A stretch of DNA of 64,000 nt from Pseudomonadota bacterium (lineage in GTDB: Bacteria; Pseudomonadota; Gammaproteobacteria; Burkholderiales; Rhodocyclaceae), in NCBI GenBank assembly GCA_018240785.1, contig JAFEFC010000010.1:1-64000 (forward strand). Reading direction: 5' to 3'. Positions within the stretch are counted from its first letter, which is position 1. Each line of letters begins with the position of its first letter. This document shows, piece after piece, positions 1 to 64,000 of this stretch. The position numbers and the translations under genes are program-made. The notes beneath the pieces were generated by a model that ran no database searches, was not told the DNA's origin, and saw nothing but the letters and a program-made list of their open reading frames with translations.

Positions 1-91
1 TCCGATCGCCATGGAAGAAGGTCTGCGCTTCGCGATCCGCGAAGGTGGCCGCACCGTCGGCGCCGGCGTCGTCGCCAAGATCATCGAGTAA
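1..91 (+). CDS. tuf: Elongation factor Tu, C-terminal end (partial)
   Basis: The first 91 bases encode the last 29 residues of EF-Tu, read in the frame starting at base 2: the stretch [14 protein letters not shown], then [10 protein letters not shown] and a TAA stop. EF-Tu is the GTPase that delivers aminoacyl-tRNA to the ribosome. These residues form the end of beta-barrel domain 3; the GTPase domain lies outside the window. The position directly before rpsJ is the usual str-to-S10 junction in Betaproteobacteria. Only the tail is visible, so which tuf copy this is cannot be told. Confidence 0.95.
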
Positions 92-100
92 CACCCGCAT

Positions 101-126
101 GCGGCGGGATCAACCGGTCCCGCCGC
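101..126 (+). terminator. Hairpin between tuf and rpsJ (possible attenuator/terminator)
   Basis: A perfect 9-bp inverted repeat (GCGGCGGGA / TCCCGCCGC) with an 8-base loop lies 10 bases after the tuf stop and 31 bases before rpsJ. It is followed only by a mixed T/C tract (CTCTTTTCGCTCTTT), so it may terminate weakly, process the transcript, or attenuate entry into the ribosomal operon. The pairing is seen directly; the function is inferred. Confidence 0.55.
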
Positions 127-157
127 TCCGCTCTTTTCGCTCTTTGGAATTCGAATC

Positions 158-469
158 ATGCAGAACCAGAAAATCCGCATTCGCCTGAAAGCCTTCGACT
201 ATCGCCTGATCGACCAATCAGCGCAGGAAATCGTCGAGACGGCGAAGCGCACCGGCGCCGTCGTCCGCGGCCCCGTCCCGCTGCCGACCCGCATCGAGCG
301 TTTTGACCTGCTGCGTTCGCCGCACGTCAACAAGGCTTCCCGCGACCAGATGGAAATCCGTACGCACCAGCGCCTGATGGACATCATCGATCCGACCGAC
401 AAGACCGTCGATGCGCTGATGAAGCTCGATCTTCCTGCGGGTGTGGACGTCGAGATCAAGCTTCAGTAA
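158..469 (+). CDS. rpsJ: 30S ribosomal protein S10
   Basis: This 103-residue protein matches the full length of bacterial S10 (NusE). It starts [19 protein letters not shown] and contains the conserved RGPVPLPT loop and the [11 protein letters not shown] segment. S10 sits in the 30S head and also binds NusB in antitermination complexes and NusG in transcription-translation coupling. It is the first gene of the S10 cluster, between tuf and rplC. The 113-base gap before rplC is larger than most gaps in this cluster and holds a promoter-like element. Confidence 0.97.
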
Positions 470-478
470 GCAGCTTGC

Positions 479-515
479 TTGCGGATTCTTGAATCAGGCC
501 GGTATAATCCGGCCT
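479..515 (+). promoter_or_regulatory. Promoter-like element and hairpin upstream of rplC
   Basis: A perfect TATAAT (503-508) is preceded at 18 bases by TTGCGG (479-484), resembling a sigma-70 promoter. The TATAAT is exactly the 6-base loop of a perfect 7-bp hairpin (AGGCCGG / CCGGCCT, 496-515) followed by a T-rich stretch, so the same bases could act as promoter in DNA and hairpin in RNA. Start sites have not been mapped; the role is inferred. Confidence 0.5.
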
Positions 516-582
516 TTGTGCCTTTTGGCGCATTAATCAGTGTGACCCCCGGTCAATCGCAACCGGGATTCAGGAGAAAAAA

Positions 583-1221
583 ATGAGTCTAGGCCTTGTA
601 GGGCGCAAGGTCGGCATGACTCGCATCTTCGCCGAGGATGGCAGTTCCATCCCGGTGACGGTGCTTGACGTGTCCGACAATCGCGTTTCCCAGATCAAGA
701 CGCCTGATACCGACGGTTACTCCGCGGTTCAGGTGGCATTCGGCAAGCGCCGTGCCAGCCGTATCACCAAGCCAGTGGCGGGTCATCTTGCCAAGGCGGC
801 GGTTGAGCCGGCGCGCGGCCTGAAGGAATTCCGCGTCGATGCCGAACAGCTCGCTTCGCTTAAAGCGGGCGATGCGGTTGGCGCCGACCTGTTCCAGGTT
901 GGACAAAAGGTTGACGTGACCGGTGTCACCATCGGCAAGGGCTTCTCGGGTCCGATCAAGCGTCACAACTTCTCGTCGAACCGTGCCTCGCACGGTAACT
1001 CGATTTCCCATAACTCCCCGGGCTCCATCGGCATGGCGCAGGACCCGGGTCGAGTGTTCCCAGGTAAGCGCATGGCCGGCCAGTACGGCAACGTGCAGCG
1101 CACCACCCTGGGGCTGGAAATCGTTCGTGTTGATTCCGAGCGTCAGTTGCTGCTGGTCAAGGGTGCGGTGCCGGGGTCCAAGGGTGGCGACGTCGTCGTG
1201 CGTCCTGCGATCAAGGCGTAA
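583..1221 (+). CDS. rplC: 50S ribosomal protein L3
   Basis: A 212-residue protein of normal L3 length. It carries the long internal loop that reaches toward the peptidyl-transferase centre ([20 protein letters not shown], then [14 protein letters not shown]) and ends in a basic tail. L3 is an early 50S assembly protein bound near the 3' end of 23S rRNA. A clear CAGGAG ribosome binding site lies 6 bases before the ATG. It is followed after 14 bases by rplD and is the first gene after the 470-582 promoter-like region. Confidence 0.97.
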
Positions 1222-1235
1222 GGAGCTAGCCCGCA

Positions 1236-1856
1236 ATGGAACTCAAACTGTTGAATGATCAGGGTCAGGCTGCGTCGACGCTGCAGGCGTCGGATGCCCT
1301 GTTTGGCCGTGAGTACAACGAAGCCCTCGTGCATCAGGTCGTGACCGCCTACATGGCGAACGCGCGTTCGGGTAACCGCAAGCAGAAGGGGCGTTCGGAG
1401 ATCGCGAAGTCGACGCGCAAGCCGTTCCGCCAGAAGGGTACGGGCAACGCGCGTGCCGGTATGGCGTCGAGCCCGCTGTGGCGCGGGGGTGGCAAGATCT
1501 TCCCGAACACGCCTGACGAGAACTTCTCGCAGAAGGTGAACCGCAAGATGTATCGCGCTGGCGTCGCGGCCATCCTGTCGCAACTGGCGCGTGAAGATCG
1601 TCTCGCCGTCGTGGATAGCTTCAGCATCGAGGCGCCGAAGACTCGGCTGCTGTCGCAAAAGCTGAAGGGTATGGGTCTGGATTCCGTTCTGGTCATCACC
1701 GATCAGATCGACGAGAACCTGTTCCTGTCCTCGCGCAATCTGCACCAGGTGCTGGTGCTCGAGGTTCAGGAGGCCGATCCGGTGTCGCTGGTTCGCTTCC
1801 CGAAGGTGATCGTCACCAAGGGTGCGCTGGCGAAGATGGAGGAAGTGTGGCAATGA
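1236..1856 (+). CDS. rplD: 50S ribosomal protein L4
   Basis: A 206-residue L4, with the globular domain and the extended basic loop ([20 protein letters not shown], then GTGNARAG, about residues 46-76) that lines the peptide exit tunnel. In E. coli L4 also represses its own operon by binding the S10 leader; whether that control exists here cannot be told, since no matching leader was recognised. The stop overlaps the rplW start as ATGA, so the two are probably translationally coupled. Confidence 0.97.
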
Positions 1857-2158
1857 GCGCGATCAGTCAGGAACGTCTGCTGCAGGTGCTGCTCGCCCCG
1901 CAGGTTTCGGAGAAGGCGACCTATATCGCCGACAAGAACGAGCAGGTGGTGTTCAAGGTGGCCGCCGATGCAACCAAGCCTGAAGTGAAGGCTGCCGTCG
2001 AGCAGCTCTTCAAGGTGCAGGTCGAGTCGGTGAACGTTGCCAACGTCAAGGGTAAGTCCAAGCGTTTCGGCGGCATGATGGGTCGCCGCAAGAACTGGAA
2101 GAAGGCTTTCGTCTGCCTGAAGCCCGGCCAGGAAATCAATTTTGCGGCTGGGGAGTGA
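1853..2158 (+). CDS. rplW: 50S ribosomal protein L23
   Basis: A 101-residue L23 at the exit of the peptide tunnel, where it docks trigger factor and SRP. The start chosen is ATG 1853, giving [20 protein letters not shown], because GGAGG at 1838-1842 is well placed for it. A GTG two codons upstream (1847) is in frame but too close to that site. The ATG overlaps the rplD stop by 3 bases. The conserved KGKSKRFG...RRKNWKKA segment near the end supports the family. Confidence 0.96.
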
Positions 2159-2164
2159 TAAGTC

Positions 2165-2992
2165 ATGGCACTGGTAAAACTCAAGCCTACCTCCGCCGGC
2201 CGTCGTGGCATGGTGAAGGTCGTCAACCCGGATCTGCACAAGGGTCGTCCCTTTGCGGGCCTGGTTGAGAAGAAGTCAAAGAATGCGGGTCGCAACAACA
2301 ACGGCCGCATCACGATGCGTCACCAGGGTGGTGGCCACAAGCAGCACTATCGCATGGTCGATTTCCGTCGCAACAAGGACGGCATCCCGGCGAAGGTCGA
2401 GCGGATCGAGTACGACCCGAACCGTTCGGCTCACATCGCGCTGCTGTGCTACGCCGACGGTGAACGTCGCTACATCATCGCGCCGCGCGGCGTGGAAGTC
2501 GGTCACCAGCTCATGAGCGGTTCCGAGGCGCCGATCCGGGCCGGCAATGCGCTGCCGATCCGCAATATCCCGGTCGGTTCGACGATTCATTGCATCGAGA
2601 TGGCTCCGGGCAAGGGCGCGCAGATTGCGCGCGCCGCCGGCACCTCGGTTCAACTGCTTGCGCGTGAGGGCGTGTATGCCCAGCTCCGCCTGCGGTCCGG
2701 CGAGATTCGTCGCGTGCACATCGAGTGCCGCGCGACCATCGGTGAAGTGGGGAACGAGGAGCACAGCCTGCGCAAGATCGGCAAGGCAGGTGCGAACCGC
2801 TGGCGCGGTATCCGCCCGACGGTCCGTGGTGTGGCGATGAACCCGGTCGATCACCCGCACGGTGGTGGCGAGGGTCGCACCGGCGAGGCGCGTGAGCCTG
2901 TGAGCCCGTGGGGCACGCCGGCCAAGGGTTATCGTACGCGCAGCAACAAGCGCACCGATAACATGATCGTGCAGCGTCGTCACAAGCGTTAA
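2165..2992 (+). CDS. rplB: 50S ribosomal protein L2
   Basis: A 275-residue L2, full length. It contains the hallmark [18 protein letters not shown] segment near the C-terminus, whose central histidine lies close to the peptidyl-transferase centre, and ends in the usual basic tail. L2 is a primary 23S rRNA binder required for subunit joining. It follows rplW by 6 bases and precedes rpsS by 10, with the S10-operon order unchanged. Confidence 0.98.
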
Positions 2993-3002
2993 GGGGTAAC
3001 AG

Positions 3003-3278
3003 ATGGCACGTTCTATCAAGAAAGGCCCGTTCGTCGACGCGCACCTCCTGAAGAGGATTGACGCGGCCCGGGCAAGCAACGACAAGCGCCCGATCAAGAC
3101 CTGGTCGCGTCGTTCCACCGTCCTGCCGGATTTTGTCGGCCTGACGATTGCCGTCCATAACGGCAAGCAGCACATCCCGGTGTACGTCACCGAAAACATG
3201 GTCGGCCACAAGCTGGGCGAGTTCGCGCTGACGCGTACCTTCAAGGGTCACGCCGCGAGCAAGAAGGCCAAGCGTTAA
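3003..3278 (+). CDS. rpsS: 30S ribosomal protein S19
   Basis: A 91-residue S19 beginning [20 protein letters not shown] and containing the [22 protein letters not shown] core and the [16 protein letters not shown] segment typical of the family. It forms a complex with S13 in the 30S head and contacts the A-site finger. It lies in the S10 cluster between rplB and rplV with short gaps of 10 and 9 bases. Confidence 0.97.
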
Positions 3279-3287
3279 GAGGACAAC

Positions 3288-3617
3288 ATGGAAACCAAAG
3301 CAATTCTCCGTGGTGTTCGCCTGTCGGCCCAGAAGGGCCGTCTGGTGGCCGACCTCGTGCGCGGCAAGCCGGTCGAGCAGGCGCTCAACATCCTGACGTT
3401 CTCGCCGAAGAAGGGCGCGCAGATCATCCGCAAGGTGCTGCTGTCCGCGATCGCGAACGCCGAGCACAACGACGGCGCCGATATCGACGCGCTGAAGGTG
3501 AAGACCATTCACGTCGAAGAAGGCATGACGCTCAAGCGCTTCACCGCGCGTGCGAAGGGTCGCGGCAACCGCATCCTCAAGCCGACCTGCCACGTTTATC
3601 TGACGGTTGGCGAGTAA
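3288..3617 (+). CDS. rplV: 50S ribosomal protein L22
   Basis: A 109-residue L22. The long beta-hairpin that reaches into the exit tunnel is visible near the end ([18 protein letters not shown]), the segment in which macrolide-resistance changes are known to arise in other bacteria; here it looks ordinary. An AGAGGA ribosome site precedes the ATG. Neighbours are rpsS and rpsC. Confidence 0.97.
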
Positions 3618-3626
3618 GGAGTAGAT

Positions 3627-4397
3627 ATGGGTCAGAAAATTCATCCGACCGGCTTCCGGCTCGCCGTCACGCGTGACTGGGCTTCCCGCTGGTTCGCCTC
3701 GAGCCACGATTTCGCTGGCATGCTGCATGAGGATCTGAAGGTCCGTGACTATCTGAAGAAGCGCCTCGCGCACGCTTCGGTGGGTCGTGTGGTGATCGAG
3801 CGACCGGCCAAGAACGCCCGTGTGACGCTGTACAGCGCACGCCCCGGTGTGGTCATCGGCAAGAAAGGCGAGGACATCGAGGCACTCAAGCGCGATCTGC
3901 AGAAGATCGTTGGCGTGCCGGTGCACGTCAATATCGAGGAGGTGCGCAAGCCCGAGATCGACGCCAAGTTGATCGCCGACTCGATCGCCCAGCAGCTCGA
4001 GAAGCGCATCATGTTCCGCCGCGCGATGAAGCGCGCGATGCAAAACGCGATGCGTCTGGGTGCGCAGGGCATCAAGATCATGAGCTCCGGCCGCCTCAAC
4101 GGCGCCGAGATCGCCCGTACCGAGTGGTATCGCGAAGGTCGCGTGCCGCTGCACACGCTGCGTGCGAACATCGATTACGGCGTCTCGGAAGCGAAGACGA
4201 CGTACGGCATCATCGGTATCAAGGTGTGGGTGTTCAAAGGCGAGATGCTCGGCCGCAATGAGCAACCCGTGGCTGCGGAACCTGAGGCCGACAACCGCCG
4301 TGGCCGCCGTGGCGCGCCGCGCGACGGTGAAGGCCGCCCCGGTCGCCGTCCGGCCCGGCGCGGCGATGGCCGGCAAGAAGAAAGCAGGAGTGAATGA
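3627..4397 (+). CDS. rpsC: 30S ribosomal protein S3 with Arg/Gly-rich tail
   Basis: A 256-residue S3, forming part of the mRNA entry channel. The KH domain loop GKKG lies at residues 78-81, followed by the C-terminal S3 domain ([20 protein letters not shown]). The last 40 or so residues are an extra low-complexity tail rich in Arg, Gly and Pro ([20 protein letters not shown]); E. coli S3 is shorter, at 233 residues. The tail is probably disordered and RNA-binding. The stop overlaps the rplP start codon. Confidence 0.97.
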
Positions 4398-4813
4398 TGC
4401 TGCAGCCGACTAGAAGGAAGTATCGTAAGGAGCAGAAGGGCCGCAACACCGGCGTCGCAACGCGCGGTGCCAAGGTCAGCTTCGGCGAGTACGGTCTGAA
4501 GGCCATCGGTCGCGGTCGACTGACCGCGCGCCAGATCGAATCGGCGCGTCGTGCGATGACCCGTCACATCAAGCGTGGCGGTCGCATCTGGATCCGTATC
4601 TTCCCGGACAAGCCGATTTCGAAGAAGCCGGCTGAAGTCCGGATGGGTAACGGCAAGGGCAACCCGGAGTATTGGGTCGCCGAGATCCAGCCGGGCAAGG
4701 TCCTCTACGAGATGGACGGCGTCGACGAAGCGCTGGCCCGTGAGGCCTTCCGCCTCGCCGCTGCGAAGCTGCCGATCGAGACCGTGTTCGTCACCCGCAT
4801 GATTGGGGCTTGA
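4397..4813 (+). CDS. rplP: 50S ribosomal protein L16
   Basis: A 138-residue L16 beginning [19 protein letters not shown], the usual N-terminus. An ATG one codon earlier (4394) is also in frame, but the second ATG gives the conserved start and overlaps the rpsC stop (TGATG). L16 organises the A-site tRNA region of the 50S and is needed late in assembly. The segment [17 protein letters not shown] is characteristic. Confidence 0.97.
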
Positions 4814-4815
4814 GA

Positions 4816-5010
4816 ATGAAAGCGAGTGAACTCCGCGCGAAGAGCGCAAGTGAATTGAACCAGGAGTTGCTCGAGCTGCTGAAGGCGCAGTTTTCCCTGC
4901 GCATGCAACATGCAACTCAGCAACTCGGCAACACGAGTCAGATCGGAAAGGTGCGCCGCGACATCGCTCGCGTTCGTACCGTCCTGCGCGAGAAGGCGGG
5001 TCAGCAATGA
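4816..5010 (+). CDS. rpmC: 50S ribosomal protein L29
   Basis: A 64-residue two-helix L29 located at the tunnel exit beside L23. The start chosen is ATG 4816 ([20 protein letters not shown]); a TTG two codons earlier overlaps rplP but adds nothing conserved. The core [20 protein letters not shown] and [13 protein letters not shown] are typical. The stop overlaps the rpsQ ATG, indicating coupled translation. Confidence 0.95.
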
Positions 5011-5276
5011 GCGAGCAAGTTGAAAAGGTTCGCCGCGCCCTGGTCGGGCGAGTGGTGAGCGACAAGATGCAGAAGACGGTGACCGTTCTGGTCGAAAGCC
5101 GGGTCAAGCACCCGCTTTACGGCAAGATCATCACCCGCTCTGCGAAGTACCATGCGCATGTCGAAGACGGCGGTGTTGGCGAAGGCGATCTGGTCGAGAT
5201 CGAGGAGTGCCGTCCGATTTCGCGCACCAAGACCTGGCGTGTGGCCAAGGTGCTTGAAAAGGCGCGTGTGATCTGA
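5007..5276 (+). CDS. rpsQ: 30S ribosomal protein S17
   Basis: An 89-residue S17 with an OB-fold, starting ATG at 5007 inside the rpmC stop. Conserved segments [20 protein letters not shown] and the [17 protein letters not shown] region identify it. It is a primary 16S rRNA binder and the last gene of the S10 unit. A 151-base gap with a strong promoter-like sequence separates it from rplN. Confidence 0.96.
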
Positions 5277-5308
5277 GTCAGCGAGCAATCGTTTTTTCGT
5301 GAAACAGC

Positions 5309-5337
5309 TTGGCGCTTCTGCGTCAGGCTGTTATACT
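5309..5337 (+). promoter_or_regulatory. Sigma-70-type promoter for the spc unit (rplN)
   Basis: TTGGCG (5309-5314) and TATACT (5332-5337) are separated by 17 bases, a near-consensus sigma-70 arrangement. It is followed by a roughly 85-base untranslated leader before rplN. It lies between rpsQ and rplN, exactly where E. coli starts its separate spc operon. Seen in sequence; transcription start not verified. Confidence 0.7.
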
Positions 5338-5427
5338 TTTTGTTTCTTGCTCCGGTGCTCGCTGGGGCATCCTGCCCTGACGGGTTCCAAGACTGACCGC
5401 GATGCGGGAGAAGTTGGAGATAAATTC

Positions 5428-5796
5428 ATGATTCAAATGCAGTCCAGGCTGGACGTGGCCGACAACACCGGCGCGCGCTCGGTGATGTGCATCAAGGTCC
5501 TGGGTGGATCCAAGCGCCGGTATGCCGGCATTGGGGACATCATCAAGGTTTCCGTGAAAGATGCCGCTCCGCGCGGTCGTGTCAAGAAGGGTGACGTCTA
5601 TAACGCTGTGGTGGTGCGTACCGCCAAGGGTGTTCGCCGTCCCGACGGTTCGCTGGTCAAGTTCGACAACAACGCGGCCGTGCTTCTCAACAACAAACTC
5701 GAGCCGATCGGGACCCGTATTTTCGGGCCGGTCACCCGCGAGCTGCGTACCGAGCGATTCATGAAGATCGTCTCGCTCGCGCCCGAAGTGCTCTGA
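5428..5796 (+). CDS. rplN: 50S ribosomal protein L14
   Basis: A 122-residue L14 starting at ATG 5428 ([20 protein letters not shown]), preceded by GGAGA. Longer in-frame starts back to 5299 exist but would run through the promoter and lack conservation. The segments [19 protein letters not shown] and FGPVTRELR are typical. L14 forms the intersubunit bridge B8 and is the binding site of the silencing factor RsfS. Confidence 0.97.
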
Positions 5797-5808
5797 GGAG
5801 TCGAGCAG

Positions 5809-6126
5809 ATGAACAAGATCCGCAAGGGTGACGAGGTTGTGGTGCTGACGGGGAAGGATCGCGGTCGCCGCGGTACCGTCGTGCGCCGCGTCGATGACGA
5901 TCTGGTCGTCGTCGAGGGTGTGAATCGGGTGAAGAAGCATGTGCGCCCGAATCCGCTCAAGGGTGAAGTGGGCGGCATCGTCGAGAAAGAGATGCCGATC
6001 CAGGTTTCGAATGTCGCGCTGTTCAATCCGGCGACGCAGAAGGCTGATCGCGTCGGGATCAAGGTGCTTGAGGATGGCCGTAAGGTCCGCTTCTTCAAGT
6101 CGAACGGCGAGCTTGTGAACGCCTAA
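5809..6126 (+). CDS. rplX: 50S ribosomal protein L24
   Basis: A 105-residue L24 with an N-terminal KOW motif ([20 protein letters not shown], residues 3-22), which binds 23S rRNA domain I and initiates 50S assembly. A GAGGAG ribosome site precedes the ATG by about 10 bases. It lies 12 bases after rplN and 9 bases before the rplE start. Confidence 0.96.
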
Positions 6127-6135
6127 GGAGTGACG

Positions 6136-6675
6136 ATGGCTCGCTTGCAACAGATTTACAAGGACACCGTCGCGCCTGAGCTGCAGAAGCGTTTCGGTTA
6201 CAAGTCCGTGATGGAAGTGCCGCGCATCACCAAGATTACGCTGAACATGGGTGTGGGTGAGGCGGTCGGCGACAAGAAGGTTCTTGAGAACGCGCTCGGC
6301 GACATGACCAAGATCGCGGGTCAGAAGCCGGTGACGACCAAGGCTCGCAAATCCATCGCGGGTTTCAAGATCCGTGAAGGTTACCCGATCGGCTGCATGG
6401 TGACTCTGCGTGGTCCGCGCATGTTCGAGTTCCTCGATCGCCTCGTCACGATCGCCCTGCCGCGCGTGCGCGACTTCCGTGGCATCGGTGCGAAGGGCTT
6501 TGATGGTCGTGGTAACTACAACCTCGGTGTGAAGGAACAGATCATCTTCCCCGAAATCGAGTACGACAAGATCGATGCGCTGCGCGGCATGAACATCAGC
6601 ATCACGACCACGGCGAAGACCGACGAGGAAGCGCGCGCGCTGCTCGGCGCGTTCAAGTTCCCGTTCAAGAATTGA
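6136..6675 (+). CDS. rplE: 50S ribosomal protein L5
   Basis: A 179-residue L5, starting ATG 6136 ([20 protein letters not shown]) with AAGGAG upstream; a GTG at 6130 overlaps that ribosome site and is unlikely. L5 binds 5S rRNA in the central protuberance. Conserved [16 protein letters not shown] and the end GAFKFPFKN match the family, and the length equals that of E. coli L5. Confidence 0.97.
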
Positions 6676-6682
6676 GGGTGAT

Positions 6683-6988
6683 ATGGCGAAACTGGCTCTG
6701 ATCAACCGCGAAGAGAAGCGCGCAAAGCTGGTGGCGAAGTTCGCCGCCAAGCGCGCCGCGCTCGTCGCGCAGGTCAATGATAGCAAGCTGTCCGATGAGG
6801 AACGCATGGCTGCGCGCCTGGCGCTGCAGCAACTGCCGCGCAATGCCAATCCGACGCGTCAGCGCAATCGTTGCGCCCTTACCGGGCGTCCGCGTGGCGT
6901 GTTCCGCAAGTTCGGTCTGTGCCGCAACAAGCTGCGCGAAATCGCGTTCCGTGGCGAAGTGCCTGGCATGACCAAGGCGAGCTGGTAA
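6683..6988 (+). CDS. rpsN: 30S ribosomal protein S14 (long, zinc-independent type)
   Basis: A 101-residue S14 of the long form, as in E. coli. It has no CxxC...CxxC zinc ribbon; only two isolated cysteines remain in [19 protein letters not shown]. The conserved end [11 protein letters not shown] is present. S14 binds the 30S head together with S3 and S10. It follows rplE by 7 bases. Confidence 0.97.
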
Positions 6989-7001
6989 GGAGAATCTGAA
7001 G

Positions 7002-7397
7002 ATGAGTATGTCCGATCCGATCGCCGACATGCTGACGCGCATCCGCAACGGCCAACAGGCTCAGAAGGCAAGCGTGAGCATGCCGTCCTCGAAGCTGAAG
7101 GTCGCAATCGCGAAAGTGCTGCAGGACGAAGGTTATATCGATGGTTTCTCGGTGCGCGACGAGGCTGGCAAGGCCGCTCTCGACGTCGCCCTGAAGTATT
7201 ATGCCGGCCGTCCGGTCATCGAGCGTATCGAGCGCGTCAGTCGTCCCGGTTTGCGTGTCTATAAGGGTAGCGATGACCTGCCGCGCGTGATGAACGGCCT
7301 CGGTGTTGCCATCGTGTCGACGCCGCGCGGTGTGATGACCGATCGTGCTGCCCGCGCCAGTCGTGTCGGCGGCGAAGTCATCTGCCTCGTGGCCTAA
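7002..7397 (+). CDS. rpsH: 30S ribosomal protein S8
   Basis: A 131-residue S8 starting [20 protein letters not shown]. It binds helix 21 of 16S rRNA and in E. coli represses spc-operon translation by binding a mimic of that helix near the rplE start; no attempt was made to fold such a site here. The conserved end [14 protein letters not shown] is present. Confidence 0.97.
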
Positions 7398-7408
7398 GGG
7401 GGGATGCA

Positions 7409-7942
7409 ATGTCTCGTGTAGCTAAGAATCCGGTTGCGATCCCCGCTGGTGTCGAGGTTTCGATTTCGGCGTCCGAGATCTCAGTCAAGGGCCCGCTGGG
7501 CACCCTGCGCCAGGCGCTGAGCGCTGCTGTGAGCGTCGAGCGTGAAGGTGATGCGCTGCTGTGCAAGGCGCGCGACGGTGCGCCCAATGCTAATGCGCTG
7601 TCCGGAACGACGCGTGCTCTGGTGAACAACATGGTCACCGGCGTCACGCAGGGTTTTCAGCGCAAGCTCAACCTGGTGGGCGTCGGTTACCGCGCTCAGG
7701 CTCAGGGTGACAAGCTGAACCTGTCGCTGGGCTTCTCGCATCCGGTGGTTCACCAGATGCCTGCCGGCGTCAAGGTGGAAACCCCGACCCAGACCGAAAT
7801 CGTGATCAAGGGCATCGACAAGCAGCAAGTCGGCCAGGTCGCGGCTGAGGTTCGTGCCTACCGCGCTCCCGAACCCTACAAGGGCAAGGGCGTCCGTTAC
7901 TCGGACGAGGTGGTAGTGCTCAAGGAAACCAAGAAGAAGTAA
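7409..7942 (+). CDS. rplF: 50S ribosomal protein L6
   Basis: A 177-residue L6 made of two similar alpha-beta domains. It begins [19 protein letters not shown] and ends with the highly conserved [18 protein letters not shown] segment that contacts the sarcin-ricin loop region. Gaps of 11 bases on both sides (rpsH, rplR) and AAGGGG before the ATG fit the operon. Confidence 0.97.
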
Positions 7943-7953
7943 GGCGGTTCGTC

Positions 7954-8307
7954 ATGAACAAGAAAGAAACTCGTCTTCGCCGTGCGCGCAAAACCCGCGC
8001 CAAGCTTGCGGAGCTCAAGGCGGTCCGCCTTGCCGTGTTCCGTTCCAACTGCCACATCTACGCCCAGGTGATCTCGGGCTGCGGCTCGCGAGTGCTCGCC
8101 GCCGCCTCCACGCTCGAGCCCGAAGTGCGCGCGTCGGTCGCGAACGGCGGCAACGTCGGCGCGGCGCAAGCCGTGGGCAAGCTCATCGCCGAGCGTGCGA
8201 AGGCTGCCGGCATCGAGACGGTCGCGTTCGACCGTTCCGGTTTCCTTTATCACGGTCGCGTGAAGGCGCTGGCCGAGGCCGCCCGTGAAGGCGGTCTTAA
8301 GTTCTAA
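7954..8307 (+). CDS. rplR: 50S ribosomal protein L18
   Basis: A 117-residue L18, a 5S rRNA-binding protein of the central protuberance. The basic N-terminus ([20 protein letters not shown]) and the end [20 protein letters not shown] are diagnostic. The order rplF-rplR-rpsE is conserved. An AAGGCGG sequence precedes the ATG. Confidence 0.96.
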
Positions 8308-8319
8308 GCGAGGATTCGA

Positions 8320-8844
8320 ATGGCTAAGCAGCAAACCAAGCGCCCGCAGGCCAGCGAAGAGCGTGATGACGGCCTCCGGGAGAAGATGGTCGCGATCAAC
8401 CGCGTCACCAAGGTGGTGAAGGGCGGCCGTATCCTCGGTTTTGCCGCACTGACCGTGGTCGGTGATGGCGACGGCGCCGTCGGCATGGGCAAGGGCAAGT
8501 CGCGTGAAGTTCCGGTCGCCGTGCAGAAGGCGATGGATGAGGCGCGCCGCAAGATGCGCAAGGTGTCGCTGAAGAATGGCACCCTGCAGCACACGGTGAT
8601 TGGCAAGCATGGCGCCTCGTCGGTGCTGATGCAGCCGGCGCCGAGCGGCACCGGCATCATTGCGGGCGGCCCGATGCGCGCTGTGTTCGAGGTGATGGGC
8701 GTGACCGACATCATCTGCAAGTGCATTGGTTCGTCGAACCCCTACAACGTGGTTCGCGCGACGATCAACGGCCTGATGGCGATCAACACCCCGGCGGAAA
8801 TTGCTGCCAAGCGCGGCAAGTCCGTCGAAGAGATCCTGGGGTAA
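8320..8844 (+). CDS. rpsE: 30S ribosomal protein S5
   Basis: A 174-residue S5 with the N-terminal double-stranded RNA-binding domain ([38 protein letters not shown]) and a C-terminal domain with the [20 protein letters not shown] segment. S5 contributes to decoding accuracy and mRNA unwinding at the entry channel. The loop in which spectinomycin-resistance changes are known elsewhere looks ordinary. Confidence 0.97.
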
Positions 8845-8847
8845 GCG

Positions 8848-9030
8848 ATGTCCGACAAGAAGATCAAGGTCACGCTCGTCAAGAGCGTGATCGGCACCAA
8901 GCAGTCGCACCGCGCCACGGTTCGTGGTCTGGGGCTGCGTCGACTGAACCACACCGTTGAGCTTGCCGATACCCCCGAGGTGCGCGGCATGGTCAACAAG
9001 GTGTCTTACCTCGTGAAGTGTGAGGGTTGA
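8848..9030 (+). CDS. rpmD: 50S ribosomal protein L30
   Basis: A 60-residue L30 ([50 protein letters not shown]). This short protein is present in most but not all bacteria. The start is 3 bases after the rpsE stop. The stop is directly followed by TATG, giving the rplO start. Confidence 0.96.
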
Positions 9031-9031
9031 T

Positions 9032-9469
9032 ATGCGCCTGAATTCCATTAAGCCGGGTGCCGGCTCAAAGTCGGCCGCGAAGCGTGTCGGCCGTGGCATC
9101 GGCAGCGGCCTGGGCAAGACCTGCGGTCGTGGCCACAAGGGGCAGAAGTCGCGTTCCGGTGGCTTCCACAAGGTTGGTTTCGAAGGCGGCCAGATGCCGC
9201 TGCAGCGTCGTCTGCCGAAGCGCGGTTTCGTCTCGCTGACGAGCGGCCGCAACGTCGAGGTGCGCCTGTCCGAGCTGGCCAGGCTGCCGGTTGACGAGAT
9301 CGATCTGCTGACGCTGAAGCAAGCCGGAGTGATCCCTGCGGACGCCCTGGCGGCCAAGGTGGTGCTGTCAGGCGAGCTCGGCAAGAAGGTTGCGCTCCGT
9401 GGTATCGGCGCGACGGCCGGCGCCAAGGCGGCGATCGAAGCTGCCGGCGGTTCGGTTTCGGCTGAGTAA
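9032..9469 (+). CDS. rplO: 50S ribosomal protein L15
   Basis: A 145-residue L15. The start chosen is ATG 9032 ([20 protein letters not shown]), which gives the family's conserved N-terminus; an in-frame GTG at 9020 inside rpmD is less likely. The glycine/arginine-rich N-terminal extension ([20 protein letters not shown]) threads through 23S rRNA. It precedes secY, as in most bacteria. Confidence 0.97.
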
Positions 9470-9481
9470 CAGGGTAAAGCT

Positions 9482-10810
<1,329 letters not shown>

Positions 10811-10813
10811 GCG

Positions 10814-11032
10814 ATGGCGAAGGAAGACGTAATCGAGATGCAGGGCGAGGTGACCGAGAACCTCCCCAACGCAACGTTCCGGGTCCGGCTCGAGAATGGT
10901 CATGAAGTGCTTGGCCACATTTCGGGAAAAATGCGGATGCACTACATCCGCATCCTGCCTGGCGACAAGGTAACGGTGCAACTGACCCCCTACGATCTGA
11001 CCAAGGGTCGGATCGTGTTCCGGACCAAGTGA
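10814..11032 (+). CDS. infA: Translation initiation factor IF-1
   Basis: A 72-residue S1-type OB-fold protein ([40 protein letters not shown]). It binds the ribosomal A site during initiation. The length is that of E. coli IF-1. The start lies 3 bases after secY, so it is probably coupled. The infA position between secY and rpmJ is common in Beta- and Firmicutes-type clusters; in E. coli infA is elsewhere. Confidence 0.97.
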
Positions 11033-11057
11033 AGAATCAGAGATACAGGAGCAAGAA

Positions 11058-11171
11058 ATGAGAGTCCAGGCTTCAGTGAAGCGGATCTGCCGCAACTGCA
11101 AGATCATTCGCCGCAAGGGCGTGGTTCGCGTGATCTGCACCGATCCGCGTCACAAGCAGCGTCAGGGTTGA
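11058..11171 (+). CDS. rpmJ: 50S ribosomal protein L36 (zinc-binding type)
   Basis: A 37-residue protein ([20 protein letters not shown], then [17 protein letters not shown]). It keeps the full zinc ligand set C11, C14, C27 and H32, so it is the zinc-containing L36 paralogue. An AGGAGC ribosome site lies 7 bases before the ATG. The stop is at 11169-11171, next to a promoter-like sequence for the alpha unit. Confidence 0.95.
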
Positions 11172-11202
11172 TCAACTCGCCCTAACGCATTAAAATTTAA
11201 TG
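11168..11202 (+). promoter_or_regulatory. Promoter-like sequence for the alpha unit (rpsM)
   Basis: TTGATC (11168-11173) and TAAAAT (11191-11196) are 17 bases apart. The -10 sits in an AT-rich palindrome (CATTAAA-A-TTTAATG, 11188-11202) that stands out in a GC-rich cluster. It lies between rpmJ and rpsM, where E. coli has its alpha-operon boundary. The palindrome may be a regulator site or simply an AT-rich promoter core. Confidence 0.5.
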
Positions 11203-11224
11203 TTTCGCATTCTGGGGTAAACGA

Positions 11225-11587
11225 ATGGCCCGTATTGCTGGGGTTAACATTCCCAATCACAAGCATGCCGAGATCGCGCTGACCGCCATCTATGGGATCG
11301 GCCGTTCGCGTGCTCAGCGGATCTGCGACGCCGCCGGTGTCGCGCGTTCGGTCAAGATGAAGGATCTGACCGAGTCGGATATGGAAAAACTTCGTGACGA
11401 GGTCGGCCGCTTCGTGGTCGAGGGCGACCTGCGTCGTGAAGTCACGATGAACATCAAGCGGCTGATGGACCTGGGTTGCTATCGTGGTGTTCGTCATCGT
11501 CGTGGTCTGCCGCTGCGCGGGCAACGCACCCGCACGAATGCGCGTACCCGCAAGGGCCCGCGCAAGGCGATCGCCGGCAAGAAGTGA
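11225..11587 (+). CDS. rpsM: 30S ribosomal protein S13
   Basis: A 120-residue S13 ([52 protein letters not shown]). The basic C-terminal tail reaches the P-site tRNA and S13 forms intersubunit bridges B1a and B1b. It opens the alpha unit, with its own promoter-like sequence 50 bases upstream. Confidence 0.97.
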
Positions 11588-11599
11588 TAGGAACCGATA

Positions 11600-11989
11600 A
11601 TGGCAAAGACTGGTACTAAGGTTCGTAAGAAGGTCAAGAAGAACGTCGCCGAAGGTATTGCGCACGTTCACGCGAGCTTCAACAACACGATCATCACGAT
11701 CACCGACCGTCAGGGCAACGCGCTGTCCTGGGCGACCTCGGGTGGTGCGGGCTTCAAGGGCTCGCGCAAGAGCACGCCGTTCGCCGCACAGGTTGCAGCT
11801 GAGGCGGCGGGCAAGGTTGCACAGGAGTGTGGCGTCAAGAACCTCGAGGTTCGCATCAAGGGCCCCGGCCCGGGTCGCGAGTCCGCGGTGCGCGCGCTCA
11901 ATGCGCTGGGGATCAAGATTTCCAGCATCACGGACATCACCCCCATCCCGCACAACGGCTGCCGTCCGCCGAAGAAGCGCCGTATCTGA
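11600..11989 (+). CDS. rpsK: 30S ribosomal protein S11
   Basis: A 129-residue S11 on the 30S platform. The core [20 protein letters not shown] and the end [20 protein letters not shown] are hallmark segments. It follows rpsM by 12 bases and precedes rpsD by 14. Confidence 0.98.
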
Positions 11990-12003
11990 CAAGGAGTTGA
12001 AAC

Positions 12004-12633
12004 GTGGCTCGTAATCTCGATCCCAAGTGCCGTCAGTGCCGTCGCGAAGGCGAAAAGCTGTTTCTGAAGGGCGAAAAGTGTTTTACCGACAAGTGCGCCA
12101 TCGAGCGCCGTGCCTATGCGCCTGGCCAGCACGGCCAGCGTTCCGGTCAGCGCCTGTCGGGTTATGGCGTGCAACTGCGTGAGAAGCAGAAGATTCGCCG
12201 TCTGTATGGCGTGCTGGAGCGCCAGTTCCGCAAGACCTATGCAGAAGCTGACCGCCGTCGCGGCCAGACCGGTGAGAACCTGCTGCAACTGCTCGAAGGT
12301 CGCCTGGACTCCGTCGCTTACCGGATGGGTTTTGGTGCCTCGCGCGCTGAGGCTCGCCAGGTCGTGCGTCACAATGGCGTGCTGGTCAATGGCAAGCGCG
12401 TGAACATTCCGTCGTACGTCGTTCGTCCGGGCGATGTCGTCGAGCTGACCGAGCGCAGCAAGAACCATCTGCGCGTGAAGGCCGCCCTCGAGGCCGCTGC
12501 CTCGCGCGGTTTCCCGGAGTGGATCGAGGTCGACGCGAAGGCTGGCAAGGGCGTGTTCAAGGCTTATCCGGCCCGCGCCGAACTGCCGCCGACGATCAAT
12601 GAAGGCCTGGTGGTGGAACTGTATTCCCGCTAA
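12004..12633 (+). CDS. rpsD: 30S ribosomal protein S4, four-cysteine type
   Basis: A 209-residue S4 starting at GTG ([20 protein letters not shown]). Four cysteines, C9, C12, C26 and C31, are arranged CxxC-x13-C-x4-C, the zinc-binding pattern of the C+ form known from Bacillus and Thermus; E. coli and many Betaproteobacteria have the C- form. A central S4 RNA-binding domain follows ([20 protein letters not shown]). S4 is a primary 16S rRNA assembly protein, and in E. coli it is the repressor of the alpha operon. Confidence 0.97.
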
Positions 12634-12673
12634 GCGGGCGTGCTGATCCTCTTCTAGTTCCGAGGAAATGCTG

Positions 12674-13654
12674 ATGCAAAGCAATGCACTGCTGAAACCG
12701 CGCATCATCGACGTCCAGAGCATCTCGCCCGTTCAGGCGCGTGTGACGATGGAGCCGTTCGAGCGTGGTTTCGGCCACACACTGGGGAATGCGCTGCGTC
12801 GCATTCTTCTCTCGTCGCTCCCCGGCCATGCGGTCACGGAAGTGACGATCGAGGGCGTGTTGCACGAATACTCGACGCTCGATGGTGTGCGCGAGGACAT
12901 CGTCGACCTGCTGCTCAACCTGAAGGGCGTGGTGATGAAGCTGCATAATCGCAGCGAGTCGATCGTGCGCCTGGTGAAGTCGGGTGAAGGCGTTGTTACC
13001 GCTGCGGATATCGAAGTGGGGCACGACGTCGAGATCATCAACCCCGAGCATGTCATTGCCCACCTGGCTCCGGGTGGCAAGATCGACATGCAGATCAAGG
13101 TCGAGGAAGGGCGCGGTTACGTGCCTGGCAACACCCGTCCGGGTTCGAGCGAAAGCAAGTCGATCGGGCGTATCGTGCTCGACGCCTCATTCGGACCGGT
13201 GCGCCGCGTCAGCTACCTTGTGGAGAGCGCGCGGGTCGAGCAGCGTACCGACCTCGATCGTCTGGTGATCGACATCGAGACCAACGGCGCAGTCGATCCG
13301 GAAGAGGCGATCCGCTACGCGGCTCGCGTCCTGATGGATCAGCTTTCGGTGTTCGCCGATCTCGAGGGCACGCCCACGACGGCTGTCGCCGAGACCAAGG
13401 TGACGGTCGATCCGGTGTTGCTTCGTCCGGTCGACGACCTCGAGCTGACGGTGCGCTCGGCCAACTGCCTCAAGGCCGAGAACATCTACTACATCGGTGA
13501 CCTGATCCAGCGGACCGAGACGGAGCTGCTGAAGACGCCGAATCTGGGCCGCAAATCGCTCAACGAGATCAAGGAAGTGTTGGCCTCCCGTGGGTTGACG
13601 CTGGGCATGAAACTGGAAAACTGGCCGCCGGCCGGGCTCGAGAAGCTCGGTTGA
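12674..13654 (+). CDS. rpoA: RNA polymerase subunit alpha
   Basis: A 326-residue alpha subunit. The start chosen is ATG 12674 ([20 protein letters not shown]), because GAGG at 12662-12665 is 8 bases away; ATG 12668 is too close. The N-terminal dimerisation domain spans about residues 1-235. The C-terminal domain has the promoter-UP-element binding segment ([34 protein letters not shown]) unchanged from E. coli, so UP elements should be read in the usual way. Confidence 0.98.
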
Positions 13655-13681
13655 ATCGGTTCGGAATAGTGAGGAATTGAA

Positions 13682-14077
13682 ATGCGTCACCGTCACGGTC
13701 TTCGCAAGCTGAATCGTACGAGCAGCCACCGCCAGGCGATGTTCCGCAACATGGCCAATTCGCTGCTGCGTCACGAAGTCATCAAGACGACGCTGCCGAA
13801 GGCAAAGGAACTGCGCCGCGTCGTCGAACCCATGATCACCTTGGGCAAGAAGCCCAGCCTGGCGAATCGTCGCCTTGCCTTCGACCGCCTGCGCGACCGC
13901 GAAATCGTCGTCAAGCTGTTCGATGAGCTGGGTCCGCGTTACGCAACCCGCAATGGTGGTTATCTTCGCATCCTGAAGTTCGGTTTCCGCAACGGCGACA
14001 ATGCGCCCATGGCGCTGGTCGAGCTGATGGACCGTCCGGAGGGGCTGGCGACGGAAGGTGAAGTCGTCGCCGAGTAA
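13682..14077 (+). CDS. rplQ: 50S ribosomal protein L17
   Basis: A 131-residue L17 ([40 protein letters not shown]) located near the tunnel exit. It is the last gene of the superoperon, 27 bases after rpoA, and is followed by a strong hairpin terminator. Confidence 0.97.
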
Positions 14078-14107
14078 TTTCGCGGCGGTGCGTCTGTCAG
14101 TGATTGG

Positions 14108-14141
14108 AAAGGCCGGGTGCGTCCCGGCCTTTTCTTTTCTT
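14108..14141 (+). terminator. Rho-independent terminator of the ribosomal superoperon
   Basis: A perfect 9-bp stem (AAGGCCGGG / CCCGGCCTT) with a 5-base loop (TGCGT) is followed by a TTTTCTTTTCTT tract, 31 bases after the rplQ stop. This is the clearest intrinsic terminator of the window. Confidence 0.9.
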
Positions 14142-14206
14142 GTGCCGCCAGGGTGCGCAGGTGTCGAAGTGGGCCGCCGCGGTCGGGCGCGGCAGGGGGA
14201 GGGGCG

Positions 14207-15229
14207 ATGGCTGTTACGTTGGTGACGGGTGGTGCTGGGTATATCGGCACGCATACCTGCGTCGAGTTGCTTCGGGCCGGGCGTGACGTCGTGGTAGTGG
14301 ATGACTTGTCCAACTCGTCGTACGAGGCCATCCGCAGGGTAGAGGAACTCGGCGGTCGTCCGCTGGCGGCGTTCGTGCGTGCGGATGTCAGGGATGGCGA
14401 AGCGCTGGGGGGGATTTTCGCGCGCCACGAGGTCGAGGCGGTGGTGCACTTCGCGGCGAAAAAGGCGGTCGGCGAATCGGTCGCGCTGCCGCGGGAGTAT
14501 TACGACAACAACCTCAGCGGGCTGTTGACGCTGGTGCGCGTCATGGCTCAGGCCGGGGTGAAGTCGCTGGTGTTCAGCTCGTCCGCGACGGTCTACGGCG
14601 ACCCGTCCAGCGTTCCGATCGACGAGTCCTTCCCGACGTCGGCGACGAATCCATACGGTCGGACCAAACTCATCGGTGAGTGGATCCTGCGCGATGTCGG
14701 CGCGGCGGATGCGCAGTGGAACATCGTGCTGCTGCGTTACTTCAACCCGGTTGGCGCGCACGAGAGCGGACGCATTGGCGAGGATCCGAACGGGCTCCCG
14801 AACAACCTGATGCCGTATGTCAGCCAGGTGGCGGTGGGGCGCCTGCCGAGGCTGCGGGTCTTTGGCGGTGACTACCCGACGGTGGACGGCACGGGGGTGC
14901 GCGACTACATCCACGTCGTCGATCTCGCGATGGGGCATCTTCGGGCGCTGGAGCGGATCGGCGCTTTGCCTGGCGTGACGACGGTGAATCTGGGTACGGG
15001 CTGCGGCTACAGCGTCCTCGAGGTGGTGCGGGCATTCGAGGCGGCGTCGGGGCGCGCCGTGCCCTACGACATCGTGGCTCGGCGCCCCGGGGATGTAGCA
15101 GAGTGCTGGGCGAATCCCGCGCTGGCGGCAGAGGTGCTCGGCTGGCGCGCCGAGCGGGATCTCGGCCGCATGTGTGCTGATGCGTGGCGCTGGCAGAGCG
15201 CGAATCCCCAGGGTTACGGCGAACCGTGA
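14207..15229 (+). CDS. galE: UDP-glucose 4-epimerase
   Basis: A 340-residue short-chain dehydrogenase fold protein interconverting UDP-glucose and UDP-galactose (or the GlcNAc forms). It has the NAD-binding GGAGYIG at residues 8-14, the catalytic Ser region SSSATVYG and the YGRTK catalytic Tyr-Lys pair. The start ATG 14207 follows GGGAGGGG; upstream in-frame codons would overlap the rplQ terminator. It stands alone, convergent with uvrA 13 bases away. It may feed sugar nucleotides to surface polysaccharide, such as the cluster at 47-63 kb. Confidence 0.95.
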   Translation: MAVTLVTGGAGYIGTHTCVELLRAGRDVVVVDDLSNSSYEAIRRVEELGGRPLAAFVRADVRDGEALGGIFARHEVEAVVHFAAKKAVGESVALPREYYDNNLSGLLTLVRVMAQAGVKSLVFSSSATVYGDPSSVPIDESFPTSATNPYGRTKLIGEWILRDVGAADAQWNIVLLRYFNPVGAHESGRIGEDPNGLPNNLMPYVSQVAVGRLPRLRVFGGDYPTVDGTGVRDYIHVVDLAMGHLRALERIGALPGVTTVNLGTGCGYSVLEVVRAFEAASGRAVPYDIVARRPGDVAECWANPALAAEVLGWRAERDLGRMCADAWRWQSANPQGYGEP

Positions 15230-15242
15230 AGCGGAGCCAGGA

Positions 15243-18119
<2,877 letters not shown>

Positions 18120-18153
18120 GAGCGATGCGCCGATGGCTTTAGGGTAACGTGAA

Positions 18154-18183
18154 ACTATAGAAGAGAAGGCGTGCCCGGGCCAA
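18154..18183 (-). promoter_or_regulatory. Probable uvrA promoter
   Basis: Read on the minus strand, TTGGCC (18183-18178) and TATAGT (18159-18154) are 18 bases apart, placing a start about 30 bases before the uvrA ATG. The -35 is imperfect. The same 108-base intergenic region must also serve the divergent transporter gene. Confidence 0.45.
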
Positions 18184-18227
18184 TGGTAGAATTCCGGCCT
18201 TTCCCGTCCTGCCAACGCACCGTCCGC

Positions 18228-19436
18228 ATGTCTGCCAATCCGCGTGACCCGATGACGCCCGACGAACGCCGTGCCGGGGTGAGCCTCGCCGCGATCTTCG
18301 CGCTGCGCATGCTGGGGCTGTTCCTGATCCTGCCGGTGTTCTCGGTGCATGCCGCGCACATCCCCGGCGGCGACAACCTGATGCTCGTCGGCCTGGCCAT
18401 CGGCGCCTACGGCCTCACCCAGGGCTTCCTGCAGATCGCCTTCGGCGCAGCATCGGACCGCTTCGGGCGCAAGCCGGTGATCCTCTTCGGCCTGGCCTTG
18501 TTCGTCGTCGGCAGCGCGGTGGCAGCGATGGCCGGCACCATCCAGATGGTGATCGTCGGTCGCGTGCTGCAGGGCGCGGGTGCGATCTCGGCGGCCGTCA
18601 CCGCACTGGCGGCAGATCTGACGCGCGACCAGCACCGCACCAAGGTGATGGCGATGATCGGGTCGAGCATCGGCCTGGTGTTCGCGCTCTCCATGGTAGC
18701 GGCGCCGCTGCTGTATGCGGCCATCGGCATGAGCGGCATCTTCTGGCTGACCGCGGCGCTGGCCCTGGGGGCGATGGCGGTCGTCGTGTGGGTCGTGCCC
18801 GATGCCCCGCCGGTGCCGCGTGCAAATGGCGGACGATTCGCCGACGTGCTGCGCGACGGCCAGTTGATGCGCCTGAACCTCGGCGTGTTCGCCCTGCATC
18901 TGATCCAGACCACGATGTGGGTCATGGTGCCGGCTGCGCTGGTGGCGGCGGGCGGCCTGCCGGTGGCGGAGCACTGGAAGGTCTACCTGCCGGCAGTGCT
19001 GGTGTCCTTCATCGTGATGGTGCCGGCGATCATCGTGGCCGAGCGCCGCAATCGCATGAAGCAGGTGTTTGCAGGCGCGGTTGCGCTGCTCGCGCTGGTG
19101 CAGTTCGGCTTCTATCTGGCGGGGGACAGGCTGTTGCCGCTTGCCCTGCTGTTGACGCTCTTCTTCGTCGCCTTCAACGTGCTCGAAGCCACCCAGCCGT
19201 CGTGGATTTCGCGCATCGCGCCGCCTCACGCGAAAGGTACGGCGCTGGGTGTCTATAACACGCTGCAGTCCATCGGCCTGTTCCTCGGCGGCATGCTGGG
19301 CGGCTGGGTGGGCCAGCACTTCGGCCATGGCGCGGTGAGCCTGTTGTGCGGCGCACTGGCATTGGTCTGGCTCGCCCTGGTTGCGGGCATGAAACCGCCG
19401 CCGGTGCGCAGCGCGCTGGCGCCTGCGGGCGGCTGA
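18228..19436 (+). CDS. YajR-like MFS transporter (no YAM domain)
   Basis: A 402-residue major facilitator protein with about 12 membrane segments, probably a proton-coupled drug/metabolite exporter. The N-terminus ([20 protein letters not shown]) and motif A ([12 protein letters not shown]) closely resemble E. coli YajR, as do [16 protein letters not shown] and the AEHWKVYLP segment. YajR has an extra cytosolic YAM domain at its C-terminus; this protein stops after the last helix ([18 protein letters not shown]). The start chosen is ATG 18228; a longer frame from 18171 is unlikely. The substrate is unknown. Confidence 0.85.
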
Positions 19437-19492
19437 CGACACAACGGCGGGCGCGCTGCAGCGACCGCCTTCGCAATCAAAGGAGAACCTCG

Positions 19493-19987
19493 ATGGCATC
19501 GTTGAACAAAGTGATCCTGATCGGCAACCTCGGCAAGGATCCGGAAACACGTTACGCGCCCAGTGGCGACGCAATCTGTAACCTGACCCTTGCGACGACC
19601 GAGACGTGGAAGGACAAGACCACCGGCGAGCGCCGCGAGGCGACCGAGTGGCATCGCGTGGTGTTCTTCGGCCGTGTCGCGGAAGTCGCCGCGCAGTACC
19701 TGCGCAAGGGCAGCCAGATCTATGTCGAGGGCCGTCTGCAGACGCGCAAGTGGCAGGATCAGAACGGGCAGGACCGGTACACGACCGAGATCCGTGGTGA
19801 CGAGATGAAGATGCTCGGCCGCCGTGAGGGCGCCGGTGAGGCGCCGATGCGCGGGGGCGATGCGGGTGGCTACGAATCGGCGCCGCCTTCGCGTAGTACG
19901 CCTTCGGCGCCCGCCGCGCGCCCGCAGCCTGCGCAGCAGCCGGCATCCAACGGTTTCGGCGACTTCGACGACGACATCCCGTTCTGA
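19493..19987 (+). CDS. ssb: Single-stranded DNA-binding protein
   Basis: A 164-residue SSB. The N-terminal OB fold ([55 protein letters not shown]) is followed from about residue 112 by a Gly/Pro/Ser linker and the acidic tip DFDDDIPF, which recruits repair and replication proteins. AGGAG precedes the ATG. It lies near uvrA as in many Proteobacteria, though here a transporter gene separates them. Confidence 0.98.
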
Positions 19988-19998
19988 GCTTCACCGCA

Positions 19999-20034
19999 CC
20001 GGTTTTCCCGCTACGGTCATCGTGGGAAGACCGG
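19999..20034 (+). other. Hairpin between convergent ssb and the 20142 gene
   Basis: Arms CCGGTTTTCCC (19999-20009) and GGGAAGACCGG (20024-20034) pair over 11 positions, one of them a G-U wobble, with a 14-base loop. There is no T tract, but the place, 12 bases after the ssb stop and before a convergent gene, suggests a transcript-end or mRNA-stabilising structure. Confidence 0.4.
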
Positions 20035-20141
20035 CGCCGTTCGCGCCTGTGCTGGCGGCCATGCGGCCGAGCTGGCAGTGGCTGGCATTGACGCGCGCAG
20101 CCGCGCCGGAATGATCGCCGTCGCAGCCGCAGCTGCAGAAG

Positions 20142-20522
20142 TCAGCGGTTCGGACCGCCGGGTACCATGCCGCCACCCGGGCCCATGCCTCCGCCCGGCC
20201 CCATTCCCCCGCCGGGCCCCATGCCTTGCCTCGGCCCCATCCCGCCGCCCCGCGCCGGAGGCTCCGCCGGCAGCGTGACGCCCCGTTCCCTGGCGCGTTC
20301 CACCATCTGCTCGTGGTGACGCGTGCGTATCTGCTCTCGTTCCTCCAGGGTCTTGGCCGCCCGCATCCGGCTGCGATATTCGAGCCGCTCCTGCTGCGTC
20401 ATGATCTGCGAGCCATAGATCGGCGTCTTGTCGGTGACCGGGGGCAGGCCTCCGCCCGATTGTGCGAATGCGCCGGCGGAAAGCGCAGCGAGGCTGGCAA
20501 TCAAAAGCATCCTGGGTTTCAT
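20142..20522 (-). CDS. Secreted protein with GMGPGG repeats
   Basis: A 126-residue protein of unknown function. It has a clear signal peptide (MKPRMLLIASLAALSAGAFA, cut before QSGGG), a charged middle region rich in Glu/Arg (YRSRMRAAKTLEEREQIRTR), and a C-terminal array of GMGPGG units: three near-identical copies after a GMGPRQ copy, then GMVPGG. A GGAG ribosome site precedes the ATG ending at 20522. The middle matches small periplasmic proteins seen in Betaproteobacteria, but no named function is supported. Confidence 0.75.
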   Translation of the reverse strand: MKPRMLLIASLAALSAGAFAQSGGGLPPVTDKTPIYGSQIMTQQERLEYRSRMRAAKTLEEREQIRTRHHEQMVERARERGVTLPAEPPARGGGMGPRQGMGPGGGMGPGGGMGPGGGMVPGGPNR

Positions 20523-20889
20523 GATCTCGCTCCGGTTGTTCGTCTGCACGACGGATCTCGGTTTCCGCCCGGATCATCCCCTTTCACGGCCCATCCGGTC
20601 TTCAGCCCTGCAGGCAGTCTAGGATCTGACGGGGCTGCCGTGTATTTCAGAATGTACCCGCGATCCGCGCGGCTTCGATTCAGCCCAGCGCGGGCTGCGA
20701 TGAGCGTATCCGGACAGATGGGCTGTGGCAGCGTCTGCGACAGTCCGTCGCGTCGTCTGGAAAGCCGAGCGGGGCTCGGGCGACGTGATCAAATCACGCG
20801 AACAGACGGTTGCCAGGGAACAGGCGCGACCGCGAAGTTATAATGATAGAAAAGCAAGCACAAGAAGCACAACGACGTGGGAGTTAGCC
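20523..20889. other. Intergenic region between divergent genes
   Basis: This 367-base stretch separates the repeat protein (minus) from the metallo-hydrolase (plus). No convincing gene was seen. It contains a TATAAT at 20839-20844 with no good -35 at 16-18 bases (TTGCCA at 20810 is 23 bases away) and GGGAG at 20879 as the ribosome site of the next gene. Confidence 0.5.
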
Positions 20890-21861
20890 GTGCAGAATCT
20901 CATTGCCCATCCGCAGGGCATCTATGCGCTCGACTCGGGCTATGGCAGGCCGATGCTGGCCGCAATTCACATCATCGTGCACAAGGGGCATGCGGCCGTT
21001 GTCGATACCGGCAGTAACGCCTCGGTACCGCGGGTGCTGTCGGCGCTGGCGCATCTGGGCATCGTCCCGGAGGCGGTCGACTGGGTCCTGCTCACGCACA
21101 TTCACCTCGACCATGCGGGTGCGGCTGGCAGCCTCATGTGTGCCCTGCCCAAGGCGCGACTGGTGGTGCATCAGCGCGGTGCCCGCCACATGGCGGATCC
21201 GGCGCGTCTGTGGGAGGGTACCGCGGCGGTATACGGCGCGGAAAAGGCCTTCGAACTTTACGGCCGGCTGGTTCCGGTCGAGGCCTCGCGCATCGTCGCG
21301 GCGACCGACGGGCTGGAGATCGATCTCGCCGGTCGCCGCCTGCGCATGCTCGACACGCCGGGGCACGCCCGACACCACATCTGCATCTGGGACGAGACCT
21401 CGCGCGCCTTCTTCACCGGGGATACGTTCGGCCTTTCATACCGCGAGTTCGATGTCGATGGGCGCGCCTTCATCTTCCCGACCACGACGCCCACCCAGTT
21501 CGATCCCGCGGCAATGCACGCCTCGATCGACCGCATGCTGTCGTTTGAGCCCCGCTCGATGTATCTCACTCACTTCAGCCGCATCACCGAGGTCGAGCGC
21601 CTTGCCGGCGACCTTCATCGCCTGATCGACACCATGGTCGCGGTCGCCCAGGCGGCCCGCGGTGACGGTGTGGCACGCCATGTAGAGATCCTGGCCGGGC
21701 TGGAGCAGATCGTGCGCGAGGAGACCGCGCGCCAGAGCTGGGCTTTGTCCGAGGACGACGCGCTGGAACTGCTGCGCGTCGATCTCGAGCTCAATGCCCA
21801 GGGGCTGGGCGAGTGGCTCGACGCGCAGCGCGAACGCGCGGGCGGGCTCGTCAGCGTGTAG
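20890..21861 (+). CDS. Metallo-beta-lactamase-fold hydrolase
   Basis: A 323-residue protein of the glyoxalase II/lactonase-like MBL superfamily. The metal-binding motif HIHLDH lies at residues 70-75, with further probable ligands in DTPGHARHH, FTGDTFG and LTHFSRI. Substrate unknown; thioester or lactone hydrolysis are the common activities. The start chosen is GTG 20890 (MQNLIAHPQGIYALDSGYGR) with GGGAG upstream; the open frame runs back to 20725 but that part has no conserved look. Its last 11 bases overlap the end of the convergent Sel1 gene. Confidence 0.85.
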   Translation: MQNLIAHPQGIYALDSGYGRPMLAAIHIIVHKGHAAVVDTGSNASVPRVLSALAHLGIVPEAVDWVLLTHIHLDHAGAAGSLMCALPKARLVVHQRGARHMADPARLWEGTAAVYGAEKAFELYGRLVPVEASRIVAATDGLEIDLAGRRLRMLDTPGHARHHICIWDETSRAFFTGDTFGLSYREFDVDGRAFIFPTTTPTQFDPAAMHASIDRMLSFEPRSMYLTHFSRITEVERLAGDLHRLIDTMVAVAQAARGDGVARHVEILAGLEQIVREETARQSWALSEDDALELLRVDLELNAQGLGEWLDAQRERAGGLVSV

Positions 21862-22657
21862 GCGGTAGCGCCGGCGCAGCAGGCATGGCGGCGGGCTCCG
21901 CCGCCGCAGGGGCGCTCTCGCCGGGCGCGTCGGCGGCGTCGGCGCCCTGCGCGGCCAGGCGTGCCGCCGCGACAGGGTCGCCCTGGCGCGCGGCTGCGCG
22001 ATACCAGTGGGCCGCCAGCCGCGCGTCCCGCGGCAGGCCGTATCCCTTGTCATACATGTCCGCCACCAGGAACTGGGCGCCGGGCTCGCCGGCGCGCGCT
22101 GCCGCCAGGTACCACCGTGCGGCCTTCTGGTAGTCGGGCGCAGCGACCGACGTGCCGACGTAATACATGGTTGCCAGCGCGATCTGTGCTTCGACGTGGC
22201 CCTGATCGGCTGCCCGCCGATACCACTCCTCGGCCGTGGTGAGGGACCGCGGTACGCCGTCGCCGTGGTCGTAGAGCTGGGCGAGGACGTACTGCGCCTG
22301 TGGCAGGCCAGCGCCCGCCGCCCGCCGCAGCCAGCCCCAGGCGGCGTCATGTCCGGCGTCCTGCGCCTGAGCTTCGTCGCGATACAGCATCATGGCGTAA
22401 TTGAACTGGGCGAGCCGGTTGCCGGCGCGGGCTGCGCGCTCGAACAGCGCACCCGCCTCTGCCATGCGACCGTCCTCATAGGCGACGACGCCGGCCTGCG
22501 CGACATCGCCCGCAGGTGGCGTCGCGTGGGCGAACGCAGGCAGGGCCAGCAGCGTCGCGCAGGCGGTGGCGACGCACCCGCGGCGCATCGTCGCGACGAG
22601 GCCGTCGGGGCGGCGGCGCAGGAGGGATCTTGTGGCAGCACTCGCGTTCGTCGTCAT
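21851..22657 (-). CDS. Sel1-repeat (TPR-like) periplasmic protein
   Basis: A 268-residue protein with several Sel1-like repeats of about 36 residues (AQFNYAMMLYRDE, AQYVLAQLYDHGDGVPRS, AQIALATMYYVG, AQFLVADMYDKGYGLPRD), a helical scaffold for protein contacts. A hydrophobic stretch (CVATACATLLALPAFAHA) looks like a signal peptide, which fits better if translation starts at the internal ATG ending at 22588. The N-terminus is therefore uncertain. The C-terminus is Ala/Pro-rich. Partner unknown. Confidence 0.8.
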   Translation of the reverse strand: MTTNASAATRSLLRRRPDGLVATMRRGCVATACATLLALPAFAHATPPAGDVAQAGVVAYEDGRMAEAGALFERAARAGNRLAQFNYAMMLYRDEAQAQDAGHDAAWGWLRRAAGAGLPQAQYVLAQLYDHGDGVPRSLTTAEEWYRRAADQGHVEAQIALATMYYVGTSVAAPDYQKAARWYLAAARAGEPGAQFLVADMYDKGYGLPRDARLAAHWYRAAARQGDPVAAARLAAQGADAADAPGESAPAAAEPAAMPAAPALPPTR

Positions 22658-22827
22658 GATGGGTTTAGGTTGGGGCGTGAGCGCGGCAGGCGCGGCGGTT
22701 GCGGGTTGGAGCGCGCCGGCCGGCACGAGTTCATCCCGGCACGGCCTGCTGGGGTAACATGCGCCGAACATGACTGGCGGGCGCCGACGCCACGCCGGCG
22801 CCCACGATGCGCAGGACACGACTCGCG

Positions 22828-23682
22828 ATGACCACGCCGAACCACGTCGCCTCCTTTGCCAGCGGCCCTGATCCGCTGGCGGATGCCACCACCGACCCCG
22901 AGCGCCGTTTTGGCGGCCTCGACCGGCTGTACGGCACGGGTGCCGTGCACAGGCTTGCCGGCGCGCACGCCTGTGTGGTCGGCATCGGCGGCGTCGGCTC
23001 CTGGGTCGCGGAAGCCCTGGCGCGCAGTGGCGTCGGCCGAATCGCGCTGATCGATCTCGATCATGTTGCCGAATCCAACATCAACCGCCAGGTGCAGGCG
23101 CTCGACAGCACGCTGGGACAGGCCAAGGTGCTGGCGATGGCGGCGCGCATGCGCGACATCAATCCGTCCTGTCGCATCGACACGGTCGACGATTTCCTCA
23201 CGCCCGAGAACGCCGCCGGATTGCTCGAGGGCTTCGATGTGGTCGTCGATGCCATCGACAATGTGCGCGCCAAGGTGGCGATTGCCGTGGTGTGCCGTGA
23301 TCGAAGTCTTCCGCTGGTGATGGCGGGCGGCGCCGGCGGCAAGCTCGACCCGGGCCGCATCCGGGTCGATGACCTTGCGCGCACCGAGCAGGATCCGCTG
23401 CTGGCCAAGGTGCGCGCCCGGCTACGCAAGGAACATGGCTTTACCCGTGATCCGAGGCGCAAGTTCGGCATCGAGGCGGTCTATTCGACCGAGCCGCTGC
23501 GCTACCCGGCGCCCGCAGCCTGCGACGTGGGCGAGGCGCCGCAGACCGGTGCCGCGTCGCGCGGGCCGCAGGGCCTGGCCTGCGCAGGCTACGGTTCCAG
23601 CGTGGCGGTGACGGCCAGCGTGGGGCTCTTCGCAGCCGCGAGGGCGATCGAACAATTGCTGCGCGCGCATCGCGCAGCGTGA
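22828..23682 (+). CDS. tcdA: tRNA threonylcarbamoyladenosine dehydratase
   Basis: A 284-residue E1-like enzyme that cyclises t6A37 of tRNA to ct6A using ATP. It has the ATP-binding GIGGVGSWVAEALARSG, the NRQVQAL segment, and the DAIDNVRAK and VMAGGAGGKLDP motifs of the TcdA/CsdL family. Two starts are possible, ATG 22807 and ATG 22828; neither has a strong ribosome site. It is followed after 16 bases by a chelatase gene on the same strand. Confidence 0.93.
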   Translation: MTTPNHVASFASGPDPLADATTDPERRFGGLDRLYGTGAVHRLAGAHACVVGIGGVGSWVAEALARSGVGRIALIDLDHVAESNINRQVQALDSTLGQAKVLAMAARMRDINPSCRIDTVDDFLTPENAAGLLEGFDVVVDAIDNVRAKVAIAVVCRDRSLPLVMAGGAGGKLDPGRIRVDDLARTEQDPLLAKVRARLRKEHGFTRDPRRKFGIEAVYSTEPLRYPAPAACDVGEAPQTGAASRGPQGLACAGYGSSVAVTASVGLFAAARAIEQLLRAHRAA

Positions 23683-23698
23683 ATCCAGGAGGTGCGGG

Positions 23699-24097
23699 GT
23701 GGGTGAGGAAATGACGAGCGCAGGATCGGCAGTGGTGTTGTTCGGACATGGTGCCCGGGATCCCGAGTGGGCGCGGCCGATGGAGCGTATTCGTGCGGCG
23801 CTGGAGCAGCAGGGCGTGCGGGTGGAGCTCGCCTTTCTCGAGTTCATGACGCCGCCGCTGGCCGATGCGATCGGCCGGCTCGTCGCCGGCGGCGCCGATC
23901 GCATCGCAGTGGTGCCGGTCTTTCTGGCGCAGGGCGGGCACCTGAAGCGGGATCTGCCGCTGCTGGTCGAGGAGGCGCGCGGCGCGCATCCTGGCTGTGC
24001 CATCACGCTCGCGCGCGCGGCCGGCGAAGCCGATGGTGTGGTCAGCGCCATGGCGGATTACGCGCGGCATTGCGCGCAGGAGATGCGAGCCGGCTGA
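23699..24097 (+). CDS. Short CbiX-type sirohydrochlorin chelatase
   Basis: A 132-residue single-domain class II chelatase, inserting cobalt or iron into sirohydrochlorin. Metal ligands H17 (FGHGARDP) and H81 (AQGGHLKRDLP) are both present. The length matches the small homodimeric CbiX form rather than the two-domain type. The start chosen is GTG 23699, well placed after AGGAGG; ATG 23711 is the alternative. Whether it serves siroheme or cobalamin cannot be told from the neighbours. Confidence 0.85.
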   Translation: MGEEMTSAGSAVVLFGHGARDPEWARPMERIRAALEQQGVRVELAFLEFMTPPLADAIGRLVAGGADRIAVVPVFLAQGGHLKRDLPLLVEEARGAHPGCAITLARAAGEADGVVSAMADYARHCAQEMRAG

Positions 24098-24145
24098 GTT
24101 CGATCGCCGGGCGACGCACTGCTGTGGAGGGTCGGGGAGATGGCG

Positions 24146-24180
24146 TTGACTCGGTTGTTTATAAGAATATACTTATAAAC
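24146..24180 (+). promoter_or_regulatory. Promoter with operator palindrome for the RND operon
   Basis: TTGACT (24146-24151) and TATACT (24168-24173) are 16 bases apart. A perfect 9-bp inverted repeat, GTTTATAAG / CTTATAAAC (24157-24165 and 24172-24180, 6-base centre), covers the -10 and ends at the base before the ATG. This is a typical repressor site of the winged-helix (ArsR/BigR-like) kind, although the regulator is not in the window. Predicted transcription start falls at about the ATG itself. Confidence 0.75.
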
Positions 24181-25248
24181 ATGAAGAACCTCATCATTCC
24201 CCTTTCTGTGGCTGCGCTGCTTGCTGCCGTAGCAACCGCCGCCCGGGCCGAAGTGCCTGTCGTCCGTATCGAGGCGCAGGCGGTGATGCGTGCGCAGCCT
24301 GCCGAGGCCACGATCGAGGCGGTGAGGCAATCGGTGCTCGCAGCCCAGGTGCCTGGCCGCGTCGTCGAGCTTGCCGTCGACGCGGGCGACGCGGTGCGCA
24401 AGGGCCAGGTGCTGATGCGCATCGACGCCGCGGAAGCGGCGGCGGCGGTCGCGGGCGCCGACGCCGGCGTGGCGCGCGCCGAGGCCGATCTCATCAATGC
24501 GCGCGCCGAATACGAGCGTGCGCGCAGCCTGGTCGAGCGCAAGTTCATCAGCCAGTCTGGGCTCGATCAGGCGCGTACCCGCTACCAGGCGGCGGAGGCG
24601 CAGGTACGCGCGGCACGCGCCAGCCGCGGCCAGGCCGCGACGGTGCAGGGCTATACCGCCATCGTGTCGCCGCTGGACGGCCTCGTTGCGGCGCGGCACA
24701 TCGAGCGTGGCGAGATGGCCCAGCCCGGGCGCATGCTGCTCACCGTGTATGACCCGACGGCGATGCGCGCGCTGGTTGATCTGGCAGAGCAGCGCATTGC
24801 CGAACTCGGCGGCGCGGCAGCCTTGCGTGCGCGCGTGGAACTGCCCGACAGCGGGCGTTCCTTCGATGCGGCAGGGGTGACGGTATTGCCGGCGGCCGAC
24901 CAACGCACGCACACCGTGCGGGTGCGCGTCGACCTGCCGGCGGGCACGCGAGGCGTATTGCCGGGCAGCTTTGCCCGCGTCCAGTTCTACTCGGCAGACC
25001 AGGTGACCCGGGTGCAGCCCGTCATGGTGCCGGCGACGGCGGTGCTGCGGCGTGGAGAACTGACAGCGGTGTATGTGGCCGATGGCAAGGGCGGGTTTGC
25101 GCTGCGCCAGGTCCGCATCGGCCAGCCGGTCGGGCCGCAGGGCGAAGTCGAGGTGCTCGCCGGGCTCGCCGGAGGCGAAACCGTGGCGCTCGATCCGGTG
25201 CAGGCGGGCGTCGCCGCGCAGGCGGCCAGGTCCGCCGCTGCGCGCTGA
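24181..25248 (+). CDS. RND efflux periplasmic adaptor subunit
   Basis: A 355-residue membrane-fusion protein linking an inner-membrane RND pump to an outer-membrane channel. It has a signal peptide (MKNLIIPLSVAALLAAVATA), a split lipoyl domain (VPGRVVELAVDAGDAVRKGQ and later TAIVSPLDGLVAARHIERGE), an alpha-hairpin (about residues 80-150), and beta-barrel regions. The ATG 24181 has no ribosome site and sits directly after the operator palindrome, pointing to a leaderless message. It is first of a three-gene operon; no outer-membrane channel gene is present. Confidence 0.92.
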   Translation: MKNLIIPLSVAALLAAVATAARAEVPVVRIEAQAVMRAQPAEATIEAVRQSVLAAQVPGRVVELAVDAGDAVRKGQVLMRIDAAEAAAAVAGADAGVARAEADLINARAEYERARSLVERKFISQSGLDQARTRYQAAEAQVRAARASRGQAATVQGYTAIVSPLDGLVAARHIERGEMAQPGRMLLTVYDPTAMRALVDLAEQRIAELGGAAALRARVELPDSGRSFDAAGVTVLPAADQRTHTVRVRVDLPAGTRGVLPGSFARVQFYSADQVTRVQPVMVPATAVLRRGELTAVYVADGKGGFALRQVRIGQPVGPQGEVEVLAGLAGGETVALDPVQAGVAAQAARSAAAR

Positions 25249-25263
25249 GCACGGAGCCCGACG

Positions 25264-28200
25264 ATGGCAGACCGACTCGGCATCTCGGGCCGCATCGCGG
25301 CCACCTTCCAGCGCAATGCGCTGACGCCGCTGATCGCGCTGGTGCTGCTGCTGGCCGGCGTGTTCGCGACCCTGATCACGCCCAAGGAAGAAGAGCCCCA
25401 GATCGACGTCACCATGGCCAACGTGCTGGTGCCGTTCCCGGGGGCTTCGGCGCGCGACGTCGACGCCCTGGTGGCGCGGCCGGCCGAGCAGGTGCTGTCG
25501 CGCATGGCCGGTGTCGATCACGTCTACACCGTGTCGCGGCCGGGCATGGCGGTGATCACGGTGCAGTTCAAGGTGGGCGTGCCCAACCAGACGGCGCTGG
25601 TGCGGCTGTACGACACCGTGCATTCGAATTCCGACTGGCTGTCGCCGCAACTGGGCGTGGGCACGCCGTTGATCAAGCCCAAGGGCATCGACGACGTGCC
25701 CATCATCAGCTTCACGCTGTGGACACCGGATCCGGCGCGCGCGGGTTTCGACCTGCAGCAGGTGGCGCGCGCGACGGAGACGGAGCTCAAGCGCATCGCC
25801 GGCACGCGCGACGTCACCACCGTGGGCGGGCCGGGCCATGTCATCCGCGTGCAGATGGACACCGAGCGCATGAACGCGCACGGCGTCACAGCGCAGGATC
25901 TGCGAGCGGCGCTGCAGCTTGCCAACGCATCGCAGCCTGCGGGCAGCCTGGTGGCCGGCAACCGCGACGTGCTGGTGCAGACCGGCACGTACATCGAATC
26001 CGCCGAGGATGTGCGCCGCCTGGTGGTCGGCGTGCAGGATGCCAGGCCTGTTTACCTGCGCGACGTCGCCCAGGTCGAGGACGGCCCCGATCAGCCCACG
26101 CGCTACGTCTGGTTCGGCACCGGTGCGGCTGCGCCCGAGCGGGTGGTGCAGGCCGCCGCCGGGCAGAAACTCTTCCCGGCGGTGACGCTGGCGATCTCGA
26201 AGAAGCCGGGCGCCAATGCGGCGGATGTCGCGCAGGCGGCCCTCGCGCGCATGGACGCGCTGCACGGCAGCCTCATCCCCGAAGGCGTCGAAGTGTCGGT
26301 GACCCGCGACTACGGCAAGACGGCGAACGACAAGGCCAACCAGCTCATCGGCAAGCTCGTGTTCGCCACGGCGGCGGTGGTCGCGCTGGTGTTCTTCGCC
26401 CTGGGGCGGCGCGAGGCGGTGATCGTCGGCATTGCCGTGTCGCTGACGCTGGCCGCGACGCTGTTCGCGTCCTGGGCGTGGGGCTTCACGCTCAACCGGG
26501 TGAGCCTGTTCGCGCTGATCTTCTCCATCGGCATCCTGGTGGACGACGCCATCGTGGTGGTGGAGAACATCCATCGCTGGCACACGCTGGAGCCCGACAC
26601 TCCGCTGTGGAAGCTGATCCCGCGCGCGGTAGACGAAGTGGGCGGCCCGACCATCCTCGCCACCTTCACCGTCATCGCGGCGCTTCTGCCGATGGCCTTC
26701 GTGACCGGTCTGATGGGGCCTTACATGAGCCCCATTCCGATCAATGCCTCGATGGGCATGTTCATCTCGCTGGCGGTGGCTTTCGTCGTCACGCCGTGGC
26801 TGGCGCAGAAGCTGTTGAAATCGGTCGACGCGCATCACCACGAGGGCGAGGACAAGCTCACGCGCCGGCTCGACGGCCTGTTCCGCCGCGTGATGGCGCC
26901 GATGCTCGACGCCCAGACCGGCGGCCGCGCGCGCCTCAGGCTCTGGCTGGCCGTGCTGGCGCTGATCGTCGTCTCGGTGGCGCTGCCGGCGGTGCAGCTC
27001 GTCGTCATGAAGATGCTGCCCTTCGACAACAAGAGCGAGTTCCAGGTGGTGCTCGACATGCCGGTGGGCACGCCGGTCGAGGAGACCTCGCGCGTGCTCA
27101 ACGAGATCGGCGCCCACCTGGCGACCGTGCCCGAGGTCACCGACTGGCAGTCCTACGCCGGCGCCGCGGCGCCGATCAACTTCAACGGCCTGGTGCGCCA
27201 GTACTACCTGCGCAGCAACCCGGAGATGGGCGACATCCAGGTCAACCTCGTCGACAAGAAGGCACGCCACCGCAAGAGCCACGACATCGCCGCATCGGTG
27301 CGCGAGGCCGTGGCCGAGATCGCCCGGCGCAGCGGTGGCAATGCGAAGGTGGTCGAAGTGCCGCCGGGGCCGCCGGTGCTGTCGCCCATCGTCGCCGAGA
27401 TCTACGGCCCCGATTACGACGGGCAGGTCGCCGTGGCGAAGAAGGTGCGCGCGGCGTTCGAAGGCACGGCCGACATCGTCGGCGTCGATGACACGGTGGA
27501 TGAAGCCGCGCCCAAGCTGGTGCTGCGCGTGGATCAGGCCAAGGCGGCACGCATGGGCGTGGCGCAGGCCGACATCGTCGAGGTGGTGCGGCTGGGCCTG
27601 TCGGGCGAGAACGTCACGCCGGCCCACGGTGGCGACAACAAGTACGAGATTCCGGTGCGCATCCAGTTGCCCTCGGTGCGGCAGTCCGACGTGGCCAACC
27701 TGCTGGCGATGAAGGTGCGCGCCCGAGAAGGGCAGAATGCGGGCAGGCTGATCCCGATTTCCGAGCTGGTCCAGGTGAGCGAGACGACGCGCGAGCAGGT
27801 GCTGTACCGCAAGGACCTGCTGCCGGTGGTGTACGTGACCGGCGACATGGGCGGCAAGCTCGATTCGCCCCTTTACGGCATGTTCGACATCCGCAGCAAG
27901 GTGAAGGACATGGCGCTGGCGGGCGCGCCGGGGCTGGGCGGTACGCTGGGCGAGTGGTTCATCCGCCAGCCTGCCGACGCCTATGGCGGCTACCAGTTGA
28001 AGTGGGACGGCGAGTGGCAGATCACCTATGAAACCTTCCGCGACATGGGCGCTGCCTATGCGGTCGGCCTGGTGCTGATCTACCTGCTCGTGGTTGCGCA
28101 GTTCCGCAGCTACCTGGCGCCGCTCATCATCATGGCGCCGATCCCGCTCACCATCATCGGCGTGATGCCCGGCCATGCGCTGCTGGGGGCGCAATTCACC

Positions 28201-28551
28201 GCTACCTCGATGATCGGCATGATCGCGCTGGCCGGCATCATCGTGCGCAACTCCATCCTGCTGGTCGATTTCGTCAACCAGCAGGTGCGAGGCGAGGATG
28301 GGAAGCCGGGCATGGACTTCGGCGAGGCGGTGATCCGCGCGGCAGCGGTGCGCGCCAAGCCGATCGGGCTCACCGGGCTGGCGGCGATGATAGGCGCGTT
28401 GTTCATCCTCGACGACCCCATCTTCAACGGCCTGGCGATCAGCCTGATCTTCGGCATCTTCATCTCGACGCTGCTCACCCTGATCGTGATCCCGGTGCTG
28501 TACTACGCGGCGATGCGCACTCGCCTCGACCGACTCAAGGAGGAAACCTGA
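25264..28551 (+). CDS. RND efflux transporter permease
   Basis: A 1095-residue inner-membrane proton-driven pump with 12 membrane segments and two large periplasmic loops. The TM4 proton-relay pair D427-D428 is in GILVDDAIVVVENIHRWH, as in AcrB; the position of AcrB Lys940 is an Arg in GIIVRNSILLVDF. The sequence resembles the broad AcrB/HAE group more than the metal pumps. It starts 15 bases after the adaptor gene, with GAGC upstream. Likely substrates are hydrophobic toxicants, but this is inference. Confidence 0.92.
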   Translation: MADRLGISGRIAATFQRNALTPLIALVLLLAGVFATLITPKEEEPQIDVTMANVLVPFPGASARDVDALVARPAEQVLSRMAGVDHVYTVSRPGMAVITVQFKVGVPNQTALVRLYDTVHSNSDWLSPQLGVGTPLIKPKGIDDVPIISFTLWTPDPARAGFDLQQVARATETELKRIAGTRDVTTVGGPGHVIRVQMDTERMNAHGVTAQDLRAALQLANASQPAGSLVAGNRDVLVQTGTYIESAEDVRRLVVGVQDARPVYLRDVAQVEDGPDQPTRYVWFGTGAAAPERVVQAAAGQKLFPAVTLAISKKPGANAADVAQAALARMDALHGSLIPEGVEVSVTRDYGKTANDKANQLIGKLVFATAAVVALVFFALGRREAVIVGIAVSLTLAATLFASWAWGFTLNRVSLFALIFSIGILVDDAIVVVENIHRWHTLEPDTPLWKLIPRAVDEVGGPTILATFTVIAALLPMAFVTGLMGPYMSPIPINASMGMFISLAVAFVVTPWLAQKLLKSVDAHHHEGEDKLTRRLDGLFRRVMAPMLDAQTGGRARLRLWLAVLALIVVSVALPAVQLVVMKMLPFDNKSEFQVVLDMPVGTPVEETSRVLNEIGAHLATVPEVTDWQSYAGAAAPINFNGLVRQYYLRSNPEMGDIQVNLVDKKARHRKSHDIAASVREAVAEIARRSGGNAKVVEVPPGPPVLSPIVAEIYGPDYDGQVAVAKKVRAAFEGTADIVGVDDTVDEAAPKLVLRVDQAKAARMGVAQADIVEVVRLGLSGENVTPAHGGDNKYEIPVRIQLPSVRQSDVANLLAMKVRAREGQNAGRLIPISELVQVSETTREQVLYRKDLLPVVYVTGDMGGKLDSPLYGMFDIRSKVKDMALAGAPGLGGTLGEWFIRQPADAYGGYQLKWDGEWQITYETFRDMGAAYAVGLVLIYLLVVAQFRSYLAPLIIMAPIPLTIIGVMPGHALLGAQFTATSMIGMIALAGIIVRNSILLVDFVNQQVRGEDGKPGMDFGEAVIRAAAVRAKPIGLTGLAAMIGALFILDDPIFNGLAISLIFGIFISTLLTLIVIPVLYYAAMRTRLDRLKEET

Positions 28552-28760
28552 TGGCGCTCAACATCAACAAACTCGTACGCATCTTCGCCGGTGCCTTCGT
28601 GCTGATCTCGCTCGCCCTGGGCGTGGAAGGCTCGCCGCTGTTCGTGAACAAGAACTTCCTGTGGTTCACCGTGTTCGTCGGCGCCAACCTGTTCCAGAGC
28701 GGTTTCACCGGGCTGTGTCCGCTGGAAAACATCCTGCGCAAGTGCGGCGTCAGGGATTGA
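28551..28760 (+). CDS. DUF2892 (YgaP-type) small membrane protein
   Basis: A 69-residue protein with two membrane segments (LVRIFAGAFVLISLALGVEG and FTVFVGANLFQSGFTGL) and the conserved end GLCPLENILRKCGV of the DUF2892 family. The ATG overlaps the permease stop by one base (TGATG), so it is coupled to the pump. Such proteins often accompany sulfur-responsive regulators or rhodaneses, which fits an ArsR/BigR-type operator upstream. The role in the pump is unknown. Confidence 0.85.
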   Translation: MALNINKLVRIFAGAFVLISLALGVEGSPLFVNKNFLWFTVFVGANLFQSGFTGLCPLENILRKCGVRD

Positions 28761-28832
28761 GGCAAGTGCGCGAGGAGGGCGCTGCTGCAGGCGGGATACA
28801 ATGCGGCGCCTTCATTCCCGCTTTCGAACAGC

Positions 28833-29141
28833 ATGCACAACAGAACCGGCCATGACGACCGGCGCCTGGACCGCCGCATCCCCATCGGCTGTCCGGCTCT
28901 GATCCAACTCGAAGCAGAAAGCCGCGTGACGGCGAAATGCATGGAAATCGGCGTCGGTGGCATGACCTTGCATGCCGCCTACGTGCCTGCGGCAGGCGAG
29001 GTGCTCGACGTGGCGGTGGCCGGGCCGGAGGGCGCCGTGCAACGCCCGCCCTTGCGGGTGCGCCTGCAGGTCACGCGCTGCAACGCGCTCGGCGGAGGCC
29101 TCTACGAGATCGGCGGGGCTATCGTGCGCGTAGTCGAGTGA
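28833..29141 (+). CDS. PilZ-domain protein with degenerate second motif
   Basis: A 102-residue protein consisting of one PilZ domain, the c-di-GMP receptor fold. The arginine motif is present (RRLDRR, residues 10-15). The second motif, normally D/N-x-S-x-x-G, reads E38-I-G40-V-G-G43, so the acidic/amide and serine positions are altered and nucleotide binding may be weak or lost. It lies alone between the RND operon and the convergent dsbB. Confidence 0.8.
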   Translation: MHNRTGHDDRRLDRRIPIGCPALIQLEAESRVTAKCMEIGVGGMTLHAAYVPAAGEVLDVAVAGPEGAVQRPPLRVRLQVTRCNALGGGLYEIGGAIVRVVE

Positions 29142-29157
29142 CGCGGCAGCCGGCCGC

Positions 29158-29670
29158 TCACGCGCGGCCGCGGCGGAACAGCATCCACAGCGCAAACACC
29201 GTCACCCCGGCAAAGCACAGCAGCGACCAGTTGGCCAGCGACAGGCCGAGAAAGGTCCAGTCGATCGCCGAGCAGTCGCCCGCGCCGCGGAAGATCATCG
29301 GCAACGACTTGTTCAGCGGAAAACTTTCCAGCATGTATTCCAGCCCGGGCCCGCATTCGGGAAACTCCGGCGGGTTGAGCTGCATCCAGCTCTGGCGCGC
29401 GGCGACGCTACCGCCGGCCACCGCAGCGGCACCGATGAACAGGGCATAGATGTGCGCACCTGTCGCGCCGGGGCCGTGCAGCGCGGCGATCAGCGCAATC
29501 AGGGCGACGAGGACGAAGGCGTAGCGCTGCATGATGCACATCGGGCAGGGTTGCAAGCCGACGACATGCTGCAGGAACAGCCCGCCGGCGAGCAGGCCGA
29601 TGCAGACGACGAAGAGCGCGAAGAACAGGACACGGGCGGGCAGGCGCAGGACTTGCTGTAGCAGTGACAT
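29158..29670 (-). CDS. dsbB: Disulfide bond formation protein DsbB
   Basis: A 170-residue four-helix inner-membrane quinone reductase that reoxidises DsbA. All four redox cysteines are present: C42-C45 (QPCPMCIMQRY) in the first periplasmic loop and C106, C133 (PECGPG, GDCSAIDW) in the second. The start chosen is the ATG ending at 29670 (MSLLQQVLRLPARVLFFALF); the frame continues upstream without membrane features. No dsbA is nearby. Confidence 0.93.
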   Translation of the reverse strand: MSLLQQVLRLPARVLFFALFVVCIGLLAGGLFLQHVVGLQPCPMCIMQRYAFVLVALIALIAALHGPGATGAHIYALFIGAAAVAGGSVAARQSWMQLNPPEFPECGPGLEYMLESFPLNKSLPMIFRGAGDCSAIDWTFLGLSLANWSLLCFAGVTVFALWMLFRRGRA

Positions 29671-29856
29671 CGGAGCGGTGATCGGTTCTTGACGGGAAAG
29701 GTGATGGGCGCTGGCTGCAGGCGCCGCCGAAGTGCCATTGTAGGCGATGTTGCGCCGCACCCATGACCGTGTGGCGGAATCTTGATCTGCTCGCGAGCAC
29801 TTGGGTGCTTGATCCGTGGTGTGGCAACAGCGGTGACGGCGGATCGAGTTCCTGCG

Positions 29857-30777
29857 TCAGATGCTTGCCTGCAGCGCCCCTTCGCCGGCCATGGCCACCT
29901 GCAGCATGTCGATGAAGGCGCGGGTCTTGGTCGGCATCAGGCGACGGCCGGGAAACACCGCCCAGGCGGTGTGCGAGGGCAGGCTCCATTGCGGCAGCAC
30001 GCGGCGCAACTCGCCGCGGCGCACACGCGGACTGGCGGCGAATTCCGGCACTGCGGCGATGCCAGCGCCGGCGCGTGCCAGGCGGATGAGCAGTTCCGGC
30101 GAGTTCGCCGTCGCGCGCCCGGGAGGCACGCCTTCCCAGCGCTGTGTGCCGCACTCCAGTACCCAGGGAATGGGCTCGCCGTTGCGTCCGAGCAGGCGCA
30201 GGGCCTGGTGTTCGCCGAGATCTTCGGGTGAGGCCGGCTCGCCGTGTTCGGCAAGATAGGAGGGCGCCGCATACAGGCCGTGCGGAAAGACGGCGATCTT
30301 CCGCGCTGCAAGCAGCGCATCGTCGGGCAGGGCGCCCATGCGCAGCGCGACGTCGAAGTTTTCACCGACCAGGTCGACCCGCCGTGGGGACAGGTCCAGC
30401 TCCAGCGACACCTCGGGGTGCAGTGCGACGAAGGCGGCGAGCATGTCGGTGAGCAACAGGTTGGCCAGATCGCTCGGCATCGACACCCGCAACCGGCCGC
30501 TGGGGCGCGCCTGGCGATGCTCGGCCAGCGCCTGCACTGCGGCCACTTCGGTGGCCACCTGGCGCGCATGCTCGAGCAGATGCTGGCCGAACTCGGTGAG
30601 CGTCAGGCGGCGCGTCGTGCGCAGCATCAGACGTTCGCCCAGGCGCTCCTCCAGCAGCGCGATGCGGCGGGACACCGTCGACTTCGGCAGGCCGAGCCGA
30701 TCGGCGGCGCGGCTGAAGCTGCCCACGTCGGCAACGCGGGCGAAAATCAGCAGGTCGTTGGGATCGAATTGTTCCAT
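29857..30777 (-). CDS. LysR-family transcriptional regulator
   Basis: A 306-residue regulator. The winged helix-turn-helix spans about residues 6-64 (FARVADVGSFSRAADRLGLP, KSTVSRRIALLEERLG, RLMLRTTRRLTLTEFG), followed by the ligand-binding domain. It is divergent from azoR with 97 bases between, which contain direct repeats suitable as its operator. It probably controls azoR in response to an electrophile or quinone; this is inference from position. Confidence 0.92.
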   Translation of the reverse strand: MEQFDPNDLLIFARVADVGSFSRAADRLGLPKSTVSRRIALLEERLGERLMLRTTRRLTLTEFGQHLLEHARQVATEVAAVQALAEHRQARPSGRLRVSMPSDLANLLLTDMLAAFVALHPEVSLELDLSPRRVDLVGENFDVALRMGALPDDALLAARKIAVFPHGLYAAPSYLAEHGEPASPEDLGEHQALRLLGRNGEPIPWVLECGTQRWEGVPPGRATANSPELLIRLARAGAGIAAVPEFAASPRVRRGELRRVLPQWSLPSHTAWAVFPGRRLMPTKTRAFIDMLQVAMAGEGALQASI

Positions 30778-30782
30778 ATTCG

Positions 30783-30814
30783 GGATAATGTAACCCGATT
30801 TGCAGGATTATGTA
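30783..30814. promoter_or_regulatory. Direct repeats in the LysR-azoR control region
   Basis: GGATAATGTA (30783-30792) and GGATTATGTA (30805-30814) are direct repeats 22 bases apart, two helical turns, so both lie on the same DNA face. The first is embedded in CGGG...CCCG. They lie just upstream of the LysR start and are a good candidate binding site. Confidence 0.5.
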
Positions 30815-30874
30815 GAGAACCTGGGAAGATTAAAGTTCATTCCACACCAACCTGATTCACCACAGAGGTCCCTC

Positions 30875-31474
30875 ATGAACATCCTGCAAATCAATTCCAG
30901 TGCCCGCCGCGAAGGCGCCAATTCCACCCGCGTCGCCAACGACATCGTCGCCCGCGTCCTCGCCGCCAATCCCGCGGCGAAGCTGTCGGTGCGCGACCTC
31001 GCCGCCAATCCGGTGCCGGTGCTCGACGAAGCGGCGCTGGGCGCGCTGTTCACCCCGGCCGACAAGCGCACGGCGGATCAGGCGGCCCGCGTCGCGCTGT
31101 ACGATGCGCTGATCGCCGAGGTTCAGGCGGCTGACGTGCTGGTGCTGGGCGTGCCGATGTACAACTTCACCGTGACGGTGCAATTCAAGAACTGGATCGA
31201 CGCCATCGCCCGCGCCGGCGTCACCTTCCGCTACACGGAAAACGGCCCCGAGGGCCTGCTCAAGGGCAAGAAGGTCTATGTCGCGCTGGCGCGCGGTGGC
31301 ATGTACCGCGGCTCCGAGCTCGACACCCAGGTGCCCTACCTGAAGGCGGTGCTCGGTTTCCTCGGCATGACCGACCTGCATTTCATCTACGCCGAAGGCC
31401 TCAACATGGGGCCGGAAGCGGCGCAGAAGGGCTTCGCCCAGGCGGCGGCCGACCTGGAGGCCGCGCTCGCCTGA
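30875..31474 (+). CDS. azoR: FMN-dependent NADH azoreductase
   Basis: A 199-residue flavodoxin-fold quinone/azo reductase. It starts [20 protein letters not shown], with the FMN phosphate loop at [10 protein letters not shown] and the FMN-contacting [20 protein letters not shown] segment, then ARGGMYRG. Length equals the AzoR family. AGAGG precedes the ATG at 30875; the frame extends upstream into the LysR gene without meaning. It probably detoxifies quinones under LysR control. Confidence 0.94.
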
Positions 31475-31486
31475 GCGCGCCGTGCT

Positions 31487-31507
31487 CGGGGCGCGACCGG
31501 CGCCCCG
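31487..31507 (+). terminator. GC-rich hairpin between azoR and the pirin gene
   Basis: A perfect 8-bp stem (CGGGGCGC / GCGCCCCG) with a 5-base loop follows the azoR stop by 12 bases. There is no T run, so it may reduce read-through or protect the azoR message rather than terminate by itself. Confidence 0.35.
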
Positions 31508-31533
31508 GTGACGAATTTCCCGGAGGAGGGATC

Positions 31534-32412
31534 ATGACCAAGCAAACCGCACTTCGTACCGAACAGGTCGAGCAGCCGCGTCGCGTCGAGCGCCTGGTCG
31601 CCGGCAAGCCGACGTCGGACGGCGCCGGCGTCAAGCTCACCCGCGTGCTGACGCAGCCGCTGCAGCGCCGGCTGGATCCCTTCCTGATGCTGGACGCCTT
31701 CGGCAGCGATCGCCCCGACGACTACATCGCCGGTTTTCCCGATCACCCGCATCGCGGCTTCGAGACCATCACCTACATGATCGCCGGCCGCATGCTGCAC
31801 CGCGACAGCGCCGGCCACGAGGGCCTGCTCGAGAACGGCGGTGTGCAGTGGATGACCGCCGGCCGCGGCGTCATCCATTCGGAGATTCCGCAGCAGGAAG
31901 AGGGCGTCATGGAAGGCTTCCAGCTCTGGCTGAACCTGCCGGGGCGCGACAAGATGTGCGCCCCCTGGTACCGCGACTTCGCCAGCGCCGAGCTGCCGCG
32001 CTTCACCACCGCGGCTGGCGTCGACGTCACCGTGATCGCCGGCGAAAGCCACGGCGTTGCCGGTGCGGTGACGCGCGAGGCGACTGCCCCGTTGTACCTG
32101 GACATCCACCTGCCGGCCGGCAGCCGCTTCGCGCAGGCCTTGCCGGCGGCGCACAACGCCTTCGTCTATTTATATCGCGGCGCGCTGAAGCTGGGCGACG
32201 ATGCGGTGCCGGTGCAGCGCATGGCCATCCTCGCCAATGACGCTCAGGCCGACGGCGTCGTGATCGAGGCGACCGAGGATGCGAAGCTGCTGCTGATCGC
32301 CGGCCGGCCGCTCAACGAGCCGATCGCGCAGTACGGCCCCTTCGTCATGAACACCGAGCAGGAGATCTACCAGGCGCTGAGCGATTTCCGCGAGGGACGC
32401 CTGGCGGCCTGA
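31534..32412 (+). CDS. Pirin family protein
   Basis: A 292-residue bicupin. The metal ligands match those of human pirin: H71 and H73 (FPDHPHRGFET), H115 and E117 (GVIHSE). Related bacterial proteins oxidise quercetin or bind other enzymes; the role here is unknown. GGAGGAGGG gives a strong ribosome site. It lies 59 bases after azoR on the same strand; the two are often neighbours, suggesting a shared role in quinone or phenolic stress. Confidence 0.92.
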   Translation: MTKQTALRTEQVEQPRRVERLVAGKPTSDGAGVKLTRVLTQPLQRRLDPFLMLDAFGSDRPDDYIAGFPDHPHRGFETITYMIAGRMLHRDSAGHEGLLENGGVQWMTAGRGVIHSEIPQQEEGVMEGFQLWLNLPGRDKMCAPWYRDFASAELPRFTTAAGVDVTVIAGESHGVAGAVTREATAPLYLDIHLPAGSRFAQALPAAHNAFVYLYRGALKLGDDAVPVQRMAILANDAQADGVVIEATEDAKLLLIAGRPLNEPIAQYGPFVMNTEQEIYQALSDFREGRLAA

Positions 32413-32428
32413 CCGCGCTGCGTTGCGC

Positions 32429-33352
32429 CTAAACGCCGGACTTTGCGAGATCGACCAGGGCCGCGACCTGAGCGCGGATCGGCTGCGGCACCGGCTGATC
32501 GCCGGCCAGCATGGCGCGGATGACCGCGGCGTTGTCCGCCACCGACGGCGTGTCGGGCAGGCCGGGCAGCGGCGGCGCGCCGCCTTCCTCGGCGGCCACG
32601 GCGATGCGCGCGTCGCCTTCCACATACGCCTTCAGTTCCGGGCAGCGCCGCGGGTTGGCGTAGATCTCGCCCTCGGTGCCGCGCAGCAGCATCGCGCGGC
32701 CGCCGTCGCGGCGCAGGAACTCGTCCATGCGCTCGAGGTATTCCGGGTGCGTCACCGCCACCACCCGCACGCTGTGGCCCAGCGCAGGGTCGAGCAGCTT
32801 GGCCATCGTGTGGCCGCTGGCGCGCACGCCCATGCGCAGGCGCAGCGACAGCAGGCGATCCAGCCCGGGCAGCAACTGGTCCACTCGCAGGCAGGCGATG
32901 CGCGACGTAGCCAGTTGCGCCGAAGCCGACGCGGTGTCGGCGGCGGGCGCGATGCCCAGCGCGGCGAGCAATTCGAAGGGGCTGACCCGCGTCTCGAAAT
33001 CGTGCCGCCCCTGGATCAGCACCGGCACGCCTGCGCGCACCAGCAGCAGCGCGACCAGCGGCATCAGGTTGGGCTGGCGGCGTGCGCCGTTGTAGGTGGG
33101 CAGCACCACGCAACGTGGTCCGTCCGGCACCGCCACCTGTGCGCAGCGTTCATCCATGGCCTGCTTGAAGCCGAGCAACTCGTCGAGCGACTCGCTCTTC
33201 ACCCGCAACGCGATCAGGATCGCGCCGAGTTCGAGATCGGGCACCTTGCCGTCGAGAATGTCGCCGAACAGGCTCGCCGCAGTGGGAATGTCGAGCGGCC
33301 GCGAGCCCTTGGCGCCCCGGCCGATTTCCTTGATGATGGGTCCGTAGTTCAT
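32429..33352 (-). CDS. ybiB: YbiB-type DNA-binding protein (TrpD2 fold)
   Basis: A 307-residue protein of the TrpD2/YbiB family, which shares the anthranilate phosphoribosyltransferase fold but binds nucleic acid instead of doing the TrpD reaction. It begins MNYGPIIKEIGRGAKGSRPL, with the N-terminal helical domain (TAASLFGDILDGKVPDLELG) typical of the fold. The start is the ATG ending at 33352; an in-frame TTG lies 5 codons earlier. It is divergent from the dehydrogenase pair by 29 bases. Confidence 0.85.
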   Translation of the reverse strand: MNYGPIIKEIGRGAKGSRPLDIPTAASLFGDILDGKVPDLELGAILIALRVKSESLDELLGFKQAMDERCAQVAVPDGPRCVVLPTYNGARRQPNLMPLVALLLVRAGVPVLIQGRHDFETRVSPFELLAALGIAPAADTASASAQLATSRIACLRVDQLLPGLDRLLSLRLRMGVRASGHTMAKLLDPALGHSVRVVAVTHPEYLERMDEFLRRDGGRAMLLRGTEGEIYANPRRCPELKAYVEGDARIAVAAEEGGAPPLPGLPDTPSVADNAAVIRAMLAGDQPVPQPIRAQVAALVDLAKSGV

Positions 33353-33381
33353 CGCACGATTATTCAAGGAGGAAGCGATAA

Positions 33382-34263
33382 ATGGAAGTCGGATTCATCG
33401 GGCTCGGCCTGATGGGGCGCCCCATGGCCCTCAATCTGCTGAAGGCCGGACATCGGGTGCATGTGTGGAGCCGGCGCCGCGAGGCGATGCAGCCGCTGCT
33501 CGAGGCGGGTGCGATCGCCTGCGCCAGCGCGGCAGATCTCGCCCGCCATGCGCCGGTGACGATCAGCATCGTGTCCGATGCGCCCGATGTCGAGCAGATC
33601 ACCCTCGGTGCCGACGGCGTGGCCGACGGCGCGCGGTCGGGCCACATCCACATCGACATGAGCACGATCGCGCCTGTCGCGGCGCAGCGCATTGCCGCGC
33701 AGCTGCAGGACAAGGGCGTTGTCGCGCTCGATGCGCCGGTTTCGGGTGGCGACGTCGGCGCGATCGCCGGCACGCTGACCATCATGGTGGGCGGCGAGGA
33801 GGCGGCGTTCGACACCGTGAAGCCGCTGTTCGAGGCGATGGGCAAGTCGGTGACGCGCGTGGGTGGGGCCGGCGCCGGCCAGGTGGCCAAGGCCTGCAAC
33901 CAGATCATCACCGGCGTGAGCGTCGCGGCGGTGGCCGAGGCGCTCAACTTCGCAGCCAAGAGCGGGGCCGATGGCGACAAGGTGCGAGAGGCGCTGCTCG
34001 GCGGCTTTGCCTACTCGCGCATCCTCGAGAACCACGGCAAGCGCATGCTGGAGCGCAACTTCAAGCCCGGCTTCAAGGCCTGGATGCACCAGAAGGACCT
34101 GCGCATCGTCATGGAAGAGGCGCACCGGCTTGGCCTCGCGCTGCCGTCATCGGCCGCGGCAGCGCAGATGTTCAATGCCATGGCCGGCTGCGGCCTGGGC
34201 GATGAGGACTCGGTGGCGATGCTGAAGCTGCTCGAGCGCATGAGCGGAGGGGAGGGACAATGA
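33382..34263 (+). CDS. Beta-hydroxyacid dehydrogenase (first of tandem pair)
   Basis: A 293-residue NAD(P)-dependent enzyme of the 6-phosphogluconate-dehydrogenase superfamily (tartronate semialdehyde / 3-hydroxyisobutyrate reductase type). It has the Rossmann motif GLGLMGRPMA (residues 7-16), the substrate segment DAPVSGG (117-123) and the catalytic lysine K170 in GAGQVAKACNQ. AAGGAGG precedes the ATG. It overlaps the next gene by ATGA. The second copy is a clear paralogue, so a gene duplication is likely. Substrate unassigned. Confidence 0.9.
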   Translation: MEVGFIGLGLMGRPMALNLLKAGHRVHVWSRRREAMQPLLEAGAIACASAADLARHAPVTISIVSDAPDVEQITLGADGVADGARSGHIHIDMSTIAPVAAQRIAAQLQDKGVVALDAPVSGGDVGAIAGTLTIMVGGEEAAFDTVKPLFEAMGKSVTRVGGAGAGQVAKACNQIITGVSVAAVAEALNFAAKSGADGDKVREALLGGFAYSRILENHGKRMLERNFKPGFKAWMHQKDLRIVMEEAHRLGLALPSSAAAAQMFNAMAGCGLGDEDSVAMLKLLERMSGGEGQ

Positions 34264-35159
34264 GCGGCGCGAAGATGAAGGTGGGGTTCGTGGGGTTGGG
34301 CGCCATGGGCGCGCCGATGGCCGGTCATCTGCTTGCCGCCGGGCACGATCTGGCGGTGTGGGCGCGGCGACCGCAGTCGGCCGCGCCGCTTGCAGAGGCA
34401 GGTGCCGCAGTGTGCGCCACGCCGGCTGACCTGGCTGCGCGCAGCGACGTGGTGATCAGCATCGTCACATCCAGCGCCGACGTCGAGGCGCTGGCCTTCG
34501 GGACGCAGGGGCTCGCCGCCGGTTTCCGGCCGGGCGCCATCCATGTGGACATGAGCACCATCGCCCCGGCCACCGCGCGCGAGCTCTCGGCGCGCTATGC
34601 GAAGCAGGGCGTGGGCTGGGTGGATGCGCCGGTGTCGGGCGGCAGCCAGGGCGCGATCGATGCCAGCCTGGCGATCATGGCCGGCGGCGAGGAGGCAACG
34701 CTGCTGACGGTGATGCCGCTGCTGCAGGCGATCGGCAAGCGCATCGTGCACATTGGCCCGGCCGGCGCCGGCCAGGTCGCGAAGGCCTGCAACCAGATGA
34801 TCATGGTGTCGGTCATCCAGGCCTGCGCCGAGGCCATGCATCTGGCTGCGGCGCATGGGCTGGATCTCGCCACGGTGCGTCATGCACTCTCTGGTGGCTC
34901 GGCCGGCTCCCGCGTGCTCGACGTGATGGGCGAGCGCATGGCCAAGCGCGACTTCGTGCCCGGCATCGAGGCCCGGCTGCATCACAAGGACTTCGGCATC
35001 CTGATGAACGACGCCTCTCACCTCGGCGTGCCGCTGCCGGTGGCGGCGCAGGTGTGGCAGCAGCTCAACGCGCTGATGGCGAGCGGCTGGGCGCACGAGG
35101 ACACTTCCATCCTGCTGCGCGTGCTGGAGCAGGCCGGCGGCCGCAGGATGGAGGCGTGA
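34260..35159 (+). CDS. Beta-hydroxyacid dehydrogenase (second of tandem pair)
   Basis: A 299-residue paralogue of the preceding enzyme with the same motifs: GLGAMGAPMA (12-21), DAPVSGG (122-128), catalytic K175 in GAGQVAKACNQ. The C-terminal part (RLHHKDFGILMNDASHLG) differs in the residues around the substrate site. Its start overlaps the first gene's stop by 4 bases and its own stop overlaps the next gene's GTG. The pair may reduce two related aldehyde-acids. Confidence 0.9.
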   Translation: MSGAKMKVGFVGLGAMGAPMAGHLLAAGHDLAVWARRPQSAAPLAEAGAAVCATPADLAARSDVVISIVTSSADVEALAFGTQGLAAGFRPGAIHVDMSTIAPATARELSARYAKQGVGWVDAPVSGGSQGAIDASLAIMAGGEEATLLTVMPLLQAIGKRIVHIGPAGAGQVAKACNQMIMVSVIQACAEAMHLAAAHGLDLATVRHALSGGSAGSRVLDVMGERMAKRDFVPGIEARLHHKDFGILMNDASHLGVPLPVAAQVWQQLNALMASGWAHEDTSILLRVLEQAGGRRMEA

Positions 35160-35356
35160 GGGCCCGGCTCGCGCTCGGCTGCGCCGTGCTTTCGTCGCTG
35201 CAGGGGTGTGCGGTGGTCGCGGTGGCTGACGCCACCGTGACCGTCGCTGCCACCGCGGTGAAGGTCGGCGCGGCGGTCACCGGCATGGCGGTGAATGTGG
35301 TCGCGGCCGGAGTGGATGCGGTCGCCGGCGACGACAAGGAAGCCGTGCGCCAGTGA
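35156..35356 (+). CDS. Small predicted lipoprotein
   Basis: A 66-residue protein starting at a GTG that overlaps the dehydrogenase stop (GTGA). It has a lipoprotein signal with lipobox LQGC (residues 15-18: RARLALGCAVLSSLQGC), followed by an Ala/Val-rich stretch with a repeated VAATAVKVGAAVTG-like pattern. The rest is short and probably forms a single helix. The function is unknown; its coupling to a cytosolic dehydrogenase pair is odd. Confidence 0.65.
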   Translation: MRARLALGCAVLSSLQGCAVVAVADATVTVAATAVKVGAAVTGMAVNVVAAGVDAVAGDDKEAVRQ

Positions 35357-35381
35357 GAACCGCGCCCAGACCCTGGGCCCA

Positions 35382-35445
35382 TCGCGGTCAGGCCCGTTCC
35401 TGAAGCACCGCTGGCCCGGGACCGCAGGAGCGGGCTTGACCGCGA
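35382..35445. repeat. Inverted pair of REP units
   Basis: The arm at 35426-35445 reads GGAGCGGGCTTGACCGCGA after its first base, and the arm at 35382-35401 is its imperfect inverse (18 of 20 match), with 24 bases between. The same core recurs at 61324-61429. This is a REP/BIME-like element, lying between convergent genes as is usual. Confidence 0.75.
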
Positions 35446-35476
35446 CCCGGACGAATGCCGTCCGCCGCTCCGGGGT

Positions 35477-36151
35477 TCATCCCCCGTCGCGCTTTGGCTT
35501 GCCATACCACCTGAAGCGTTCGATCACGTCAGCCATATCCTCTTCCGACAGCAGCACTGGCGCGCCGAGCTGGCAGGTGCGCCAGTACTGCGCGCACAGC
35601 GTCTCGAACTCGATCGCCAGCGCCAGCGCGTGGTCGAGGTCGCGGCCGTGCACCACCATGCCGTGGTTGGCCAGGAGGCAGGCGCGACGGCCCTGCAGCG
35701 CGGCCACCGCGGCGTCGGACAGCGCCTGGGTGCCGAAGGTGGCATAGCGCGCGCAGCGGATGGTGCTGCCGCCGAAGCGCGCGATCATGTAGTGGAAGGG
35801 CGGGATGTCGCCGCGCTGGCAGGCCAGCGCGGTGGCGAAGGGCGCATGGGCGTGCAGAATGGCGCCGGCATCCGGGAAGGCGGCGTAGATGTCGCGGTGC
35901 AACTGCCATTCCGACGATGGCGCCAGCACGCCGTCGAAGCTGCCGTCGGCGCGCAGCACCACCATGTCATGCTCGGTGCAGCGTTCGGCCGCCAGGCCGC
36001 TCGGCGTGATCAGCAAGGCGCCCGCCTGCAGCTCGTCAACCAGCCGCACGCTGGCATTGCCGGCCGTGCCGACGTTGAGCCCGGCGGCCGTCATGGCGCG
36101 CGCCGTCTGCAGCAAAGGCGCGCGCAGCGCGTCGGCGGTCTGGCGTTTCAT
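35477..36151 (-). CDS. Class II aldolase, probably acting on the MtnA product
   Basis: A 224-residue zinc-dependent aldolase of the fuculose-phosphate / MtnB family. The metal and catalytic residues are all present: E81 (SSEWQLH), H100 and H102 (LHAHAPF), H163 (ANHGMVVHG). Its start overlaps the mtnA stop by 4 bases, so it is co-translated with the isomerase. Two readings are possible: MtnB dehydratase of classical methionine salvage, or the DHAP-shunt aldolase that cleaves 5-methylthioribulose-1-phosphate. No mtnC or mtnD is present nearby. Confidence 0.85.
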   Translation of the reverse strand: MKRQTADALRAPLLQTARAMTAAGLNVGTAGNASVRLVDELQAGALLITPSGLAAERCTEHDMVVLRADGSFDGVLAPSSEWQLHRDIYAAFPDAGAILHAHAPFATALACQRGDIPPFHYMIARFGGSTIRCARYATFGTQALSDAAVAALQGRRACLLANHGMVVHGRDLDHALALAIEFETLCAQYWRTCQLGAPVLLSEEDMADVIERFRWYGKPKRDGG

Positions 36152-37254
36152 CGGGCGTGGTCCGGATAGAGGCGGCGCAATTCGCCGGGTGCGGCGATGC
36201 CGCGCTCGGTGATGATGCCGCGGATGAGGCGCGCCGGCGTCACGTCGAAGGCCGGATTGGCCACCGCAGTGCCGGCCGGCGCCTGGCGCAGCTCGGCGAT
36301 GCGTCCGTCACCCTCGCCATCGCAACAGATACCGCGCAACACGCATAGCTCGTCGGCGCCACGGTCCTCGATCGGAATGCAGGTGCTGTCGGCGCAGGTG
36401 AAGTCCAGCGTCGAGTGCGGCGCGGCAATGTAGAAAGGCACGCCAACCTCGCGCGCCGCGAGGGCCTTCAGCAGCGTGCCGATCTTGTTCGCGGCGTCGC
36501 CGTTGGCGGCAATGCGGTCGGCGCCGGTGACCACGATGTCGACCTCGCCGCGCGCGAGCAGCAGGCCGGCGGCGTTGTCCGCGATCAGCGTGTGCGGCAC
36601 GCCGGCCTCGCGCAGTTCCCAGGCGGTCAGCAGGCCCTGGTTGCGCGGCCGCGTCTCGCTCACCAGCACTTCCACCGCGATGCCGTGCGCGTGCGCCGCA
36701 TACACCGGCGCCAGCGCCGTGCCGGCGCCGCAGGTGGCGAGCCAGCCGGCGTTGCAGTGCGTCATCACGCGCACGCGGCCGCGCTGTGCGGCGATGTCGG
36801 CCAGCAGCGGCAGGCCGTGGCTGCCGATCGCGGCACAGGTGGCGGCGTCGTCGGCCGTAATGGCCTCGGCTTCGCGCCAGGCGGCGGCCAGGCGCTGCGC
36901 GGGCGCGAGCGGACGCAGCAGGGCGTCCATGCGCGCGAGCGCCCAGTGCAAGTTGACCGCTGTCGGCCGGGTGGCGCCGAGCAGTGCCAGGGCCCGCTCC
37001 AGCGTGGTGTCGTCGCTGCCCTCGGTGGCGAGCGCGATGGCCACGCCGAAAGCGGCGGTGGCGCCGATCAGCGGCGCGCCGCGCACCCGCATCGACACGA
37101 TCGCCTCTGCGACTTCGGGCGTGCTTGCCAGGCGGCGGATTTCGCTGCGAAACGGCAGCAGGGTCTGGTCGAGGACGGCGATGGCGTCGCCGTCGCGCCG
37201 CAGCGTCGGGATGGGCTGGCGAAAGGTGGGTGTGTCGAGGAAATCGGAGGACAT
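36148..37254 (-). CDS. mtnA: Methylthioribose-1-phosphate isomerase
   Basis: A 368-residue MtnA of the eIF2B-like fold, converting 5-methylthioribose-1-phosphate to the ribulose form. Catalytic C167 (VMTHCNAGWLAT) and D246 (VVTGADRIAANGD) are present, with the N-terminal MRVRGAPLIGATAAFG segment. The start is the ATG ending at 37254 (MSSDFLDTPTFRQPIPTLRR); the frame runs on to 38490 without homology. It is upstream of the aldolase and divergent from the aminotransferase gene, which together suggests MTA salvage. Confidence 0.95.
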   Translation of the reverse strand: MSSDFLDTPTFRQPIPTLRRDGDAIAVLDQTLLPFRSEIRRLASTPEVAEAIVSMRVRGAPLIGATAAFGVAIALATEGSDDTTLERALALLGATRPTAVNLHWALARMDALLRPLAPAQRLAAAWREAEAITADDAATCAAIGSHGLPLLADIAAQRGRVRVMTHCNAGWLATCGAGTALAPVYAAHAHGIAVEVLVSETRPRNQGLLTAWELREAGVPHTLIADNAAGLLLARGEVDIVVTGADRIAANGDAANKIGTLLKALAAREVGVPFYIAAPHSTLDFTCADSTCIPIEDRGADELCVLRGICCDGEGDGRIAELRQAPAGTAVANPAFDVTPARLIRGIITERGIAAPGELRRLYPDHAR

Positions 37255-37542
37255 GGTCGCGGGGGCGGGAAGAGCGATGTCGGGGGCAACGCCTGGGCCG
37301 GTATTCGGGGCGCGTTTGCGCCGATTCCAGCGTAGGTCGAGGCTTGTGATCTGCGCATGGGCGCAGGCTGCATTGTACTGGTGGGCCGGGGTACCGCTCC
37401 GGGTGATTCGACCATGGATTCCGGGCTTGCCGCACTTCGTGGCGGCGGACCGGGGCGGGCGCAGCGCACCTGCCATCGCCCCATGTCCGCCCGGCTTTGC
37501 GACAATGCACCTCATCATCGACGACAACGCCCGAGCGCCGCC

Positions 37543-38700
37543 ATGCCGAGCTTCCCCGCCCCGATCCAATCGCGCCTGCCCACGGTCGGCACCACCATCT
37601 TCACCGTCATGTCCCGGCTCGCGCAGGAATGTGGCGCGATCAACCTGTCGCAGGGCTTCCCCGACTTCAACGCCGAGGATGTGCTGTTCGAACGCGTGGC
37701 GCACTGGATGCGTGCCGGTCACAACCAGTACGCGCCGATGGGCGGCTGCCTGCCATTGCGCGAGGCCATCGCGGCCAAGGTGGCGACGCTTTACGGCACG
37801 GCCTACGACGTGGAGTCCGAAGTCACCGTCACCGCCGGCGCCACCCAGGCCCTGTTCACCGCGGTGACGGCCTTCGTGCGGCCCGGCGACGAAGTGATCG
37901 TGTTCGAGCCGGTGTACGACTCCTACGTGCCGGCGATCGAGCTGGCGGGCGGCCGCGTGGTGCGCATGCGCCTGGCCGCGCCCGACTACCGGCCGGACTG
38001 GGATGCGGTGGCCGCCGCCGTCGGCCCGCGCACCCGCATGATCATGATCAACTCGCCGCACAACCCCACCGCCACCGTGTGGTCGGCGGCCGATCTCGAA
38101 CGCCTCGCCGCGATCACCCGCGGTACCGGCATCGTCGTGGTGTCCGACGAGGTCTATGAGCACATCGTGTTCGACGGCGCCGGCCATGCCAGCTGTGCGG
38201 CGCACGCCGAGCTTGCTGCGCGCAGCGTCGTGGTGTCGAGCTTCGGCAAGACCTATCACATCACCGGCTGGAAGGTGGGGTACGTGGTGGCGCCGCGCGA
38301 GCTGATGGCCGAGTTCCGCAAGGTGCATCAGTTCAACGTGTTCACCGTGAACACGCCGGTCCAGCTCGCGCTCGCCGACTACATGGCCAATGCCTCGCGC
38401 CATCTGGCGCTGGCCGGCTTCTACCAGGGCAAGCGCGATTTCTTTCGCAACGGGCTGGCCGGCTCGCGCTTCGAGCTGCTGCCCTCGCACGGCACCTATT
38501 TCCAGCTCGTCCGTTATGCCGCGATCTCGGACGAGCCCGATGTGGCCTTCTGCAACCGTCTTACGCGCGAAGTGGGCGTCGCCGCCATCCCGGTGTCGGC
38601 CTTCTTCGCCGATGGCCGCGACGAGCGCGTGATCCGTTTCTGCTTCGCCAAGAACGAGGCCACCCTGGCCGCGGCCTGCGAGCGACTCGCCCGGCTGTGA
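37543..38700 (+). CDS. Methionine-type class I aminotransferase (YbdL-like)
   Basis: A 385-residue PLP-dependent fold-type I aminotransferase. The Schiff-base lysine is K236 (SSFGKTYHITGWKVGY); NSPHNPTATVW and SDEVYEHIVFDG are typical of the YbdL/kynurenine aminotransferase subgroup. E. coli YbdL prefers methionine, and its reverse reaction remakes methionine from 2-oxo-4-methylthiobutyrate, the last step of classical salvage. The start is ATG 37543 (MPSFPAPIQSRLPTVGTTIF). Divergence from mtnA over 288 bases supports a joint role. Confidence 0.88.
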   Translation: MPSFPAPIQSRLPTVGTTIFTVMSRLAQECGAINLSQGFPDFNAEDVLFERVAHWMRAGHNQYAPMGGCLPLREAIAAKVATLYGTAYDVESEVTVTAGATQALFTAVTAFVRPGDEVIVFEPVYDSYVPAIELAGGRVVRMRLAAPDYRPDWDAVAAAVGPRTRMIMINSPHNPTATVWSAADLERLAAITRGTGIVVVSDEVYEHIVFDGAGHASCAAHAELAARSVVVSSFGKTYHITGWKVGYVVAPRELMAEFRKVHQFNVFTVNTPVQLALADYMANASRHLALAGFYQGKRDFFRNGLAGSRFELLPSHGTYFQLVRYAAISDEPDVAFCNRLTREVGVAAIPVSAFFADGRDERVIRFCFAKNEATLAAACERLARL

Positions 38701-38762
38701 GCCCGGGCTTGAGCTCGGGTGCGTGCTAACATTTCACGCCTGTCATCCGGTGCGAAGCTGTC

Positions 38763-39008
38763 GTGCGCAATCTGCTGATCTTTCTGTTGGTCTTGTGGGG
38801 AATCTGGTGGGTTCGTCGTGTCATGCGGCGAGCCGGCGAAGCGCGCAGGCAGGATGCCGGCCAGGGCAAGCCTGGGCGCAAGGTGGAGCATATGGTCGAG
38901 TGCGCGCATTGCGGCCTGCACGTTCCCGAGGCCGAGGGCGTGCGCGAGGGCGGGCGATTCTTCTGCAGCGAGGCGCACCGCCTCGCCGGCCCCCGCCAGC
39001 GTGACTGA
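38763..39008 (+). CDS. PP0621 family small membrane protein
   Basis: An 81-residue protein starting at GTG, with one N-terminal membrane segment (NLLIFLLVLWGIWWVRRVMR) and a C-terminal putative metal-binding segment with CxxC...C (CAHCGLHVPEAEGV, FFCSEAHR), like a small treble-clef. It overlaps the pilS GTG by 8 bases. It is a regular neighbour of pilS in Betaproteobacteria, but its function is not known. Confidence 0.85.
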   Translation: MRNLLIFLLVLWGIWWVRRVMRRAGEARRQDAGQGKPGRKVEHMVECAHCGLHVPEAEGVREGGRFFCSEAHRLAGPRQRD

Positions 39009-40560
39009 GGCCTACACCGCCTGGGCGGGCATCGATCACTCGCGGCGCCTGTCGCTGCGCTATTTCAACCTCTTCCGTTTGCTGCTGGCGGGCATCTTCG
39101 TCGTAGGCGGCCGCAGTTTCGGGCTCGGCGGCGAGCATCCGTTCGTCTTCGATGCTGCCTCCTTCGGCTATCTCGCCGCGGTACTGGCGCTGGGGTTCCC
39201 CGATGCCGTGCGGCGCCTGGGCCTGGAGCGGGTGATCCTGCTGCAGATCCTGGTCGACGTGGTGGCGCTGTCGGTGATCATGTGGGCCAGCGGCGGCTAT
39301 CGCAGCGGCATGCCGGTGCTGATGATGGTGGTGCTCGCCGGCACCGGCCTGCTCGCCGAAGGGCGCATGGTGCTGTTCTTCGCTGCGCTGGCGACGCTCA
39401 CCGTGCTGATCGAGAACGCCTGGCGCTTCGCCGCAGGCGGCCAGCCGGGCGATTTCCTGCAGGTCGGCATCTTCTGCACCGGGTTCTTCGGCATCGCCGT
39501 GGTGTCGCGCCGGCTCGCGCTGCGCGCCCAGGCCAATGCCTCGCTGGCGGCCGAGCGCGGCGAGGCGCTGGCGCGCCAGCAGGCGGTCAACGAGCGCATC
39601 ATCCGCGACATGCATGACGGCGTGATCGTGGTGGGAGGCGACGGCCGTGCGCTGCAGGTCAATCCGCAGGCGTCGGCCCTGCTGGGCGTGGTGCGGATCG
39701 AGGGGCGCCGGCTGGACGAGATCGACCCGGTCTTCGCCGAGGCGCTGGCCCGCGACGACGCGCAGGAGCCGCGCGTGCTGAGGCTCGGGGCGGAAGGGCG
39801 GCTGATTCGCTGCCGCACGGTGCGCAGCGCGACCGACGGCGGCACGGGCGAGGCGCTGCTCTACCTGACCGATTTCGAGGATGTGGAGCGCCAGATGCAG
39901 CAGCTCAAGCTCGCCGCACTGGGCCGCCTGACCGCCAGCATGGCGCACGAGATCCGCAACCCCTTGTCGGCCGTCACCCAGGCGGCGGAGCTGCTGTGCG
40001 AGGAAAAGCGCGCCGACATGCAGGCGCGCCTCGCCCGCATCATCAACGACAACGCCCATCGCATCGAACGCATGATCCGCGACGTGCTGGCGCTGGGGCG
40101 TCGCGAGCATGCCGTGCCTGAGGCGCTGCCGCTTGCCGTCTTCGTCGGCGAGGTGATCGATGCGCGCGTGCTGACCAACGACACCGAGCGCCGCGTCTAT
40201 GCGCTGGAGATCGGTGACGAGATCACCCTGGGCGTCGATCGCGCGCATCTGCACCAGATCCTCGACAACCTGCTCGCCAACGCCCGCCGCTACTGCAGCG
40301 GCCGGCCCGGCTCGGTGCGCCTGCGCGCCGAAGCCCTGCCCGGTGGCCGTGTCGCGCTGCACGTCATCGACGACGGCCCCGGGCTCGATGCGGCGACGCG
40401 CAGCCATCTCTTCGAACCCTTTTTCACCACGCACGCCAAGGGCACCGGGCTCGGGCTGTACATCGCCCGCGAACTGGCCGAGGCCAACGACGCCACGCTG
40501 GAATTGCAGGGCGAAGGCATCGGTGCCGACTTCGTGCTGACCGGACGGAGTCGACCATGA
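39001..40560 (+). CDS. pilS: Sensor histidine kinase PilS
   Basis: A 519-residue kinase starting at GTG 39001 (MTEAYTAWAGIDHSRRLSLR) inside the end of the PP0621 gene. The N-terminal half has about six membrane segments (residues 20-170), then a PAS-like domain (200-290), the phospho-accepting H316 (SMAHEIRNPLSAV) and an ATPase domain (NLLANARRY, DDGPGLDA, GTGLGLYIARELAE). In Pseudomonas PilS monitors PilA in the membrane and controls pilin transcription through PilR, which overlaps it here by 4 bases. Confidence 0.93.
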   Translation: MTEAYTAWAGIDHSRRLSLRYFNLFRLLLAGIFVVGGRSFGLGGEHPFVFDAASFGYLAAVLALGFPDAVRRLGLERVILLQILVDVVALSVIMWASGGYRSGMPVLMMVVLAGTGLLAEGRMVLFFAALATLTVLIENAWRFAAGGQPGDFLQVGIFCTGFFGIAVVSRRLALRAQANASLAAERGEALARQQAVNERIIRDMHDGVIVVGGDGRALQVNPQASALLGVVRIEGRRLDEIDPVFAEALARDDAQEPRVLRLGAEGRLIRCRTVRSATDGGTGEALLYLTDFEDVERQMQQLKLAALGRLTASMAHEIRNPLSAVTQAAELLCEEKRADMQARLARIINDNAHRIERMIRDVLALGRREHAVPEALPLAVFVGEVIDARVLTNDTERRVYALEIGDEITLGVDRAHLHQILDNLLANARRYCSGRPGSVRLRAEALPGGRVALHVIDDGPGLDAATRSHLFEPFFTTHAKGTGLGLYIARELAEANDATLELQGEGIGADFVLTGRSRP

Positions 40561-41924
40561 GTGTCATCGAGCGCCGCAACCGCCCAGAAAGCATCGACGT
40601 CCTCATCGTCGACGACGAGGAGGACATCCGCGAACTGCTCGAGCTGTCGTTGCTGCGCATGGGGCTGGCCTGCGACACCGCGGGCAGCGTCGCCGAGGCG
40701 CGCGAGCGGCTCGCCCAGCGCCGCTATCGCCTGTGCCTGACCGACATGCGCCTGCCCGATGGCGACGGTCTCGAGCTCGTCGAATCCATCCAGAGCCAAC
40801 TGCCCGGCCTGCCGGTGGCGGTGATCACCGCCTACGGCAGCATCGAGACGGCCATCCGTGCGCTCAAGCTGGGCGCGTTCGACTTCGTCACCAAGCCGGT
40901 CGAACTCAAGGCACTGCGCGAACTGGTGAGCCACGCGTTGAAGCTCGAGCCCAGGATCGCCCCGCTGGTGGCCGGGCGCAGCCTGATCGGCCATTCGCCG
41001 GCATTCGAGCAACTGCGCGCGCAGATCGAGAAGCTCGCGCGCAACCAGGCGCCTGTTTTCATCCGCGGCGAATCCGGAACCGGCAAGGAAGTCATCGCGC
41101 GCCTGATCCACGGTCTGGGCGCGCGCGCGGCCGGCCCCTTCGTGCCGGTCAACTGCGGCGCCATCTCGCCCGAGCTGATGGAAAGCGAGTTTTTCGGCCA
41201 CCGCAAGGGCAGCTTCACCGGCGCAACGGCAGACAAGGAGGGCCTGTTCCAGGCGGCGCGCGGCGGCACGCTGTTCCTCGACGAAGTGGGCGAGTTGCCG
41301 CTGGCCATGCAGGTCAAGCTGTTGCGCGCGATCCAGGAGCGGGCGGTGCGTCCCGTCGGCGCGCATGCCGAGGAGCCGGTCGACGTGCGCATCCTGTCCG
41401 CCTCGCACCAGGACCTGTCGCGCCTGGTGGCCGAAGGCAAGTTCCGCCAGGACCTCTATTTCCGCATCAACGTCATCACCCTGCGCGTGCCGCCGCTGCG
41501 CGAGCGCGTCGAGGACATTCCCGAACTGGCCGAGCACATCCTGGCGAAGCTCGCCGATCGCGAGGGGGGCGCGCCGCGCAGGTTGTCGACCGCGGCGCTG
41601 GCTGCACTGCAGGCCCATGCCTTTCCCGGCAACGTGCGCGAGCTGGAGAACCTGCTCGAGCGTGCCTGTGCGCTGTGCGAGGGCGAGGTCATCGACGTGG
41701 CCGACATCGACCTGCAGCCGGCCTGCCTCGCCATGCCGCTCGCCGATCCCGTCACAGCTGCCGAGGCGGCGGCCGGCGAGGCTGCCGACGACAGCGACGA
41801 CGAGCGCCGTCGCATCCTGCGCGCGCTCGACGAGACACGCTGGAACCGCTCGGCCGCCGCGCGCAAGCTCGGCATGACGCTGCGCCAGTTGCGCTACCGG
41901 CTGCAGAAGTGGGGGCTGGAGTAA
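40557..41924 (+). CDS. pilR: Sigma-54-dependent response regulator PilR
   Basis: A 455-residue NtrC-type regulator. The receiver domain has D19-D20 and phospho-acceptor D63 (TDMRLPDGDG); the AAA+ domain has Walker A GESGTGKE (171-178) and the sigma-54 contact loop GSFTGA (218-223); a Fis-type helix-turn-helix ends the protein (NRSAAARKLGMTLRQLRYRL). It should activate pilA from a sigma-54 promoter outside the window. Confidence 0.93.
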   Translation: MSVIERRNRPESIDVLIVDDEEDIRELLELSLLRMGLACDTAGSVAEARERLAQRRYRLCLTDMRLPDGDGLELVESIQSQLPGLPVAVITAYGSIETAIRALKLGAFDFVTKPVELKALRELVSHALKLEPRIAPLVAGRSLIGHSPAFEQLRAQIEKLARNQAPVFIRGESGTGKEVIARLIHGLGARAAGPFVPVNCGAISPELMESEFFGHRKGSFTGATADKEGLFQAARGGTLFLDEVGELPLAMQVKLLRAIQERAVRPVGAHAEEPVDVRILSASHQDLSRLVAEGKFRQDLYFRINVITLRVPPLRERVEDIPELAEHILAKLADREGGAPRRLSTAALAALQAHAFPGNVRELENLLERACALCEGEVIDVADIDLQPACLAMPLADPVTAAEAAAGEAADDSDDERRRILRALDETRWNRSAAARKLGMTLRQLRYRLQKWGLE

Positions 41925-41942
41925 GCGGGCCAGGCTGCGCCG

Positions 41943-43352
41943 TCAGACGACCACGCTCACCCGCCCGCCGCTCGCGCGCGCCAGGTGCTCGGCGAAGGCC
42001 TGGCGCGTGGCGTCCTCGCCATGAACCAGCCGCACTTCCTCGGGCAGGTGGCGCATACGCAGGATGAAGCGGGTGAGGTCGTCGCGGTCGGCGTGTGCCG
42101 AATAGCCGGACAGCGTGTGGATGCCGGCGCGGATGTCGATGCGCTCGCCATCGAGTTCCACATGACCGCCGCGCGGCCCGTAGTTCTGGATGGCCGCGCC
42201 CGGCGTTCCGCGCGCCTGGTAGCCGACGAAGACCACGTTGTGGCGCGCGTCGCCGAGCATCGCCTTGAGATAGTTGACCACTCGCCCGCCGGCGCACATG
42301 CCGCTGGCGGCGATGACGATGGCAGGCTCGCCGCTGCGCGCCAGGCGCCGCACGTTGGCCAGGTGCGCCTCGTGGTCGCTGATCGCCACCAACTGGTCGA
42401 AGCCCAGCGGCTTGCGTCCGGCGCGCACGCGGGCGAGCGCCTCGGCATCCCAGTAGGGCTGCAGTTCGCGGTACAGCTCGGTGAAGCGGCCGGCGAGCGG
42501 GGAGTCGAGGTAGATCGGCAATGCTGCCCAGCGCTCCGCCTTGCGCCCGGGCCGTACGCGCTGCCGATGCAGGATGTCCTCGAACTCATACAACAGCTCC
42601 TGCGTGCGGCCGATGCTGAAGGCCGGGATGATCACCGTGCCGCCATCGGCCAGCGCCTGTTCGACCACCTTCTGCAGGCGTTCGCGCCGGCTGCGCCGAT
42701 CCTCATGTGCGCGGTCGCCGTAGGTCGTCTCCAGCACCACCACGTCGGCATGCCAGGGTGGCCGCGGTGCCGGCAGCAGCGGCGCGTGCGGCGCGCCGAG
42801 ATCGCCGGAGAACAGCACGCGCCGTCCCTGCGGCCACGCCGGGCCGGAGAAATCGCATTCGACATAGGCCGAGCCGAGGATGTGGCCGGCGCGCTGCAGC
42901 CGGATGCGCAAGGTCGTCTGCGCGCTCGAGTACACCGTGCGCCACTCGCGATAGGGCAGCGGCCGCAGGCGTGCCTCGACCATCTTCAGGTAGCGCTCGA
43001 CCAGCGCCTTGTTGCGCGTGACGCCCATCTCGAAGGCATCGGCCAGGACCGTCGGCAGCAGCCGGGCCGAAGGCTCGCTGCACAGGATCGGCCCCTTGAA
43101 GCCGGCCGCCAGCAGCCAGGGCAGCCGGCCGCAGTGGTCGATGTGTACATGCGTCAGCACCAGCGCGCCGATCTTGTCGACGGGGAAGGGAATGTCCAGC
43201 CGGTCGGCGGCGGCGCTGCCGTCGGGGGCGGTTTCCGCGCCCTGGAACAGTCCGCAGTCGATCAGCAGGCTGTCGTCGCCTTCGACGAAAAGCTGGTGGC
43301 ACGAGCCGGTCACGCCATGGCGCGCACCGTGATGGATGATGGTCGGGTTCAT
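41943..43352 (-). CDS. Beta-CASP metallo-beta-lactamase RNA nuclease
   Basis: A 469-residue protein of the CPSF73-like family. It has the zinc motif HVHIDHCGRLP, further ligands in GHILGSAYVE and FSGDLGAP, and the beta-CASP insertion ending in YSAHADRDDL and HGEDATRQAF. Bacterial relatives act as RNA exo/endonucleases. It stands alone, convergent with pilR by 18 bases. The physiological RNA substrate is unknown. Confidence 0.92.
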   Translation of the reverse strand: MNPTIIHHGARHGVTGSCHQLFVEGDDSLLIDCGLFQGAETAPDGSAAADRLDIPFPVDKIGALVLTHVHIDHCGRLPWLLAAGFKGPILCSEPSARLLPTVLADAFEMGVTRNKALVERYLKMVEARLRPLPYREWRTVYSSAQTTLRIRLQRAGHILGSAYVECDFSGPAWPQGRRVLFSGDLGAPHAPLLPAPRPPWHADVVVLETTYGDRAHEDRRSRRERLQKVVEQALADGGTVIIPAFSIGRTQELLYEFEDILHRQRVRPGRKAERWAALPIYLDSPLAGRFTELYRELQPYWDAEALARVRAGRKPLGFDQLVAISDHEAHLANVRRLARSGEPAIVIAASGMCAGGRVVNYLKAMLGDARHNVVFVGYQARGTPGAAIQNYGPRGGHVELDGERIDIRAGIHTLSGYSAHADRDDLTRFILRMRHLPEEVRLVHGEDATRQAFAEHLARASGGRVSVVV

Positions 43353-43408
43353 GGGAATCGCATTCTATATGTCATGAATGACGATCCCAAGAGAATAAAC
43401 GCAGGCAC

Positions 43409-44206
43409 TCATTCGATCTTGCGCAGGTACTCCCGGGTGAACATGCGCTCGGGAAGGTCGCGCACCGCCATGCTGTCGTAGGTCAGCACCGACACGTCGC
43501 CCTTCTTCAGCGCGTCTTCCATCACCAGCCGGGTGGGGCGCACGCGTCCGGCCATCTCGCGGAACTCCTCGTAGCGGCAGCTCTTCAGCAGGCGGCCCGA
43601 CAAGGCATAGAACTCGGCCTTCACCGGGCGGCTGTCCTTCTCGCTCACCCAGTACTTCACCTTCGCATAGGTCACGCTGCGATCGACCGCAGTGAGGTCG
43701 AGCACCAGGGTGGGCTGGCCATTGATCGTCTCGCGCCCGATGACGCGCGGCGAATAATCGCCGGCGAAGTTGGCGCGCGCCAGATCGCCGTTGGCCACCT
43801 GGCCGGTCAGGCGCTGGGCCAGCGACAGGCGCACCGGTTGCGACACGGTGGGCATGAAGATCCACAGGTCGCGGCCGCGCATCAACAAGGTCTGGCCGCG
43901 GTCGGTGGCCGGTTCCAGCGTCATCACGATGGTGTTCTCGTTGCCACGCGACAGCACGCGGAACTTGCGCTCGTCGGTCGTCTGCCCCTCGCTGCTGCTC
44001 TTGACGAGGATGTCCGTCTGGAAGCTCTCGCGCGGAAAACGGATCTCGTCGGCGCGTGCCACGGCGCGCACCGCGGCTTCGTCGACTTCAGCCGCTGCCA
44101 CCGGGCTGTCCTCGGCGCGCGCCAGGCCGGCGGCCCAGCCCGGCACCAGCAGGCTACCGGCCAGGCCCGCGAGGAAGGTGCGGCGGGATCGTGTGCTCAG
44201 GCTCAT
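43409..44206 (-). CDS. LolA-fold outer-membrane lipoprotein-sorting-like protein
   Basis: A 265-residue exported protein. The N-terminus has a twin-arginine signal (STRSRRTFLAGLAGSLLVPG), so it may be exported folded by Tat. The mature part is the lipoprotein-sorting-like domain (LSRGNENTIVMTLEPATDRG; GRDLWIFMPTVSQPVRLSLA; DYSPRVIGRETINGQPTLVL), likely a lipid or lipoprotein carrier. The start ATG ending at 44206 has AAGGA upstream. It is divergent from a LolD-like ATPase 45 bases away. Confidence 0.85.
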   Translation of the reverse strand: MSLSTRSRRTFLAGLAGSLLVPGWAAGLARAEDSPVAAAEVDEAAVRAVARADEIRFPRESFQTDILVKSSSEGQTTDERKFRVLSRGNENTIVMTLEPATDRGQTLLMRGRDLWIFMPTVSQPVRLSLAQRLTGQVANGDLARANFAGDYSPRVIGRETINGQPTLVLDLTAVDRSVTYAKVKYWVSEKDSRPVKAEFYALSGRLLKSCRYEEFREMAGRVRPTRLVMEDALKKGDVSVLTYDSMAVRDLPERMFTREYLRKIE

Positions 44207-44251
44207 GGATGCTATCCTTATTGCGTTTTTCATCATGGATTGGCTGCCTCG

Positions 44252-45001
44252 ATGCCGATTGTCCAGGTCGAACATGTCAGCAAGCATTATCGCCTCGGCG
44301 ATCAGGACGTGCAGGCGCTCACCGATATCACGCTGTCGATCGAGCCTGGCGTGTTCCTGGCCATCGCCGGCCCGTCGGGCAGCGGCAAATCGACGCTGCT
44401 GAACATCATCGGCTGCATCGATACGCCGAGCGAGGGCAGGGTGATCATCGATGGCCACGATGTCTCGGGCCGCACGCCTGACCAACTGGCCGATCTTCGT
44501 GCACGTACTATCGGCTTCATTTTCCAGACCTTCAATCTGTTGCCGGTGCTGTCGGCGGAAGAGAACGTCGAATATCCGCTGCTGCAATTGCGCGAACTGT
44601 CGAAGGCGGAACGCCGCGAGCGCGTCCGCCACTACCTCGACATGGTGGGTCTGACGAAATACGCCGGCCACCGGCCGAACCAGCTCTCGGGCGGCCAGCG
44701 GCAGCGCGTCGCGATCGCCCGCGCGCTGGCCACGCACTCCAAGGTCGTGCTGGCCGACGAGCCCACCGCAAACCTCGACAGCAAGACCGGCACCAGCATC
44801 CTGAAGCTGATGCGGGAGATCAACCGCAAGTCGGGCACCACCTTCGTCTTTTCCACTCATGATCGCAAGGTCATGAACATGGCGGACCGTCTGGTGCGCA
44901 TCGCCGACGGCCAGATCACCGCGCTCGGCATGCGCTCGGACAATCGCTGGGTGTTCGTCCAGGATCGCCGCCCCGCGGGCGAGGACGATCCGGAAATCTA
45001 G
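44252..45001 (+). CDS. LolD-like ABC transporter ATPase without permease
   Basis: A 249-residue ATPase of the MacB/LolD/FtsE class. It has Walker A GPSGSGKST (40-48), Q-loop region FIFQTFNLLP, signature LSGGQRQRV (145-153) and Walker B VVLADEPTANLDS. Such ATPases work with FtsX-like permeases, but no permease gene lies on either side; the partner must be elsewhere or has been lost. The start ATG 44252 was chosen since the frame before it overlaps the divergent gene. Confidence 0.88.
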   Translation: MPIVQVEHVSKHYRLGDQDVQALTDITLSIEPGVFLAIAGPSGSGKSTLLNIIGCIDTPSEGRVIIDGHDVSGRTPDQLADLRARTIGFIFQTFNLLPVLSAEENVEYPLLQLRELSKAERRERVRHYLDMVGLTKYAGHRPNQLSGGQRQRVAIARALATHSKVVLADEPTANLDSKTGTSILKLMREINRKSGTTFVFSTHDRKVMNMADRLVRIADGQITALGMRSDNRWVFVQDRRPAGEDDPEI

Positions 45002-45014
45002 GGAGTTCGTTTCA

Positions 45015-46346
45015 ATGGGTTTGATCAAGACGACCTTCATGGTCGCCCTCTGCGGCTGTGCGGTCACCGCGAACGCGGCCGACAGTGACATGGACGATGC
45101 GGCGATCGATGCCCTGCTCAGGCCTGCTGCGGGCGCAGCGGTCGAGCAGGGCGGGGCCTCGGCCGTGAAGCTGTCGGGCTATGCCGAATTCGGTGGCGCC
45201 TACACCTGGCCGGAGCCGGATCACTGGTCCAAGCTGCGTGCGCGGGCCGAAGTCGGTGCGAGCGGGCGCCTGAGCGAGGTGGTGAAATGGAAGTTCTCCG
45301 CCCGCGCCGATGCCGACGGCGCCTACGATCTCGAACGCGACCATTACCCCGCTGACGTCCGCCGCAACCAGCGCAGCGATGCGTCCATCCGCGAGGCCTA
45401 TGTGGATGTCGGCGCTGGAGACCTTGAGTTCCGGCTCGGGCGGCAGCAGATCGTCTGGGGCGAGATGGTCGGCTTCTTCTTCGCGGACGTCGTTTCGGCT
45501 CGCGACCTGCGCGAATTCCTGCTGCCCGAACTCGAGAGCATACGCATCGCCCAGTGGGCGGCGCGTGCCGAATACTACGCGGGCGAAACCCATCTCGAGG
45601 CGCTGTGGATTCCGGTAGCGAGCTACGACCGCATCGGCAAGCCCGGGAGCGACTTCTTCCCCTATCCGCTGCCGCCGGGGACGCCGCTGCGCGAGCGAAC
45701 CGCGGAACGCAACGGCGCAAACGGCAACTGGGGCCTGCGCGCCTCGCGCCTGATCGGCGGCTGGGATTTATCGGCTTTCTACTACGACAGCCTCGACGTT
45801 TCGCCAACGCTCAGCTTCAACCCCGCTACCAGTGGCTTCGAGCTGCGTCATGACCGCATCCGCCAGGCAGGCGGCACCTTCAGCAAGGACATGGGCAGCT
45901 TCGTGCTGAAAGGCGAGGCGGTCCATACGAGCGGCCGTGGCATCAACACGCTCGATCCCGATGGGCGTCTGGGTGTCGTGAAGACCGGCATGATCGACTA
46001 TGCGATTGGCGTCGACATACCGGTCGATGATGTCTGGCGCTTCAACGTCCAGTACTTCGCGCGCGTGCTCGATGAGCATCGCCCCGGCATGCAGACGGAC
46101 AAGGAAGAGCGCGGTGCCACTTTCCAGGTGGTGCGTGACCTGGGGCACCAGCTCGAAGGCGAATTCCTCGCCGCATCGAGCCTGAACCGACACGACCTGA
46201 TGCTGCGGCCCAAGCTCACCTGGAAGTTCGCGCCGGCGTGGCGCGGCATATTGGGGGCCGATATCTTCGAGGGGCGGCCGAACGGCATGTTTGGTCGCTT
46301 CGATGATCGCGACCGGGTCTACGTGGAAGTCAGGCGCTGGTTCTGA
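45015..46346 (+). CDS. DUF1302-like outer-membrane beta-barrel protein
   Basis: A 443-residue protein with a signal peptide (MGLIKTTFMVALCGCAVTAN) followed by alternating beta strands and a C-terminal aromatic (VYVEVRRWF), typical of an outer-membrane barrel. The segment LEFRLGRQQIVWGEMVGFFF resembles the DUF1302 family, whose members accompany lipid/hydrophobic-compound exporters. It starts 13 bases after the ATPase gene and is in operon with it. Cargo unknown. Confidence 0.8.
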   Translation: MGLIKTTFMVALCGCAVTANAADSDMDDAAIDALLRPAAGAAVEQGGASAVKLSGYAEFGGAYTWPEPDHWSKLRARAEVGASGRLSEVVKWKFSARADADGAYDLERDHYPADVRRNQRSDASIREAYVDVGAGDLEFRLGRQQIVWGEMVGFFFADVVSARDLREFLLPELESIRIAQWAARAEYYAGETHLEALWIPVASYDRIGKPGSDFFPYPLPPGTPLRERTAERNGANGNWGLRASRLIGGWDLSAFYYDSLDVSPTLSFNPATSGFELRHDRIRQAGGTFSKDMGSFVLKGEAVHTSGRGINTLDPDGRLGVVKTGMIDYAIGVDIPVDDVWRFNVQYFARVLDEHRPGMQTDKEERGATFQVVRDLGHQLEGEFLAASSLNRHDLMLRPKLTWKFAPAWRGILGADIFEGRPNGMFGRFDDRDRVYVEVRRWF

Positions 46347-46381
46347 GGACAGGTTCGCCGTGTTGCGCGATGTCGCAGGGA

Positions 46382-47167
46382 TCAGAAGCTGAGCAGGGCC
46401 CGATGAAGTTCGGTGAGGACGGACGGGGTAGGGAACAGCCTGTAGAAACTTCGCGTCGTGCTGTCGGCACCGCCAGCGAATCGTTGCACGAGTGCGTCGA
46501 GCTTCTTGCCGCAAAGGTGCAGCAGCACGGCGGGGGCGCCCACCCTGGGGCACGTCCGTTCCTGGCCGACGAGTTCATACCCGAGGAGGCGCTGGTAATA
46601 GCCGGCATGCCGCGGGTGAACTTCGATGAAGATGTCGGTCGTCTTGTGCACCATGCTGACGAGGATGTAGAGGATCTGCACCATCCCGGCGAGGGCCTCC
46701 TGCGAACCTCGTTCCGGATCCATCGCAAGTCGCGTGATTTCGCACACCTTGCCGCCGCGCCGGCGAACCGCATCGATCTCCTTCTTGTAAAGCGTGTCGG
46801 CAAGCAGACCGGTACCGGTGTCGACGCCCAGGGTCATCGTCCCGACGAGATGTTCGCCGCGGGAAGCCACGATGGTCGTCAGCCGTTCATCGATGTCAGG
46901 GGCGGGGCGGTATGCCTGCAGTCCACGGGAGACATACATGCGTTCGATGAGCCACGCCGTCTGCGTCTTCAGTGCATGTTCGCCATCGACGATGCGGATC
47001 TCGAACCCGTGCCGAAAGAGGACGAAGTCCGGATTGAAACGGAACAGACCGCCTTTATCCTTCGGATCGTCGAATTCCCGTCTTGCCTGCGCCCGATCTT
47101 CCCCGAAGGAAAGATGAGCCGGAAAAGCCGGGGGCGAGGTGCGACTTGGGGACATGGATGCATGCAT
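46382..47167 (-). CDS. FeeM-type long-chain N-acyl amino acid synthase
   Basis: A 261-residue GNAT-like acyltransferase of the PEP-CTERM/exosortase-associated group (TIGR03694/FeeM). Key segments are GTMTLGVDTGTGLLADTLYK, the core VCEITRLAMDPE and VHPRHAGYYQRLLGYE. FeeM enzymes use acyl-ACP to acylate free amino acids, and family members are known to be linked to exosortase loci. The start ATG ending at 47167 has AAGGAAGGGG upstream. It is divergent from the XrtA-linked export gene (209 bases apart). Confidence 0.85.
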   Translation of the reverse strand: MHASMSPSRTSPPAFPAHLSFGEDRAQARREFDDPKDKGGLFRFNPDFVLFRHGFEIRIVDGEHALKTQTAWLIERMYVSRGLQAYRPAPDIDERLTTIVASRGEHLVGTMTLGVDTGTGLLADTLYKKEIDAVRRRGGKVCEITRLAMDPERGSQEALAGMVQILYILVSMVHKTTDIFIEVHPRHAGYYQRLLGYELVGQERTCPRVGAPAVLLHLCGKKLDALVQRFAGGADSTTRSFYRLFPTPSVLTELHRALLSF

Positions 47168-47376
47168 TCGTAAACCACCCCTTCCTTGGCCGTGAGGTTG
47201 CGTCGAATCAATCGTGAAAAATCAGCGCGACTCTAAACGCCCACTCTGATACTGGGCAGGCACGCAGTGTAAGCGTTTGTGTATTTGTTCCTGTAACCAG
47301 GGATCACCCTGTCCGTAGCATGTCATCAATTTTCTGGGCGTATCATAGCGCCCGTTTGCAATCTGAGGGTTTGAGC

Positions 47377-48003
47377 ATGAGCAAAACCTTGTTGAACTGG
47401 TGGCAGAAGTTTCGTGGCCTGTTTGCCATCGTGGTGGCGGCTGGCGTGTTGTCCGCATGCGCGACGCCCTATCCGCCCGCGCCTGCGCTGGCTGCGGATC
47501 CGGACTGGAACTGGGTGATCGGGCCGGGTGACACGGTCAATATCCAGGTCTGGCGCAACCCCGAGCTTTCTTCATCGGCGACGGTGCGGCCGGACGGCAA
47601 GATCACCGTGCCGCTGGTCGAGGACCTGCCGGCCATGGGTAAGGACGGCACGACGCTGGCGCGCGACATGGAGAAGGTGCTGGGCAAGTATGTGCGTGAC
47701 CCCATCGTGACGGTGATGGCCAACGGCGTTGGCCCCTACAGCGAGCAGATCCGCGTGGTGGGCGAGGCGGCCAATCCGCAGGCGCTGGCCTACAAGCAGA
47801 AGATGACGCTGCTGGACGTGATGATCGCGGTGGGCGGCATCACCCAGTTCGCCGATGGCAACGGCGCATCCATCCTGCGCACTGCCGAGGGCAACAAGCA
47901 ATACGGCGTGCGCATCCGCGACCTGATCAAGCGCGGCGACGTGTCGGCCAACGTCGAGATGCGGCCGGGCGACGTGCTGATCATTCCGCAGAGCTGGTTC
48001 TGA
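47377..48003 (+). CDS. XrtA-associated polysaccharide export lipoprotein
   Basis: A 208-residue Wza/OPX-family protein (TIGR03027 type). A lipoprotein signal ends with the lipobox LSAC at about residue 28; a polysaccharide-export domain (WVIGPGDTVNIQVWRNPELS; VRPDGKITVPLVEDLPA) is followed by an SLBB-like beta-grasp part (IRVVGEAANPQALAYKQKMT). The start ATG 47377 has GAGGG upstream; in-frame codons back to 47320 are unlikely. It is the first gene of a long same-strand operon. No convincing promoter was recognised in the 209-base upstream gap. Confidence 0.92.
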   Translation: MSKTLLNWWQKFRGLFAIVVAAGVLSACATPYPPAPALAADPDWNWVIGPGDTVNIQVWRNPELSSSATVRPDGKITVPLVEDLPAMGKDGTTLARDMEKVLGKYVRDPIVTVMANGVGPYSEQIRVVGEAANPQALAYKQKMTLLDVMIAVGGITQFADGNGASILRTAEGNKQYGVRIRDLIKRGDVSANVEMRPGDVLIIPQSWF

Positions 48004-48077
48004 TTTCCCTCTCGTTTCTTCACCTTCGCGGCGCTGGACGGCAGTCCGGCGCGCGCGGCCCTGAGCGGTACTGATTC

Positions 48078-49628
48078 ATGGAAGAACTCGTAACACAGTT
48101 GGTCGGCTACCTGCGCGGCATGTGGCGCTTTCGCTGGTGGGGGCTCGCGCTGTCGTGGGTGGTCGGCATTGCCGGCAGCGTCGTCGTCTACCTGATGCCC
48201 GACAAGTACGAATCCAGCGCACGCATCTTCGTCGACACCCAGTCGGTGCTGCGGCCGCTGATGTCCGGCCTTGCCGTGCAGCCCAACATCGACCAGCAGG
48301 TCGCCATCCTGAGCCGTACGCTGATCAGCCGCCCCAATGTCGAGAAGCTCATCACCATGGCCGACCTCGACCTTGGCGTGCGCTCGCAGAAGGACCGCGA
48401 AGCGCTCATCGACTCACTCAGCAACAGCCTGCAGATCCGTCCGGCCGACCGCGGCAGCAACAACCTGTTCCTGCTCGCTTATGCCGATACGCAGCCGGCG
48501 CGCGCGCAGCGGGTGGTGCAGTCCCTGGTATCGCTCTTCGTCGAATCCGGCCTGGGCAGCAAGCGTCAGGACAGCGATGCGGCACGGCGCTTCATCGAAG
48601 AGCAGATCAAGAGCTACGAGCAGAAGCTGACCGAGGCCGAGAACCGCCTGAAGGAGTTCCGCCTCAAGAACATGGCGCTGCTCGGCAGCAGCACCGGGGA
48701 CTTTCTCGGTCAGATCGGCAAGCTGCAGGAGCAGCTCGAGCAGGCCAGGCTGGAGCTCCGCGAAGCGGAGAATTCGCGCGACGCGATGAAGCAGCAGCTT
48801 CTGGGCGAGCCTTCCTCCCAGGACATGGCGCCGCCTGCGGCCGCGATGGCCACGCCGGAAATCGACGCCCGCATCGACGCGCTCAAGCGCAACCTCGACG
48901 ACATGATGCAGCGCTACACCGACCAGCACCCCGACGTCATTGGCGCGCGGCGCGTGATCGCCCAGCTCGAACAGCAGAAGCGCGAGCAGATCGCGCAGAT
49001 GCAGCAGGCGGCGGTCGGCGCCCCAATGAGCGTGATGGGAGCGAACCCGGCCTTCCAGCAGCTCAAGCTGGCGCTGGCCGAAGCCGATGCGCGGGTTGCC
49101 TCGATGCGCGCGCGCGTCGGCGAATACGAGAGCCGCATCCAGCAACTGAGCGGCTCGGCGAAGATGGTGCCGGAGCTCGAAGCCGAAATGGCGCAGCTCA
49201 ATCGCGACTATGCGGTCAACAAGAGCAATTACGACCAGCTCGTGTCGCGGCGCGAATCGGCCAATATCGGCGTCGAGATGAGCGCGCAGTCCGGCATCGC
49301 CGAATTCCGCCTGATCGATCCGCCCACGCTGCCGAACAAGCCGTCGGCGCCCAATCGCCTGCTGCTGCTGCCGCTCGTCGGCCTGGCGGCCCTCGCGGCC
49401 GGTGCGGCGCTGACCTTCCTCATCAGCCAGTTGCGTCCTGCCTTCAGCGATGGTCGTGGGCTGCGCGAGGCCACCGGCCTGCCGGTCCTGGGGATCGTCT
49501 CCATGCTGTCGACCCCGGAGCGCATTCGCTCGCGCCGCCGTGGTCTGCTCGCCTTCTCGGGCGGCCTAGCGTCCTTCGTGGGGGCGATCGTGCTGGCAAC
49601 GGTCGCGCTCATGGTGATCCAGCGTTGA
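48078..49628 (+). CDS. XrtA-associated chain-length determinant protein
   Basis: A 516-residue Wzz/PCP-type inner-membrane protein (TIGR03007 type). It has a first membrane segment (about residues 18-38: WGLALSWVVGIAGSVVVYLM), a long periplasmic region with coiled coils (FIEEQIKSYEQKLTEAENRL; RLDSLKRNL-like parts), and two closing hydrophobic stretches, near 435-455 and 497-513. It controls polymer length together with the tyrosine kinase encoded next, 13 bases downstream. Confidence 0.92.
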   Translation: MEELVTQLVGYLRGMWRFRWWGLALSWVVGIAGSVVVYLMPDKYESSARIFVDTQSVLRPLMSGLAVQPNIDQQVAILSRTLISRPNVEKLITMADLDLGVRSQKDREALIDSLSNSLQIRPADRGSNNLFLLAYADTQPARAQRVVQSLVSLFVESGLGSKRQDSDAARRFIEEQIKSYEQKLTEAENRLKEFRLKNMALLGSSTGDFLGQIGKLQEQLEQARLELREAENSRDAMKQQLLGEPSSQDMAPPAAAMATPEIDARIDALKRNLDDMMQRYTDQHPDVIGARRVIAQLEQQKREQIAQMQQAAVGAPMSVMGANPAFQQLKLALAEADARVASMRARVGEYESRIQQLSGSAKMVPELEAEMAQLNRDYAVNKSNYDQLVSRRESANIGVEMSAQSGIAEFRLIDPPTLPNKPSAPNRLLLLPLVGLAALAAGAALTFLISQLRPAFSDGRGLREATGLPVLGIVSMLSTPERIRSRRRGLLAFSGGLASFVGAIVLATVALMVIQR

Positions 49629-49641
49629 ACGGAATAGAACA

Positions 49642-50586
49642 ATGAGCCTGATCGAAAAAGCAGCACAACGCCTGGAGAAGCTCAAGCAGGCCGCGGGTGA
49701 AGACATCGACACCCTGGAGCCGGTGGCGCCCGTCGCGCCGCGTGCGGCCGAGCAGGAGCCGGCGCCCGCCATGCAGTCTTCTGCCGTGCCGCGTTCGGCG
49801 CCGATACCCACGAATCCGATCGTCTCGCGCAGCGTGACGATCGACCTCGAGCGCCTGCATCACATCGGCATGGTCACGCCGGAGCATTCGCGCAGCCCGC
49901 TCGCGGAAGAGTTTCGCGTCATCAAGCGTCCGCTGCTGCACAATGCGACGGCAGGCGGTCCGGCCGCCGTCGTCAATGGCAACCTGATCATGGTGACCAG
50001 CGCGCTGCCGGGCGAGGGCAAGTCCTTCACTGCGATCAACCTCGCGGTCAGCATCGCGATGGAGCTCGACCACACCGTGCTGCTCGTCGATGCCGACGTG
50101 TCGCGTCCGTCGGTCCTGCGCCACCTCGGTCTGGCCCCCGAGCGCGGGCTGATGGACGTGCTGACCGGCGACGTCGATGACCTGGGCGACGTGCTGCTGC
50201 GCACCAACATCGAGAAGCTCTCCATTCTTCCCGCCGGCATGCCGCATCCGCGCGCGACCGAGCTGCTGGCGTCGGACAGCATGAACCAGTTGCTGGAGCA
50301 GATCGCCAAGCGCTACCCCGACCGTATCGTCGTGTTCGATTCGCCGCCGCTGCTGGTGACGACCGAGGCGCGCGTGCTCGCCACGCACATGGGCCAGATC
50401 ATCGTCGTGGTCGAGGCCGAGCGCACCACCCAGGGTTCGGTGAAGCAGGCGCTGGCGACGATCGACGCCTGCCCGATCAAGCTGATGGTGCTGAACAAGT
50501 CGCGCCGCGCGGGGGCCGGCTCCTATTACGGTTATGGATATGGTTACGGATATGGCGCTGAAGCGAGTCCGCCGCAAGCGGCCTGA
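49642..50586 (+). CDS. XrtA-associated tyrosine autokinase
   Basis: A 314-residue cytoplasmic BY-kinase (TIGR03018 type). Walker A is ALPGEGKSF (121-129), Walker A' is VLLVDADVSRPS with D150 and D152, and the C-terminus is a Tyr-rich cluster (SYYGYGYGYGYG) for autophosphorylation. It should cycle with the chain-length protein to regulate polymer length. The tail is encoded by short repeats and overlaps by 35 bases the start of the next gene, a barrel protein. Confidence 0.93.
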   Translation: MSLIEKAAQRLEKLKQAAGEDIDTLEPVAPVAPRAAEQEPAPAMQSSAVPRSAPIPTNPIVSRSVTIDLERLHHIGMVTPEHSRSPLAEEFRVIKRPLLHNATAGGPAAVVNGNLIMVTSALPGEGKSFTAINLAVSIAMELDHTVLLVDADVSRPSVLRHLGLAPERGLMDVLTGDVDDLGDVLLRTNIEKLSILPAGMPHPRATELLASDSMNQLLEQIAKRYPDRIVVFDSPPLLVTTEARVLATHMGQIIVVVEAERTTQGSVKQALATIDACPIKLMVLNKSRRAGAGSYYGYGYGYGYGAEASPPQAA

Positions 50587-52192
50587 AGGCGGCCGGCTGC
50601 CTGCGCCGTCTCTGCTTGCGCTGGCGATGATGCTGGGCGCCGGCAGCGTGGCGGCGCAGACCACTGTCGTCAGCCCGACACTGAACGCCAGCCTCACCTG
50701 GACGGACAACGCCGGCAGCTCCGGCATCGGCGGTTTTGGCGGCATCGGCGGCGGAGGCTTCGGTGGTGGCCGTCGCGGCGGCGAGGACTTCATCCTCGAG
50801 CTGTCGCCGGGCGTCTCGATGTCGCGCGACAGCGGGCGGCTCAGCGGCACGCTGAGCGCGAGCTTCCGCAACCTGATGTACGCGAGCAACAGCGATTCGA
50901 ACACGTCCTTCCTCGCGCTCACGGGCGCGGGCCAGTACGAGGCGGTCAAGGACATGTTCTTCATCGACGCCGACGCGTCGATCAGCCGCAGCAATCTGTC
51001 AGTGTTCTCCACGCGCGGGCCGAACGACAGCCTCGACGTCAATTCGAACAACGAGACGCGCGTCTTCTCGCTGTCGCCGCGCTTCAAGTTCCGCATCGGC
51101 GACAACACCCAGGGCCAGTTGCTCTACCGCTACCGCTGGACCGACTCGGGCAACACCGGCCTCGCCAACCAGAGTGCGGGGCAGTGGTCGGCGCAGATCT
51201 CCAACACCCAGATCACCGGCATCTTCGGCCTCGGGCTGGACTACCAGCGCACCGAGGGCAACTATGGAAACACCTCCGGCTTTGGTGGCGGCGGGATCGG
51301 ATCGGGCTCCGGCTCCGGGCTGAGCGGTGGCAAGTCGCAGGAGATCACGCGCGCCACGCTGTATGCCAAGGTCACGCCTGAATTCCGCCTGCGCGGCATT
51401 GTCGGTCGCGAATCGAACGACTACGGTACCCGCGGCAAGCAGAGCACCGTGGTGACGGGCGGCGGTTTCGACTGGAATCCGACCGAGCGCACCACGATTG
51501 CCGGCACCGTCGAACGTCGCATCTTCGGTCGCGGCTACAACCTGAGCGCCCAGCACCGGTTTGCGCGCACCGCCGTGTTCGCGACCTTCTCGCGCGACAT
51601 CCGGTCCTCGCTGGATCTGATCGCCGGAGGCGGCCTGCTCGATCCGACCTTCCTGGCGCTCTACAACAACCCGTTCTTCGTCCAGTTGATCCCCGACCCC
51701 ATCGCGCGTCGGGACTGGCTGCTGGGACAACTGCGGCTAGGCAGTGCCTATGCGCTGACCAATGCCTACTATGTCTCACGCAGTGCCTCGGGCGGCTTTA
51801 CCTACAGCCTGCCGCGTGGTGTGCTGTCGCTGACGCTCAGCCATACGGACAACTCGCGCCTGGGTTCCGCCGATCAACTCAGCACGATCGACGACTTCCG
51901 TAACTTCAACGCGGTGAAGTCCAAGTCGGCGAGCTTGTCGTACAGCCACAGTCTCACGCCGACGACCTCGCTCAACACCTCGCTGACCCGGACCAATTCC
52001 AGCGGCACCGGGCTCAATGCCGCCGACACGCGGCGCACGGCGTTCGTGGTCGGCCTCAGTTCCAGCCTGGGCCCGCACACCACCGGCCTGCTTCAGTATC
52101 GCCACCAGCGTTCCGATGGCGACAGCTTCGGCGGTGGCAACAACAATTTCTCCGAGAACGCAGTCACCGCATCGGTCGGCATGCGCTTCTAA
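50552..52192 (+). CDS. XrtA-associated outer-membrane beta-barrel protein
   Basis: A 546-residue outer-membrane protein of the TIGR03016 type. A signal peptide (RLPAPSLLALAMMLGAGSVA) is followed by a Gly-rich loop (GIGGFGGIGGGGFGGG) and then repeated beta strands ending in ASVGMRF with a terminal Phe. It is presumed to secrete or anchor the polysaccharide. The start ATG 50552 lies inside the kinase gene; ATG 50534 is also in frame. No separate ribosome site is visible, so it depends on coupling. Confidence 0.88.
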   Translation: MALKRVRRKRPEGGRLPAPSLLALAMMLGAGSVAAQTTVVSPTLNASLTWTDNAGSSGIGGFGGIGGGGFGGGRRGGEDFILELSPGVSMSRDSGRLSGTLSASFRNLMYASNSDSNTSFLALTGAGQYEAVKDMFFIDADASISRSNLSVFSTRGPNDSLDVNSNNETRVFSLSPRFKFRIGDNTQGQLLYRYRWTDSGNTGLANQSAGQWSAQISNTQITGIFGLGLDYQRTEGNYGNTSGFGGGGIGSGSGSGLSGGKSQEITRATLYAKVTPEFRLRGIVGRESNDYGTRGKQSTVVTGGGFDWNPTERTTIAGTVERRIFGRGYNLSAQHRFARTAVFATFSRDIRSSLDLIAGGGLLDPTFLALYNNPFFVQLIPDPIARRDWLLGQLRLGSAYALTNAYYVSRSASGGFTYSLPRGVLSLTLSHTDNSRLGSADQLSTIDDFRNFNAVKSKSASLSYSHSLTPTTSLNTSLTRTNSSGTGLNAADTRRTAFVVGLSSSLGPHTTGLLQYRHQRSDGDSFGGGNNNFSENAVTASVGMRF

Positions 52193-52204
52193 GACAGGCA
52201 GCAG

Positions 52205-53308
52205 ATGTACGAATCCTTCTTCAAGCTTCGCGGCAAGCCCTTCCAGCTCAACCCGGACCCCGCCTTCTTCTACGGCAGCCGCGGCCATCGGCGGGCGATG
52301 GCCTATCTCGAGTACGGCCTGCACCAGAGCGAGGGCTTCATCGTCATCACCGGCGAGATCGGCGCCGGCAAGACGACCATCGTCCGCAGCCTGCTCGAAC
52401 ACCTCGATCCCGACAAGGTCGTTGCCGCGAATCTCGTCAGCACCCAGGTGGATTCCAAGGACATCCTGCGCATGGTGGCGGCCGCCTTCGGCCTGCCCAA
52501 CCGCGCGCTGGACAAGGCAGGCCTGCTGCTGGCGCTGGAAACCTTCCTCGTCTCGGTCACCGCGGCCGGCAAGCGGGCGCTGCTGATCGTCGACGAGGCG
52601 CAGAACCTCGGCGCCGACGCGGTCGAGGAACTGCGCATGCTGTCGAACTTCCAGCTCGAGGACCACGCGCTGCTGCAGAGCTTCCTCGTCGGGCAGCCGG
52701 AATTCCGCGACATGATGCAGGGCGCGGAAATGCAGCAACTGCGCCAGCGGGTCATCGCGTCGTACCATCTGGGCCCGCTCGATGCGGAAGAGACGCGCGG
52801 CTACATCGAACACCGGCTGAGCCACGTCGGCTGGGAGGGCGACCCGATCTTCTCGCCCGCGGCGTTCACCACCATCTACGGCCACTCCGGCGGCATTCCG
52901 CGGCGCATCAACACCTTGTGCGACCGTCTGATGCTCGCGGCTTTCCTCACCGAGCGCCATTCCATCGACGAGGGCGATGTGCGCACCGTCATCGAGGAGC
53001 TCAACGAAGAGTTCGCGGCGCGGGGAGGCAAAGTGGAGGCGCGCCCCATCCTGCGCGACGCAGTGGGCGGCGCGGGCGCCGGCCTGGGGGTGAGCGAGAT
53101 CCGTTTCGACCAGCTCGCGCTCGATCGCCTCAAGGTTTCGCCCGAGGTCGCCGAGCAGGTCGCCGGCATGGCGGCAAGTTTCGATGTGCAGCGCATCGAG
53201 GCGCGCCTGGCCGGGCTGGAGCAGTCCATGTCCGCGACGCTGGGCGTGCTCAATCAGTTGCTGCTGGCAGTGCGCCGCGACGGCCCGGTCGAGGAAGAGC
53301 CGCAATGA
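52205..53308 (+). CDS. XrtA-associated AAA ATPase (ExeA-like)
   Basis: A 367-residue ATPase of the TIGR03015 type, similar to secretion ATPase ExeA. Walker A GEIGAGKT lies at 50-57 and Walker B in ALLIVDEAQNLG; sensor segments follow (SGGIPRRINTLCDRLM). The C-terminal 90 residues are variable and possibly coiled. It is presumed to assemble or energise the outer-membrane step. It starts 12 bases after the barrel gene and its stop overlaps the next ATG. Confidence 0.92.
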   Translation: MYESFFKLRGKPFQLNPDPAFFYGSRGHRRAMAYLEYGLHQSEGFIVITGEIGAGKTTIVRSLLEHLDPDKVVAANLVSTQVDSKDILRMVAAAFGLPNRALDKAGLLLALETFLVSVTAAGKRALLIVDEAQNLGADAVEELRMLSNFQLEDHALLQSFLVGQPEFRDMMQGAEMQQLRQRVIASYHLGPLDAEETRGYIEHRLSHVGWEGDPIFSPAAFTTIYGHSGGIPRRINTLCDRLMLAAFLTERHSIDEGDVRTVIEELNEEFAARGGKVEARPILRDAVGGAGAGLGVSEIRFDQLALDRLKVSPEVAEQVAGMAASFDVQRIEARLAGLEQSMSATLGVLNQLLLAVRRDGPVEEEPQ

Positions 53309-54462
53309 ACGCTCCCTCTGGCGCTGCTGCGCCGATCCTGTGCGTGGTCGGCGCGCGCCCCAACTACATGAAGGTGGCGCCCATCATCCGCGCGCTCGCC
53401 GCGCATCAGCCGCCGCTGCGCACGCTGCTGGTGCACACCGGCCAGCACTACGACCCGGCGATGAAGGACCGGCTGTTCGCCGACCTCGGCCTGCCCGAGC
53501 CCGACGTCAACCTCGCCGTCGGCTCCGGTTCGCATGCGGTGCAGACGGCCGAAGTCATGAAGCGCTTCGAGCCGGTCATCGACGAGCACGGCGCGCGTGC
53601 GGTGCTCGTCGTCGGTGATGTGAATTCCACGCTCGCCTGCGCACTGGTCGCAGCCAAGCGCCACGTGCCGGTGGTCCACGTGGAATCCGGCCTGCGCAGC
53701 GACGACCGCCGCATGCCCGAAGAGATCAACCGCGTGCTCACCGACCAGATCTCCGACCTGCTCTACACCACCGAGCGCAGCGCCCACGACAACCTCGCGC
53801 GCGAGGGCATCCCCGCCGAACGCGCGGTCTTCGTCGGTAATGTCATGATCGACAGCCTGCTCGCCAGCCTGCCCAAGGCGGTGCCGCCGGCCGAGCTGCT
53901 CGCCGGCGCCGGCCTGGACGCGAGCCGCATCGCTGGCGGATATGGCGTGGTGACGCTGCACCGGCCGTCCAACGTCGATCACCCCGATACGCTGGGTCCG
54001 ATCATCGACGCGCTGCGCCACATCAGCGCACGCCTGCCGCTGGTGTTCGCGCTGCATCCGCGCACCCGCAACAACCTCGAGCGCTTCGGCCTGCTTGCCA
54101 GGCTGGATTCGTCCGGCTTTCTCGTGCTGCCGCCGCAGGGTTACCTGGAAATGCTCGGCCTGATGTCGGGCGCCACCATGGTGCTCACCGACTCCGGTGG
54201 CATCCAGGAGGAAACCACCGCGCTCGGCGTGCCCTGCGTGACCATCCGCGAGAACACCGAGCGGCCGATCACGGTGGAGCAGGGCACCAACACCCTGGTC
54301 GGCATCTCGCCGCAGGCCATCATCGACGCGGCCGACGTCATCCTCGCCGGCAGCGGCAAGCGCGGGCGCGTGCCCGAGCTGTGGGACGGCCGCACTGCCC
54401 AGCGCATTGCCGCGCACCTTTCCGCCTGGCTGGAAACGCACGAACGCGCTGCAGGTGTCTGA
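53305..54462 (+). CDS. wecB: UDP-GlcNAc 2-epimerase (non-hydrolysing)
   Basis: A 385-residue WecB-type epimerase producing UDP-ManNAc from UDP-GlcNAc. The conserved GARPNYMKVAPI and GQHYD segments are present, with the active-site residues in GDVNSTLA, VESGLRS, PEEINR and TLHRPSNVD. The ATG overlaps the ATPase stop by 4 bases. It implies that the polymer contains ManNAc or a derived sugar. Confidence 0.94.
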   Translation: MNAPSGAAAPILCVVGARPNYMKVAPIIRALAAHQPPLRTLLVHTGQHYDPAMKDRLFADLGLPEPDVNLAVGSGSHAVQTAEVMKRFEPVIDEHGARAVLVVGDVNSTLACALVAAKRHVPVVHVESGLRSDDRRMPEEINRVLTDQISDLLYTTERSAHDNLAREGIPAERAVFVGNVMIDSLLASLPKAVPPAELLAGAGLDASRIAGGYGVVTLHRPSNVDHPDTLGPIIDALRHISARLPLVFALHPRTRNNLERFGLLARLDSSGFLVLPPQGYLEMLGLMSGATMVLTDSGGIQEETTALGVPCVTIRENTERPITVEQGTNTLVGISPQAIIDAADVILAGSGKRGRVPELWDGRTAQRIAAHLSAWLETHERAAGV

Positions 54463-54463
54463 C

Positions 54464-55303
54464 ATGGCCGAGCGCATCACCAACGCCTTCACCTGCGACG
54501 TCGAGGACTACTTCCAGGTCTCGGCGCTGGCGCCGCATTTTCCGCGCCACACCTGGGAGAACGTGCCCTGCCGGGTGGAGCGCAACGTCGAGCGCATCCT
54601 GCAGATGCTCGACGACCACGGCGCGCGCGGCACCTTCTTCACGCTGGGCTGGATCGCCGAGCGCTTCCCGCAGCTCGTGCGCCGCATCGCTGCGGCCGGC
54701 CATGAGGTTGCCAGCCATGGCTATGCCCACGAGCGCGCCAGCGCGCTGACGCCCGAGGCCTTCAAGGCCGACATCGCCCTCGCCAAGGCGGTGCTCGAGG
54801 ACATCACCGGGCGCCTCATCACCGGCTACCGCGCGCCGAGCTTCTCCATCGGCAAGGCCAACCTGTGGGCGCACGACTGCATCGCGGAGGCGGGCTACCG
54901 CTACAGCTCCAGCGTCTATCCGGTCAAGCACGACCACTACGGCATTCCCGACGCACCGCGCTTCCCGTGGCGCCTGGAAAACGGCCTGGTGGAAGTGCCG
55001 GTCACCACGCTGCGAGCCTTTGGCCGCAACTGGCCGGCTGGCGGCGGCGGCTTTTTCCGCCTGCTGCCCTACGGCGTGTCGCGCTGGCAGATCGCCCGCG
55101 TCAATGCGCAGGACCACCAGCCGGCGATCTTCTACTTCCACCCATGGGAGATCGACCCCGAGCAGCCGCGCGTGCGCGAAGCCACTGCCCGCACCCGCTT
55201 CCGCCACTACGTCAATCTCGAGCGCACCGCATCGCGGCTCGAGCGCCTGCTTGCCGATTTCTCCTGGGGGCGCGCGGACGAAGTCTTCCGCGACGCCGCC
55301 TGA
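54464..55303 (+). CDS. XrtA-associated polysaccharide deacetylase
   Basis: A 279-residue NodB-type deacetylase of the TIGR03006/DUF3473 group. The metal-binding motif is in CDVEDYF and SHGYAH (an H-x3-H), the catalytic base in TGYRAPSFSIGK and the end has FYFHPWEID. It removes N-acetyl groups from the growing polymer or its precursor. The start ATG 54464 is one base after the wecB stop codon. The C-terminal DUF3473 extension (RFRHYVNLERTASRLERLLA) is present. Confidence 0.92.
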   Translation: MAERITNAFTCDVEDYFQVSALAPHFPRHTWENVPCRVERNVERILQMLDDHGARGTFFTLGWIAERFPQLVRRIAAAGHEVASHGYAHERASALTPEAFKADIALAKAVLEDITGRLITGYRAPSFSIGKANLWAHDCIAEAGYRYSSSVYPVKHDHYGIPDAPRFPWRLENGLVEVPVTTLRAFGRNWPAGGGGFFRLLPYGVSRWQIARVNAQDHQPAIFYFHPWEIDPEQPRVREATARTRFRHYVNLERTASRLERLLADFSWGRADEVFRDAA

Positions 55304-55325
55304 ACCCACGCTGCCACCCCCGCCC

Positions 55326-56384
55326 ATGGACAGACTGCCCGTGATCGTGAAGACGCTGGCGCCCGATGCGCCGGAAGCCGCCGCGCGCTGGGACGCCTTC
55401 GTGCGCGCCTGCCCGCAGGCCACCTTCTTCCACCTGTCGGCCTGGCAGGGCATCATCGAAGGCGTCTTCCGCCACCGCACGCATTTCCTGTATGCCGAGC
55501 GCGCCGGCGAGATCGTCGCCGTGCTGCCGCTGGCCGAGGTCAAGAGCCGGCTGTTCGGCCACGCGCTTACCTCGCTGCCGTTCTGCGTCTATGGCGGCAT
55601 CGCCGCCGATGCCGAATGCGAGGCCGATGCCGTCGCCGCGCTCGAGGCCGAAGCCGACCGAATCGCCCGCCAGCGCGGCGTGCAGCACCTGGAATACCGC
55701 AACCTTGCACCGCGCCACGCCGACTGGCCGCGGCAGGAGCTCTACGTCACCTTCCGCAAGGCCATCCTGCCCGAGGTCGAGGACAACATGCTCGCCATCC
55801 CGCGCAAGCAGCGCGCGATGGTGCGCAAGGGCATCAAGAACGGCCTGCTCGGCCATATCGACCCCAGCGTGGACCGCTTCTTTGCGCTCTACTCGGACAA
55901 CGTGCTGCGCCACGGGACGCCGGCCTTGCCGAAGCGCTTCTTCGCGACGCTCAAGCAGGTGTTCGGCGATGCCTGCGAGGTGCTCACCGTCACCGATCCC
56001 GCCGGCAAGCCGCTCTCCAGCGTGCTCAGCTTCTACTTCCGCGACGAGGTGCTGCCGTACTACGCCGGCGACGACGTCGCCGCGCGCGATCTGGCCGCCA
56101 ACGACTTCAAGTACTGGGACCTGATGCGCCGCGCCTGCGAGCGCGGCTGCAAGGTGTTCGACTACGGCCGCAGCAAGGTCGGCACCGGGCCGTGGAGCTT
56201 CAAGAAGAACTGGGGCTTCGAGCCCCAGCCGCTGTCCTACGAATACCGCCTGTACAAGCGCGACAGCGTGCCGCAGAACAACCCGATGAACCCCAAGTAC
56301 CGCGCCTTCATCGCCTTGTGGAAGCGCCTGCCGCTCGGCGTGGCCAACGCCCTCGGCCCGCACATCGTGCGCAACCTGGGGTGA
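55326..56384 (+). CDS. XrtA-associated FemAB-like aminoacyltransferase
   Basis: A 352-residue GNAT-related protein of the TIGR03019 type. Segments HLSAWQGIIEGVFRHRTHFL, VYGGIAADAE, and DYGRSKVGTGPWSFKKNWGF define it; the last is the conserved C-terminal GNAT signature. FemAB proteins attach amino acids to cell-wall precursors; in XrtA loci it may modify sugar or lipid intermediates. It ends 4 bases before the first glycosyltransferase. In many related loci the exosortase lies near this position. Confidence 0.9.
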   Translation: MDRLPVIVKTLAPDAPEAAARWDAFVRACPQATFFHLSAWQGIIEGVFRHRTHFLYAERAGEIVAVLPLAEVKSRLFGHALTSLPFCVYGGIAADAECEADAVAALEAEADRIARQRGVQHLEYRNLAPRHADWPRQELYVTFRKAILPEVEDNMLAIPRKQRAMVRKGIKNGLLGHIDPSVDRFFALYSDNVLRHGTPALPKRFFATLKQVFGDACEVLTVTDPAGKPLSSVLSFYFRDEVLPYYAGDDVAARDLAANDFKYWDLMRRACERGCKVFDYGRSKVGTGPWSFKKNWGFEPQPLSYEYRLYKRDSVPQNNPMNPKYRAFIALWKRLPLGVANALGPHIVRNLG

Positions 56385-56388
56385 GGCG

Positions 56389-57705
56389 ATGGACAAGGAT
56401 CGTGCGGCGCGACCGCCGCTGCTCTATCTCGTCCATCGCATCCCGTACCCGCCCAACAAGGGCGACAAGGTGCGCTCGTTCAACATCCTGCGCCAGCTCG
56501 CCCGGCGCCACCGGGTGTTCCTCGGCACCTTCGTCGATCACCCCGACGACCTGCGCCATGTCGAGGCGCTGTCGCAGTGGTGCGAGGACGTCCATGCGGT
56601 ACCCATCGACCCGCGCCGCGCGCGGATCGCCAGCCTGCGCGGGCTGATCACCGGCGAAGCGCTCAGCCTGCCGTACTACCGCAACGCCAGCCTGGCCGCG
56701 TGGGTGCGCGACACAGTGGCGCGGCACCGCATCCGCGACGCGGTCGCCTTTTCCGGGCCGATGGCGCAATACCTCGATGCGCCCGGCCTGACGCGGCGCA
56801 TCGTCGATTTCTGCGACGTCGATTCGGCCAAGTGGACGCAATACGCCGCGGATCGTCCGTGGCCGATGTCCTGGCTGTACCGGCGTGAAGGCGCGCGCCT
56901 GCTCGCCTTCGAGCGTCGCGCCGCCGCCGCCACCGAAGCCAGCCTGTTCGTCACCGCGGCCGAAGCCGATCTCTTCCGCCGCGCCGCGCCGGAGGTGGCC
57001 GCCAAGGTGAGCGCGATGCAGAACGGCGTCGATGCCGAATACTTCTCGCCGTCGCACCGCTTCGATTCGCCCTTTCCGCCGGGTGGGCCGGTGCTGGTGT
57101 TCACCGGCGCCATGGACTACTGGCCCAATGTCGACGCGGTGACCTGGTTCGCCGCCGACATCCTCCCCGCCATCCGCGCGCGGGTGCCCGGCGTGCGCTT
57201 CTGGGTCGTCGGCATGAATCCGGCGCCCGCGGTGCACGCGCTCGCCGATGAGGCGGAGGGCGGCTGTATCCGCGTGACCGGCACGGTACCCGACGTTCGC
57301 CCTTACCTGGCGCACGCCGACGTGGTGGTCGCGCCGCTGCGCATCGCCCGCGGCATCCAGAACAAGGTGCTCGAGGCGATGGCCATGGGTCGCCCGGTGG
57401 TGCTGTCCGCCGCGCCCGCCGTCGGCCTTGCCGCGCAGGACGGGCGCGACTGCGCCATCGCGGCAGACGCCGCCAGCTTTGCCGACAAGGTCGTCGAACT
57501 CCTCGGCCAGCCCGATCGTGGCGGCGACATGGGCCGCTCCGGCCGCGAGGCGGTGCTGCGCGGCTACAGTTGGTCGGCCCATCTCGCCCAGCTCGAGCGC
57601 CTGTTCGCCCTGCGCCGCGCCGACGATCCGCCGGCGTGCGAGCCGCCCGCGTTCGAGCCGCCAGCCACCGTCATCCACACCCCGGCCAGCGCCGCCCCGC
57701 GATGA
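56389..57705 (+). CDS. XrtA-associated glycosyltransferase, TIGR03087 type
   Basis: A 438-residue GT4-type glycosyltransferase. The N-terminus YLVHRIPYPPNKGDKVRSFN is diagnostic of the TIGR03087 group; the donor-binding half has VFTGAMDYWPNVDAVTWFAA and PLRIARGIQNKVLEAMAMGR. The C-terminal 30 residues are Pro/Ala-rich (PPACEPPAFEPPATV), unlike a folded domain. The stop overlaps the next gene start by 4 bases. It probably adds a sugar to the polyprenol-linked unit. Confidence 0.9.
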   Translation: MDKDRAARPPLLYLVHRIPYPPNKGDKVRSFNILRQLARRHRVFLGTFVDHPDDLRHVEALSQWCEDVHAVPIDPRRARIASLRGLITGEALSLPYYRNASLAAWVRDTVARHRIRDAVAFSGPMAQYLDAPGLTRRIVDFCDVDSAKWTQYAADRPWPMSWLYRREGARLLAFERRAAAATEASLFVTAAEADLFRRAAPEVAAKVSAMQNGVDAEYFSPSHRFDSPFPPGGPVLVFTGAMDYWPNVDAVTWFAADILPAIRARVPGVRFWVVGMNPAPAVHALADEAEGGCIRVTGTVPDVRPYLAHADVVVAPLRIARGIQNKVLEAMAMGRPVVLSAAPAVGLAAQDGRDCAIAADAASFADKVVELLGQPDRGGDMGRSGREAVLRGYSWSAHLAQLERLFALRRADDPPACEPPAFEPPATVIHTPASAAPR

Positions 57706-58847
57706 GCGATCCGCGCCCGCTGGTGATGCACCTCGTCTACAGCTTCGACGTCGGCGGGCTGGAGAACGGCGTCGTCAACCTGATCAACCGCATGCCGCCG
57801 GAGCGCTTCCGCCACATGGTGGTCGCGCTCACCCAATGCGCGCCGGCCTTCTGCGCCCGCATCACGCGGCCGGACGTCGAGTTCCTGTCGCTGGAGAAGC
57901 CGCCGGGGCAGGGCTACAAGCTCTATCCGAAGCTCTACCGCCTGTTCCGCCGCTACCGTCCGACGATCCTGCACAGCCGTAACCTCGCCGCGCTCGAAGC
58001 CGTCGTGCCCGCGCGCGCGGCCGGGGTGCCGGTGCGCATCCACGGCGAGCACGGCTGGGAGGAGTCCGACCCGCGCGGCACGCGGCGCAAGTTCCGACTG
58101 CTACGGCGCGTGTACCAGCCTTTCGTCACCCACTACATCGCGCTGTCGGGCGACCTCGAGCGCTACCTCGTCGATCGCGTCGGCGTGCCGGCGGCGCGCG
58201 TCACCCGCATCTGCAACGGCGTGGACACCGCGCGCTTCCATCCCGCCGACGGCCTTCGCCCGAGCATCGCAGGCTGCCCGTTCGCATCGCCGGATAACGT
58301 GCTCATCGGCACCGTCGGCCGCCTGCAGGCGGTCAAGGACCAGCTCACCCTGGTGCGCGCCTTCGCTCGCCTGGTGGCGCAGCGCAGCCCGGCGAGCGAG
58401 CGGGCCCGCCTCGTCATCGCCGGCGATGGACCGCTGCGTCCGCAGGTCGAAGCCGAGATCCGTGCCTCCGGTTGCGCCGACCGCATCTGGCTCGCCGGCG
58501 AGCGCAAGGACGTGCCGGAGTTCATGCGGGGGCTCGACCTCTTCGTGCTACCGTCCCTCTCCGAAGGCATCTCCAACACCATCCTCGAAGCCATGGCCAG
58601 CGGCCTGCCGGTCGTCGCCACCGACGTCGGCGGCAACGGCGAGCTGGTCGTCGTCGGCGCAACCGGCACCCTCGTGCCCGCGGCGGACCCCGCTGCAATG
58701 GCCGACGCACTGATGTGCTACGCTGCCGATGCTGCGCCGCGGCAAAGTCACGGCGCGGCGGGGCGGAAGTGGGTGGAAGCCGAGTTCAGCCTGGATGGGA
58801 TGGTGGAGCGGTATTGCGGTCTATATCGGCGGTTGCTGGATGCATGA
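57702..58847 (+). CDS. XrtA-associated glycosyltransferase, TIGR03088 type
   Basis: A 381-residue GT4 glycosyltransferase. It begins MSDPRPLVMHLVYSFDVGGL with ENGVVNLINRMP, and has GTVGRLQAVKDQLTLVRAFA and LPSLSEGISNTILEAMASGL in the C-terminal donor domain. Its ATG overlaps the stop of the preceding transferase. The gene ends 31 bases before the left inverted repeat of a DUF559 insertion, so its original 3' neighbour was probably the amidotransferase at 59404. Confidence 0.91.
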   Translation: MSDPRPLVMHLVYSFDVGGLENGVVNLINRMPPERFRHMVVALTQCAPAFCARITRPDVEFLSLEKPPGQGYKLYPKLYRLFRRYRPTILHSRNLAALEAVVPARAAGVPVRIHGEHGWEESDPRGTRRKFRLLRRVYQPFVTHYIALSGDLERYLVDRVGVPAARVTRICNGVDTARFHPADGLRPSIAGCPFASPDNVLIGTVGRLQAVKDQLTLVRAFARLVAQRSPASERARLVIAGDGPLRPQVEAEIRASGCADRIWLAGERKDVPEFMRGLDLFVLPSLSEGISNTILEAMASGLPVVATDVGGNGELVVVGATGTLVPAADPAAMADALMCYAADAAPRQSHGAAGRKWVEAEFSLDGMVERYCGLYRRLLDA

Positions 58848-58877
58848 CGCCACCAAGCCTGTTGAGGCTCGAATACT

Positions 58878-58920
58878 CCTCCCCCTTCAAGGGGGAGGTT
58901 GGGAGGGGGATGGGGTTATG
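58878..58920. repeat. Left inverted repeat of the DUF559 unit
   Basis: The repeat starts with a perfect palindrome (CCTCCCCCTT-C-AAGGGGGAGG, 58878-58898) and continues TTGGGAGGGGGATGGGGTTA. Its inverse occurs at 59333-59374. The palindrome itself would form a strong RNA hairpin just after the glycosyltransferase gene. Confidence 0.8.
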
Positions 58921-58952
58921 TGTTGGATGACGTCGTTTGGTCAGTCGATGCG

Positions 58953-59381
58953 ATGAGAGGCCAAACCAACGTTTCCATTCTCGATAACGGTCTGCAAAGA
59001 CGGTTACGGAACAACATGACTGACGCAGAGGCGGCGCTTTGGAGACGTCTGCGGGGCCGGCAACTTGGCGGCAACAAGTTTCGGCGCCAACACCCCTTCC
59101 TGGACTACGTGCTTGATTTTGTTTGCGTTGAAAGGGGGCTGGTTGTCGAGGTCGATGGTGGACAGCACCTGGATAGCCCAGACGACCGACGGCGTGATGA
59201 GCGTTTGCTTGCAGCAGGTTTTCGAGTGCTGCGGTTCTGGAACCATGAAGTATTGATTGAGACAGACGCAGTTTTGAGGGCGATCTGGTCTGCATTGAAT
59301 GAAAGTGGGGATGGCTTGGCGCCAGCGAAGCCGTTACCCCATCCCCACCCCAGCCCTCCCCTTGAAGGGGAGGGAGTTTAG
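58953..59381 (+). CDS. DUF559 (Vsr-like) endonuclease-domain protein
   Basis: A 142-residue protein of the PD-(D/E)xK superfamily, DUF559 group, related to very-short-patch repair endonucleases. The core is MTDAEAALWRRLRGRQLGGN, FLDYVLDFVCVERGLVVEVD, GGQH, and FRVLRFWNHEVL, keeping the E-x-D catalytic pattern. The start ATG 58953 is chosen; the frame opens at 58899 within the left repeat. Its last 15 or so residues (PHPHPSPPLEGEGV) are encoded by the right repeat. Activity is untested; the biological role of the family is unclear. Confidence 0.82.
   Translation: MRGQTNVSILDNGLQRRLRNNMTDAEAALWRRLRGRQLGGNKFRRQHPFLDYVLDFVCVERGLVVEVDGGQHLDSPDDRRRDERLLAAGFRVLRFWNHEVLIETDAVLRAIWSALNESGDGLAPAKPLPHPHPSPPLEGEGV
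59333..59374. repeat. Right inverted repeat of the DUF559 unit
   Basis: GTTACCCCATCCCCACCCCA leads into a perfect palindrome (CCCTCCCCTT-G-AAGGGGAGGG, 59354-59374). It is the inverse of the repeat at 58878-58920 with scattered differences. It overlaps the end of the DUF559 frame and lies 29 bases before the amidotransferase start. Confidence 0.8.
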
Positions 59382-59403
59382 TCAGGACGAGGAATCACCC
59401 ACG

Positions 59404-61356
59404 ATGTGCGGAATCGCCGGCCTCTTCGACACCCGCGGCAAGCGCGACTTCGATCGCGAGCTGATGCGCCGCATGAACGACGTGCAGCATCACCGCGGGC
59501 CGGATGAAGGCGGCTACCACTTCGAGCCGGGCGTGGCGCTGGCGCACCGGCGCCTGTCCATCATCGACATCGCCACCGGCCAGCAGCCGCTGTTCAACGA
59601 GGACGGCTCGGTCGCCGTCGTGTTCAACGGCGAGATCTACAACTTCCAGGAACTCGTGCCCGAACTGGAAGCGCTCGGCCACGTCTTCCACACCCGCAGC
59701 GACACCGAAGTCATCGTGCACGCTTGGGAAGCCTGGGGCGAGGACTGCGTGCAGCGCTTCCGCGGCATGTTCGCCTTCGCGCTGCACGACCGTAACCGCG
59801 ACACCTTCTTCATGGCGCGCGACCGCCTGGCGGTGAAGCCGATGTTCTACGCGCTGCTGCCCGACGCCACGCTCGCCTTCGGCTCCGAGCTCAAGGTGCT
59901 GATGCAGCACCCGGCGCTGGATCGCCGCATCGACCCGCACGCGGTCGAGGAGTACTTCGCGCTCGGCTACGTCGCCGAGCCGCGCACCATCTTCTTCGGC
60001 GCGAAGAAGCTCGGCCCTGGCGAATCGCTGTGCATCCGCCGCGGCCAGCCCATTCCCGAGCCGAAGCGATACTGGGACGTCGATTTCACCCTCGACAACA
60101 ACATCGGCCTGGCCGACGCCACCGCCGAACTCACCGAGCGCCTGCGTGAATCCGTGCGCCTGCGCATGATCGCCGAAGTGCCGCTGGGCGCCTTCCTGTC
60201 GGGCGGTGTCGACTCCAGCGCGGTGGTCGCGACCATGGCCGGGCTGTCGGACGAGCCGGTCAACACCTGCTCCATCGCCTTCGACGACCCCAAGTTCAAC
60301 GAGTCCGAGTTCGCGCAGAAGGTGGCGGACCGATACCGCACCAATCACTTAGTCGAAACGGTGAAGTCCGACGACTTCGACCTCATCGACACGCTCGCCG
60401 CGCTGTACGACGAGCCCTACGCCGACAGCTCCGCCATCCCCACCTACCGTGTGTGCCAGTTGGCGCGCAAGAAGGTCACCGTGGCGCTGTCGGGCGACGG
60501 CGGGGACGAGAGCTTCGGCGGCTACCGCCGCTACCGTCTGCACCTGATGGAAGAGAAGATGCGCGCGGCGATGCCGCTGGGCGTGCGCCAGCCGGTGTTC
60601 GGCCTGCTCGGCCGCGTCTATCCGAAGGCCGACTGGGCGCCGCGCGTGCTCCGCGCCAAGACCACCTTCCAGGCGCTTGCGCGCGACTCCACCGAGGCCT
60701 ACTTCCACTCGGTGTCGCTGATGCGCGACGACATGCGCCGCAGCCTGTTCACCCCGGGTTTCCGCAAGCAGTTGGCCGGCTACAACGCCATAGACGTGTT
60801 CCGCCGCCACGCCGCCAACGTGAACACCGACGACCCGTTGGCCTTGATCCAGTACCTCGACCTCAAGACCTATCTCGTCGGCGACATCAACACCAAGGTC
60901 GACCGCGCCAGCATGGCTCACTCGCTGGAAGTGCGCGAACCGCTGATGGACCACAAGCTGGTCGAATGGCTCGCCACGCTGCCCTCCGGCCTCAAGATCA
61001 AGGGCAACGAAGGCAAGTACCTGTTCAAGAAGGCGATGGAGCCGCTGCTGCCCGACGACGTGCTGTATCGCCCCAAGATGGGCTTTGCCGTGCCGCTCGC
61101 GCGCTGGTTCCGCGGCCCGCTCAAGCAGCGCGTGCGCGACGCGGTGCTGGGCGACACCCTGGCCGCCACCGGCATCTTCAACCGCGACTACCTGCACCAC
61201 TTGGTCGACGCCCACCAGTCCGGCGCGCGCGACTACAGCTCGCCGCTGTGGACGCTGCTGATGTTCGAGGCCTTCCTGCGCAACGTCGGCCAAGCGGCCC
61301 AGCCAATCGCGCCGACCGAACCTGTAGGAGCGGGCTTGACCGCGACCAGCGCATGA
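59404..61356 (+). CDS. XrtA-associated asparagine synthase-like amidotransferase
   Basis: A 650-residue protein of the TIGR03108 group. Cys2 is the glutaminase nucleophile (MCGIAGLFDTRG) and residues 266-272 SGGVDSS form the ATP-pyrophosphatase loop; DGGDESFGGYRRYR and REPLMDHKLVEWLA are conserved. It probably amidates a uronic or other carboxylate sugar of the polymer. The start ATG 59404 begins with the required cysteine; longer frames run into the inserted repeat. Its last codons (VGAGLTATSA) lie in a REP unit. Confidence 0.92.
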   Translation: MCGIAGLFDTRGKRDFDRELMRRMNDVQHHRGPDEGGYHFEPGVALAHRRLSIIDIATGQQPLFNEDGSVAVVFNGEIYNFQELVPELEALGHVFHTRSDTEVIVHAWEAWGEDCVQRFRGMFAFALHDRNRDTFFMARDRLAVKPMFYALLPDATLAFGSELKVLMQHPALDRRIDPHAVEEYFALGYVAEPRTIFFGAKKLGPGESLCIRRGQPIPEPKRYWDVDFTLDNNIGLADATAELTERLRESVRLRMIAEVPLGAFLSGGVDSSAVVATMAGLSDEPVNTCSIAFDDPKFNESEFAQKVADRYRTNHLVETVKSDDFDLIDTLAALYDEPYADSSAIPTYRVCQLARKKVTVALSGDGGDESFGGYRRYRLHLMEEKMRAAMPLGVRQPVFGLLGRVYPKADWAPRVLRAKTTFQALARDSTEAYFHSVSLMRDDMRRSLFTPGFRKQLAGYNAIDVFRRHAANVNTDDPLALIQYLDLKTYLVGDINTKVDRASMAHSLEVREPLMDHKLVEWLATLPSGLKIKGNEGKYLFKKAMEPLLPDDVLYRPKMGFAVPLARWFRGPLKQRVRDAVLGDTLAATGIFNRDYLHHLVDAHQSGARDYSSPLWTLLMFEAFLRNVGQAAQPIAPTEPVGAGLTATSA

Positions 61357-61380
61357 AATCGCGGTCAAGCCCGCTCCTAC
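61324..61380. repeat. Perfect inverted pair of REP units
   Basis: A 22-bp arm at 61324-61345 (core GGAGCGGGCTTGACCGCGA) is repeated exactly in inverse at 61359-61380 with 13 bases between. It starts inside the amidotransferase reading frame. It is the same family as the element at 35382-35445. Confidence 0.85.
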
Positions 61381-61407
61381 GAGTCCGCTTTACAGCCAGC
61401 GTGCCGT

Positions 61408-61429
61408 GTAGGAGCGCGCTCGAGCGCGA
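61408..61429 (+). repeat. Third, diverged REP unit
   Basis: GTAGGAGCGCGCTCGAGCG followed by CGA resembles the REP core at 61324 with a changed centre. It lies 27 bases after the perfect pair and 22 bases before the MazEF-type promoter. Confidence 0.6.
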
Positions 61430-61450
61430 CCACTACTGCTCCGGCACCTG

Positions 61451-61494
61451 TTGCATGTAACGATGTCGATGGCTATGCTGGGTAACATGTAACG
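61451..61494 (+). promoter_or_regulatory. Promoter and direct repeats for the MazE/MazF-type pair
   Basis: TTGCAT (61451-61456) and TATGCT (61474-61479) are 17 bases apart. CATGTAACG occurs at 61454-61462 and 61486-61494, overlapping the -35 and just after the -10, 32 bases (three turns) apart. Such repeats are probable sites for autorepression by the antitoxin. Confidence 0.6.
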
Positions 61495-61512
61495 GATCGA
61501 TTGAGAAGAACC

Positions 61513-61725
61513 ATGGCCACATCGGTTTCTGAACGCGTCGGACGCTATCGCACCAACCTGCGCGAGGCAGGCCTGCGTCCGGTGCAGATCTGGGTACCCG
61601 ATACCCGCCGGCCCGGCTTTGCCGACGAGTGCCGCAGGCAGTCGAGCCTGCTCAAGGGCGACCCACTTGAACGGGATGTGCTCGACTGGATCGAGCAGGC
61701 AGCCGATACGGACGGCTGGGTGTGA
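61513..61725 (+). CDS. MazE-like antitoxin (DUF3018 type)
   Basis: A 70-residue antitoxin candidate (MATSVSERVGRYRTNLREAG; LRPVQIWVPDTRRPGFADEC; ERDVLDWIEQAAD). The N-terminal half resembles a small ribbon/swapped-hairpin DNA-binding region, the C-terminal acidic helix the toxin-binding part. The start ATG 61513 is chosen over a TTG at 61501. It overlaps the toxin start, and direct repeats lie across its promoter. Confidence 0.82.
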   Translation: MATSVSERVGRYRTNLREAGLRPVQIWVPDTRRPGFADECRRQSSLLKGDPLERDVLDWIEQAADTDGWV

Positions 61726-62045
61726 TGCGCGGCACGCTGGTCACCGTGGCCCTGCAAGGCGACTACGGAAAGCCCCGGCCTGCCGTCGTCATCCAGTCCG
61801 ATCTGTTCGACGAACACCCGTCCGTCACCGTCCTGCCCCTGACCACCGAACTACGCGACACGCCGCTTTTCCGCATCGACGTGGAGCCTTCGCCAGACAA
61901 CGGATTGCAGAAACGCTCCCAGATCATGATCGACAAGATCCACACCGTTCCGCGAAGCAAGCTCGGCAGCATGCTCGGCAAGCTGTCCGACGATGAGCAG
62001 ATTGCGGTCAATCGGTCCCTCATGCTGTTCCTGGGACTGGCCTGA
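61725..62045 (+). CDS. MazF/PemK-type endoribonuclease toxin
   Basis: A 106-residue MazF-fold toxin: MRGTLVTVALQGDYGKPRPA with the conserved RPAVVIQSD, then TVLPLTTEL and IMIDKIHTVPRSKLG, the usual order of the substrate-binding strands. It would cut mRNA when free of antitoxin. The ATG overlaps the antitoxin stop by one base; a GTG at 61722 is the alternative start. The pair separates the amidotransferase from the last glycosyltransferase. Confidence 0.9.
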   Translation: MRGTLVTVALQGDYGKPRPAVVIQSDLFDEHPSVTVLPLTTELRDTPLFRIDVEPSPDNGLQKRSQIMIDKIHTVPRSKLGSMLGKLSDDEQIAVNRSLMLFLGLA

Positions 62046-62057
62046 GCAGGATTTTCC

Positions 62058-63266
62058 ATGCGCATCCTCCACATCCTCGACCATTCCATCCCGCTGCACA
62101 GCGGCTACACCTTCCGCACTGCGGCCATCCTGCGTGAGCAGCGGGCGCTGGGGTGGGAAACCTTTCACCTCACCTCGCCCAAGCAGGGCAAGACCGCGGC
62201 CGACGTCGAAGACGTCGACGGCCTGCGCTTCTACCGCAGCCCGGCGCTGGAGCCGGGCAGGGCGGGGCTCAACGAATGGCGCCAGATCCGCACCGTGGAG
62301 GCGCGGCTCGAACAGCTCGCGCGCGAGTTGAAGCCCGACGTGCTGCACGCGCATTCGCCGGTGCTCAACGCCATCCCGGCGATCCGCGTCGGCAAGAAGC
62401 TCGGCATCCCGGTCGTGTATGAGATCCGCGCCTTCTGGGAGGACGCCGCCGTCGACCATGGCACCACCAGCGAAGGCAGCCTGCGCTACCGCGCGACCAA
62501 GGCGCTGGAAACCTGGGCGCTCAAGCGCATCGACCACGTCTTCACCATCTGCGAAGGCCTGCGGCGCGACATCGTCGGCCGCGGCATTCCGGAATCCAGG
62601 GTCACGGTCATCCCCAACGCGGTGGACATCGAAGGCTTCCAGCTCTCCGGCGACGCCGATCCCATACTGCGCCGCAAGCTCGGCCTCGAAGGCGCCACCG
62701 TGCTCGGCTTCGTCGGCTCGTTCTACGCCTACGAAGGGCTCGATCTGCTGCTCGACGCCTTCCCCAAGCTGCTCGCCCAGCGCCCCGAGCTGCGCATCCT
62801 CCTCGTCGGCGGCGGCCCGCAGGACGCCAACCTCAAGGCCCAGGCGCAGCGCCTCGGCATCGCCGACAAGATCGTGTTCACCGGCCGCGTGCCGCACAGC
62901 GAAGTCAGCCGCTACTACGACCAGATCGACCTGCTCGCCTACCCGCGCCACTCCATGCGCCTCACCGAGCTCGTCACGCCCTTGAAGCCGCTCGAGGCGA
63001 TGGCGCAGGGCCGGCTCTTCGTCGCGTCCGACGTCGGCGGCCACCACGAACTCATCCGCGACGGCGAGACCGGCAAGCTCTTCAAGGCCGGCAGCGCCGA
63101 CGCGCTTGCCGACGCCATCCTCGACATGCTCGCTCACCGCGACCGCTGGCCCGCCATGCGCGCTGCCGGGCGGCACTTCGTCGAGGAAGTGCGCAACTGG
63201 AAGAACAGCGTCGCCAACTACGCGCCGGTGTATCGCCGCCTGACTGAAACGAAAAAGGCGGCATGA
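62058..63266 (+). CDS. XrtA-associated glycosyltransferase, TIGR04063 type
   Basis: A 402-residue GT4 glycosyltransferase. It begins MRILHILDHSIPLHSGYTFR, characteristic of the TIGR04063 exosortase-A group, and has EIRAFWEDAAVDHGT, VIPNAVDIEGF, FVGSFYAYEGLDLLLDAFPK and RLTELVTPLKPLEAMAQGRL. It follows the toxin gene by 12 bases with GAGCAGG upstream. It belongs functionally to the polysaccharide operon from which the toxin-antitoxin genes now separate it. Confidence 0.92.
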   Translation: MRILHILDHSIPLHSGYTFRTAAILREQRALGWETFHLTSPKQGKTAADVEDVDGLRFYRSPALEPGRAGLNEWRQIRTVEARLEQLARELKPDVLHAHSPVLNAIPAIRVGKKLGIPVVYEIRAFWEDAAVDHGTTSEGSLRYRATKALETWALKRIDHVFTICEGLRRDIVGRGIPESRVTVIPNAVDIEGFQLSGDADPILRRKLGLEGATVLGFVGSFYAYEGLDLLLDAFPKLLAQRPELRILLVGGGPQDANLKAQAQRLGIADKIVFTGRVPHSEVSRYYDQIDLLAYPRHSMRLTELVTPLKPLEAMAQGRLFVASDVGGHHELIRDGETGKLFKAGSADALADAILDMLAHRDRWPAMRAAGRHFVEEVRNWKNSVANYAPVYRRLTETKKAA

Positions 63267-63275
63267 TTGGTATGT

Positions 63276-63304
63276 TTGTCAGGCTGATGTCCGGACATTA
63301 TCAT
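63276..63304 (+). promoter_or_regulatory. Promoter with palindrome for the TacA/TacT-type pair
   Basis: TTGTCA (63276-63281) and TATCAT (63299-63304) are exactly 17 bases apart. The 12-bp perfect palindrome ATGTCCGGACAT (63287-63298) fills the spacer next to the -10, a good operator for autoregulation by the ribbon-helix-helix antitoxin that follows. Confidence 0.7.
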
Positions 63305-63330
63305 GTCGTCTTAGCCAGCCCGAGGTGACC

Positions 63331-63609
63331 ATGTCTTTATCAAACCTGTCGAAATCGGAACGAATCGACGTCCGCACCAGCGGCCCGGTCAAGCAGTTGC
63401 TGCAGGACGCTGCGCGCTCCGTGCACAAGAACGTCAGCGAATTCCTGCTCGACGCTGGCGTCACCGCGGCCAACCTCGCGCTGGCCGAGCGGCGTCATTT
63501 CGTGCTCGACGACGCGCAATGGAGTGCCTTCGAAGAGGCCCTCGATCGGCCCGTCCAGCCCAAGCCCCGGCTCGCGAAGCTACTGTCCGAGCCCGGGGTG
63601 CTGGATTGA
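63331..63609 (+). CDS. DUF1778 antitoxin (TacA type)
   Basis: A 92-residue ribbon-helix-helix antitoxin. The DNA-binding part is SKSERIDVRTSGPVKQLLQD with ARSVHKNVSEFLLDAGV; the C-terminal segment (HFVLDDAQWSAFEEALDRPV) is the typical toxin-neutralising part of DUF1778 proteins. The start ATG 63331 is chosen over GTG 63325. It overlaps the acetyltransferase start. Confidence 0.9.
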   Translation: MSLSNLSKSERIDVRTSGPVKQLLQDAARSVHKNVSEFLLDAGVTAANLALAERRHFVLDDAQWSAFEEALDRPVQPKPRLAKLLSEPGVLD

Positions 63610-64000
63610 GCTCGATTTACGAGCCGATCCGCAAACTTGAAGCTGCCGACGCCGTCGAAGGTTTCGACTGCGGCCAGCCAGCGCTGAACCAGTACCTGCA
63701 TCGGTACGCGCTGCTCAACCAGCGCGCAAGCAGCGCACAAACCTATGTGTGCTGCAGCGCCGGGGCGGTAGCCGGCTTCTACAGCCTCGCCGTGGGCAGC
63801 GCAGCGCCTGAGTCGGCGCCGCCGCGGGTCACCAAGGGCCTGGCGCGCCATGCGGTGCCGGTGATGCTCCTCGCGCGGTTGGCTGTGGACAAGGATCATC
63901 AAGGCAAGGGTCTGGGCAAGGCGCTGCTCAAGGACGCGCTCCTGCGCACGGCGCAGGCCGCCGACATCGCCGGCATCCGCTGCCTGCTGGTGCACGCCAA
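63606..64000 (+). CDS. GNAT-family toxin (TacT type), partial
   Basis: The reading frame starts at TTG 63606, overlapping the antitoxin stop, and continues to the window end (131 complete codons). It shows the TacT pattern: IYEPIRKLEAADAVEGFDCG, QPALNQYLHRYA, then MLLARLAVDKDHQGKGLGKA with the acetyl-CoA-binding loop QGKGLGKA. TacT toxins acetylate the amino acid on charged tRNAs and stop translation. The C-terminus is outside the window. Confidence 0.88.
   Translation, partial: MSSIYEPIRKLEAADAVEGFDCGQPALNQYLHRYALLNQRASSAQTYVCCSAGAVAGFYSLAVGSAAPESAPPRVTKGLARHAVPVMLLARLAVDKDHQGKGLGKALLKDALLRTAQAADIAGIRCLLVHA

Follow-up and report, generated by a model that had tools for sequence, protein, structure and literature searches.

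A unit of approximately 498 nt, in which inverted palindrome-tipped arms enclose a single DUF559 nuclease gene, was found at positions 58878–59375 of the window, i.e., the whole stretch of 64,000 nt analyzed here. The features at this locus were the following:

57570–58847, + strand: glycosyltransferase-type gene, left neighbour (first listed start codon; identity read from the sequence)
58878–58916, + strand: left arm, a 21-nt palindrome (58878–58898) around one central base, followed by a G-rich tail
58953–59381, + strand: DUF559 (PF04480) Vsr-like nuclease gene, 142 aa, ATG start (Pfam match)
59334–59378, + strand: C-terminal tail LPHPHPSPPLEGEGV, the last 15 residues of the nuclease, coded by the right arm
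59336–59375, − strand: right arm, inverted, a C-rich tail followed by a 21-nt palindrome (59354–59374)
59404–61356, + strand: asparagine-synthetase-type gene, right neighbour (identity read from the sequence)

The unit and its insertion site

The two arms were similar, not identical: a repeat search of the window detected them as an inverted repeat of 58 nt at 76% identity, and the palindrome was of a 5-C form in the left arm vs. a 4-C form in the right arm. The ungapped inverted-repeat score of the unit (24.5) was higher than any obtained when the two 300-nt flanks were shuffled 1000 times (maximum 13.5) or in 619 control placements within the window (maximum 16.0), which confirms the initial annotation of palindrome-tipped inverted ends around a DUF559 gene. 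The same annotation correctly described the end of the protein as translated right repeat. It placed the end of the unit at 59381, which is near the arm but corresponds to the stop codon, a few bases past it. An in-frame TTG at 58899 provides an alternative start for the gene. The left arm also fits a G-quadruplex pattern, and an Rfam search of the unit gave a sub-threshold match only.

The protein matched PF04480 with an E-value of 1.1e-35 and 122.2 bits, compared to a curated Pfam cut-off of 20.6, and all Pfam matches of the ORF were to nuclease families. Residues E26, D55, E66, D68, and H72 were invariant in 48 sequences, and these acidic and histidine residues probably form a VSR-type catalytic site. 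A VSR-like catalytic fold was found for the window protein by an AF2 model and its PDB matches. Outside its own family, the homing endonuclease I-Bth0305I was the nearest relative, both in the profile search and when the AF2 model was compared to PDB, while Vsr itself stayed below the passing level in the profile search (E = 0.17). Assignment to an anti-phage defence family was rejected, as the search for such families (PADLOC) gave only a weak DpdF match (E = 0.0088); a search of PHROGs gave one weak endonuclease match. The DUF559 domain showed a dN/dS of 0.09 compared to the other genome of the genus carrying the unit (G021), i.e., purifying selection acts on the nuclease; compared to a further relative (G042) no dN/dS was obtained because synonymous sites were saturated. 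Synonymous divergence from G021 was 0.79 for the DUF559 domain, approximately three times that of the start of the neighbouring gene (0.27), despite the shared site.

Among 28 other genomes of the genus, the flanking genes were adjacent without the unit in 19, which agrees with the compact operon described in the initial annotation; 16 of these 19 had a spacer of 19–110 nt and three had another gene pair. Only G021 contained the unit at the same place, followed there by three gene-less repeat units of approximately 130 nt. In seven of the remaining genomes, the fetched loci did not contain the two genes side by side, and one genome gave no match. The initial annotation had proposed to define the exact ends and any target duplication from the empty site in close relatives; neither an exact empty site for the window locus nor a target duplication was found in the genus relatives, the spacers of which were too diverged. 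In the three genomes with another gene pair at the insertion site of the unit (G007, locus L070; G003, L071; G010, L076), the pair in G007 was shown to encode a nucleotidyltransferase (NTP_transf_2, 2.5e-12) and a HEPN protein (3.5e-14); the pairs in G003 and G010 were matched to it by eye, and that in G010 looks shortened. With other gene pairs at this site, the spacer looks like an insertion hotspot.

Dispersed repeats and the arms of other DUF559 loci

The host genome contained one DUF559 gene. A search with the left palindrome (up to three mismatches) gave 12 places, i.e., the unit, nine further copies of the left type, one palindrome of the right type and one place that looks unrelated (C13:115925), and a search with the right palindrome gave nine places including the unit, i.e., eight further copies of the right type. 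Six dispersed pairs combined a left and a right type with the palindromes outward and approximately 20 nt between the tails, without a gene. One tail-outward gene-less pair (G000:C16:60169–60256; L009, L295) was found by eye to lie in frame within an RND-transporter-like gene and to be translated; it was common to G021 and absent from the five relatives compared. The unit is thus not the lone element that it was initially taken for: its arms are members of a repeat family scattered through the genome, mostly as short gene-less pairs, so that an enzyme with its dispersed repeats, as in RAYT/REP, is the better comparison.

A stricter pattern of the repeat type in the window was detected in seven of 81 genomes (the host genome and 80 relatives). 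Three of these had a full-length DUF559, namely the host genome (G000; 6 matches), G021 (12), and G042 (8). The other four, G016 with four matches and G001, G031, and G036 with one each, had none, although G036 contained a DUF559 remnant with a stop. G016 was shown to share at least four repeat sites (L270, L279, L290, L301) with the host genome without a full-length DUF559 match, which would fit a loss of the nuclease or its absence from the assembly. The exact repeat of the window was absent from other relatives with full-length DUF559, most of which had arms of their own type; no arms were seen at three such loci (L034, L037, and L056, the strand of L037 being doubtful).

Two samples of DUF559 loci were compared. 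The first consisted of the best 80 of 541 named loci found with the window protein, a ranking that favoured the repeat-derived tail; with seven loci too near a contig end excluded, 59 of 73 usable loci scored at least 16, while only two of 4300 control placements made within these loci did so. The second was taken from 249 evenly drawn Pseudomonadota genomes, 62 of which contained PF04480 (E up to 1e-10). It comprised the 90 places with the highest domain scores (30 given by the search and the next 60), the place in the window being skipped and weaker places not fetched. At a score of at least 16, 62 of 88 usable loci were positive compared to 12 of 2640 control placements, and at a score of at least 25 the numbers were 48/88 and 0/2640; scored paired arms were absent from 26 of the 88. 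The loci are not independent, as some are orthologues and some come from the same genome. The minimal inverted-repeat unit with a DUF559 nuclease is thus well supported and general, and palindromic arms usually go with the gene across the sampled DUF559 loci, for which the initial annotation had suggested an alignment. It named orthologous loci with the gene and without flanking repeats as evidence against the unit; in fact, the gene-less orthologous sites that were read were also arm-less, and most of the sampled DUF559 genes were armed. Named loci with arms were also found in Chloroflexota (3/4), Nitrospirota (2/3), Planctomycetota (1/1), Thermodesulfobacteriota (6/6), and a Melainabacteria genome, and neither of the two named Myxococcota loci had arms.

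The arms of the 121 paired-arm loci were oriented with the palindrome outward in 58 cases and with the tail outward in 15, the other 48 being ambiguous or without an arm hairpin. A motif of the triplex type was present on both sides in 52, on one side in 21, and on neither side in 48, so the arms are of several types. A third half-site (at least 7 of 8 bases) was found in 39 of 96 arms, compared to 11.7 expected from shuffled tails, and was absent from 57; for this reason, together with the 48 loci without the pattern, "triplex type" does not fit all arms. The alphaproteobacterial arms may resemble RIME, Bru-RS, and CIR repeats. Of 40 loci without inverted repeats from both samples, 17 had the triplex-type motif on one side and 23 on neither, compared to a baseline of 50 of 2018 random positions with any such motif. 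The 3′ arm was open in the DUF559 frame at 98 of the 121 loci, vs. 108 and 106 in the other two frames, and the 5′ arm was open in 93, 101, and 95 across the three frames; the DUF559 stop codon lay before, inside, and after the 3′ arm in 43, 21, and 57 loci, respectively. Selection for open frames through the arms was not supported, the DUF559 frame being no more open than the others, and the protein tail is therefore probably a passive read-through.

Known members of DUF559 include ycjD of E. coli, vsrA of Caulobacter, and NGO0050 of Neisseria gonorrhoeae, for which a structure is solved (3hrl). The inverted-arm scores of two E. coli loci (L361, 9; L362, 8) and the gonococcal locus (L363, 10) corresponded to no paired inverted arms. 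At ycjD (L361, L362, L365), repeats of the triplex type were observed on the 3′ side and an unrelated hairpin at the 5′ end, and at L363 triplex-like repeats were present on both sides of DUF559 in the same orientation, not inverted. A sapF-ycjD query was at least 80% covered in 3361 of 5426 E. coli genomes, and ycjD was located beside sapF in the 25 near-full matches listed. A 35-nt query of the E. coli triplex-type repeat had matches in 5369 of the 5426. Those strains without ycjD that were read contained an efflux operon at the site, which is the operon described as eefRABCD (PMC12817139). E. coli was therefore rejected as an empty-site test, because the alleles are not empty vs. filled. 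VsrA of Caulobacter has been tied to a methylation-linked SOS response and read as very-short-patch repair in a published study (PMC12907096).

For the 249 Pseudomonadota genomes, the number of matches to a general arm pattern was determined, overlapping matches of one repeat being counted apart. At least 10 matches were found in 42 of 62 DUF559-positive compared to nine of 187 DUF559-negative genomes (Fisher 1.4e-23), with totals of 2682 and 546 matches, vs. 35 and 58 for the reversed control pattern. Permutation of labels inside 13 mixed families (123 genomes) gave p = 5e-5; in genus g80, 194 repeats were present in a genome that had four DUF559 matches and none in one that lacked DUF559. 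The nine DUF559-negative exceptions (G134, G276, G098, G106, G129, G169, G204, G219, and G239) had up to 147 matches, three of them being under 90% complete, and 18 of the 62 DUF559-positive genomes had fewer than five. The initial annotation would have counted repeats at many loci without relation to DUF559 against the unit: many loci without the gene indeed contain repeats, but repeat-rich genomes are mostly DUF559-positive. Terminators as the origin of both palindromes were set aside because the two form an inverted pair, further copies are dispersed, and repeats and DUF559 co-occur.

Stem classes of the arms, which were coarse and author-defined (24 of 121 arms remained unlabelled), required 26 changes on the DUF559 tree of 97 labelled loci, compared to a mean of 41.5 and a minimum of 35 in 300 shuffles. 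When 48 named loci were shuffled within class, 12 changes were observed compared to 17.8 (p = 0.003). The arm class thus follows the nuclease tree, on which arm presence alone gave a raw count of 34 changes. The arms were also compared with the listed repeats of ten genomes; the own genome came first for seven of 17 loci and ninth or tenth for another seven, one further locus having no arm by pattern; this direct test was weaker.

After merging of overlapping duplicates, 138 repeats were listed in 12 genomes, i.e., 11 of 15 with first places given (G198, G226, G268, and G321 were left out) and the host genome. Among the listed repeats, 27 inverted neighbours were less than 200 nt apart (16 palindrome-outward, 11 tail-outward). 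Of five inverted pairs 200–1500 nt apart, four enclosed DUF559 and the fifth joined two separate elements. Among the pairs listed from a second search of 15 genomes, those in G143, G300, and G225 were found by eye to enclose DUF559, and G284 had three wider pairs without DUF559. The wide inverted pairs of G284 (L355–L357) enclosed large stretches of non-coding DNA in which palindromic repeats of several types form a mosaic, and by reading no conserved gene was evident in the two of them with ORFs listed.

Second copies and copies within conserved genes

Two genomes each contained two copies without homology between their flanks, L207/L219 in G202 (83% identity) and L185/L210 in G274 (81%), and at three of the four ends of these pairs the homology stopped near the palindromes. 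For L185/L210 it started approximately 20 nt outside the left palindrome and continued a few nucleotides past the right one, and for L207/L219 it started at the outer edge of the left palindrome and ended on the right with the gene, not the arm. A third pair (G108, 68%) showed no arm-defined edge of homology. Inspection by eye revealed no target duplication at the second copies or next to the paired elements, for which there was no exact empty site. Exact ends or duplications were not found from short intergenic elements in relatives either, with neighbouring genes mostly 90–99% identical and the spacers turned over. These results support the nuclease gene with its palindromic ends as a discrete unit. 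As judged by comparison of the copies, the identity of 81–83% shows that units have moved, though not recently. Related units were mostly found at orthologous sites, and movement is therefore considered rare.

Eight units were found in frame within conserved genes, i.e., Mfd, DnaE, PriA, MetH, and four class I tRNA synthetases. The DUF559 domain was part of an open frame of at least 350 codons in 16 of 161 loci, 15 of which (all except L141) were scanned with Pfam. Host domains were detected on both sides of DUF559 in Mfd (L111), MetH (L146), PriA (L174), and two class I tRNA synthetases of the valyl type (L125, L116), on one side in L130, L154, L186, and L192, and on neither side in six loci. 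In L192, DUF559 was fused behind a domain of the HsdM type. Six DUF559 loci from relatives of the L125 genome included three with host domains on both sides, namely two class I synthetases of the isoleucyl type (L347, L348) and DnaE (L350); L349 had a host domain on one side, and L351 and L352 had short frames. The terms valyl and isoleucyl are based on Val_tRNA-synt_C (L116), DUF5915 (L347, L348), and reading by eye, and L125 also gave a weak Pfam match to a leucyl editing domain. The L125 site contained neither DUF559 nor a repeat recognisable by eye in five of six relatives inspected. In the sixth (L342 in G333), a different palindromic repeat was seen by eye in frame at this site. No second full synthetase match was present in the L125 genome (E up to 1e-20), a draft for which completeness was not given. 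Further downstream in the L125 frame, a second translated stretch resembles a gene-less repeat pair by eye. In these copies within core genes, an insert coding for a nuclease seems to be tolerated by the host proteins.

Comparison with known systems and interpretation

The unit resembles the RAYT/REP/REPIN systems (REPtrons, TnpA-REP), in which the gene of a DNA-cutting enzyme, present in few copies in a genome, lies between palindromic repeats, inverted pairs that are non-autonomous are dispersed in large numbers, and the repeat type is tied to the enzyme type (PMC3116915, PMC3733652). In contrast, RAYTs are Y1/HUH tyrosine transposases, whereas the enzyme of the unit has a DUF559 PD-(D/E)XK/Vsr-like fold, and the GTAG tag of RAYT REPs was not seen by eye to adjoin either palindrome in the window. 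Without an HUH enzyme and a GTAG tag, the unit is not a REPtron. The arms themselves often resemble the BoxC/PIT/TM-ECO motif, with a C-rich half, a loop, a G-rich half, and a repeated G-rich half, and some of these motifs also occur as inverted pairs of a type A with a type B (PMC4666352). This triplex motif was reported from more than 260 genomes, with five inverted A+B pairs in E. coli, where it forms a triplex in vitro and where remnants of transposases or integrases were never found around the sites (Holder et al., PMC4666352). The motif was described without an associated gene, while the full form found here carries DUF559; the words DUF559, Vsr, and nuclease are absent from the text of Holder et al. 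(PMC4666352).

Besides the significant profile and fold match, I-Bth0305I offers the example of a nuclease gene spreading itself via break repair, as proposed here for DUF559. This enzyme is long, consists of several domains, has DNA-binding regions, recognises a target of almost 60 bp, and belongs to a family encoded mostly by phages (PMC3943268), whereas DUF559 units have one domain, no intron that was seen, and terminal inverted repeats. Vsr differs by its poor profile match, and the unit has no methyltransferase and is flanked by mobile-type repeats. Rickettsia palindromic elements resemble the unit in being located in frame within protein genes, including a DnaE gene; they are approximately 150 bp and code for a peptide, no enzyme being named in their description (PMC10969869, PMC3733652), whereas the in-frame insert here holds a nuclease gene. 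No published link between DUF559 and palindromic repeats was found in the titles and abstract openings of the papers listed from the open-licence literature, which leaves room for a report outside it.

We consider it somewhat probable (about 60%) that the unit and its repeats form a mobile system similar to REPtrons, which has a VSR/EDxHD-fold nuclease as its driving enzyme and works like homing or RAYT/REP. The 0.5-kb unit would belong to a family of small mobile elements and be their complete form with the nuclease, in which two inverted palindromic arms, often of an intrastrand-triplex type, flank the gene of a single-domain VSR/EDxHD-fold nuclease. Gene-less forms scattered through the same genomes, either arm pairs less than 200 nt apart or single arms, would have arisen by deletion. 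The nuclease most probably recognises the arms of its own unit, presumably folded into hairpins or triplexes in DNA that is single-stranded during replication, and would nick or cut at the arms, whereupon host repair or replication would copy them, along with the gene or without it, to another site. Homing endonucleases and RAYT/REP spread likewise, by other chemistries. The DUF559 protein presumably cuts DNA, binds the arms, and causes their spread. The homing-like process suggested in the initial annotation gains support from the similarity of sequence and fold to I-Bth0305I, while cleavage and copying are steps that we infer. Several results speak against the mobile system: DUF559 loci without paired arms, those of E. 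coli and N. gonorrhoeae included; arms outside the triplex type and of both orientations; DUF559-positive genomes poor in repeats and DUF559-negative ones rich in them; the ends of homology away from an arm in the G202 and G108 pairs; the failure to find a target duplication or an exact empty site; the weak matching of arms to their own genome; the mostly orthologous sites of related units; and the published reading of VsrA as a repair enzyme (PMC12907096).

The kind of system, an enzyme with dispersed palindromes, is known, and the class of enzyme is different. The chances appear evenly balanced that the units constitute a class of autonomous elements that use a single-domain VSR/EDxHD nuclease and paired palindromes as ends, with no transposase, recombinase, or intron, and that are responsible for the dispersal of BoxC/PIT-like palindromes within several bacterial phyla. 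Such elements would perhaps also spread other untagged palindromic repeats, and could enter genes of tRNA synthetases, DNA polymerase III, and helicases in frame, leaving the reading frame intact.

DUF559 may once have been a mobility enzyme whose units are now vertically inherited, domesticated nucleases, as proposed for RAYTs. The mostly orthologous sites of related units, the dN/dS of the DUF559 domain, and the coverage of sapF-ycjD in E. coli genomes, with ycjD beside sapF in the near-full matches listed, agree with this explanation, which we regard as possible but tentative; evidence against it comes from the two genomes with second copies whose flanks are unrelated, which show past movement, though not a recent one. 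As it is compatible with the mobile system for the past, the two overlap and the odds given here do not sum to one.

It is rather unlikely that the palindromes are independent repeats, spreading through slippage at replication, through recombination, or by means of another enzyme, and that DUF559 was merely caught between two of them. In favour of this explanation, gene-less arm copies form the majority, nine DUF559-negative genomes are rich in repeats, the own genome provided the best match for the arms of only seven of 17 loci, and the triplex-motif study favours structure-driven instability (PMC4666352). Independent repeats would not be expected to co-occur with DUF559 within families or to follow its phylogeny, as was found, nor do they account well for the DUF559 gene in four of five listed pairs 200–1500 nt apart; of the three wide pairs of G284 without DUF559, all of which were read, the two with ORFs listed were repeat mosaics with no evident conserved gene.

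Least probable is that DUF559 is a Vsr-like nuclease useful to the host in mismatch repair or linked to modification, with the repeats as terminators or recombination scars, because no methyltransferase was found between the arms of the unit (a single locus, L192, lies behind an HsdM-type domain), the presence in 62 of 249 genomes is patchy, insertions in conserved genes and second copies with new flanks look mobile, and the sole PADLOC match was weak.

If the mobile system is accepted as the preferred reading, the enzyme between the mirror-image repeats may be the missing partner that lets widespread repeats spread. Triplex repeats, around whose E. coli copies no mobility gene was found (PMC4666352), would be linked to DUF559, a widespread family of unknown function. 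This link makes an old puzzle testable at the bench with a single small protein and an oligonucleotide of 40 nt.
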